A program made the translations under genes and the position numbers. Shown piece by piece: positions 1 through 35,054 of a stretch of DNA of 35,054 nucleotides (the stretch's first letter is position 1; every line of letters starts with the position of its first letter). The stretch is from a virus: IMG/VR virus record IMGVR_UViG_3300002144_000660, positions 1 to 35,054 of that record; one strand, given 5' to 3'. The notes under the pieces were generated by a model. The model saw only the letters and a program-made list of their open reading frames with translations, had not been told where the DNA came from and ran no database searches.

Positions 1-33
1 CGTTATAGAAGCAGTTTAAAATAAATACAATAT

Positions 34-65
34 GGGTAGGCTACCCGAGTAATTGTTCGTATATT
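34..65 (+). promoter_or_regulatory. Conserved early/middle promoter module, copy 1
   Basis: TTCGTATATT lies at 56-65, so the -7-like TATATT is at 60-65. GTAGG at 36-40 is exactly 19 nt upstream, where other copies carry CTTGG. The -33 position lies inside a perfect inverted repeat, GGGTA-ggc-TACCC (34-46). A leader of about 50 nt follows and ends in AATAAAGGTT directly before the ATG at 119. Assignment as a promoter is inferred from the recurrence of this geometry and its match to Bacteroidota promoters. Confidence 0.7.
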
Positions 66-118
66 CACGGTGTTATTGAGTTAAGGCCAATAGCGTTAAA
101 TTTAAAAAAATAAAGGTT

Positions 119-619
119 ATGTTAAAAAATTTTAAAAATGGTTATCAAGTTAGTGGTTCAAGTGCAATCGCTAAAGAAGAACGAAATGATTGCGTGGTTA
201 GAGCCATTGCAAATGCCTGTGACGTGAATTATGATCAAGCACATAAGTATTGTGTTGAGACATTCGATCGTAAGAAAGGTAAAGGCACACAATTATTCAC
301 CACATTGTTAAAAACGAATACTGAAATGGTATTTGACAATGTAGGTCAATTAAGTCTATTTGAAGATGGTGTTAAACGTACTGTTAAGCACCTAGGTGAT
401 ATGCCTAAATTGGGGGGTAAATTAAAAAACCCAAAATACAAACACAAGCCCGTTGCTTATACCGTAAAGGAATTCGCACAGCGATTTAATAAAGGCAATT
501 ACATTATATCCGTAGCCAAACATGCATTAGCAATTAAAGATGGTGTGGTGGTAGATAATGGTAATTACCAGGTCGGTGGATATAGACGACCAGTAGCATC
601 AGCGTTTATGGTGGCATAA
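119..619 (+). CDS. Papain-like (C39-like) cysteine peptidase
   Basis: A 166-residue protein with the layout of small phage-encoded papain-fold peptidases. A nucleophile candidate Cys25 sits in an NDCVVRAIA helix start, and a His135 in the strand KHALAIKDG is followed by Asp146/Asn147, giving a plausible Cys-His-Asp/Asn triad. There is no signal peptide or membrane segment, so it should act in the cytoplasm or be packaged. The start is fixed by the promoter at 34-65 and the AATAAAGGTT box touching the ATG. It is a single-gene unit followed by a strong hairpin at 653-682. The substrate is unknown; self-processing, host-protein cleavage or a bacteriocin-leader-like function are all possible. The fold call rests on motif spacing only. 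Confidence 0.6.
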   Translation: MLKNFKNGYQVSGSSAIAKEERNDCVVRAIANACDVNYDQAHKYCVETFDRKKGKGTQLFTTLLKTNTEMVFDNVGQLSLFEDGVKRTVKHLGDMPKLGGKLKNPKYKHKPVAYTVKEFAQRFNKGNYIISVAKHALAIKDGVVVDNGNYQVGGYRRPVASAFMVA

Positions 620-905
620 CCTAAATTACATATTAATTACTATGAACGTTGTGAGTACCTGCCCCGTATGGGGTGGGTACTTCCGTCGTACGTAATTCAT
701 ATAGCGGTGGAGGGTAATACGATGGTGGTATAGATGGTTGGCGGCGGTACGCCATACGCGGTATGTACTTAATACCCACGGGCGCCGATATCCGTCGATG
801 CGTGGATACGCGAAAAAGGGGTGTAGCCACCTTAAGATATCGACTACCACCCTAACCCATCGAGGGTATATACTTATCTACTTAACCCCCACAATGGGGG
901 AATTT
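620..905. other. GC-rich, hairpin-rich intergenic region (candidate structured RNA or origin-like DNA)
   Basis: No credible gene is present. I count 64 G/C in the 120 nt 721-840 (53%), against 20 in the 60 nt 1201-1260 (33%) of the next gene. Serial hairpins are visible: 653-682 (13 bp with wobbles, loop GTAT), 739-754 (TGGCG/CGCCA), 760-776 (GGTAT/ATACC), 800-811 (GCGT/ACGC), 820-831 (GGTG/CACC), 855-867 (ACCC/GGGT) and 886-900 (CCCCC/GGGGG). The string GTAC recurs five times in the first 120 nt. Either a multi-stem RNA or protein-binding DNA would fit; I recognise no known family. Confidence 0.5.
653..682 (+). other. Strong hairpin after the peptidase gene
   Basis: GTACC (655-659) pairs with GGTAC (676-680) and CCCC (662-665) with GGGG (670-673). 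The two intervening TG/TG positions can form wobble pairs and the outer G653-A654 can pair with T681-T682, so the stem can reach 13 bp around a GTAT loop. No T-run follows at once, so it is not a textbook intrinsic terminator. It may protect the 3' end of the peptidase mRNA or be the first stem of a longer structured RNA. Confidence 0.6.
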
Positions 906-907
906 TT
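886..907 (+). terminator. Possible intrinsic terminator
   Basis: An all-G:C 5-bp stem, CCCCC (886-890) with GGGGG (896-900) around loop ACAAT, is followed by AATTTTT (901-907). It closes the GC-rich structured region and would end any transcript crossing 620-885. The stem is short, so termination strength is uncertain. Confidence 0.45.
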
Positions 908-1059
908 CCAACTTACCCCCTTCACCGTCGTTTTCAAAGTATGTGGATTCTTTTTTTTAATAAATTTTTAATCAAGGGCAAAGAGTATATACATGATGGT
1001 AACTGAGATAAATTTCTTCACCGACGTAGCAGTCGTTTCTCTGTTCTTTTTTTAAAGGT
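908..1059. other. Intergenic spacer with T-runs and a weak hairpin
   Basis: There is no gene here. The stretch holds a run of eight T near 952-959, and a small hairpin CGAC/GTCG (1022-1035, loop GTAGCA) followed by a T-rich tract ending in seven T, which could act as a weak terminator. The phrase CTTCACCG occurs twice, near 920 and 1017. Nothing else is recognisable. Confidence 0.35.
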
Positions 1060-1102
1060 AATGCACCGGAGACTTGGCTACCACAGGAAGCATTCGTATA
1101 TT
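1060..1102 (+). promoter_or_regulatory. Conserved early/middle promoter module, copy 2
   Basis: AATGC at 1060-1064, CTTGG at 1073-1077, 19 nt, then TATATT at 1097-1102 within TTCGTATATT (1093-1102). CTTGG can pair with the following CCA-c-AG with one bulge. The leader contains GTAAATGAGGCG, shared with copy 5, and ends in AATAAAGGTT just before the start codon. Confidence 0.75.
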
Positions 1103-1154
1103 TACAGGGTAAATGAGGCGATAATGCCGGTAATTAAAAAATAAAGGTTATATT

Positions 1155-1502
1155 ATGACAAAGCAAGAAGTTCAAAAATTTAGAGGAGATTTTCAGCAAG
1201 CAGTTGCTCAATTAGAAAAGCAGTATGGTGTTAACATTTCATTAGGTACTATTCGTTTTGATGTTAATGGTTTAAGTGCAAAGATGAAAGCAGAAAAAGG
1301 TGAGCAGATTATTCGCTCAACTAAAAATGATTTTATGGTTGGAGATATCGTTAGTATTAATCATAAGAAGGTTAATCCTAATGATGAATTTGAGGTAATT
1401 AAAATCAATGCTAAGAATATTAAAGTTAGAGCTATTAATGTTGGTGTAGGTCAAGTTGGTGGTTTATTTACAGTTACTCCCGGTTTATTAATTAAAAAAT
1501 AA
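1155..1502 (+). CDS. Hypothetical protein, SH3/KOW-like C-terminal half
   Basis: A soluble 115-residue protein that I do not recognise. The first 30 residues are predicted helical (repeated Q/K/E with hydrophobic spacing). From about residue 62 on, the sequence FMVGDIVSIN followed by short beta-strand-like segments (EFEVIKIN, IKVRAIN, GLFTV) resembles a small SH3-like barrel of the sort found in nucleic-acid- or ribosome-binding proteins. It has its own promoter module and leader and stands alone before a further promoter copy at 1511, so it is probably expressed early and monocistronically. The domain suggestion is inference from pattern only. Confidence 0.75.
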   Translation: MTKQEVQKFRGDFQQAVAQLEKQYGVNISLGTIRFDVNGLSAKMKAEKGEQIIRSTKNDFMVGDIVSINHKKVNPNDEFEVIKINAKNIKVRAINVGVGQVGGLFTVTPGLLIKK

Positions 1503-1510
1503 TTAAGAAT

Positions 1511-1553
1511 AATGCACAGGAGACTTGGCTTAGCCAGGGAGCGTTCGTATATT
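1511..1553 (+). promoter_or_regulatory. Conserved early/middle promoter module, copy 3
   Basis: AATGC at 1511-1515, CTTGG at 1524-1528, 19 nt, then TATATT at 1548-1553 within TTCGTATATT. CTTGG pairs with CCAGG (1534-1538; one T-G wobble) around CTTAG. The 17 bases before and through CTTGGCT differ from copy 2 at a single position, which suggests duplication or strong selection. Confidence 0.78.
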
Positions 1554-1588
1554 CACGGTATATTAATAATTACAAATAAATAAAAGTT

Positions 1589-2389
1589 ATGTTAAATTTA
1601 GAAACCACAAAATTCATGTCAAACGAGGAGATTAAATCAATTGCTCCTTCAGTATTCACAACCACTTCAACGGATAATGTCTCTAAACATTATACCCACA
1701 TTCCAACAACAAAAGTAATCGATGATATGAGATTATTAGGATGGGATGTTGTTGATGCTAAAGAGGTAAGAGCTAGAAAATCTGTTGGTTTTCAAAAGCA
1801 CTTAGTTGTATTCCGCAACCCAGATGTTGTTATTAATGGAGATGATGGTGATACAGTTTTCCCACAAATCCTATTGACAAATTCTCACGATGGTAAAAAT
1901 GCATTTACCTTCACAGCAGGTCTATTTAGAATGATTTGCGAGAATGGATTAGTTATTTCAACCGAGCAATTTGAAGATGTTAAGATGAGACATATGGGTT
2001 ATACATTCGAGGATCTCCAGATTAATATTCGTGAGATGGTTGCTCGTTTACCTTTAACTGTTGAGTCTATGAATACGATGAAGCAGATTGAACTTGGAGA
2101 AGAGCAAGCACTTGAATTTGCTAAAAAAGCACTTGAAACTCGTTTTGACGAATTACAAATGACTCGAATTAAGGTTGATTTGAAAGATCTACTTGCCCCA
2201 ACTCGTAGAGAGGACAAAGGATCCGATTTATGGAGTGTATTTAATGTAGTACAAGAAAAACTACTTGGTGGTGGTTTTGATTACATTAGTGGAACGAAAT
2301 CTCGTAAAGCACGTCGTGTTAAGAATTTCAAGCAAGATCAAAAGATCAATCAAGATTTATTTTCATTAGCCTTAGAATACGCTAATTAA
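1589..2389 (+). CDS. DUF932 family protein
   Basis: A 266-residue protein with the hallmark centre of the DUF932 (phage/plasmid-like, TIGR03299-type) family: LLTNSHDGKNAFTF followed by AGLFRMICENGLVIS, then a strand-rich segment and a helical C-terminus rich in Lys/Arg (SRKARRVKNFKQ). Members occur on phages and plasmids beside replication or recombination genes, and their biochemical role is not established. The start is set by the promoter at 1511-1553 and the AAAAGTT box before the ATG. The stop overlaps the next ATG as TAATG, so it is translationally coupled to the cytidylyltransferase. The family call is confident; the function is unknown. Confidence 0.85.
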   Translation: MLNLETTKFMSNEEIKSIAPSVFTTTSTDNVSKHYTHIPTTKVIDDMRLLGWDVVDAKEVRARKSVGFQKHLVVFRNPDVVINGDDGDTVFPQILLTNSHDGKNAFTFTAGLFRMICENGLVISTEQFEDVKMRHMGYTFEDLQINIREMVARLPLTVESMNTMKQIELGEEQALEFAKKALETRFDELQMTRIKVDLKDLLAPTRREDKGSDLWSVFNVVQEKLLGGGFDYISGTKSRKARRVKNFKQDQKINQDLFSLALEYAN

Positions 2390-2811
2390 TGTTTCTCGAA
2401 CCCACAACTCGAGTTTGGATTAACGGAACGTTTGATGTCGTCCACCTAGGACACATCAAACTATTCCAGCTCGGAAAAAACCAATTGGAATTTCCACATA
2501 ATAAAACTAATGTACGGGTGGGAATTGATGATGATATTCGAGTTCAGTCGATGAAGGGTCCCAATCGACCAATCAATTCCCTATCTAATAGGATTGAATT
2601 CCTAAAGTCAATTCGTTTCGTAGATGAAGTAGTTCATTTTTCATCTGACGACGAGTTACGCGCAAAAATACGCGAGTATTCGCCTCATATAATGTGTATA
2701 GGCGAGGAGTACCGTGGACGCACCATAATCGGTGAAGAATTTGTTCAACGCGTTATTTACGTTGAGAAATTTCTTGATCTTTCTACTACTACAATTGTAA
2801 GTGGTGGGTAG
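2389..2811 (+). CDS. Cytidylyltransferase-like (TagD/RfaE-type) nucleotidyltransferase
   Basis: A 140-residue protein with the compact fold of glycerol-3-phosphate cytidylyltransferases. It has the N-terminal strand and signature GTFDVVHLGH, with HLGH (residues 19-22) as the HxGH nucleotide-binding motif, and the C-terminal STTTIV (132-137) in place of the ISTTxIR motif. Such enzymes transfer CMP or AMP from an NTP to a phosphorylated small molecule with release of pyrophosphate. Here the acceptor cannot be told. It is coupled by TAATG to the DUF932 gene, and a glycosyltransferase lies two genes downstream, so a nucleotide-activated sugar or polyol for DNA or surface modification is a reasonable inference. 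Codon use looks slightly less AT-biased than in its neighbours. Confidence 0.8.
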   Translation: MFLEPTTRVWINGTFDVVHLGHIKLFQLGKNQLEFPHNKTNVRVGIDDDIRVQSMKGPNRPINSLSNRIEFLKSIRFVDEVVHFSSDDELRAKIREYSPHIMCIGEEYRGRTIIGEEFVQRVIYVEKFLDLSTTTIVSGG

Positions 2812-2865
2812 TATATACGTATTGATGTATGATAGAATGTAATAGAGAAACTTTTCGAGGAGACT

Positions 2866-3339
2866 ATGGATAGAATTACCAAAAACGAAGCTAAACAATA
2901 TATCTCATGTAATGAGGATTTTACCTCACATGGTATTGAAAATGCTCAATATTTTACTTTAACCCCTTCTCCTTTAGGGGATGGTTGGGAAGATGTTACT
3001 TACTATACTGCTAGAAACTCTACTATATATGCTAATAGAGATGGGGAGTATGATAGTTGGGTTTATATTATGTCTAATCCTACTATGCCCGGTTATTATA
3101 AAATTGGGTATACTAAGAAAAATCCTGATGAACGTGCTAAACAAATTTCTAATGCTACGGGAGTAATTGTTCCTATGAAAGTTGAGTGGGCTTTTAATTG
3201 CTATAATGGGTTTGCCCTTGAACAAGAATGTCATCATAAATTAGAAATGTATAGGGTAAATAATAATAGAGAATTTTTTCAAATGCCCTTAGATGAAGCA
3301 AAACAAACTATTGAAGAATTAGGTAAACGTTATATATGA
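2866..3339 (+). CDS. MUG113/T5orf172 (GIY-YIG superfamily) protein
   Basis: A 157-residue protein whose second half matches the T5orf172/MUG113 branch of GIY-YIG nucleases: VYIM (66-69) for the first strand, YYKIGYT (77-83) for the YIG-like strand, and Arg90 in the helix that carries the catalytic Arg of the superfamily. The C-terminus (REFFQMPLDEA) is also typical of the family. The first 60 residues are not recognised. Unusually for this window, the start is preceded by a good Shine-Dalgarno stretch (GAGGAG about 4 nt before the ATG). It overlaps the glycosyltransferase start as ATGA. It could be a homing-type or DNA-damage nuclease; no intron or intein is visible. Confidence 0.75.
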   Translation: MDRITKNEAKQYISCNEDFTSHGIENAQYFTLTPSPLGDGWEDVTYYTARNSTIYANRDGEYDSWVYIMSNPTMPGYYKIGYTKKNPDERAKQISNATGVIVPMKVEWAFNCYNGFALEQECHHKLEMYRVNNNREFFQMPLDEAKQTIEELGKRYI

Positions 3340-4454
3340 AAAATTATAAATTTTCAGCTTCCACTTCGTTTTTTAAACGGGGGGACTTCGTACAACAGAT
3401 GTACAAACAACTTTTAGATCAAACTCATACTAATTGGGAGTGGATTGTTACTGATGATTTTAGTGATGATTTAAATGCTGAGGAGGAACTTAGGGAGATA
3501 TGTGCAAAAGATTCTAGGGTTAAATACTTTTACCAAGAATTTAAAATGCAGTTGTTTTTTAACCCTCAACTTGGTTGTACAGGTGATATTATTTTGCAAA
3601 CAGATAGTGATGATATTATTTCTCCTAAATTAATGGAGCAATATAATTATTGGTTTAACAAAAAACCAGAGGTTTATGGTATGAGTTGTGGGTATTCCAC
3701 TAAAGAAGGTATTGATTACCCATCACTTGTAGGTAAGTGGGTTACGGAATCTAATTACGATCTTAAAGAACAAACTAAAGTTGAGTCTATGACGATGGGG
3801 AGAGCTTGGAGAAATGTCATCCCACATTTTGAATCTGAAGGGTTTAAATGGTATCAAAATGATACTAATATTTTACGTCATGTAGAAAATGTTGGGAAGT
3901 GGTTTTGGCTTCCCAGAGTTTTATATTGGTATAACCACACTCCAGATTCTTTTTCTAAAGCACCCTATACAGAACAACAACAAATTGAAATTGAGGATGA
4001 AAGGCAAATAATTGAAAATAGATTTCCAAAACTAAATGAGGGGGAAGAATGTACTTTTATAACAGATTATCTTCCGATATTAGATAAATTAGCTGTTTTT
4101 TATGAAAGTGATGATATCCATTTTGCTAAAAATAAACAATCAGTAAACTATGTAGATCCTAACATACAAACGTGGGAAAAACAACTCATTCGGGAAGTTT
4201 ATTGGGATTTTGATATTAAGTTTAATGATTTTGCAAGTGGTCAACATTATGATGAATTGATTATGAATTTAACTCCTAAAAATTGGGATATTTTAGACTC
4301 AATTATCGAAAAATTGAGAATCCATTACCCACAAAGGATGTTAAGAATGTTTACTAAAACAAAATATTTTGGGGCTTCTGATTTTGATTCTAAATTTGGT
4401 TTTTATATTTGGAATATTACTGAGGATGAAGGATTTGTAAAGATATATTTATAA
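3336..4454 (+). CDS. Family 2 (GT-A fold) glycosyltransferase
   Basis: A 372-residue enzyme with the N-terminal GT-A layout: strand FSASTSFF, WEWIVTDDFSDD (the nucleotide-binding acidic cluster at 40-45), and the metal-binding DxD in QTDSDD (90-93). It should transfer a sugar from a nucleotide donor in the cytoplasm. The C-terminal 150 residues are not recognised. The ATG overlaps the stop of the preceding gene (ATGA), indicating coupled expression. The window gives no direct acceptor evidence; glycosylation of modified phage DNA bases, virion proteins or host surface glycans are all possible. The cytidylyltransferase upstream may supply an activated precursor. Confidence 0.82.
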   Translation: MKNYKFSASTSFFKRGDFVQQMYKQLLDQTHTNWEWIVTDDFSDDLNAEEELREICAKDSRVKYFYQEFKMQLFFNPQLGCTGDIILQTDSDDIISPKLMEQYNYWFNKKPEVYGMSCGYSTKEGIDYPSLVGKWVTESNYDLKEQTKVESMTMGRAWRNVIPHFESEGFKWYQNDTNILRHVENVGKWFWLPRVLYWYNHTPDSFSKAPYTEQQQIEIEDERQIIENRFPKLNEGEECTFITDYLPILDKLAVFYESDDIHFAKNKQSVNYVDPNIQTWEKQLIREVYWDFDIKFNDFASGQHYDELIMNLTPKNWDILDSIIEKLRIHYPQRMLRMFTKTKYFGASDFDSKFGFYIWNITEDEGFVKIYL

Positions 4455-4469
4455 ACCCCCAAGTAGTAT

Positions 4470-4480
4470 AATATTTATAA
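4470..4480 (+). promoter_or_regulatory. Candidate late promoter motif AATATTTATAA (copy 1)
   Basis: The exact 11-mer AATATTTATAA ends 12 nt before the ATG at 4493. The same 11-mer precedes five other starts, with 11-13 nt spacing in four of them. Late-promoter identity is inferred from its association with virion genes and with the gp55-like sigma factor encoded at 12593. Confidence 0.6.
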
Positions 4481-4492
4481 TAAAATCACACT

Positions 4493-4843
4493 ATGGCAAG
4501 CTATTCTCAAGAACAACTTTATGGAGCAGGAACCCCAATTGAAGCAATAACGGGTAATGTTACTTTTACTTTTACAAGTACAAATACTGGTTCTTCATAT
4601 TTTACAATGGAAACCTTAAGAAATTCGGATAGTTATTATAATTCATCAAGTCCTACTAATGCTATTGGAAGTTATTCTTCTTTTAGTGGGATTAGTGAGG
4701 ATACTTTAATAACATCCTCTTATATAGCCTCTGTAGTAGTCCCTCCTGGGGTTAGTTTTTTTGATTTTAATCCTACTACTAATATAGCTATAAGTTCTTC
4801 ATTTTTAAGAGCAACTGGTGAAGTTACTTTAACAATAGCTTAA
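4493..4843 (+). CDS. Small Ser/Thr-rich beta protein, probable virion component
   Basis: A 116-residue protein very rich in Ser, Thr, Asn and Gly with alternating hydrophobic residues, a composition like that of the large virion proteins downstream and unlike the enzymes around it. It carries the late-type motif AATATTTATAA 12 nt before its ATG, which supports a structural role although it sits among early genes. There is no signal peptide or membrane segment. The repeated ITSSYIAS/ISSSFLRA pattern and the terminal GEVTLTIA suggest a small beta-sandwich, for example a capsid decoration or fibre-associated protein. The function is inferred; I recognise no family. Confidence 0.7.
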   Translation: MASYSQEQLYGAGTPIEAITGNVTFTFTSTNTGSSYFTMETLRNSDSYYNSSSPTNAIGSYSSFSGISEDTLITSSYIASVVVPPGVSFFDFNPTTNIAISSSFLRATGEVTLTIA

Positions 4844-4847
4844 AAGT

Positions 4848-4890
4848 AATGCGTATGAGGCTTGGTTCCCCAAGGATTTGTTCGTATATT
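4848..4890 (+). promoter_or_regulatory. Conserved early/middle promoter module, copy 4
   Basis: AATGC at 4848-4852, CTTGG at 4861-4865, 19 nt, TATATT at 4885-4890 within TTCGTATATT (4881-4890). CTTGG pairs perfectly with CCAAG (4870-4874) around TTCC. The leader contains GTAAATAAGGCG and ends in AATAAAGGTT before the UV endonuclease gene. Confidence 0.8.
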
Positions 4891-4931
4891 TAAGGAGTAA
4901 ATAAGGCGCGAGCCATAAAAATAAAGGTTAT

Positions 4932-5828
4932 ATGAATTTAGGATATGCGTGTATAAACACGATTATGAGTGAAAACGGTATTATGACAAACCGTACAATG
5001 CGCAAAAAAACATTTCAAGAAAAAGGTTTAGATTATGTTTCAGATTTAGCATTATTAAATGTTAAAGATTTAAAGACAATTGTTGAGTGGAATAATGAAC
5101 ATGGAATTAAATTATTCCGTTTATCATCTCAAATATTTCCTTGGCAGGATGAGTATGATTTTTCATCACTAAAAGATTATGATGAGATTTGTGAGTTGAT
5201 GCTAGAAATAGGAGAAATTGCTACTAAAGCAGGTCAACGACTTACTATGCATCCAGGTCCATATAATTGTTTAGCTTCACCAAATCCAAAAGTTGTTGCA
5301 AAAACAGTTCGAGAACTCGATTGTCATAGCGAACAGATGAATATGCTTGGGTTTAAACCATCAAACTACAATAAAATAAATATTCATGTTGGTGGTGCTT
5401 ACGGCGATAAAGAATCGACGTTGGCGCGCTTTGTGACTAATTTTAGTTTATTGCGTAACGACACTAAAAAACGGTTAGTAATCGAGAATGATGACAGCCC
5501 CAATGAATATTCTGTTAAGGATTTATATGAAGGTATTTATAAATCTATAAACATTCCTATTACATTTGATTATTTCCACCATAAATTCAATACTGGGGAT
5601 TTAAATGAGGAAGAAGCACTTAAATTAGCTTCTACTACCTGGCCTAAAGGTATAGCTCAATGTTGCCATTACTCAGAAAGTAGGCAAAAAGAACATTTGG
5701 ATGAATCCATTCGACCCCAAGCACACTCAGATCTAATCTATGAAAGAATCAACACATATGGTTTAGAACCTGATATTGTAATTGAGGCAAAATCAAAGGA
5801 ACAAGCAATATTTAAAAGAGTAATTTAA
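4932..5828 (+). CDS. uvsE: UV damage endonuclease (UvdE/UvsE family)
   Basis: A 298-residue TIM-barrel endonuclease that nicks DNA 5' of UV photoproducts and starts alternative excision repair. It opens with the family's NLGYACIN strand. Metal-site residues are in order: His107 (LTMHPGPYN), His152 (INIHVGG), Glu185 (LVIENDD), Asp213 with His216 (FDYFHHK), His246 (CCHYSES), His265 (AHSD) and Glu285 (IVIEAK). Length matches bacterial UvsE, so it should be active. The start follows AATAAAGGTT of promoter copy 4. It lies 12 nt from the methylglyoxal synthase gene and just ahead of a UvrB-like helicase and a SprT-like protease, forming a repair-oriented cluster. Confidence 0.9.
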   Translation: MNLGYACINTIMSENGIMTNRTMRKKTFQEKGLDYVSDLALLNVKDLKTIVEWNNEHGIKLFRLSSQIFPWQDEYDFSSLKDYDEICELMLEIGEIATKAGQRLTMHPGPYNCLASPNPKVVAKTVRELDCHSEQMNMLGFKPSNYNKINIHVGGAYGDKESTLARFVTNFSLLRNDTKKRLVIENDDSPNEYSVKDLYEGIYKSINIPITFDYFHHKFNTGDLNEEEALKLASTTWPKGIAQCCHYSESRQKEHLDESIRPQAHSDLIYERINTYGLEPDIVIEAKSKEQAIFKRVI

Positions 5829-5840
5829 AAATAAAAAAAA

Positions 5841-6215
5841 ATGAAATTAGCACTTATAGCACATGATGGAAAGAAAGCCGATATGGTTTCTTTTGTAATG
5901 AAACGTTTAGATTTTTTTAAACGTGATGATGTTCAAATCGTAGCAACTGGAACTACTGGAAATGTAATTACTAATGCTGGGGTAGATAAAGTAGAAAGAG
6001 TTGCAAGTGGTCCTTTAGGGGGAGATGCTGAAATAGGGGCAATGGTAACAAAAAGAGAAATTGATGGGGTTATATTTTTTAGAGATCCACTTGATAAACA
6101 CCCACATGATGTTGATATTTCAATGCTTATGCGTTTATGTGATGTACATGAAGTACCTTTAGCAACCAACTATAAATCAGCTCACATTTTGGTTAAATAT
6201 TTTAAAGGGAAGTAA
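5841..6215 (+). CDS. mgsA: Methylglyoxal synthase
   Basis: A 124-residue protein that aligns along its whole length with bacterial MgsA, which converts dihydroxyacetone phosphate to methylglyoxal and phosphate. Visible motifs: ALIAHDGKK (His8), the phosphate-binding GTTG (37-40), SGPLGGDAEIGA with the catalytic-base Asp62 (Asp71 in the E. coli enzyme), FFRDPL (Asp82) and HPHDVD with His89 and Asp92 (E. coli His98 and Asp101), then PLATN. Every residue known to matter is kept, so activity is expected. The MGS-like fold also occurs in CarB and PurH, but as a domain of much larger proteins, not free-standing like this. It shares an operon with uvsE. In a phage it could divert host triose phosphate, free phosphate or poison the cell. 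Confidence 0.92.
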   Translation: MKLALIAHDGKKADMVSFVMKRLDFFKRDDVQIVATGTTGNVITNAGVDKVERVASGPLGGDAEIGAMVTKREIDGVIFFRDPLDKHPHDVDISMLMRLCDVHEVPLATNYKSAHILVKYFKGK

Positions 6216-6220
6216 AAGGC

Positions 6221-6263
6221 TTCAGCACAAGGACTTGGAGGAGCCAAGGAGCGTTCGTATATT
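6221..6263 (+). promoter_or_regulatory. Conserved early/middle promoter module, copy 5
   Basis: GCAC at 6225-6228, CTTGG at 6234-6238, 19 nt, TATATT at 6258-6263 within TTCGTATATT (6254-6263), continuing as TATATTTG, the full Bacteroidota -7 consensus. CTTGG pairs perfectly with CCAAG (6244-6248) around AGGAG. The leader holds GTAAATGAGGCG, in this copy opening a ten-codon reading frame (6274-6306), and ends in ATAAAGGTT. Confidence 0.82.
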
Positions 6264-6318
6264 TGTGGGGTAAATGAGGCGTGAGGTCAAGCATTTATTA
6301 TATTAAAAGATAAAGGTT

Positions 6319-7773
6319 ATGAAGGATGGATTTAATTTAAAATCAAAGTATATTCCTACTAAAGATCAAAATAATTCAATTGAGGGTTTATTAGATGGAA
6401 TAGGTAAGTACAAACAACAAACTTTGAAAGGAATTACAGGTTCTGGGAAGACATTTGTGTTGGGGAATATTATTAATAATGAAAATAAACCAGCAATAGT
6501 TTTAGCACCTAATAAAGTATTAGCATACCAGCTATACAATGAATTAGTTGAAATGTTCCCTAAAAATTTTGTTGGATATTATGTATCTAACTATGATGTT
6601 TACATACCACCCTATTTCAATAGTAATCTTAATAAAAAAATCGAAGGAACCATAGTTGTAAATCAACAAAATAAGGATTTACGTTATGCAGTTAAGGATT
6701 TTTTGGAGTATTCAGATAAAGCCATTTTAGTATGTTCAAGTACTATTTTATTTCCTACTTTTGAAGATAACTTGTATGGTTTAATTACTAAGCATAAAAG
6801 TTACATTATAAGAAAGTTGAATGAAGAAAGTGTTAAACAAGTTAGGGATTTTAGAAATGAGGGGAAATTGGAAGAAGCAGAACGTTTAGGGAATCATATC
6901 GACCATACTATTAATATGTTATTACCTTCAGATAGTGAATATTATAATACGGATGTTATTGCAATTTTAGGGGAAAAATTAGGGGATTTTTATTTAACCG
7001 ATTATTTCAAAAAATCAAAACCAAATCTGTTTATTGATGAATCTCATTTAACATTACTACAATTAAAAGCATTACCTAGTGCTAACAAAGTTAGATTAAC
7101 AAAGTTAGTAGATAAAGGATTTTATATAAGCAATGTCATTAAAAACAATGTATTAAATTTTGATGCTTTAAAAGATAGAGTAAATACAATAACTTATATG
7201 TCTGCTACCCCATCTAAATTTGAATTAGATAATAGTGAATATGTTTCGGAGTTAGTGACACGTCCTAATAATATAGTAGACCCAAAAATCATTATTAAAG
7301 AAGGTGAATATTTTGGTGGTGGGAAAATGATTAATGATGTTAGAGATACAATTGGGAAAGGTGAAACTGTTTTCATAAACTGCATTTCACGAAAATCAGT
7401 TAGTAATATTCATACTTTACTCTCACACAACAACATTGAAAGTGAAGTTATACATTTCAAAATAAAACAAAATGAACGTAAGGAAATCTTAAAAGATTTA
7501 AGGGGTGGTAAAATTAATGTTATTATTGGTATCAATATGCTACGTGAAGGGCTTGATGTAAAACAATGTTCTTTAGTAATTGTTGAGCAAGCAAGTAGGA
7601 ATAATTTTTTACGTACTAAATCATGTTTAATCCAAATATCAGGTAGAGCTGCTAGAAATGTAAATGGGGAGGTGTTTATGTGTTGTAATCATATATCATC
7701 ATCATTAGCAGGTGCAATGGATGAAATAGATTATAGAAGAAAGTCACAATTATTAAATATAGGATCACTATAA
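6319..7773 (+). CDS. UvrB-like helicase lacking the C-terminal UVR region
   Basis: A 484-residue superfamily 2 ATPase matching the core of excinuclease subunit UvrB: TLKGITGSGKT (Walker A 38-45), VLAPNKVLAYQLYNE, a YYVSNYDVYIPPYF segment at the UvrB beta-hairpin (87-100), FIDESH (Walker B 238-243), MSATP (294-298), GINMLREGLD (404-413) and QISGRAARN (439-447). Cellular UvrB is about 660-680 residues. This one ends soon after motif VI, so the C-terminal region with the UvrC-binding UVR motif is absent, and internal segments are shortened. No UvrA or UvrC is encoded in the window. It could work with the phage UV endonuclease, load onto host UvrA, or interfere with host repair. Confidence 0.82.
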   Translation: MKDGFNLKSKYIPTKDQNNSIEGLLDGIGKYKQQTLKGITGSGKTFVLGNIINNENKPAIVLAPNKVLAYQLYNELVEMFPKNFVGYYVSNYDVYIPPYFNSNLNKKIEGTIVVNQQNKDLRYAVKDFLEYSDKAILVCSSTILFPTFEDNLYGLITKHKSYIIRKLNEESVKQVRDFRNEGKLEEAERLGNHIDHTINMLLPSDSEYYNTDVIAILGEKLGDFYLTDYFKKSKPNLFIDESHLTLLQLKALPSANKVRLTKLVDKGFYISNVIKNNVLNFDALKDRVNTITYMSATPSKFELDNSEYVSELVTRPNNIVDPKIIIKEGEYFGGGKMINDVRDTIGKGETVFINCISRKSVSNIHTLLSHNNIESEVIHFKIKQNERKEILKDLRGGKINVIIGINMLREGLDVKQCSLVIVEQASRNNFLRTKSCLIQISGRAARNVNGEVFMCCNHISSSLAGAMDEIDYRRKSQLLNIGSL

Positions 7774-7775
7774 TT

Positions 7776-8312
7776 ATGAAAAATACAAATTTAAAAGAAC
7801 TAAATCAACAAATTGCGAAATCTTTAAGAGTAAAACCTCTTAAAATTACATACAAAATATCTGAAAAAGCAAAATCTAAATTTGGACATTGTCGTTATAT
7901 AGAACCAGGTCATTATTTAATAAATTTATCTTCTTTTATATTAAATACTGAGTTAGAAAAGGATACTATATGTCATGAACTTTGTCATGCTTATGATCAT
8001 TATTATTTTAAATCATTACCACAGAATAATGATCCTGCTCCTCACGGAATTGCTTGGAAGATGTTAATGGAAAAAGTTTTTGGTTATGTTAATGTAAAAG
8101 CTCAAGGTATCCACCAATCGAACTCTAGATCACAAGAATTATTAAAAGTAGGAAATGGAATGTTTGATCTTTATATTAAAGGTAATAAAAAAGCTATATT
8201 TAAAATTTCAGATAATATGGTTGATATAAGAACTCCTCAAAATAAATTTTTTGATAATATTTTAGAGGAAGAAAAATATATGACTATGTTTATTGATATT
8301 TATAAAAAGTAA
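7776..8312 (+). CDS. SprT-like zinc metalloprotease
   Basis: A 178-residue protein with the SprT/Spartan active site: HELCH at residues 67-71 and the third zinc ligand His90 in PHGIAWKMLM. The upstream segment (FGHCRYIEPGHYLINLS) also fits the family. The C-terminal four-Cys zinc ribbon of many SprT proteins is not visible. Eukaryotic Spartan degrades proteins crosslinked to DNA; phage SprT-like proteins are less characterised. It starts 2 nt after the UvrB-like stop, so the two are co-expressed, which favours a role in clearing DNA-protein crosslinks. That role is inference; the peptidase call itself is secure. Confidence 0.82.
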   Translation: MKNTNLKELNQQIAKSLRVKPLKITYKISEKAKSKFGHCRYIEPGHYLINLSSFILNTELEKDTICHELCHAYDHYYFKSLPQNNDPAPHGIAWKMLMEKVFGYVNVKAQGIHQSNSRSQELLKVGNGMFDLYIKGNKKAIFKISDNMVDIRTPQNKFFDNILEEEKYMTMFIDIYKK

Positions 8313-8353
8313 ATGCGACTTTGGTTGGTTCCCCGAGATATTGTTCGTATATT
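8312..8353 (+). promoter_or_regulatory. Conserved early/middle promoter module, copy 6
   Basis: AATGC at 8312-8316, TTGG at 8325-8328, 19 nt, TATATT at 8348-8353 within TTCGTATATT (8344-8353). TTGG can pair with CCGA (8333-8336) around TTCC. A short leader ends in AATAAAGGTT before the ATG at 8386. The module starts right at the SprT-like stop codon. Confidence 0.75.
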
Positions 8354-8385
8354 CCGGGGGTAATAAGGAAATAAAAATAAAGGTT

Positions 8386-8652
8386 ATGACAAAAAGAGAA
8401 ATTCAAAGACTCCACAGAGAGCAATTTTTTACAATAGTATGTGAAAAATATCCAGGAACAGTAATTGATAGTGATGGTTTTGAGAGATGGAACATCGACA
8501 TGGAAAATGGCTTCAGATTTGATTTAAGTGGTATTAGTTATGGTGGTCAAATTGATTGTTATGAGATTCGAGGATCCGAACAATATGAAGAAGGTCAAGT
8601 ACTAGAAAAAGAATTACAACTAATTTGGAATTCATTAAAATTCAATTCTTAA
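8386..8652 (+). CDS. Small acidic hypothetical protein
   Basis: An 88-residue protein of unknown function. The frame is open further upstream to 8293, but that would run across the promoter and leader. The ATG at 8386 sits immediately after the AATAAAGGTT box used by other genes, so I choose it. The N-terminus (MTKREIQRLHREQFF) is an amphipathic helix; the remainder (RWNIDMENGFRFDLSG and so on) looks like a small antiparallel beta sheet with an acidic surface. No signal peptide or membrane segment. It leads a run of four tiny genes, a typical phage early cluster in which host-takeover or inhibitor proteins are often found; that context is the only hint of a role. Confidence 0.7.
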   Translation: MTKREIQRLHREQFFTIVCEKYPGTVIDSDGFERWNIDMENGFRFDLSGISYGGQIDCYEIRGSEQYEEGQVLEKELQLIWNSLKFNS

Positions 8653-8663
8653 ACCAAAAAAAG

Positions 8664-8864
8664 ATGAGCGAAGACAAAATAAACATTGGAGATATAATGC
8701 TACACGATGGGTATCCTATTGACAAAGACAATCAGTTAGTTAACGTAAGGATAGATGGCTTTATTGAAGACACTAATTTGATTAAATGCTCATTCTTTGA
8801 TGAACACTTCACTAACCACATTACAACTAAAGATGAATTAAACCAAAACAAAGATGACATTTAA
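8664..8864 (+). CDS. Small hypothetical protein
   Basis: A 66-residue acidic protein (MSEDKINIGDIMLHDGYPID at the start). The frame is open to 8625, but that start lies inside the previous gene; the ATG at 8664, 11 nt after the previous stop and preceded by an A-rich stretch, is more likely. Probably a small beta-rich fold; I do not recognise it. Its last codons overlap the next gene by 11 nt, so it belongs to the same operon. Confidence 0.6.
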   Translation: MSEDKINIGDIMLHDGYPIDKDNQLVNVRIDGFIEDTNLIKCSFFDEHFTNHITTKDELNQNKDDI

Positions 8865-9048
8865 AGAAACTTTACTAGCAACTATTGAAGATAATCGACT
8901 AGAAATATTGATGCCTTCCCGAGAATACTCCGAAGAAGAACGCGTATACATGCGTGGTTATAATCAAGCGCTGGAGGATATGCTTGATGATTATGACAGC
9001 GAATTATACACCATTAATCACGATAAATACACATACTCATTAAATTAA
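8854..9048 (+). CDS. Small hypothetical protein
   Basis: A 64-residue protein rich in Glu, Asp and Tyr with an N-terminal amphipathic helix (TFKETLLATIEDNRLEIL) and a second helix RVYMRGYNQALEDMLDDYD. Negative charge dominates, which is common among small phage early proteins that bind host nucleic-acid-binding proteins, but nothing specific is recognisable. It starts inside the end of the previous gene and ends 7 nt before the next. Confidence 0.6.
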   Translation: MTFKETLLATIEDNRLEILMPSREYSEEERVYMRGYNQALEDMLDDYDSELYTINHDKYTYSLN

Positions 9049-9055
9049 TAAACAT

Positions 9056-9253
9056 ATGAATCCAGTAAAAGAACATTTTTTAGAAAAATCAACAAGTAAA
9101 GAAATACTTGACATTGTGGAATGCCTTGATAGGGCTGAACAAGCAAATCTTTTAATTGAGGTAGTTTATACTGCTTTAAAGGAGATGAAATCTTATCCTA
9201 AATCTTCTCCATTACTTTGCTTACAAGTTGCATTAGAAGATTGGGATATTTAA
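9056..9253 (+). CDS. Small helical hypothetical protein
   Basis: A 65-residue, mostly helical protein (EILDIVECLDRAEQANLLIEVVYTALKEM). It is the last gene of the unit begun at 8386. Its final codons overlap the -33 position of the next promoter copy (TTGG at 9241-9244). No family is recognised. Confidence 0.6.
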   Translation: MNPVKEHFLEKSTSKEILDIVECLDRAEQANLLIEVVYTALKEMKSYPKSSPLLCLQVALEDWDI

Positions 9254-9270
9254 AAATCTTTTCGTATATT
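9241..9270 (+). promoter_or_regulatory. Conserved early/middle promoter module, copy 7 (minimal)
   Basis: TTGG at 9241-9244, 20 nt, TATATT at 9265-9270 within TTCGTATATT (9261-9270). This copy lies across the end of the upstream gene and lacks both the inverted repeat and the upstream AATGC block. The leader of 22 nt ends in AATAAGTT before the ATG at 9293. Confidence 0.65.
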
Positions 9271-9292
9271 ACACACAAATAAATAATAAGTT

Positions 9293-9475
9293 ATGGCAAA
9301 AAATAAAGAATTAAAAGTAGAATTAATTAATGAGTTATCATTTTTGGTAGGGTTACAAGATAAAGTTTGGAAATATCACCCAAACAACCCAAATGCAGAT
9401 AGCATTGTTGATGAATATGCTAAACTTCAAATGGATATTGAAGCAATTGAAGAACAACTTTCAAAAATCGACTAA
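9293..9475 (+). CDS. Small coiled-coil hypothetical protein
   Basis: A 60-residue helical protein. Its two heptad-like segments (KVELINELSFLVGLQDKVW and VDEYAKLQMDIEAIEEQLSKI) are joined by HPNNPNADS, suggesting a short antiparallel helical hairpin. It has its own promoter and is the last protein gene before the RNA island. Function unknown. Confidence 0.6.
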   Translation: MAKNKELKVELINELSFLVGLQDKVWKYHPNNPNADSIVDEYAKLQMDIEAIEEQLSKID

Positions 9476-9483
9476 CTCTAAAT

Positions 9484-9579
9484 AGGGGGAGTAAAACGTA
9501 ATATCCTAAGATCACAATCGACGGATTGCTTAGGTCGGGACCTTGATGCTGAAAGCGCGCTATAAAGGTGAAGCCCCCT
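9484..9579 (+). ncRNA. Putative multi-branched structured RNA next to tRNA genes
   Basis: A 96-nt element closed by AGGGGG (9484-9489) pairing with CCCCCT (9574-9579). Inside, CCTAAG (9505-9510) pairs with CTTAGG (9529-9534) and continues as CAATC/GATTG (9515-9519/9524-9528) around GACG, leaving a 4-nt bulge ATCA. A second arm is ACCTT (9540-9544) with AAGGT (9565-9569), enclosing GATGCTGAAAGC and the self-complementary AGCGCGCT (9554-9561). The result is a three-way junction. There is no T-arm, so it is not a tRNA, and I cannot match it to a known ribozyme or riboswitch. It ends 6 nt before tRNA-Leu, so it may be processed from the same transcript. Confidence 0.55.
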
Positions 9580-9585
9580 TAATTT

Positions 9586-9669
9586 GCTACTGTGGTGGAA
9601 TTGGTAGACACGTGGGACTTAAAATCCCATTCTGATTGTGGAGTGCGGGTTCGATTCCCGCCAGTAGTA
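9586..9669 (+). tRNA. tRNA-Leu (anticodon TAA)
   Basis: The acceptor stem GCTACTG pairs with CAGTAGT (one G-T wobble). The anticodon stem TGGGA/TCCCA encloses CTTAAAA, giving anticodon TAA for UUA codons. A long variable arm fits class II Leu, and the T-arm is GCGGG-TTCGATT-CCCGC. No CCA is encoded. UUA is heavily used in this AT-rich phage. Confidence 0.93.
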
Positions 9670-9677
9670 CAATTTAT

Positions 9678-9751
9678 GGACTCATAGCTCAATTGGATAG
9701 AGCATCGCCCTTCTAAGGCGACGGTTATAGGTTCGACTCCTATTGGGTTCA
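9678..9751 (+). tRNA. tRNA-Arg (anticodon TCT)
   Basis: A full cloverleaf: acceptor GGACTCA with TGGGTTC (G-T wobbles), D-arm AGCTCAATTGGATAGAGC, anticodon stem TCGCC/GGCGA around CTTCTAA (anticodon TCT, reading AGA), and T-loop TTCGACT. It is 8 nt downstream of tRNA-Leu. AGA is the dominant Arg codon in the structural genes. Confidence 0.92.
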
Positions 9752-9760
9752 CAAAAAAAC

Positions 9761-9837
9761 AGTCATGTATCTCCTCAAGCTTATACCTTGTAGAAAGAGT
9801 AATTGGTTACATATGGGTTCAATTCCCATCTTGGCTA
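9761..9837 (+). pseudogene. Degenerate tRNA-like sequence
   Basis: A perfect T-arm, ATGGG-TTCAATT-CCCAT (9813-9829), is followed by CTTGGCT and discriminator A. AGTCATG (9761-9767) can pair with CTTGGCT at six of seven positions. The middle does not fold into normal D- and anticodon arms: no 5-bp stem with a 7-nt loop sits at the right distance, and only a small GTAA/TTAC hairpin is visible. Most likely a decayed tRNA or a tRNA-like processing signal. Confidence 0.45.
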
Positions 9838-9859
9838 CAGTGGATAAAACCACACATTT

Positions 9860-9944
9860 GGAAGATTGGCAGAGTGGTCGATCGCGGCAGTCTTGAAAAC
9901 TGTTGTACCGCAAGGTACCGTAGGTTCGAATCCTACATCTTCCG
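9860..9944 (+). tRNA. tRNA-Ser (anticodon TGA)
   Basis: The acceptor stem GGAAGAT/ATCTTCC is perfect, with discriminator G typical of Ser. The anticodon loop CTTGAAA (anticodon TGA, reading UCA) is on stem GCAGT/ACTGT. A long variable arm contains TACC/GGTA, and the T-arm is GTAGG-TTCGAAT-CCTAC. Class II structure as expected. Confidence 0.93.
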
Positions 9945-9948
9945 CATA

Positions 9949-10022
9949 GGACTTTTAGCTCAGTTGGTTAGAGCACCACACTCATAATGCGTAGGCCGTA
10001 GGTTCGAGCCCTACAAGGTCCA
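9949..10022 (+). tRNA. tRNA-Met (anticodon CAT), imperfect anticodon stem
   Basis: The acceptor GGACTTT pairs with AAGGTCC. The D-arm AGCTCAGTTGGTTAGAGC and T-arm GTAGG-TTCGAGC-CCTAC are standard. The anticodon loop CTCATAA gives CAT. The anticodon stem CCACA/TGCGT has two mismatches (C-T at the top, A-C in the middle), so the gene may be drifting. The GG start and loop sequence favour elongator Met; a lysidine-modified Ile tRNA cannot be excluded. Confidence 0.82.
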
Positions 10023-10026
10023 CTTT

Positions 10027-10056
10027 AAGGGAGATAGCTTGGCTATCACCCTTTTT
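10027..10056 (+). terminator. Strong intrinsic terminator closing the tRNA island
   Basis: The stem AAGGG-a-GATAGC (10027-10038) pairs with GCTATC-a-CCCTT (10042-10053) with a single A-A mismatch and loop TTG, and runs into TTTTT (10052-10056). This is the clearest Rho-independent terminator in the window. Confidence 0.9.
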
Positions 10057-10110
10057 CTGTTTACCTTATCTTATATTTTATAGGGGTCCCAAATAAAAAC
10101 AAAAACAATT

Positions 10111-10509
10111 ATGGAAACAATTTATTTTATCGTTGGTGCAGTATCAGTATCCGTTCTATTCGTAGTAGGGTGGTTGGTGAGTGTTGTGTCAAAACAATCA
10201 AAACAAATCCACAACTTAGAAAGAGTTGTGAGTAGTATCGAAGCAAATGATATTACCGAAAGTGATGTACGAGGTATTGTTGACTCTAGAGTTGACAAAT
10301 ATTCTTTATATGTAGACAAAAGGTTTGATGACTCATTAAGATTATCTGATGATAATTTTAGAGAAATAAACCAATCTTCTAGTAGACAATTTGAAAATGT
10401 TTATCGTGATATAAACGAATTATCAAAAAATCTACAGGAGAGAATTTATAATAATCAAGTAACAAATACTAGAAAGGTAACCGATGGTGATCTTCAATCT
10501 GAGTATTAA
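10111..10509 (+). CDS. Membrane-anchored coiled-coil protein
   Basis: A 132-residue protein with one N-terminal hydrophobic segment (about residues 4-26, YFIVGAVSVSVLFVVGWLV) followed by Lys, then a long charged helical part with heptad-like spacing (SKQIHNLERVVSSIEAN, RQFENVYRDINELSKNLQERI). It is likely inserted in the host inner membrane with the coiled coil in the cytoplasm. No family is recognised; candidate roles are a spanin-like or superinfection-related protein or a membrane tether for replication, all conjecture. The gene is flanked by GGGGTCCC (10083-10090) and its reverse complement GGGACCCC (10526-10533). Confidence 0.72.
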   Translation: METIYFIVGAVSVSVLFVVGWLVSVVSKQSKQIHNLERVVSSIEANDITESDVRGIVDSRVDKYSLYVDKRFDDSLRLSDDNFREINQSSSRQFENVYRDINELSKNLQERIYNNQVTNTRKVTDGDLQSEY

Positions 10510-10519
10510 TATTTATTAA
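10508..10519 (+). promoter_or_regulatory. Variant late-type motif AATATTTATTAA
   Basis: It differs from the common AATATTTATAA by one inserted T and lies 25 nt before the ATG at 10545, farther than in the other copies. It overlaps the end of the preceding gene. A weak candidate only. Confidence 0.3.
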
Positions 10520-10544
10520 CATATAGGGACCCCTTAAAATTAAT

Positions 10545-10727
10545 ATGATGGAACACGATTATAAGTTATACGAAGAATATGGTTATAAATCTCATAATTT
10601 AGGGTTATTTGAAGAGTGGAGAAATATAACTTCATCTATAATATCCAACAACCCAAAAATGAATCGAGGGGAAGCTGCCCAAATGGCTTATAATACTTTA
10701 GTGGGGAGCCAAAAAGTAAATGATTGA
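10545..10727 (+). CDS. Small hypothetical protein
   Basis: A 60-residue protein with aromatic- and acid-rich helices (YKLYEEYGYKSHNLGLFEEW) and a C-terminal NRGEAAQMAYNTLV helix. Two ATG codons are adjacent (10545 and 10548); either could be used. It overlaps the next gene by 8 nt, so the two are a pair. No family or localisation signal is recognised. Confidence 0.65.
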   Translation: MMEHDYKLYEEYGYKSHNLGLFEEWRNITSSIISNNPKMNRGEAAQMAYNTLVGSQKVND

Positions 10728-11154
10728 TCCCGAAAAAATATTTAACTTATTTTCCCAAATTGATGAGGGAGAAACCTCTCAAAAGGTAGTAGGGCAATTA
10801 ATGAAAGTTCAAGATTCACCAGCTTTCAAATTAGGTATGTTCAAAAAAATTATCTTTAACCATCTATCATTTAATGATAGTTTAATTAATTTGGTTAAAC
10901 GCGTAGATGAGGATTTTGACGTAGACGATGTGAAAAACGCAAGCGAATACATTATATACACTAAAGCATGGGAATTTATCGTGGATTTTGATTTAAAAGA
11001 TACAGAAAGCTTTTCAATACTCAAAAAATACTCATCTCAGGAATTACAAGCATCTTTTAAACTTGCAATTAACTTCTTTCAGGAAATAGAAGAATATGAA
11101 AAATGCTCCCACCTCCACCAAATAGAAAAAGCAATTCAGTTTTTCTTAATTTAA
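10720..11154 (+). CDS. Helical hypothetical protein
   Basis: A 144-residue acidic, nearly all-helical protein without signal peptide or membrane segments. It overlaps the previous gene by 8 nt. The regular alternation of helices (FKLGMFKKIIFNHL, SLINLVKRVDEDF, QASFKLAINFFQEIEEYEKC) suggests a compact helical bundle, as seen in phage tail-assembly or chaperone proteins, but I cannot name a family. It is followed by a small hairpin GGATAT/ATATCC (11159-11173). Confidence 0.65.
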   Translation: MIDPEKIFNLFSQIDEGETSQKVVGQLMKVQDSPAFKLGMFKKIIFNHLSFNDSLINLVKRVDEDFDVDDVKNASEYIIYTKAWEFIVDFDLKDTESFSILKKYSSQELQASFKLAINFFQEIEEYEKCSHLHQIEKAIQFFLI

Positions 11155-11202
11155 ACTTGGATATCAGATATCCCTCCCGTAACTTCAAATCACAGGTTTA
11201 AA

Positions 11203-11252
11203 AAATAAGGAATAAAGGGAATAAGGGAATAGGGAAATAGGGGAATAAGGAT
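11203..11252 (+). repeat. Purine-rich degenerate tandem repeat (GGGAATA-like)
   Basis: About six imperfect units of GGAATAA/GGGAATA occupy 11203-11252 with almost no pyrimidine other than T. It lies between the hairpin at 11159-11173 and the promoter at 11255-11284. It could be slippage-generated, or a binding tract upstream of that promoter. Confidence 0.6.
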
Positions 11253-11254
11253 AG

Positions 11255-11284
11255 GTTGGATGCCGGGGGAAATATTCGTATATT
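11255..11284 (+). promoter_or_regulatory. Conserved early/middle promoter module, copy 8
   Basis: TTGG at 11256-11259, 19 nt, TATATT at 11279-11284 within TTCGTATATT (11275-11284). TTGG is followed by ATG-CCGG, a weak inverted repeat. The leader is 20 nt and A-rich, without the AAAGGTT box. Confidence 0.7.
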
Positions 11285-11304
11285 AATACATAAATAATAA
11301 AAAT

Positions 11305-11514
11305 ATGAGATATCGTAGTGTAGTTTTGGACATGACCGTAACATTGGATGCCAAACTAAAACAATTAGAAACCGCTGTTAACCGCCAACAGCCTGTTAGG
11401 GATTTCCTCCAAGTAATTGAAGAATCTAAGGAAATTTTAAGTGAAATTCAATCCTACATTGAACGTGAGGAACGTTCCGCCGGAGAGATAAACAAAACAA
11501 ATTATAATAAATAG
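11305..11514 (+). CDS. Small coiled-coil hypothetical protein
   Basis: A 69-residue protein. After a short beta strand (RYRSVVLDMTVTL) it is one long charged helix (KLKQLETAVN, QVIEESKEILSEIQSYIEREE) with leucine/isoleucine heptads, so it probably oligomerises. It is the first gene after promoter copy 8 and 15 nt ahead of the HD-domain gene. No family is recognised. Confidence 0.65.
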   Translation: MRYRSVVLDMTVTLDAKLKQLETAVNRQQPVRDFLQVIEESKEILSEIQSYIEREERSAGEINKTNYNK

Positions 11515-11529
11515 TAAAAAATAAAAGTT

Positions 11530-12315
11530 ATGAATCTAACAGCAGAAAAAATCCAATTAAATTGGGTCGAATTTATGAGTAATATTGATACTCATATATC
11601 ATCACCTCGTAAGGAGAAATTAGTTGAATTTTATGAAAAGTATCAAGAGCGAATTATGCTCATGCCTGCTGCTCATAAAAAAGAATATCATTCTGCCTTT
11701 CCGGGTGGTTATGTTGATCATGTTAACCGTGTTGTAAGAGGTGCTTTATCTATGTCGGGTCTTTGGGAAGGTTTTGGTTGTGATATGAATACATTTACTA
11801 CTGAGGAATTGGTATTTTCTGCTATTAATCATGATTTAGGTAAAATGGGTTCGGAAGATGAAGAATCATATATACCTCAGACTGATAAATGGAGACGTGA
11901 AAAATTAGGAGAGGATTATATGTTTAATAAGAAAGTACCATTTGCTTCGGTTCCGGATCGTGGATTATTTATGTTACAATCGCATGGTATTACGTATACC
12001 TTTAATGAAATGTTAGCAATCCAGACTCATGATGGTTTATATGATGATGCTAATAAAAAATACCTAATGACGTATATGCCAGAACAAAAACCACGCACTT
12101 CATTACCTTATATTCTACATCAGGCCGATATGATGGCTGCTAGAATTGAGTTTGAGATTGAATGGTTACCTAAATTAAACGGTAGCGTGGATACTTCAAA
12201 AACTAATTTTACATTGGCGTCAAATAATAAAAAACAACACATATCTAACACTAAGAATAAGGCTCTAGGGTCAATACAAAGTGAAGGATTAAGAAATATA
12301 TTTGATAAATTATGA
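11530..12315 (+). CDS. HD-domain phosphohydrolase
   Basis: A 261-residue protein with the metal-binding pattern of HD hydrolases: His64 (YVDHVNRVV), His101-Asp102 (INHDLGKMG), then His152 (QSHGIT), His167 (IQTHDGLY) and Asp200 in HQADMMAARIE. The family removes phosphate from nucleotides or cyclic dinucleotides; related phage enzymes act on dNMPs, dNTPs or alarmones. The substrate cannot be told here. The start follows AATAAAAGTT. Its stop overlaps the next ATG (ATGA). A role in shaping the nucleotide pool or in countering a nucleotide-signalling defence is inference. Confidence 0.8.
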   Translation: MNLTAEKIQLNWVEFMSNIDTHISSPRKEKLVEFYEKYQERIMLMPAAHKKEYHSAFPGGYVDHVNRVVRGALSMSGLWEGFGCDMNTFTTEELVFSAINHDLGKMGSEDEESYIPQTDKWRREKLGEDYMFNKKVPFASVPDRGLFMLQSHGITYTFNEMLAIQTHDGLYDDANKKYLMTYMPEQKPRTSLPYILHQADMMAARIEFEIEWLPKLNGSVDTSKTNFTLASNNKKQHISNTKNKALGSIQSEGLRNIFDKL

Positions 12316-12593
12316 TAGAGATAGGAATAATAACAGTATTATCAGTTATAGTCGTACTCCTTGGGTTTACGACTTTTAACTTAATGCGCAAGAATGAAAA
12401 ACAAGAAGATATTTTAGTAGAATATATGAAATATCTAAATAAGTTAACAACCGCCATTGAAGAATCAGATAAGCGTTTAAAAGTGATTGATGAAAAAGGA
12501 CTATTTTCATCAGATGATGAAATTGGATGGTTCTTTAAAGAAATTCAAAAACTACAGATGATTCTAAATGAGTTTAGAATTAAAGATGTATAA
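12312..12593 (+). CDS. Small membrane-anchored coiled-coil protein
   Basis: A 93-residue protein with an N-terminal transmembrane helix (about 4-25, IGIITVLSVIVVLLGFTTFNL) followed by basic residues and a charged helical tail, so the C-terminus should face the cytoplasm. Its plan resembles the protein at 10111. It overlaps the HD gene by 4 nt and the sigma gene by 1 nt (TAATG), so it is translated with both. Function unknown. Confidence 0.7.
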   Translation: MIEIGIITVLSVIVVLLGFTTFNLMRKNEKQEDILVEYMKYLNKLTTAIEESDKRLKVIDEKGLFSSDDEIGWFFKEIQKLQMILNEFRIKDV

Positions 12594-13309
12594 TGGATTC
12601 AATTATAAGAAAAAAAAGAAGAAAACCTAAGTCAAAAAACTACTTTACCCAAGAGACTGAGGATGCTATTGTAAGATACAATGGTGAGGAAGATTCTGAA
12701 GTACGTTCAAAAATCTATGAAAGAGAAATACATTATCCTTTCTTTAAACTTACGGAAAATATAATCCATACTTTTAAGTTTTATTATACTGAAGTAGATA
12801 ACATTGAACATCTACAACATGAAGTAATTACTTTCTTATTATCCAAAATTCATTTATTTGACCCATCCAGGGGAGCTAAAGCATATTCTTATTTTGGAAC
12901 TATCGTAAAACGTTATTTAATCCTATCAAATCAGAAAAATTATAAAAAAAGGGTTGAAAAGTCACCATACGAGAGTTTATTAGAAGACCCAAAACATTCC
13001 TATACCCCATCATCAGATGATGATAGAGATCCACTATCAGAATTTATTGAAGAATATGTAGAATATGTTACCGAAAATATATTTAAAATATTCCCCAAAG
13101 AGATGGATGCTAAAATAGCAGATGCCATATTAGAATTATTTCGTAAAAGGGCAAGTATAGAAATCTTCAATAAAAAAGCACTTTATATTTTTATTAGGGA
13201 ACAAGTAAACGTAAAAACTCCTAAAATTACTAAAATTGCAGATAAACTATATGACATTTTTAAAGGAAATTACACATTTTATTTAGAACATGGATATACA
13301 AATTTTTAG
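12593..13309 (+). CDS. 55: T4 gp55-like late sigma factor
   Basis: A 238-residue protein with the divergent sigma region 2 seen in T4-type gp55. A basic N-terminus and YFTQETEDAIVRYN are followed by a helix rich in His/Phe/Tyr, and then KIHLFDPSRGAKAYSYFG and TIVKRYLI (85-110), which correspond to the sigma 2.2-2.4 core (FDPsrG..aYa...vrr). T4 gp55 is a somewhat shorter 185 residues. It directs host RNA polymerase to late promoters with only a -10-like element. Here six exact AATATTTATAA motifs precede virion or late-placed genes, and the first of the structural block begins 5 nt after this stop codon. The family call is likely; the promoter pairing is inferred. Confidence 0.72.
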   Translation: MDSIIRKKRRKPKSKNYFTQETEDAIVRYNGEEDSEVRSKIYEREIHYPFFKLTENIIHTFKFYYTEVDNIEHLQHEVITFLLSKIHLFDPSRGAKAYSYFGTIVKRYLILSNQKNYKKRVEKSPYESLLEDPKHSYTPSSDDDRDPLSEFIEEYVEYVTENIFKIFPKEMDAKIADAILELFRKRASIEIFNKKALYIFIREQVNVKTPKITKIADKLYDIFKGNYTFYLEHGYTNF

Positions 13310-13313
13310 TTTT

Positions 13314-13324
13314 AATATTTATAA
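13314..13324 (+). promoter_or_regulatory. Candidate late promoter motif AATATTTATAA (copy 2)
   Basis: An exact 11-mer immediately after the sigma gene and 20 nt before the ATG at 13345. It heads the baseplate operon. Confidence 0.62.
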
Positions 13325-13344
13325 TAAACTAGAATGTATATATT

Positions 13345-13689
13345 ATGTCACAATTAGATAAAGTAGTATTTGGTAAAAAAAAGTTTTCGGATCTTTTAGA
13401 AGAAATTTACAACAATCAAAAGAAAAAAGAAGGTCAAATTGGTGCCCTAATTTCTGAATTAAAACCACTCATCTCCGATATAGGAGATGCAACCTTAATA
13501 GTCCCTCTTATTAAAGAATATATGGATATTGGGGTAAAAAATGATGATTTGCTTATTAGAATGACCACAATAGTTCAGCGTGCTCTACAAGCCGAAGCTA
13601 ATGGTGATGATTCTTTTGGAATCTCTCAAGATGAAAAAGATCAACTCTTATCCGAAATAAATAAGATAGCTGATAAAAATAAAAAATAA
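13345..13689 (+). CDS. Small helical protein heading the baseplate operon
   Basis: A 114-residue, all-helical, charged protein (FSDLLEEIYNNQKKKEGQIGALISELKPLI) with no membrane segment. It is first in the structural operon under the AATATTTATAA motif, and its stop overlaps the next ATG (TAATG). By position it may be a baseplate or tail assembly factor; I recognise no family. Confidence 0.7.
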   Translation: MSQLDKVVFGKKKFSDLLEEIYNNQKKKEGQIGALISELKPLISDIGDATLIVPLIKEYMDIGVKNDDLLIRMTTIVQRALQAEANGDDSFGISQDEKDQLLSEINKIADKNKK

Positions 13690-14909
13690 TGGATTATAGA
13701 GAAGGACTTTCCGCTTTAGGCAGCATGATGATTGGCCCCGCTGAACAAGGTGGTGGGGGTGGTGGTGGTTCTCCTTTTACCCCTGTTAGGGTAATTGATA
13801 TAGTTTTAAATGATCAACACCCAAAATTTAAAGAAGTTGGAGAGTGGAATGGTATAGGTACTATTTTTTACCTAACAACAGAAAACCCAACAACCCAAGA
13901 TGTTTCTGAACAGAAAGCAAAGTGTGCTTTATCAAATCTCAAACAATATCCCCTTATAAATGAAATAGTTTATCTATTTTCACTGCCAGACCCATCATCA
14001 CAAAATTCAGGTGATAATGGAATTCAATATTATTTTAATACTGTAAATGTTTGGAATAGTCCTCACCATAATGCTTTACCAAATGGTTTGGTTTTATCTG
14101 AAGACCAACAAAAAGATTACCAAAATACTGAAGCTGGTGCTGTTCGAAGAGTAACAGATGGCAGTACAGAAATTAATTTAGGTGCTACGTTTAAAGAAAA
14201 ATCAAATATAAACCCACTACTACCATTTGAAGGTGATATATTCCAAGAAGGTAGATGGGGCAATAGTATTAGATTTGGTTCAACTGTAAAAGGATTTACA
14301 AACTGGTCAGAAGCCGGGGAAAATGGTGATCCTATTACACTTATACGAAATGGTGAAGATCCCGAAAACAACCCAAATGGCTGGATCCCAGTAATAGAAG
14401 ATATTAATAATGATTTATCTTCAATTTGGATGACTTCTACACAACAAATTCCTATAGAAGTAGCTAGTTCAAACTATAACTCATATACTTCACCACCTAC
14501 AACACCTAATCAATATGTGGGTGCACAAGTTATAGCGAATTCAGATCGTATTTTACTTAATAGTAAAACGGATCATATCATGCTTTCCTCAGCCACATCG
14601 ATTAACATGAATGCTGTAGACAGCGTGAATATAGACACTGAAGAACACGTAGTAGACGCTAGTTCTATATTATTAGGTAGCAAAGATGCTACTGAAGCTT
14701 TAATGTTAGGAAATAAAACAATTAGTCTTTTGGGTAAAATGATAGATGAAATGAATGCTATAAATTCCCAATTAAGTGCTTTAGTTTCTTTACCTCCAGG
14801 AGCACCTTTTACCCCACTAATTGGTCAAGCTGTTGCATCCCAAACACGACTTATTAGTGTTAAGGGACAATTAAATAGTTTACTTTCTAAACAAAATAAA
14901 ACAATATAA
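13689..14909 (+). CDS. Baseplate hub/spike-like protein (gp5-like)
   Basis: A 406-residue protein. A Gly-rich N-terminal segment (GGGGGGGSPF) is followed by a domain with INPLLPFEGDIFQEGRWGNSI and SEAGENGDPITLIRNG, which looks like an OB-fold region of gp5/VgrG-type spikes. Then comes a beta-helix-like series of short repeats (VIANSDRILLNSK, HIMLSSATSINMNA, SVNIDTEEHVVDASSILLGS) typical of a membrane-piercing needle. The C-terminal 60 residues are helical. No lysozyme domain is visible, unlike T4 gp5. It is coupled by TAATG to both neighbours. The spike call is inference from layout. Confidence 0.6.
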   Translation: MDYREGLSALGSMMIGPAEQGGGGGGGSPFTPVRVIDIVLNDQHPKFKEVGEWNGIGTIFYLTTENPTTQDVSEQKAKCALSNLKQYPLINEIVYLFSLPDPSSQNSGDNGIQYYFNTVNVWNSPHHNALPNGLVLSEDQQKDYQNTEAGAVRRVTDGSTEINLGATFKEKSNINPLLPFEGDIFQEGRWGNSIRFGSTVKGFTNWSEAGENGDPITLIRNGEDPENNPNGWIPVIEDINNDLSSIWMTSTQQIPIEVASSNYNSYTSPPTTPNQYVGAQVIANSDRILLNSKTDHIMLSSATSINMNAVDSVNIDTEEHVVDASSILLGSKDATEALMLGNKTISLLGKMIDEMNAINSQLSALVSLPPGAPFTPLIGQAVASQTRLISVKGQLNSLLSKQNKTI

Positions 14910-16408
14910 TGGCAGGTCTTGGAGGTATAGTATCACTTTTAGTAAAAAATGCAGTCAAATCAGCTATAAAGTTTGAGTTAGCTATAGATCCCATTATAGC
15001 AAAATTTGAAAATCAATGCCCACCTAAAGCAGAATTAGATCAAATAATAAAGCAAAAAAATCAACTTACAAATGCTTTAACTCAAATAGAAACATCTTTA
15101 ACATCATTAGATAAAACTGGTAGTACTATAGATAGTATAGTAACAGGAGTTAAAGCTGGAGTAACTTTAATCAAAGCACTTCCAGTACCATCTTCGGTAC
15201 CACCAGGTGTAGGTATTCCTCTTAATGTTATCAATGGATTTTCTGACACTTTAGATACTTTAGGTGTTTTACTTAAAGAGTTTGGTGGTGTAACTTCTCA
15301 AATCTCCCCATCTTTACAAATTATAACTAAAACCTTAGCTACAGTTAATTCTAAATTAGCAACATTAGATGGTTTACTTGTTGGGTGTTTAGAAGATGAA
15401 ACTGAAGGGATGACTAACTTAGAAAAAGAAGAATTTTTCCAAAGTTTAGGTATAGATTTATCCTCTCCAGACACTACCGGAGGTAGTAATAATCCTAATA
15501 ATAATGGAGATGGTGAAAATACTGACGTTAATGAAACTTTAGAAAGTAGATTAAATCCAAATTCAAACAATCCTATAGTTTATAAAGGATTTACAATTAT
15601 AATAGATAGCGATGCTGGAAATCAGTTTTCATTTCCTAGTCGTAGGGCTGTTGGTACTAATGATGGGGGTGTAAAAGTTGTAACCCCATTTTCTTTTTCT
15701 TCATCTACTGAAGTATTAATAAATACTATTAAATTTGAAATTGATCAGTTAGATTCATTAGAATTATCTAGATTAGCTAGGGAATCTAAAATAGAGCAAT
15801 TAAATATACAAGAAACTAGAACTAAGGCTGATAGATATTATAAATCATATATAAAATATATAAAAAATGATATTAGTAGTCTTGCTTTTAAATTTAAGAA
15901 TTTTACTAATTTAGATGCCTTATATAACCAAGCAGTAGAAGAATATAGAGCATTATTAGCATTAAGTCCAACAGATGAATACGCCAAATCCCAATTAGCT
16001 AAACTTAAAAAATCACAAGATAATATTAAAAGAGAATCTAAATCCTTAAACCTTGATTTTTTAGGTGGTGCACCTACTGGTCCTTTAGGTTTTACCCCAC
16101 CACCAACAACCCCTGGTGTAGGTAGTGTATCTGGAGTTGCAATTAACCAATACAACCCTATTGGCCGCCCAGGATCAGTAAATGGGGAAGTTGTAGTTAA
16201 AGGTGGTCAAGCTTGGAGGTTTTTAGGTGGAACTCCTGATAAATGGGTAAAACATACTATTTCTTACTTACCTTTTACTAGTGGGGGCACCTCCAACTCA
16301 GAATTTAGAGATAAAACATTAAGAACAGGTACAACTATAAAAAAAGATACATACCGTTGGAATCAATCCCTCCAGAAATGGATATTTGTTTCTACTACCA
16401 CCTTATAA
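14909..16408 (+). CDS. Tail/baseplate structural protein with helical N-terminus
   Basis: A 499-residue protein. Residues 1-160 are helical with hydrophobic heptads (QKNQLTNALTQIETSLTSL, TKTLATVNSKLATLDGLL). A low-complexity Asn/Gly linker (about 190-215) leads to a beta segment and a second helical part (DQLDSLELSRLARESKIEQL), then a Pro-rich linker and a C-terminal region with two Trp-containing strands, AWRFLGGTPDKWVKH and YRWNQSLQKWIFVST, which resemble each other and may be a small repeated binding motif. The position between the spike and gp25 genes suggests a baseplate hub or tape-measure-like component. I recognise no family. Confidence 0.65.
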   Translation: MAGLGGIVSLLVKNAVKSAIKFELAIDPIIAKFENQCPPKAELDQIIKQKNQLTNALTQIETSLTSLDKTGSTIDSIVTGVKAGVTLIKALPVPSSVPPGVGIPLNVINGFSDTLDTLGVLLKEFGGVTSQISPSLQIITKTLATVNSKLATLDGLLVGCLEDETEGMTNLEKEEFFQSLGIDLSSPDTTGGSNNPNNNGDGENTDVNETLESRLNPNSNNPIVYKGFTIIIDSDAGNQFSFPSRRAVGTNDGGVKVVTPFSFSSSTEVLINTIKFEIDQLDSLELSRLARESKIEQLNIQETRTKADRYYKSYIKYIKNDISSLAFKFKNFTNLDALYNQAVEEYRALLALSPTDEYAKSQLAKLKKSQDNIKRESKSLNLDFLGGAPTGPLGFTPPPTTPGVGSVSGVAINQYNPIGRPGSVNGEVVVKGGQAWRFLGGTPDKWVKHTISYLPFTSGGTSNSEFRDKTLRTGTTIKKDTYRWNQSLQKWIFVSTTTL

Positions 16409-16424
16409 AATAAGTTAAAAAATT

Positions 16425-16435
16425 AATATTTATAA
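16425..16435 (+). promoter_or_regulatory. Candidate late promoter motif AATATTTATAA (copy 3)
   Basis: An exact 11-mer ending 11 nt before the ATG at 16447, in the only sizeable gap between the baseplate genes. It would start a gp25-gp6 transcript. Confidence 0.62.
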
Positions 16436-16446
16436 TCAAAAATACC

Positions 16447-16782
16447 ATGAAATCTACGGAATTAAAAAAAATGATAAAGGAAGCAGTTAAAGAAGCTATT
16501 CAAGAAGAATTAAAAGATATTCTTTTAGAAGCAGTTCGCTCTCCTAAAACCGTGGTATCAGAAAACGTTTCGATGCCTACCCCACAACTTTCATCCCAAC
16601 CTACAACTAACGCCAAAGAAGAATATAAAAATATTATGGCTGAGATGATGGGTGGTGGTCAAACATATACTTCAAACTCCCCTGGAAAATTTATTCCAAG
16701 ACCTGTAGACCCAGCAAATGGTACTCTACCAGAAGGAGATTTAGGAATGGATCAAATAATGGGTCTTTTAAATACTAAATAA
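16447..16782 (+). CDS. Small virion-associated hypothetical protein
   Basis: A 111-residue protein. A strongly amphipathic N-terminal helix (TELKKMIKEAVKEAIQEELKD) is followed by a disordered Ser/Thr/Pro-rich middle and a C-terminus with GMDQIMGLLN. The N-terminal pattern of short K/E helices recalls those on the proteins at 33235 and 34059, although no clear cleavage site is seen. It is coupled by TAATG to gp25. It could be an assembly or scaffolding factor; function unknown. Confidence 0.65.
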   Translation: MKSTELKKMIKEAVKEAIQEELKDILLEAVRSPKTVVSENVSMPTPQLSSQPTTNAKEEYKNIMAEMMGGGQTYTSNSPGKFIPRPVDPANGTLPEGDLGMDQIMGLLNTK

Positions 16783-17198
16783 TGGCTCAAAGAATAGCAA
16801 ATAGATTCCCCGTCGATCTCCAAACAGGCACTGCTCTAGGAGTTTCTTTACCATTTTCAGGTGGTGGGGATGCTGTTTTTGGTTCAAATTTTACTACCCA
16901 AAATCAAATAAAATCAAATATAATTAATTGGGCTTTAACTAATAGGGGAGAACGTCCCTTTAGACCTAATTATGGTGCTAATTTAAGAGCAAATATATTT
17001 GAAGCATTAAATGAAGGAACATTTGATATTTTAGAAGAAAAACTTAAATTGGGTATGAGTACCAATTTCCCAAATGTTATAATTCGTAATATGCAAGTTC
17101 AACAAAATGAACAAGAATATAGTATAGGGATAATAATAACATATAGTATAGCTCCTTTTGGGATTAACGATACGATAAATCTAACATTTAATAACTAA
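16782..17198 (+). CDS. 25: Baseplate wedge protein gp25 (GPW_gp25 family)
   Basis: A 138-residue protein matching the GPW/gp25 family of contractile-tail baseplates: the conserved helix and loop IKSNIINWALTNRGERPFRPNYGANLRANIFE, including the RGER-type core motif and PxYG, and the helix ILEEKLKLGMSTNFPNVII, ending in beta strands. In T4, gp25 forms the baseplate wedge core with gp6 and gp53 and helps trigger sheath assembly. It sits directly before gp6 with a TAATG overlap, the usual order. Length matches the family. Confidence 0.92.
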   Translation: MAQRIANRFPVDLQTGTALGVSLPFSGGGDAVFGSNFTTQNQIKSNIINWALTNRGERPFRPNYGANLRANIFEALNEGTFDILEEKLKLGMSTNFPNVIIRNMQVQQNEQEYSIGIIITYSIAPFGINDTINLTFNN

Positions 17199-19054
17199 TG
17201 GTAACTAAAAATATAAAATATCTAAATAAAGATTTTAATACATTCAATCAACAATTGATTGAGTATGCTAAAACCTATTATCCAAACACTTACACAGATT
17301 TTACCCCATCTTCACCTGGTATGATGTTTATAGAAATGGCATCTTATGTTGGAGATGTTCTTTCATTTTATTTAGATAATCAAATCCAAGAAAATTACCT
17401 CCAATACGCAAGGCAATCCTCAAACATTTTTAACCTAGCTTATATGATGGGTTATAAACCTAGAGTAACAACGGCTGCTAGTGTTCCTTTACAGTTTTAC
17501 CAACAAGTTCCATCCATTTATAATGGTTCAGAACACGTCCCAGATTTTAACTATGCTATGATATTAGAGGCAGGTTCTCAAGTTGGTTCTACTTTAACCA
17601 GTATTTCACCATTTTTAGTAGACAAAGATATTGATTTTAGTTTTTCAAGCTCATTAGACCCTACAAATGTTACAGTATATAGTGTTAGTAATGGAAACCC
17701 TGAATATTTCTTACTAAGAAAAACTCGAAATTCAATTTCAGGTACCATTACAACAAAACAATTTTCATTTGGTTCCCCGCAACAATTTCAAACAGTTGAA
17801 ATTAATGATTCATCTATTATAGGAATTTTAGATGTTACTGATTTAGATGGGAATGTTTGGTATGAAGTTGATTATTTGGCACAAGATGTTGTTTTTGATA
17901 CAATACGAAATACAAACACCAACGACCCTAACTTTTCAGATGATTCTTCAGATGCACCTTATTTACTCAAGTTAAAACAAGCTGATAGAAGATTTGCTAC
18001 TAGATTTAAAAGTCCTAATGTTTTAGAACTTCAATTTGGTAGTGGTGTTGTTTCAAATAATGATGAAACAATAGTTCCTAACCCCGACAATGTTGGTTTA
18101 GGATTGCCATTTGAACAAGATAAACTTACAACTTCATTCTCCCCAGCTAACTTTATTTTTACAGATAGTTATGGGATATCCCCATCAAACACTACATTAA
18201 CTGTAAGATATTTAGTTGGTGGGGGAGTTGCCGCAAACGTACAATCTAATTTAATTAATAAATTACAAAGCGGTAATTTACAATTTATCCAACCTAATCT
18301 TAACTCGGCTACGGCTCAATATGTATTTGATTCATTTCAAATTAATAACCCATCTGCGGCATCAGGTGGTAGTAATGGTGATAGTTTAGAAGAAATTAGA
18401 CAAAATTCAACTGCTCAATTCTCATCACAAATGAGAACAGTAACCCAGGATGATTATTTAATTAGATCTTTAAGTTTACCATCCCAATATGGTTCAATTG
18501 CTAAAGTGTATGCTACACCAAAATTAGCAAGCGATATATCTAAAAAAGAACAAATAACTTCAGTAGATTTATATTGTTTAGCTTATAATAACCAAAGACA
18601 ATTAGTTATACCTTCATTAGCTCTTAAAAATAATTTAAAAACCTATTTATCTCAATATCGCATGATTAATGATACTGTAGATATTAAAAATGGTTATATT
18701 ATTAATATTGGGGTTGATTTTGATATTATAGTATTACCTAATTACAATAGTAATGAAGTTATTTTATCATGTATAGAGACTTTTAGACAAATTTTTAATA
18801 TTAACGGATGGCAAATGAATCAGCCAATAATTTTAAGAGATCTGTATAGTAATTTAGACCTAGTTCCAGGTGTACAAACAGTTAAAAATATTACAATTAG
18901 TAACAAAGCAGGGGTTGCATCTGGGTATTCTGCCTTTGGGTATGATATAAATGGAGCAACTATTGATGGTGTAGTTTACCCTTCAATCGATCCTTCAATA
19001 TTTGAAGTAAAATTCCCTAACACCGACATTAAGGGACGCGTAGTATCTTATTAA
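17198..19054 (+). CDS. 6: Baseplate wedge protein gp6-like (baseplate J family)
   Basis: A 618-residue protein, close to T4 gp6 (660). The N-terminal DFTPSSPGMMFIEMASYVGDVLSFYLDNQ and NIFNLAYMMGYKPR segments are diagnostic for gp6/J-type wedge proteins. The middle is beta-rich (TLTVRYLVGGGVAANV), and the C-terminal part contains RTVTQDDYLIRSLSLPSQYG and DVDFDIIVLPNYNSNEV, as in the J-like domain. Gp6 dimers ring the baseplate and transmit the contraction signal. It lies immediately after gp25. Confidence 0.9.
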   Translation: MVTKNIKYLNKDFNTFNQQLIEYAKTYYPNTYTDFTPSSPGMMFIEMASYVGDVLSFYLDNQIQENYLQYARQSSNIFNLAYMMGYKPRVTTAASVPLQFYQQVPSIYNGSEHVPDFNYAMILEAGSQVGSTLTSISPFLVDKDIDFSFSSSLDPTNVTVYSVSNGNPEYFLLRKTRNSISGTITTKQFSFGSPQQFQTVEINDSSIIGILDVTDLDGNVWYEVDYLAQDVVFDTIRNTNTNDPNFSDDSSDAPYLLKLKQADRRFATRFKSPNVLELQFGSGVVSNNDETIVPNPDNVGLGLPFEQDKLTTSFSPANFIFTDSYGISPSNTTLTVRYLVGGGVAANVQSNLINKLQSGNLQFIQPNLNSATAQYVFDSFQINNPSAASGGSNGDSLEEIRQNSTAQFSSQMRTVTQDDYLIRSLSLPSQYGSIAKVYATPKLASDISKKEQITSVDLYCLAYNNQRQLVIPSLALKNNLKTYLSQYRMINDTVDIKNGYIINIGVDFDIIVLPNYNSNEVILSCIETFRQIFNINGWQMNQPIILRDLYSNLDLVPGVQTVKNITISNKAGVASGYSAFGYDINGATIDGVVYPSIDPSIFEVKFPNTDIKGRVVSY

Positions 19055-19058
19055 ATTC

Positions 19059-19069
19059 AATATTTATAA
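19059..19069 (+). promoter_or_regulatory. Candidate late promoter motif AATATTTATAA (copy 4)
   Basis: An exact 11-mer ending 13 nt before the ATG at 19083, in the gap after gp6. It would drive the repeat-protein, tail-fibre and giant-protein genes. Confidence 0.62.
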
Positions 19070-19082
19070 CTAAATAAAAATT

Positions 19083-20126
19083 ATGTCTTTTATAACTCAA
19101 AACTTTTTAGCAAGCACCATAAAAGCTAATGGAGTGACCTTATCATCTAGTTTTAGTTATTCTCAATTAGATCTCCAAGACAATGGTCCAATAAATGTAG
19201 CAAATAACCTCCATCAACAAAAATGGACACCTACAGATAAATTTATTGATAGCCCAGAAGGATCACTTCAAGGCGGTAATATTGTAACTGATGGTTTTAG
19301 TGGTAACCCTTTAGTACCTGGATCTGGATTTTTAGATTTAGAAAATAATGGACCTACTAATGTAGCAAATTATAACCACCAACAAAATTGGACACCTACA
19401 GATAAATTTATTGATAGCCCTGAAGGATCAAAGCAAGGTGGTAATCTTAAAAGTGATGGTTTTAGTGGTAATCCTGCAGTACCCGGAACTGGATTTTTAG
19501 ATTTAGAAAATAATGGACCTACTAATGTAGCAAATTATAACCACCAACAGAAGTGGACACCTACAGATGAATTTATTCTTAGCCCTGAAGGATCAAAGCA
19601 AGGTGGTAATCTTAAAAATGATGGTTTTGATGGCCCGTCAGGAATACCTGGAACTGGATTTTTAGATCTTGAAAATAACGGACCTAATAATGAAGCTACT
19701 TATGGTCACGAACAACTTTATACCCCACAAGATGGACAAGGATATGAAGACTCACCTCAAGGACAAATAAGATCCACAGATTCGGCTGCTGAAAAAAATA
19801 ACTTTAAAACATCAGGTTTAGATTTAGAAGATCCTTTAGCCGGGGTACGTCAAGGTGGTAGTGGGGGTCCTAATAGAACTAATGCTATACAATCTAAAAA
19901 GGGATTTAATTCAGGACAATATACAGTAATACGTGCTGGTGGGTTAGGAATTGGAAATATCGCAGGCATGAATGGTCAAGGGGGAGGAGTAACTACTCAA
20001 ACCCTACACGCATATACTCCTCAAAACCCATACTTCGATGCAGGTGGGTTAGATTTAACTCCTATAGGATCACCACAAAGTGTAAATCAACAACCTTTTA
20101 CCCCTAAAAATAATGTTCAAGAATAA
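19083..20126 (+). CDS. Virion protein with 55-residue tandem repeats
   Basis: A 347-residue protein made largely of a tandem repeat. Three full 55-residue units begin at residues 29, 84 and 139, each starting LDL-NNGP, continuing HQQ-WTPTD-FI-SPEGS-QGGN and ending PGTGF. A fourth, diverged copy begins at residue 194. The remainder is Gly/Asn/Gln-rich (GGLGIGNIAGMNGQGGG). There is no signal peptide or membrane segment. Proteins like this often form extended, flexible virion parts such as fibres or connectors. It is placed between gp6 and other tail proteins and carries the late-type motif. Confidence 0.75.
   Translation: MSFITQNFLASTIKANGVTLSSSFSYSQLDLQDNGPINVANNLHQQKWTPTDKFIDSPEGSLQGGNIVTDGFSGNPLVPGSGFLDLENNGPTNVANYNHQQNWTPTDKFIDSPEGSKQGGNLKSDGFSGNPAVPGTGFLDLENNGPTNVANYNHQQKWTPTDEFILSPEGSKQGGNLKNDGFDGPSGIPGTGFLDLENNGPNNEATYGHEQLYTPQDGQGYEDSPQGQIRSTDSAAEKNNFKTSGLDLEDPLAGVRQGGSGGPNRTNAIQSKKGFNSGQYTVIRAGGLGIGNIAGMNGQGGGVTTQTLHAYTPQNPYFDAGGLDLTPIGSPQSVNQQPFTPKNNVQE
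19167..19661 (+). repeat. 165-bp in-frame tandem repeat (three units plus a diverged fourth)
   Basis: Units 19167-19331, 19332-19496 and 19497-19661 encode near-identical 55-residue blocks; a degenerate fourth begins at 19662. Units 2 and 3 are the closest at the DNA level, sharing long exact runs, so the latest duplication was recent or is kept alike by recombination. Confidence 0.88.
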
Positions 20127-20136
20127 AAAATAAACA

Positions 20137-21324
20137 ATGGCAGTATATAAATTATTTCCGGAAAAAGACGCAACGTTATATTCATTATTCCCAACAATGA
20201 ATACAGGTCTAGATTCTCAAATGGAATCTACGGCTACTGCTTTTGCTCCAACTACACCAAACCCACAAGTATCTCGTTTTCTAATACAGTTTAATGATAC
20301 AGAAATAGGAAATGTACTTGATAATTTAATAGATGATAATGCTGGTACAGATTGGAAAGCATATTTAAGATTATTTTCATCTAAAGCTACAGGTTTAGCA
20401 TTTGATACTACAATTGATATCCACTTACCAGCAAAACCTTGGGATATGGGTACTGGTCTTTATTTAGATTCACCTTTAACAACAAATGGTACTAGCTGGA
20501 TATGGGCTGGATACTCAGGATCAACAAGATGGTTACCTGCGGGTGATCCATTTACAAATGCTTATGGTAATTATACAGGATCATTTGTTACAAGTTCAGT
20601 TGAAGCTGGTGGTGGGGTTTGGTATACTGAGACAACAAATGGCTCAACAGCTCATGGTTGGAATTTATCGTCATCAGTTACTTTTAATTTTAGAAGTGAT
20701 TTAGATGTAACTCAAGATGTAACAGAATTAGTATATCAATTTACAGGTGTTAATAATACAGGTTCAGCAATCCCAAATAATGGGTTTTTAGTTAAACTTA
20801 CGGGAAGCCAAGAATTTGTATCAAGCTTTGATGTTCAACCTGAATTAAAATATTTTACAGTTGATACTTCAACAATTTACCCCCCACAATTAGAATTTAG
20901 ATGGGATGATTTTTCATGGTTACCAGATACAGGTTCACTATCAATTCTTACATCATCAACACCCTATGTTTCAGTAGCACAAAACCCAGGTCAATTTAAC
21001 CAAAATGCTGTTAATAGATTTAGAGTAAATACACGCCCTGAATATCCTGATGTTGTATTTCAAACAGCATCTATATACACAGAAAATTATTATCTCCCAA
21101 AAGGCTCAACTTATGCTATAAAAGACTTGGATACTAACTTGTTTGTTGTTAATTTCGATCCCACTTATACTAGAATAAGTGCTGATTCATCTTCCGGGTA
21201 TTTTGACGTTTATATGGATGGTTTAGAACCTGAAAGATATTATAAAATTTTAATATCCAGCAGTTTAGATGGGAATGAATATGTTTTAGATGATAAATAT
21301 TATTTTAAAGTAATTAATGGATAA
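20137..21324 (+). CDS. Tail structural protein (unrecognised)
   Basis: A 395-residue beta-rich protein, Ser/Thr/Gly-rich, with aromatic strands (SWIWAGYSGSTRW, WYTETTNGSTAHGW). The C-terminal 130 residues (NRFRVNTRPEYPDVVFQTAS, then YYLPKGSTYAIKDLD and a final ERYYKILISSSLDG) look like a separate conserved beta domain. It is coupled by TAATG to the next gene and precedes the giant protein, so it is likely part of the baseplate periphery or a fibre. No enzymatic motif is seen and I recognise no family. Confidence 0.7.
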   Translation: MAVYKLFPEKDATLYSLFPTMNTGLDSQMESTATAFAPTTPNPQVSRFLIQFNDTEIGNVLDNLIDDNAGTDWKAYLRLFSSKATGLAFDTTIDIHLPAKPWDMGTGLYLDSPLTTNGTSWIWAGYSGSTRWLPAGDPFTNAYGNYTGSFVTSSVEAGGGVWYTETTNGSTAHGWNLSSSVTFNFRSDLDVTQDVTELVYQFTGVNNTGSAIPNNGFLVKLTGSQEFVSSFDVQPELKYFTVDTSTIYPPQLEFRWDDFSWLPDTGSLSILTSSTPYVSVAQNPGQFNQNAVNRFRVNTRPEYPDVVFQTASIYTENYYLPKGSTYAIKDLDTNLFVVNFDPTYTRISADSSSGYFDVYMDGLEPERYYKILISSSLDGNEYVLDDKYYFKVING

Positions 21325-21773
21325 TGAGTAGAATTAACCTAAATAAAAATGTTTTTAATAAAGAAGATTTTTTAAAAACAGTAAATACTTCATTTACACA
21401 ATTGGTACCTCCTACACCAGTAGAGGTTCCTGTTATGAATACAGATGAATTTTTTGCTGAATACGATAGGTTATTTTATGAAATCCCAAAAGAAGGTGCT
21501 ACAAACTCACACACATATTTAGTTGAAACTAGTGGTGAATATATTAATTATGAAAGAATAAATGCCGAAATCCAGGCCTTACTAGATGAAATTGCTTCGT
21601 TGAGACAAGAACTTTTAGATTTAAATAATGATAAATTAGATTTACAACTAGAGTTAGCAACTATCAACACACAAAATCTATCTACAAGCGATAGTAAAAC
21701 AAGTTTAAAGGGCATAGCTTCAAAAAAACAAGTAATTAATAAAAATTCCTTACCTTCTTCTAGAAATTTATAA
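21324..21773 (+). CDS. Coiled-coil tail-associated protein
   Basis: A 149-residue protein. Residues 90-125 form a clear coiled coil (INAEIQALLDEIASLRQELL, DKLDLQLELATIN), followed by a Ser/Lys-rich tail. The N-terminal part has acidic and aromatic residues (DEFFAEYDRLFYEIPKEG). The gene lies 6 nt before the 2035-residue protein, so it may be an assembly chaperone or a trimerisation partner for it; that is inference from position. Confidence 0.7.
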   Translation: MSRINLNKNVFNKEDFLKTVNTSFTQLVPPTPVEVPVMNTDEFFAEYDRLFYEIPKEGATNSHTYLVETSGEYINYERINAEIQALLDEIASLRQELLDLNNDKLDLQLELATINTQNLSTSDSKTSLKGIASKKQVINKNSLPSSRNL

Positions 21774-21779
21774 CAGTCT

Positions 21780-24700
21780 ATGTCTACAATAACTCAAATA
21801 TCACCCGATAAATTTTCAATTCAAGATTATACTTTTGAAGATTTTGATATTGTTCCAAATTTTGAAATTACTTCAATATTCCAACCTAGTGGGAGTGTAG
21901 TTGAATATTTTGTATATGATGCTAATTCAAATTTACTAGAACAAGACTATAACTTCCCAGGCTATTCGTTTACTGAAGATCCTTCTATTACAAATTTAGG
22001 CGGTTTTTCTACTATGGACCTTACCCCTGAATTAGATTTAATAGATACAGGGTATGATGTAGGTCAATATAATGTTGTTTATAATTTCTTCGAAAATCAA
22101 TTAAGTAGTAGTGCTGAAGATAGATTTTTTATTAAAACAATATCTACTGATAGAACAGAGTTAAGATTAGCTACTAACACAATTCAAGGTGTATTAGAAT
22201 CATTCCCAAGTTTTAAGCAAAAACTAGATAGTGAAGATTATTTTAATGAATTTTATCTTAACTTCGGTGATAACCAAATTTTAATAGCAATAAACGCTGT
22301 TATATATGAGGGAGAGTTATTAATTAAATTATATGAACCCTTACCCCAAACTTTTACAACGAAATCAAAATGTTGGGTTATATTAAAAATTGCAGATCCA
22401 GTAGCATATAATGTTGATTTCATATCTCCAATTGAAGAAATTGATAGTGTTCCTTTCTTAAAAGGACCTAACACCAATCTCCAGATAAAGAGTGAAATTA
22501 ATAATTCAACTTCAGCTCAATCATATGAAGAATTAGTTACAACCTCCTTAACAAGTTCATTCCAACAAATCTCCAGTTTGTTAGATGAAAAAGGAATAGA
22601 AATTAGTTTAAACTACTCAGACTATAACAACTTTGTTCATTTTAGTTCAGCCGAACAACGATTATTAAACTTTTATACTAAGGTTCAACAAGTTGAAGCC
22701 TACACTGATGAATTAGTTCAATATAATTACTCAATCACAGGTTCAACTTCAGCATCAATTGCTATATCTGAGAGTAAAGCAACCTATCAAACCAAAATAG
22801 ATAACATTATTAAAAACTTTGATGGGTATGAGTATTTCTTATATTATGAAAGTAGTTCATATGCTTGGCCTAAACAACCAGGCACACAACCTTATACATT
22901 ATATGGTTCTACCACCACTCAAGTTTATGATTGGATTGGTAACTCTAATGAAAGTGCTAATGTTCAAGGTGCAATATTCCCTGGAGGTACTTATGGTGGT
23001 TTAGCTCTCTCAGCTTCATTGTTTGATAATGATAACCAAAACAATCTTCTTAATGTTGTTCCTGGATTTGTAATTGAAGATTCTCAAAATGAACCTTACA
23101 ATTTGTTTGTAGAAATGATAGGTCAACATTTTGATAATATTTGGATTTACTTAAAAGATGTTACTAATAAATTTGATGCTGATAATAGATTAAATTATGG
23201 TATTTCAAAAGATTTAGTAGCCCAAGCTATTAGAGATTTCGGTTTAAAGATATATCAAAATCAATTTAGTTCAGATGGATTATATTCTGCATTTTTAGGT
23301 ATTACACCTTCTGGTAGTCTTCTACCGTATACCGGCTCGGAACTTATTACTTCATATGTTACGGCATCTTCTGAGGTTACCCCGTTAGACGACGTTAATA
23401 AATCGATATACAAGCGCTTATACCACAACATGCCCTACCTTCTTAAAAAGAAAGGTACAATTCCTGGTATTAAAGCTTTAATTGCCTCTTATGGTATTCC
23501 TAATACAATTCTACGTGTTAGTGAGTTTGGGGGAAAAGATAGAGATAATTCAAATGATTGGGACTATTGGTATAATAAATTCAATTATGGATTTTATACC
23601 TCAGGTTCAAATTTTGTAAGTAGTGATTTTACTCTTAACTCTACATGGGGTGCTACAGATAATAGACCGGGTGCTGTTGAATTTAGATTTAAGAGTGATG
23701 GAGCACCTACAGAACATTTTACTCAATCTTTATGGTCTACAGATAATGGAATTGCATTAAACTTAGAATATGAAAATTCAGGATTAACTTCAGGTTCATA
23801 TTCAGGTTCAGTAGTTAGCACGTATAAAGATTATGGTTATTTAAGATTATACCCAGATCCAACAGATTTAACAGTTAGTGCTAGTGTTTACTTACCGGTA
23901 TTTGATGAGGGTTGGTGGTCAGTATTAATTAATAGTGGTAGTACTGGGTATGACTTATATGCTAAAAATAAAATATACATTGGAGAGGATGCCTCATATA
24001 TAGGTTTTCAAGCATCTTCATCAATTCAAGAAGTTAATACTCTGTGGGCGGGTGCTACAACAAGTACATTTGCTAGTGGTAGTAATGAATATTTTTCGGG
24101 TAGTTTACAAGAAATTAGATATTACAAACCAGCTTTAAGTGAGTCTGTATTTAATGATTATGTACAAAACCCACTATCGTCAGAGGGTAATACACTAAAC
24201 TCATCTCCTCTAGATTTAGCTTTTAGAGCATCTTTAGGTGCTGAATTAAATTCAGGTTCACTTGAATCAGTACACCCAAAAATTACAGGATCTTGGATAG
24301 TAACACAGTCGTTTGCAAGTGATAGTGATTTTGCTTATAATACTACTCCAATATTTGTACCTAACACTGAATATATCTTTTTAGATCAACCAGCTGCAGG
24401 TATTAGAAATAGAATTACAGATAAAGTAAAAATTGGAAATCAAATCCTTCCTGAAGGTAGTAATCAAGTTTTATCTCAATATGTAAGCATTGAACAACAA
24501 ACACCTCTATCACAATCATTTACTCCTGATGTTAATTCAATTGAAGCAGCATTTTCTCCACAAAATGAGATTAATGATGATATAATTGAGCAAATCGGGT
24601 ATTTTAATTTAGGTGAAAAAATAGGAGATAATCGTTATAATTTCTATACAAGAAGCACAAATTCCGATTACAACTCATTTACAAGAAATGAAGAAGTTCC

Positions 24701-27700
24701 ATATAGAACAGATTATCAAGATTTAACTCAATTTTCAAGAGAATATTTTGAAAAATACACATCAAATTATGATGTTTTTGATTATGTAAGACTTATCAAA
24801 TTCTTTGATAATTCATTATTTAAGATGATTAAGGATTTTGTTCCTGCTAAATCATCACTATCATCAGGGGTTGTAATTAAACAACACTTACTTGAAAGAA
24901 GTAGATACCCCCACGTTAAAGTAAACCCAACAACCAAAATTGCTAGGGTACAAGGTACAGGATCAGCTGATGATACGATGATTGACTACAATGTTAAAGA
25001 TTTAGCACTTAGTGGTTCAGTTTCAATTGGATCTATTAAAGGAGGTGCTGGTGGTGGTCCAAATGTTTATAATCAAATAGCAAATAACCCATACGAACAA
25101 AGTATAGGAACCGAATTACCATTCGGAACACCAGTTACAAATTTAACACAATCCTTTACTCAATCTTTAGATACAATAGCAGGTATATTTGAAACTATCG
25201 ATTCTAAACAGGAAGAATTTTACAATGGTGAGTATAGTGGATCAGAATACGTTGTAACAAATGGTGAGTTAAGTCCTGGATGTTTCGTATATTTACATGG
25301 TTTACCGGATACAGTTAATTACTCAGCATCCATTTTCAACCCCACAGCTTCATACGTTACGGAAGCAAGATTTATAGATGCTAGTAATACCCCAATGTTA
25401 AGTGGGTATACTTATTTCTTTGGTGATACTGGAAGTATATCAAAGGTAAGAATTTCTAAAACAGATGCTAATGGGGCATTAATAGGAAATAGTTTAGCTA
25501 ATTTAATTTCAATCTCAACTATATCCGAACTTGGTAGTAAAACATATCAGTTTGGGGGTAGTGGAACAGATTTAGGAACAGATTATCTTTATACAGTATC
25601 TAATACTCAAACTCTCCCAACATATGCTGGAAATAATATTATTGACACTTCATTTGGTTTAAACATCCCCTCAGGTGAAAACTATCAATTTACAGATAAT
25701 TCCCAACCTTTTGGGGACATTTATGTGATTAATGATGGGGGTCCTTATAATGGTTTAAACTTCTTTACCCTTAATAATAAGACTTCTGGTATTACAAAAA
25801 TTAATGTAACCGATAAAAACTCACAATTTTCAGATGATCATATTTTCAACCCTGAATTTGGAGAAATGCTTTATCATTATTCTAATGATGATATATTAGC
25901 AGTTGAAGCTGGGTTAAATAACCGCTCAGTTTATGGGACAAATGTTAGGTTAAGTGGTGGGGATTGTGATGTAATGTTTGCATTACTTCAAGTAAGAGGA
26001 AATGATTTAGGAAGTCAAAACACAATACTTTGGGATTCAACCCCTAAAAATCTTTCTTCCACCCCCAAAACATTTATTCAAACATTTTTCACCACGTCAT
26101 TTTATAATTCCGCTGACCAGCCAGCATCAAATTATGGGGATACTAAATATTATTTAGGATGGGTTAGAAGTAATATAGGATCAATCCAAAGTACATCTTT
26201 CATACAATTCCAAGATGGTTTTGATTTTAGTATTTCCCAATCTCAATATGGATTAGATAATAAAGGAGATACTTCTTTAATCCTTCAATCTTCATTTCCT
26301 GCAGGTTTCCAAAACTCAGATTGTGATGTTTTACAAGGAAATGCTGTAATTGATAGACCTGGTACTTTATATTATGATGTGGATTATGCTTCAAGCCAAT
26401 ATATAGCCGTTAATGAGGAAGCAATTTTAAACAATACTGCAGAGTTTGCAAATGTTCAAAATTCAAACTATACTACATTATCCCATATTAACCCTAGATA
26501 TAAAGGTTCAAGAACAACCTCAGAAGCATTTAATGTTTGGAGTTCGGCTTCTGTAAATACATTTGGTAAGCTACCTACAGTAAGTAGAGAAAAAACATAC
26601 TTTGCATATTTTGATTTTATTAATGGTACAGCACCAGAATTAAATAATAAAAGTATTGCTCACATTCAATTCTTAGTAGATCAGGATGGTAATACAATCC
26701 CACCCGATGAAACAAAATTATATTTAACCCAAAATTCATTCCAAACAGGAGAAACAGTATTTATTAACTTAGATGATCCTTTACGATTTGAAACACCTAT
26801 GAATACTTTAAATGGTTCTAGAACTGTTGTAAGAGGGGGTTCAAGAGTTGATGCTTTATTGTATTCAGATAGTGGTAGTTCTTATTCAGGAGCAGATATG
26901 GGGCCTGGTGGAGAAAGTGGATCAATTCAATTTGATACTGGTTCATTCAGTGTAACTAATTATCAGTTTGGAGCTACTAAAAATAATGGATCTTTTAATG
27001 CTGTTAATGGTAGTGTTTATACTACATATAATTGGAATACCACAACATTAAATAACACTCAATGGAATTTAAATACCGACAAATTTACATTTTCCTCAGA
27101 TACAGATACACCAGTAAGATTCCAAAACCAATTACAGGTTCAGTTTAATGCTTATGGATATTTTGAGTTTACATTAGTTAAAAATTGGACATCCGGAGCC
27201 CCAACGGCAAACCAAACATTAGATCAATTTTATTTTACTGCTGGGGGTCAATTTCAAATATTTAATATTAACCTCACATCAGGTTATCAAGATTTTGCTA
27301 GTGGGGATACAGTACAACTAATTTATAGAGCGGGTTATGGTTCGGGTACGGGCATTCAATTTAACCTTAGTGATAATGATACATTTACCTCAACCAACCA
27401 AATAAATCCTGATGGTGTAGTATATCCTTCTTACTGGCATGTAACAGCTTCAACAGATATATGGGTAACAGGATCTGCAGAGTTATCTGCAGTTTATGGT
27501 TCTAGACAAGTCCAATCTTGGGAACAAACCCCAGAATTTGATCCTATAATTCAAGATTTTACAGTTCAAGTAGGGGATGAAATTAGATTTAATAATGCAG
27601 AATCTTATACTAGAATGGTACAAGATGTAATATTACCAGATGTAGACCCAGAAGGTTTATTAAGAATTAGATTAAACGATTCACTTTCACTATCACCTAA

Positions 27701-27887
27701 TCTTAACCCAGATCATTTTTTATTAAGAAGATATGTTGATGATGCTTCATATGTATTAATTGATATTAAAAAGCCCGGGGGGAGTACATCACCTGGTACT
27801 ATGAGATCAGAATATGTAACAACAAAACTAGAAGATAATTTTGCGGAAGCAACTTCAAACATTATAAAATCAAATGCAGGTAGCTAA
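21780..27887 (+). CDS. Giant tail protein with LamG-like lectin domain
   Basis: The largest gene here (2035 residues). The N-terminal 530 residues mix beta strands and helices. Around 540-590 is IYKRLYHNMPYLLKKKGT and then GIKALIASYGIPNTILRV, a segment reminiscent of P2 gpI-like tail proteins (weak). Residues about 625-800 look like a concanavalin-A/LamG lectin domain (PGAVEFRFKSDG, DLTVSASVYLPVFDEGWWSV, YFSGSLQEIRYYKPALSE). The C-terminal 1200 residues are Ser/Thr/Asn/Gly-rich beta sequence. There is no signal peptide or peptidase motif. It is probably a peripheral baseplate or fibre protein that binds host glycans. Function is inferred from domain and position. Confidence 0.75.
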   Translation: MSTITQISPDKFSIQDYTFEDFDIVPNFEITSIFQPSGSVVEYFVYDANSNLLEQDYNFPGYSFTEDPSITNLGGFSTMDLTPELDLIDTGYDVGQYNVVYNFFENQLSSSAEDRFFIKTISTDRTELRLATNTIQGVLESFPSFKQKLDSEDYFNEFYLNFGDNQILIAINAVIYEGELLIKLYEPLPQTFTTKSKCWVILKIADPVAYNVDFISPIEEIDSVPFLKGPNTNLQIKSEINNSTSAQSYEELVTTSLTSSFQQISSLLDEKGIEISLNYSDYNNFVHFSSAEQRLLNFYTKVQQVEAYTDELVQYNYSITGSTSASIAISESKATYQTKIDNIIKNFDGYEYFLYYESSSYAWPKQPGTQPYTLYGSTTTQVYDWIGNSNESANVQGAIFPGGTYGGLALSASLFDNDNQNNLLNVVPGFVIEDSQNEPYNLFVEMIGQHFDNIWIYLKDVTNKFDADNRLNYGISKDLVAQAIRDFGLKIYQNQFSSDGLYSAFLGITPSGSLLPYTGSELITSYVTASSEVTPLDDVNKSIYKRLYHNMPYLLKKKGTIPGIKALIASYGIPNTILRVSEFGGKDRDNSNDWDYWYNKFNYGFYTSGSNFVSSDFTLNSTWGATDNRPGAVEFRFKSDGAPTEHFTQSLWSTDNGIALNLEYENSGLTSGSYSGSVVSTYKDYGYLRLYPDPTDLTVSASVYLPVFDEGWWSVLINSGSTGYDLYAKNKIYIGEDASYIGFQASSSIQEVNTLWAGATTSTFASGSNEYFSGSLQEIRYYKPALSESVFNDYVQNPLSSEGNTLNSSPLDLAFRASLGAELNSGSLESVHPKITGSWIVTQSFASDSDFAYNTTPIFVPNTEYIFLDQPAAGIRNRITDKVKIGNQILPEGSNQVLSQYVSIEQQTPLSQSFTPDVNSIEAAFSPQNEINDDIIEQIGYFNLGEKIGDNRYNFYTRSTNSDYNSFTRNEEVPYRTDYQDLTQFSREYFEKYTSNYDVFDYVRLIKFFDNSLFKMIKDFVPAKSSLSSGVVIKQHLLERSRYPHVKVNPTTKIARVQGTGSADDTMIDYNVKDLALSGSVSIGSIKGGAGGGPNVYNQIANNPYEQSIGTELPFGTPVTNLTQSFTQSLDTIAGIFETIDSKQEEFYNGEYSGSEYVVTNGELSPGCFVYLHGLPDTVNYSASIFNPTASYVTEARFIDASNTPMLSGYTYFFGDTGSISKVRISKTDANGALIGNSLANLISISTISELGSKTYQFGGSGTDLGTDYLYTVSNTQTLPTYAGNNIIDTSFGLNIPSGENYQFTDNSQPFGDIYVINDGGPYNGLNFFTLNNKTSGITKINVTDKNSQFSDDHIFNPEFGEMLYHYSNDDILAVEAGLNNRSVYGTNVRLSGGDCDVMFALLQVRGNDLGSQNTILWDSTPKNLSSTPKTFIQTFFTTSFYNSADQPASNYGDTKYYLGWVRSNIGSIQSTSFIQFQDGFDFSISQSQYGLDNKGDTSLILQSSFPAGFQNSDCDVLQGNAVIDRPGTLYYDVDYASSQYIAVNEEAILNNTAEFANVQNSNYTTLSHINPRYKGSRTTSEAFNVWSSASVNTFGKLPTVSREKTYFAYFDFINGTAPELNNKSIAHIQFLVDQDGNTIPPDETKLYLTQNSFQTGETVFINLDDPLRFETPMNTLNGSRTVVRGGSRVDALLYSDSGSSYSGADMGPGGESGSIQFDTGSFSVTNYQFGATKNNGSFNAVNGSVYTTYNWNTTTLNNTQWNLNTDKFTFSSDTDTPVRFQNQLQVQFNAYGYFEFTLVKNWTSGAPTANQTLDQFYFTAGGQFQIFNINLTSGYQDFASGDTVQLIYRAGYGSGTGIQFNLSDNDTFTSTNQINPDGVVYPSYWHVTASTDIWVTGSAELSAVYGSRQVQSWEQTPEFDPIIQDFTVQVGDEIRFNNAESYTRMVQDVILPDVDPEGLLRIRLNDSLSLSPNLNPDHFLLRRYVDDASYVLIDIKKPGGSTSPGTMRSEYVTTKLEDNFAEATSNIIKSNAGS

Positions 27888-27902
27888 TAATTCATTATAG
27901 CT
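27882..27902 (+). other. Imperfect hairpin at the end of the giant gene
   Basis: AGCTAATAAT (27882-27891) pairs with ATTATAGCT (27894-27902) with one bulged A; the stop codon is inside the 5' arm. No T-run follows, so it is at best a weak terminator or an mRNA-end protector. Confidence 0.3.
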
Positions 27903-27941
27903 TGGATAACAAATTAAACTTTAATATATTTATACAACGAC

Positions 27942-27952
27942 AATATTTATAA
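27942..27952 (+). promoter_or_regulatory. Candidate late promoter motif AATATTTATAA (copy 5)
   Basis: An exact 11-mer ending 12 nt before the ATG at 27965. A related AATATATTTATA lies about 20 nt upstream (27922-27933), so the site may be doubled. Confidence 0.63.
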
Positions 27953-27964
27953 CAAAACACACCC

Positions 27965-28621
27965 ATGGGATACTTAAATAATTCGGTAGTAACAGTTGAC
28001 GCTATCTTAACAACAAAAGGAAGACAATTACTCGCTAAAGGAGATGGTTCTTTTACAATTACTCAATTTGCACTAGGAGATGATGAAATCGATTATACAT
28101 TATATAATCCAAATCATCCATCTGGCTCTGCTTTTTATGGTCAGGCAATAGAAAATATGCCTCTGATTGAAGCAATTCCAAATGAAATGCAATCAATGAA
28201 ATATAAACTTGTCACTTTACCAAGAGGAACAGCTAAAATGCCTGTACTTGATGTTGGATACACAGCTATTACATTAAGACAAGGTGCTTCACTTGCAATT
28301 ACACCTCAAACATTAAATTATTTAGGTGATAATCAATTATTTGAAGCTTCAGGATATACAGCAACCATAGGTGATATTAGAACAATGGCTGAATTTATAG
28401 CAACAGGAATCGATACACCAGCAGCGGCAGCGGCCAACCAAACAACAACATTAGGAACTGCGATTTCTAAAACCGTTATTGGTACTTCAATTACATTAAG
28501 AGCAACTACAATTAATACTTTATTTGGTACTAATGCCGCTTTATATACTACATTAACAGTAATAGGTAGAGATTCAGGAGCAAGAATAACAATCCCAATA
28601 ACAATTACTCAAACTAATTAA
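27965..28621 (+). CDS. Conserved-looking virion protein
   Basis: A 218-residue protein beginning GYLNNSVVTVDAILTTKGR followed by LLAKGDGSFTITQFALGDDEIDYTLYNP. The regular, highly ordered N-terminal half and small-residue-rich C-terminal half (TTTLGTAISKTVIG, ITIPITITQTN) suggest a major or repeated structural subunit rather than an enzyme. It has a short leader behind an exact late-type motif, consistent with strong late expression. A tail or baseplate component is likely; I cannot name a family. Confidence 0.7.
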   Translation: MGYLNNSVVTVDAILTTKGRQLLAKGDGSFTITQFALGDDEIDYTLYNPNHPSGSAFYGQAIENMPLIEAIPNEMQSMKYKLVTLPRGTAKMPVLDVGYTAITLRQGASLAITPQTLNYLGDNQLFEASGYTATIGDIRTMAEFIATGIDTPAAAAANQTTTLGTAISKTVIGTSITLRATTINTLFGTNAALYTTLTVIGRDSGARITIPITITQTN

Positions 28622-28631
28622 AAAATAAAAG

Positions 28632-29657
28632 ATGGCATCATTTAAAACATTACAACCTTCGGATTTTGTAATCTCCTCAGATTCAGTATCCGGAACATTA
28701 TGGAGTACAGGTAATCCTACCTTAACTACATTTTTCACCTCTTCAACACAAGCAGCATCTTCAGCTGGGGATTATTACTTATCTGTATACCAAACAGGCT
28801 CAGGTGACCCAACAGCAGCTATTCAATTTGATATAGCATATGCTAATGCTAACGGTAGTGGTAGTTTATTATTTGATTCAGCTGTTAATGGGCAATCTCC
28901 TACAAGATCATTATATGGTCAATATAGAAACTTAGTTTTAGAAGATGAAAATGCTCAGTTTGTATTTGGTAATGTAACACAATCAGATTTTTATGTTCTT
29001 AATTTTGAAAGAGCCCAATATAAACAAGAATTATTTTTAGGTTCATTTAACTTAAAACTTTCAGGATCAGCAGCAAATCGTATGTTAGATTTAACAGATA
29101 ATAGTCAAGAAACATCTGTAGTACAATTTAATGGTGCTGGTAGAGTTTATCAATTAATATCAGGATCTAATGGTGTAGCAAATACTTCAATCAATACAAG
29201 TGGATATACTGCTGAGTCTGGTTCCTATGGTTTACTACTCCCAGATATTGGTGTAGCACTTTTAAATGCAGCTGCTTTAGATTTACCACAATATCAAGGT
29301 ATTGCTTTAGCAACAGCTAGAAATAGTAATACTAATGATAATAATAGTAGTAAATTATTTGCAACAATTAGTAGAGGTAAATCCTTTTTATTAAATTCTC
29401 AAGAAACTATTTCATCAGATTTTATATTTGTTAGAGCACAAAACCAAGAATTCAATTACTCAGAAAACCCATCATTTATATCAGGTTCTAGTGGTGAAGT
29501 AATATTCCAATCTTTTATTAATAACCCACAAACATACGCTACAACAGTAGGTCTATATAATGATACTAATGATTTAGTAGCAGTTGCAAAATTATCAAGA
29601 CCATTAGAAAAAGACTTTACAAAAGAAACACTAGTACGTATTAAATTAGACTTTTAA
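28632..29657 (+). CDS. Virion protein, paralogue of the next gene at its C-terminus
   Basis: A 341-residue, Ser/Gly/Asn-rich beta protein. The last 80 residues (FVRAQNQEFNYSENPSFISG, then YATTVGLYNDTNDLVAVAKL and SRPLEKDF) correspond to the C-terminus of the following protein (IRENEFNFSLNPSLTSG, ITTVGLYDDFQNLVAIGKL, AQPLQ), so the two share a terminal domain. It starts 10 nt after the preceding gene. It could be a fibre, whisker or decoration protein; no family is recognised. Confidence 0.7.
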   Translation: MASFKTLQPSDFVISSDSVSGTLWSTGNPTLTTFFTSSTQAASSAGDYYLSVYQTGSGDPTAAIQFDIAYANANGSGSLLFDSAVNGQSPTRSLYGQYRNLVLEDENAQFVFGNVTQSDFYVLNFERAQYKQELFLGSFNLKLSGSAANRMLDLTDNSQETSVVQFNGAGRVYQLISGSNGVANTSINTSGYTAESGSYGLLLPDIGVALLNAAALDLPQYQGIALATARNSNTNDNNSSKLFATISRGKSFLLNSQETISSDFIFVRAQNQEFNYSENPSFISGSSGEVIFQSFINNPQTYATTVGLYNDTNDLVAVAKLSRPLEKDFTKETLVRIKLDF

Positions 29658-29661
29658 ATGA

Positions 29662-31023
29662 ATGAGTGCATTCAAACAATTTTTATCTAAGGACATTAAA
29701 CTAGTCCCATTTACTGTTAATAAACAATTTTCATTTGAAAACAGTGAGTTTTACGCCGATGAGGATGAACTCTACACTTATAAGCAGTTTGTGGGTATTG
29801 AGAGATTCCTGGGTACTAATTTAAGTGGTTCACTATTTGAAACAGCAACAGATCCAACAACAGGTCACTCACAATCTTTATATCAAAGACAAGTATACAA
29901 TTCTGTAAAGGAATTATATTATTCAAATTACATTTCATCAAGTTGGGGCGATCCTGGAACAGCAATTCAAAGACAAAGCATTTCAGGATCATATAATACA
30001 CCAAGCTATTACAATTATCTTTCAAGCACATTAACGGCTTCAAGACATTTTCCAACAGCATCAAATGCTCAACTTTCGGTTGTTTCTATTCCATCAAAGT
30101 TATTTGGTGAGTATATTCAACCAAAATCATTTGAATTTAAATACCAAGATACAGCAAGTAATATATTACAAGTTTTAGATGATGGTGAAGGTAATTTATA
30201 TAGTTCATCATCATACTCTTTCTACTCATCAAGTTTACTCACAGAAACACCAGTAGCTGACTTTGGAGTTTTATCACAAGAATTCGATCCAGGGAATTTT
30301 CCAGGAGGGTATGAAGTGTTAAGTTTTAACTCTCCACTTACCATCCCTTCAGGTTATAGTTTAACTAAAATAGACTATAGCCCAATAGGAAACTCACCAT
30401 TTTATATTGGTCAATTTGGTGCTAATACTGGATATATAACAGCTAGCATTCAAGGCGTAGATTTATCTCATTTTGCTGTACAAACAAATGAAATATTAGC
30501 CCCTGACCAAAGTCAAGCATTTTTTACATCAAGTTTAATCCCACAACCTACAGATACTATTACATTTTATTATGAAAGTTCATCATTTGAGGGAAGTGGT
30601 TCGGTAGTAGCAAATGAAAATGTAGGAAATATTATATATGAGCATGGAATGGCAGTTTTAACTAATACATCCCTACCTCATTTAGATCTTACAAATAACC
30701 AAAACGTAACAGCATCATTTCTTTCATCAACTACAATATTAGAATCTGAATATAGATGTATGATTAGGGAAAATGAATTTAATTTTAGTTTAAATCCATC
30801 TTTGACATCAGGTAGTATGTCAATATCAAGTTCAATGGGAACCTTTAATTCTGCCGGTGAGATACTATACAACTATGTTACAGGGTCTTACTTTTCTCCA
30901 TATATAACTACTGTCGGATTATATGATGATTTTCAAAATTTAGTAGCCATAGGTAAATTAGCACAACCTCTACAGACATCTACTACAACCGACACTACAA
31001 TTATAATCAACTTAGATCTTTAA
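29662..31023 (+). CDS. Virion protein sharing its C-terminal domain with the previous gene
   Basis: A 453-residue beta-rich protein with many Ser-Ser-Ser stretches (YSSSSYSFYSSSLL). Its C-terminal 80 residues align with those of the preceding protein, while the N-terminal 350 (DIKLVPFTVNKQFSFENSEF and so on) are distinct, suggesting different functional heads on a shared attachment domain. An ATG at 29658 is out of frame; the ATG at 29662, 4 nt after the previous stop, opens this gene. It ends the long late operon. Structural role inferred. Confidence 0.7.
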   Translation: MSAFKQFLSKDIKLVPFTVNKQFSFENSEFYADEDELYTYKQFVGIERFLGTNLSGSLFETATDPTTGHSQSLYQRQVYNSVKELYYSNYISSSWGDPGTAIQRQSISGSYNTPSYYNYLSSTLTASRHFPTASNAQLSVVSIPSKLFGEYIQPKSFEFKYQDTASNILQVLDDGEGNLYSSSSYSFYSSSLLTETPVADFGVLSQEFDPGNFPGGYEVLSFNSPLTIPSGYSLTKIDYSPIGNSPFYIGQFGANTGYITASIQGVDLSHFAVQTNEILAPDQSQAFFTSSLIPQPTDTITFYYESSSFEGSGSVVANENVGNIIYEHGMAVLTNTSLPHLDLTNNQNVTASFLSSTTILESEYRCMIRENEFNFSLNPSLTSGSMSISSSMGTFNSAGEILYNYVTGSYFSPYITTVGLYDDFQNLVAIGKLAQPLQTSTTTDTTIIINLDL

Positions 31024-31027
31024 AACT

Positions 31028-31477
31028 ATGAATTGGATTTATAATCAAAAGGAAATGGAGACCATCTCTGATTTTCCTGACAATACCCATGGATTTGTAT
31101 ATCGAATAGTACATAAACCAACAGGTAAAATGTATATAGGTAGAAAGATTTTATTAAATACATCTAAAGTAAAATTAGGTAAAAAAGAACTTAAAGAATT
31201 AGAAGGTATAGTAGGTAGACGACCATCATATAAAATGGCAGTCAAAGAATCTAATTGGAAAACATATTGGGGTTCAAATAAATTTTTAAAAGAATTATAC
31301 ATAAACGAACCAAAAGAAAATTTCAAACGTGAAATTATAATTTGTGCTCCTACAAAAAAGTTATTAACTTACTATGAGTTAAAATATCAAGTACTATATG
31401 AGGTTTTAGAAAAACCCGAAGAATTCTTCAATGATAATATTCTCGGCAAGTTCTTTACAAAAGACTTTGATGTGTGA
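31028..31477 (+). CDS. GIY-YIG endonuclease-like protein
   Basis: A 149-residue protein with the GIY-YIG core: GFVYRI (22-27), then GKMYIGRK with MYIG (35-38) and the catalytic-type Arg39, YWGSNK (80-85), and a candidate metal-binding Glu117 in TYYELKYQ. Such nucleases in T4-like phages are often free-standing homing enzymes (Seg type) or act in DNA processing. It sits between late structural genes and replication genes, a typical place for a mobile endonuclease insertion. No DNA-binding C-terminal domain is recognisable. Starts 4 nt after the preceding stop. Confidence 0.72.
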   Translation: MNWIYNQKEMETISDFPDNTHGFVYRIVHKPTGKMYIGRKILLNTSKVKLGKKELKELEGIVGRRPSYKMAVKESNWKTYWGSNKFLKELYINEPKENFKREIIICAPTKKLLTYYELKYQVLYEVLEKPEEFFNDNILGKFFTKDFDV

Positions 31478-31494
31478 GATATTGTTCGTATATT
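31465..31494 (+). promoter_or_regulatory. Conserved early/middle promoter module, copy 9 (leaderless)
   Basis: CTTTG at 31465-31469 (containing the exact Bacteroidota -33 TTTG), 19 nt, TATATT at 31489-31494 within TTCGTATATT (31485-31494). It shares GAGATATTG before the core with copy 6. The primase ATG at 31502 falls 8 nt after TATATT, where transcription should begin, so the mRNA is probably leaderless. There is no inverted repeat here. Confidence 0.7.
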
Positions 31495-31501
31495 GCGAAC
31501 T

Positions 31502-32428
31502 ATGATAAATGAACTACTGGTTAATCTTGTTAATTCTACATTAGGTTCTGGTAAAAGAACAGCTAGGGGCAATCAAGCCCATAAATGTCCATTTTGCAAC
31601 CACCACAAACCTAAACTAGAAATAAATTATACCGAAAACAAACAAGGAAATAATCCTTGGCATTGTTGGGCGTGTGATAAACGAGGCAAATCAATCCGTA
31701 CATTATTCAATCAAGTTAAAGCATCCCCTGATAAATTTGAAGAATTAAATAAATTAATCAAAACCGGTTCTGAAGTTAAAGATTATGTAGTTGAAAAATC
31801 TATATCACTACCTAAAGAATATAAATCTTTAATATCAAATAATGATTTAATAGCACGTCATGCTTTTGCTTATCTTAAATCCAGAAATATTCACGAAGAT
31901 GATATTATAAAATATAATATAGGTTACTGTGAAAGTGGTAGATATGCTAAAATGGTTATAATCCCATCCTATGATGCCAGTGGTAATTTAAATTATTTTA
32001 CAGGTCGTTCATTTGAAAAAGATCCATACATTAAATATCGTAACCCTGAAGCATCAAGAGATATTATTCCTTTTGAATTATTTATCAACTTTGATTTGCC
32101 TTTAGTAATATGCGAAGGTCCATTTGACGCCATAGCTATTAAACGAAATGCAATACCACTTTTAGGTAAAAACCTCCAACAAAATTTATTAAAGAAGATA
32201 GTTACATCTACAGTTAAAAAAATATACATAGCTTTAGATACAGATGCCCAAAAACAAGCTCTTAAATTCGCTGAATACTTTATAAATGAAGGTAAAGAAG
32301 TCTATTTTATGGATCTTGAGGGGAAAGACCCGAGTGAAATGGGGTTTAACAATTTCACTAAATTAATTCAAAAAACGTTTCCTATCGATCAATATGAATT
32401 GATGCAAAGGAAACTACAATTACTATGA
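31502..32428 (+). CDS. 61: DNA primase, T4 gp61-like (zinc ribbon plus Toprim)
   Basis: A 308-residue protein (T4 gp61 is 342). The zinc ribbon has C29-x2-C32 and C55-x2-C58 (KCPFCNHH, HCWACDK). The Toprim domain has LVICEGPFDAIAI (Glu205) and IYIALDTDA (Asp246, Asp248), the metal-binding acidic residues. It makes RNA primers for lagging-strand synthesis. The reading frame can be extended 9 nt to a TTG at 31493, but that codon overlaps the promoter core, so I choose ATG 31502. It overlaps the following nuclease gene by 4 nt. No helicase domain is fused; a separate gp41-like helicase is expected elsewhere. Confidence 0.87.
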   Translation: MINELLVNLVNSTLGSGKRTARGNQAHKCPFCNHHKPKLEINYTENKQGNNPWHCWACDKRGKSIRTLFNQVKASPDKFEELNKLIKTGSEVKDYVVEKSISLPKEYKSLISNNDLIARHAFAYLKSRNIHEDDIIKYNIGYCESGRYAKMVIIPSYDASGNLNYFTGRSFEKDPYIKYRNPEASRDIIPFELFINFDLPLVICEGPFDAIAIKRNAIPLLGKNLQQNLLKKIVTSTVKKIYIALDTDAQKQALKFAEYFINEGKEVYFMDLEGKDPSEMGFNNFTKLIQKTFPIDQYELMQRKLQLL

Positions 32429-33213
32429 GTAAAAAAATTGTATTAAAGAATTCGTACAAACGTATTCTAGAAGTATCGGATGATGCTAAACAAATCACAA
32501 TGCCAGATTCTCGTTACTATCAACGTAATGGAGAATATTACCCATCTATCACTTATGTTTTAGGTACTTACCCAAAAGGTAAGTTCTTTGAAGATTGGCT
32601 TAAAAAAGTAGGATATGCCTCTGAGCATATCGTACGTAAAGCAGCTGATCAAGGTACTGAAACTCATGAAATGATTGAAGATTATTTAAATGGTAAAGAA
32701 TTAAATTTCTTATCCAAATCCGGCCACCCACAATATGATACACTAGTATGGCAGATGTTTTTACATTTTGTTGACTTTTGGGAAGAATATAACCCAACAT
32801 TAATTGAAGCTGAAGTACATTTATTTTCAGATGAATTGAAGGTAGCAGGTACCTGTGATATGGTATGTGAGATTGAAATTAATGGTAAAACTGAACTATG
32901 GATTATTGATTTTAAAACATCTAACCATCTACAAACTACTTACGATCTACAAACTTCAGTATATGCTAAATGTTATGAGGAATGTTTTGAGAAAAAAGCA
33001 GACAGGTATGGTGTGTTATGGTTAAAATCTAACAAACGTAAAGCCGCTCAAGGTAAGATTCAAGGTAAAGGATGGGAAATGTATGAGTCATCTCGTTCAC
33101 AAGAGGAAAATCTTGATATATTCAAAACTGTAAAGAAATTATTTGATTTAGAAAACCCTAAACACAAGCCGGCATTTACCAAATTTAGAACGCAAGCTAA
33201 AAGAAAAGTGTAA
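32425..33213 (+). CDS. PD-(D/E)XK nuclease, RecB/Cas4-like
   Basis: A 262-residue nuclease with the RecB-family order: GTETHEMIEDYL (His81), IEAEVHLFS (Glu128/Glu130), GTCDMVCE (Asp145), WIIDFKTS (Asp162-x-Lys164) and LQTSVYAKCYE with the QxxxY motif (Gln176, Tyr180). These are the active-site residues of exonucleases that process DNA ends or recombination intermediates. No Fe-S cluster cysteines of the Cas4 type are clear. It overlaps the primase stop by 4 nt, so it belongs to the replication/recombination set. Specificity (5' or 3', single- or double-strand) cannot be read from sequence alone. Confidence 0.82.
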   Translation: MSKKIVLKNSYKRILEVSDDAKQITMPDSRYYQRNGEYYPSITYVLGTYPKGKFFEDWLKKVGYASEHIVRKAADQGTETHEMIEDYLNGKELNFLSKSGHPQYDTLVWQMFLHFVDFWEEYNPTLIEAEVHLFSDELKVAGTCDMVCEIEINGKTELWIIDFKTSNHLQTTYDLQTSVYAKCYEECFEKKADRYGVLWLKSNKRKAAQGKIQGKGWEMYESSRSQEENLDIFKTVKKLFDLENPKHKPAFTKFRTQAKRKV

Positions 33214-33222
33214 TATTTATAA
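33212..33222 (+). promoter_or_regulatory. Candidate late promoter motif AATATTTATAA (copy 6)
   Basis: An exact 11-mer overlapping the stop codon of the nuclease gene and ending 12 nt before the ATG at 33235. It implies that the kinase and the following fusion gene are expressed late, unlike their replication neighbours. Confidence 0.6.
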
Positions 33223-33234
33223 CAAAATATAATA

Positions 33235-34059
33235 ATGAACGATTTTGATCTAAGGAAATATTTAGCTGAAGGTATGTTATTAAAAGAAGCTAAAGACAAT
33301 CCTAAAGCTATTATATTAGCAGGTGCTCCAGGTGCTGGTAAAGGATCTATTTTATCTAAATTAGACATTGGGGGTTTAAAAATACTTAATGTGGATAATA
33401 TATTCATTGATAAGCTCAAACAGGCTAATGTTACTTTAGATTTAAAAAACGCAACACCAGAAGAAAGAAGCCAACAAGCTATACAGATGGCGGCTGCTAA
33501 TAAAGAATTTAAAGGTGATATAGCGGCTACTATTAAAGGTAAAGAATCATTTATATTAGATGGTACTGCAGCTTCATACAACACCACAGCTAAGTTAAAA
33601 GCAGAATTACAAGAAGCAGGATATGATACATTTATGCTTTATGTTTATACTGACTTAGAACGTTCTTTATCTCAAAACCAAGATAGATATACAAAATCAG
33701 GTGGTGAAGATAGAAGTTTAGCACCTGCAATTGTAATGCGTACGTGGAAAAGTGTAACTGATAACCTACCTAAATATGCTGATTTATTCGGTAATAATTT
33801 TGTGGCAGTTGCTAATACATTAGAAGGGCAAAAAATCCAAGATATAGAAAAAATTATAAAAAAATACCTTGATCCATTTAAACCTGAAGGAACACTACCA
33901 AAAACACCAGCTCAACAAAAGAAATCAGATGATCAAAAAGCAGAATTAAACGCTGAGATTCAAGATATGTTAAGCGATGAATTCTTATATGATGTAATTG
34001 AATACACTATGTCTAAAGAAGAGGCACAAATGCGAATAGAAAAATTCCTTAATTCATAA
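33235..34059 (+). CDS. P-loop kinase (zeta-toxin/AAA_33-like) with capsid-targeting-like N-terminus
   Basis: A 274-residue protein with Walker A GAPGAGKGS (30-38), an Asp54 after strand LKILNVDN, a FILDGTA strand in the Walker B position, and a basic helix DRYTKSGGEDR, resembling small-molecule or zeta-type kinases. The N-terminus MNDFDLRKYLAEG is an amphipathic helix ending in LAE/G, similar to the cleaved T4 internal-protein signal. The C-terminus (AQQKKSDDQKAELNAEIQDM) is helical. It is preceded by a late-type motif, so it may be packaged in the virion. Substrate unknown. It overlaps the next gene as TAATG. Confidence 0.72.
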   Translation: MNDFDLRKYLAEGMLLKEAKDNPKAIILAGAPGAGKGSILSKLDIGGLKILNVDNIFIDKLKQANVTLDLKNATPEERSQQAIQMAAANKEFKGDIAATIKGKESFILDGTAASYNTTAKLKAELQEAGYDTFMLYVYTDLERSLSQNQDRYTKSGGEDRSLAPAIVMRTWKSVTDNLPKYADLFGNNFVAVANTLEGQKIQDIEKIIKKYLDPFKPEGTLPKTPAQQKKSDDQKAELNAEIQDMLSDEFLYDVIEYTMSKEEAQMRIEKFLNS

Positions 34060-35054
34060 TGAATCAATTATCCCAATATTTAGTAGATGGTATTCTTAAT
34101 GAAGGAGAAGATTCTTTAGGTGGTGTAGCTTTATTTGGTGGTGGTTTTAAACCACCTACAAAAGGCCACCTTGATGTTGTTTTACAAGGTTTAAGAGATA
34201 ACCCTGAAGTAAAACAAGTACAAATTCTTGTAGGTAGTAGTGAACGTAATGGTGTTACTCAAGAAGAATCTATCAAAATTTGGGAAATATATAAAAGATT
34301 TATCCCGGTTTCTACTCAAATAATTAAAGTTCAATCCCCGTTTTCATACATTAAAACATATTTACAGGACCATCAAGATGAGAATGTTTATATCTTTATT
34401 GGTGCTCGTTTGGGGAATGAAGCAGATGATAAAGATGTAGCTGAACGTAGTGCTTATGCTAAAAAATATAGCGATAAAGCTATACCCGTTGAAATTATTA
34501 CAATTGGGGGCGTTAGTGGTACTAAAGCTAGACAAGCAGCACTATCAGGTAATAATGAAGAATTCATTACATTCTTCCCAGAGCAACTTACTGACTCTGA
34601 AAGAGAAGAAATCATTCAAATGGTATCAAGTGTTATCAAAGAAGTAAAACTTCCAATAAATGAAAATGCTTCATATAGTAAAGAAATAGATGTTAAGGGT
34701 AAAATAGATCAATTAACACAACATATGTTAGATAAAGGGTACAATATTGAACCTTTACCTACAGTTGAATTTGTTGATGGGGATAGCGAAAACGCACGTG
34801 ATTTCTTCGGTAAAACAGCGTATTATAACCCGAACAACAACACCATCGTGTTATACACCGAAGGCAGACATCCTAAGGATATTGTACGTTCATTTTCACA
34901 CGAGATGGTTCATCATATCCAAAATCTAGAAAATAGATTAGGTGATGTTTCAACTACAAATACAATGGAGGATGATAACATTGATAAGCTTGAACAAGAA
35001 GCTAACCTAAAGGGTACAATGACATTCAGAAATTGGACTGATAGTTTAAATGAA
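34059..35054 (+). CDS. Nucleotidyltransferase fused to an HExxH metalloprotease (partial, runs off window)
   Basis: The frame is open for 332 codons to the window edge, and its C-terminus is missing. The N-terminus MNQLSQYLVDGILNEGED again looks like a cleavable capsid-targeting helix. Residues about 20-190 are a cytidylyltransferase-fold domain: ALFGGGFKPPTKGHLDVV (TKGH for HxGH), IFIGARLGNE, and SGTKARQAAL for the ISGTxIR motif, as in NMN or pantetheine adenylyltransferases. A linker leads to a zinc-protease-like segment with SFSHEMVHHIQ (HEMVH, 281-285) and EQEANLKG as a possible further ligand helix. Coupled by TAATG to the kinase. The catalytic combination is unusual; substrates unknown. 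Confidence 0.75.
   Translation, partial: MNQLSQYLVDGILNEGEDSLGGVALFGGGFKPPTKGHLDVVLQGLRDNPEVKQVQILVGSSERNGVTQEESIKIWEIYKRFIPVSTQIIKVQSPFSYIKTYLQDHQDENVYIFIGARLGNEADDKDVAERSAYAKKYSDKAIPVEIITIGGVSGTKARQAALSGNNEEFITFFPEQLTDSEREEIIQMVSSVIKEVKLPINENASYSKEIDVKGKIDQLTQHMLDKGYNIEPLPTVEFVDGDSENARDFFGKTAYYNPNNNTIVLYTEGRHPKDIVRSFSHEMVHHIQNLENRLGDVSTTNTMEDDNIDKLEQEANLKGTMTFRNWTDSLNE

Follow-up and report, generated by a model that had tools for sequence, protein, structure and literature searches.

Positions 9484 to 9579 of the window (the whole 35,054-nucleotide stretch of viral DNA analysed here) hold an element, which we call E1, that is best explained as encoding, within a phage tRNA transcription unit, a structured non-coding RNA of small size (about 85-100 nt). 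Compensatory changes maintain its three-way-junction fold, composed of helices P1, P2/P2b, and P3, and do so on the strand that codes for the tRNAs. At least 45 related virus fragments keep this shape despite changed letters, so that E1 is a real RNA gene. The element and its neighbors in the window are as follows.

9293-9475, + strand: 60-aa open reading frame (ORF) of the array leader; in 33 of 47 loci, L094 among them, E1 is preceded by a homologue
9484-9579, + strand: E1, the whole three-way-junction RNA; covariance-model match of 123.6 bits (by a model trained in part on the window); covariation across 38 distinct homologues
9484-9489, + strand: P1 5' strand, A GGGGG, partner of 9574-9579; compensatory UGGAG/CUCCA (L081) and AGAGG/CCUCU (L135)
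9490-9501, + strand: start of the J1/2 strand, AGUAAAACGUAA; A-G, AAAC, and UAA invariant, G/A at one site (37 rows)
9505-9510, + strand: P2 5' strand, CCUAAG; relatives have CCAAAG/CUUUGG, CCCAAG/CUUGGG, and CCAAAU/AUUUGG
9515-9519, + strand: P2b 5' strand, CAAUC; relatives have CAGUC/GACUG, CUAUC/GAUAG, and CAACC/GGUUG
9520-9523, + strand: GACG tetraloop of P2b, a proposed kissing loop; conserved, with GAUG in 1 of 37
9524-9528, + strand: P2b 3' strand, GAUUG; same compensatory changes as the P2b 5' strand
9529-9534, + strand: P2 3' strand, CUUAGG; same compensatory changes as the P2 5' strand
9535-9539, + strand: J2/3, U N GGG, all invariant except N
9540-9544, + strand: P3 5' strand, ACCUU; relatives have ACUCU/(A/G/U)GAGU, ACCAU/GUGGU, and ACUUU/AAAGU
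9548-9556: interior of the second arm (P3), GCTGAAAGC
9554-9561: interior of the second arm (P3), AGCGCGCT
9555-9560, + strand: GCGCGC palindrome in the P3 loop, a proposed homodimer kissing loop; in all 38 distinct sequences (GCGCGU in one)
9565-9569, + strand: P3 3' strand, AAGGU; same changes as the P3 5' strand
9570-9573, + strand: J3/1, GAAG, invariant
9574-9579, + strand: P1 3' strand, CCCCC U; same compensatory changes as the P1 5' strand
9586-9670, + strand: tRNA-Leu(UAA), the next gene (ARAGORN and Rfam RF00005)
10033-10053, + strand: terminator-like hairpin and T-run 3' of the last tRNA (consensus match only)

The closing stem, the two-part hairpin, the second arm, and both of its interior sequences lie where a preliminary description of this DNA had placed them, base for base. 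That description was also right that E1 lacks a T-arm and ends 6 nt before tRNA-Leu(UAA), which starts at 9586; neither ARAGORN nor RF00005 calls the element a tRNA. Its designation as a three-way-junction RNA of no recognized family holds as well, since Rfam 15 returned four tRNAs only in the window, nothing within 9484-9579 even at E<=10, and nothing but tRNAs in 12 related loci. Folding of the single sequence gives the proposed junction, with a minimum free energy of -25.8 compared to -22.9 +/- 2.9 for shuffles. Because this energy is ordinary (z -1.0), the lone sequence would not have been proof of structure.

Pattern scans of IMG/VR together with a covariance model (R1) recovered 46 related loci, from 42 datasets other than the window's, for a total of 47 loci and 38 distinct sequences. 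Over an 80-column core, mean pairwise identity is 84%, with a minimum of 70%. These phages form a group in which the baseplate gene most resembles that of Immutovirus, a genus of Flavobacterium phages: by baseplate protein, the nearest named relatives are Flavobacterium phage immuto (46%) and, at 45%, Microcystis phage Mel-JY01. A blastn search of 50,697 phage records returned nothing credible (one chance match at E 4), BLAST against plasmids returned no relative, and the E1 model had no real match in Immutovirus immuto, Mel-JY01, or a 484-kb uncultured phage; a 14-bit match in Mel-JY01 reflects low-complexity G/C runs. Model R1, run under strict filters and with no positive control, likewise had no match in 296 genomes sampled from a single phylum, that of the Algoriphagus genome (G014) holding locus L016, which may not be the phylum of the host. 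Scanning bacterial and archaeal genomes with a 17-mer gave 65 stretches, none of which, on a quick check, carried the rest of E1.

Covariation was counted on 37 distinct rows (alignment A4), with L094 left out and the P3 tip cut out; MAFFT had misplaced a gap in P3 of alignments A1 and A3. Pairing is retained in 99.1% of 777 helix cells. The preliminary description was to fall if the stems of homologues lacked compensatory changes, and such changes are there: both sides have changed in 10 of 21 pairs, compared to 4.5 in shuffles, and each of the four helices contains some of the changed pairs. None of 500 shuffles scored as high on four of five measures, and sliding the partners destroys the signal. 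Furthermore, double changes on the same branch number 19, against a mean of 1.7 and a maximum of 7 for random re-pairing of columns, on a tree that was built from the same columns. Since the patterns used to find homologues fix different columns in each scan, this covariation is not a product of how homologues were selected. Conservation extends to unpaired bases, 20 of 32 of which are invariant, including AG..AAAC.UAA, GA.G, U.GGG, and GAAG. A pseudoknot between ACGU of J1/2 and the GACG loop finds no support, as L078, L082, L093, and L094 have ACAU with the loop unchanged.

Among the helix cells, G-U occurs 22 times and A-C once, which indicates that selection acts on the RNA of the + strand, the strand of the tRNAs. 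This asymmetry bears on whether E1 could be a feature of the DNA, such as a recombination site or folded single-stranded DNA for the exchange of tRNA cassettes. The varying position of E1 in the array would fit such a feature, but the base pairs point to RNA of one strand. A small protein gene was considered along with it, given that an ATG in the 3' half of E1 opens a frame in the window that continues into tRNA-Leu; many homologues, however, lack that ATG (L007, L011, and L078 are examples). We regard the chance that either is correct as negligible.

The P3 arm comes in two types. In the long type, found in 39 loci including the window, P3 carries a large end loop with GCU-NNN-AGC-GCGCU. In the short type, found in eight loci (L011, L125, L127, L128, L130, L131, L132, and L136), the arm is a plain 7-bp hairpin, ACCUUCA/UGAAGGU (ACUUUCA/UGAAAGU in L130), with a 7-nt loop, GCGCGCA (GCGCGUA in L136). 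The earlier reading of the second arm thus stands for the stem ACCTT/AAGGT, but not for the inner GCT-NNN-AGC hairpin, whose sides are invariant and so show no covariation, and which is replaced in the eight short-type loci. What the loops of both types have in common is the palindromic hexamer alone. The palindrome had been pointed out in the preliminary description; its core GCGCG[C/U] is kept in every homologue, and the GCGCGU of L136 is still self-complementary via G-U. The predicted probability that the hexamer is unpaired is about 0.24-0.59 for the long type (the window's) and 0.97-1.00 for the short type.

E1 fills a tRNA-like slot in the array. It lies between tRNA-Leu(UAA) and tRNA-Arg(UCU) in 20 of 47 loci and directly before tRNA-Leu in 16 (the window and 15 others); in the remaining loci it precedes tRNA-Gly, follows tRNA-Met as the last element, or stands without any tRNA. 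Its placement "at the head of the tRNA island" is therefore true of the window but not general. Its spacing is that of a tRNA: the gap to the preceding tRNA is usually 3-5 nt (or 12-27 nt), and the gap to the following one is 6-10 nt in most loci and 14-18 nt in a few, or larger where another spacer RNA intervenes. The strongest evidence that E1 has a role of its own comes from the sequence of L094, where the syntenic leader ORF is followed by E1 and then by a terminator-like hairpin (GGGGGGATAGCGAAAGTTATCCCCCCC TTTTTG) that starts about 35 nt after it, with no nearby tRNA. The E1 copy of this locus has a compensatory change in P2 (CCAAAG/CUUUGG) and has lost one P3 pair on both sides. L094 is one contig, and its tRNAs could lie elsewhere in the phage genome. 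Nevertheless, the retention of E1 where every nearby tRNA has been lost, with a terminator-like hairpin close 3', speaks for a stable RNA acting in trans rather than for one that works in cis on tRNA processing or antitermination. Along with the varying place of E1 in the array, it counts against the tRNA-processing role suggested in the preliminary description.

These observations weigh on the idea that E1 is a cis-acting element of the tRNA transcript, that is, a put- or nut-like antitermination signal or an RNA-processing signal that helps polymerase or nucleases through the array. E1 does come first in the array in 16 loci, the window's among them, and a boxA-like sequence, GTTCTTTRANATA, lies just upstream of it in six (L007, L010, L078, L079, L082, and L084). 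Yet the first tRNA could not be served in the 20 loci where E1 sits behind tRNA-Leu, E1 is the last array element in L009 and L012, and no downstream tRNA accompanies it in L094; we consider a cis element decidedly unlikely. Cleavage of the array transcript by E1 as a self-cleaving ribozyme would suit its compact three-way junction and many invariant unpaired bases, which are also seen in nucleolytic ribozymes. But the flanks differ between loci, no flanking base outside P1 is invariant, and no ribozyme family in Rfam matches even at E<=10, a search that covers known classes. The self-cleavage raised in the preliminary description thus found no support, and we give it very little chance.

Two further alternatives were weighed. 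E1 could be a base-pairing regulatory RNA, in which messenger RNAs, and not a second copy of the loop, are the partners of GCGCGC. Its location is suited to action in trans and the loop is accessible in the short P3 type, but six to eight GC-rich letters offer little specificity and conservation covers the junction as well as the loop, so that such a regulator seems very unlikely. Alternatively, E1 might be an anti-defence decoy that mimics an RNA used or cleaved by host defence, comparable to the Racr RNAs, which mimic CRISPR repeats. RNA decoys have been described (PMC10651486), as has a tRNA-linked anti-defence locus of phage T6 (PMC13096335), and the unpaired bases of E1 are strongly conserved. 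No similar host RNA was found, however, in Rfam or in the 296 genomes of one phylum (strict filters, no positive control). A decoy is possible, if unlikely.

Our preferred account is that of a non-coding RNA gene within the tRNA unit whose product is co-transcribed, trimmed, trans-acting, and dimeric, and we give this account as a whole an even chance. E1 would share a transcript with the tRNAs and the leader ORF, and the host enzymes that process the tRNAs would also cut it free; in most loci the 5' end of the next tRNA lies 6-10 nt away. The product would probably be a stable RNA acting in trans. More tentatively, two molecules might join via the self-complementary GCGCGC loop of P3, aided by the GACG loop of P2b; the invariant junction might bind a putative phage or host protein; and the dimer might be the working unit during infection, as a decoy or scaffold. 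The homodimer is proposed because each arm tip carries a motif that also occurs in kissing dimers of retroviruses. In HIV-1, three palindromes predominate in the dimer initiation loop, GCGCGC among them, and in the RNA of murine leukaemia virus, loop-loop contacts form between GACG tetraloops (PMC5874298; PMC516450). In both viruses, as in E1, the motifs sit on hairpin tips, but the likeness is one of short motifs and implies no common ancestry, and kissing by E1 is a proposal. The partial pairing predicted for the hexamer inside the long-type molecule weakens the case for a dimer, as does the one member with GAUG in place of GACG. The conserved loops could equally serve protein binding or tertiary contacts within one molecule.

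E1 is a new RNA family within a loosely known set of phage tRNA-array RNAs. By place and size, its nearest precedent is the pair rnaC and rnaD of phage T4 (species 1 and 2 RNAs), which at 139 and 119 nt lie in the tRNA cluster directly beside tRNA-Arg. These are stable late RNAs of unknown function that have been checked by Northern blot (PMC9697503); like E1, they are small non-tRNA RNA genes in a phage tRNA array, and they are not in Rfam either. They differ from E1 in sequence and fold, and rnaC has a T-arm-like hairpin at its 3' end that E1 does not. With cmsearch filters off, the best hit of the E1 model was 9.0 bits (E 0.5) and fell outside both genes; they are not homologous to E1. The packaging RNA (pRNA) of phage Phi29 is another phage RNA, of about 120 nt, with a closing helix, two arms, and intermolecular loop-loop contacts. 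Its layout is similar to that of E1, but it belongs to a different type of phage, and nothing here ties E1 to DNA packaging.

GOLLD and ROOL are likewise phage RNAs found near tRNA islands, with function unassigned as for E1, and both form homo-oligomers (PMC12286853). E1 matches neither Rfam family. It is, as had been remarked, far smaller: GOLLD RNAs are often longer than 800 nt and the folds of both families are elaborate, whereas E1 has about 96 nt and one junction. We consider it rather unlikely that phage tRNA-array RNAs building RNA-only multimers form a class with E1 as its smallest known member, a pared-down version of the cages of GOLLD and ROOL. In that case, the two kissing sites of each molecule (GCGCGC and GACG) could give closed dimers or larger rings, and such multimers could serve during infection to retain or shield a factor of the phage or of the host.

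The leader ORF just before the array encodes a conserved protein of about 60-70 aa with the motif LW.(Y/F)HP.NP and no Pfam match. No homologue was found upstream of E1 in L081, L091, L098, L134, and L135, and the protein is thus not an obligatory partner of E1. A tblastn search with the 60-aa ORF returned nothing, though homologues exist in the E1 loci, so this negative is uninformative. The boxA-like GTTCTTTRANATA also occurs in array spacers and before genes (L007:7636-7648, L010, L078, L082, L084, and elsewhere) and is not present in the window's array. Such sequences also stand in rRNA leaders, and antitermination by Nus factors may operate in the arrays.

Annotation of phage tRNA arrays usually stops at the tRNAs. 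With E1, their spacers prove to hold a well-supported RNA family that Rfam lacks; T4 rnaC and rnaD have been known but not explained. The covariation of E1, its two size types, and a natural tRNA-less variant make the role of array-borne RNAs directly testable. The E1 loci add a second RNA family and several candidates in the spacers. The second family, AGAGAGG-AGUGAAGCU ... GAAAGACCCGAA-CCUCUCU, occurs in 15 E1 loci (L001:5358-5448, L002:4677-4767, L004:4168-4287 on the - strand, L093:475-601, L135:8884-9000, and others). It has an inner helix or pseudoknot, GGGUUU/AAACCC (GGCAUU/AAUGCC in L004), is absent from the window, and has no Rfam match in the loci scanned. In addition, a tRNA-like spacer RNA at 9757-9842 of the window and at L093:685-770, called by neither ARAGORN nor Rfam, has a T-arm that is perfect (UUCAANU loop), an acceptor-like stem of 5 bp, and no normal D or anticodon arm. 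In the T-arm as well as in the stem, the two copies differ by compensatory changes; the T-arm recalls the T-arm-like hairpin in which T4 rnaC ends. Further recurring candidates lie in the tRNA arrays of L010, L078, L081, L082, L083, L085, and L092, with the sequences CUGAGUCUAGCC..., UGUAUGCAAUUAGCUCCU..., GCAGUCA...CAAAGUGGAGCUA...GUGGC, GCCGGGAGUUA...ACCCGG, and GAGCGGGUAAAAAGUUCA....
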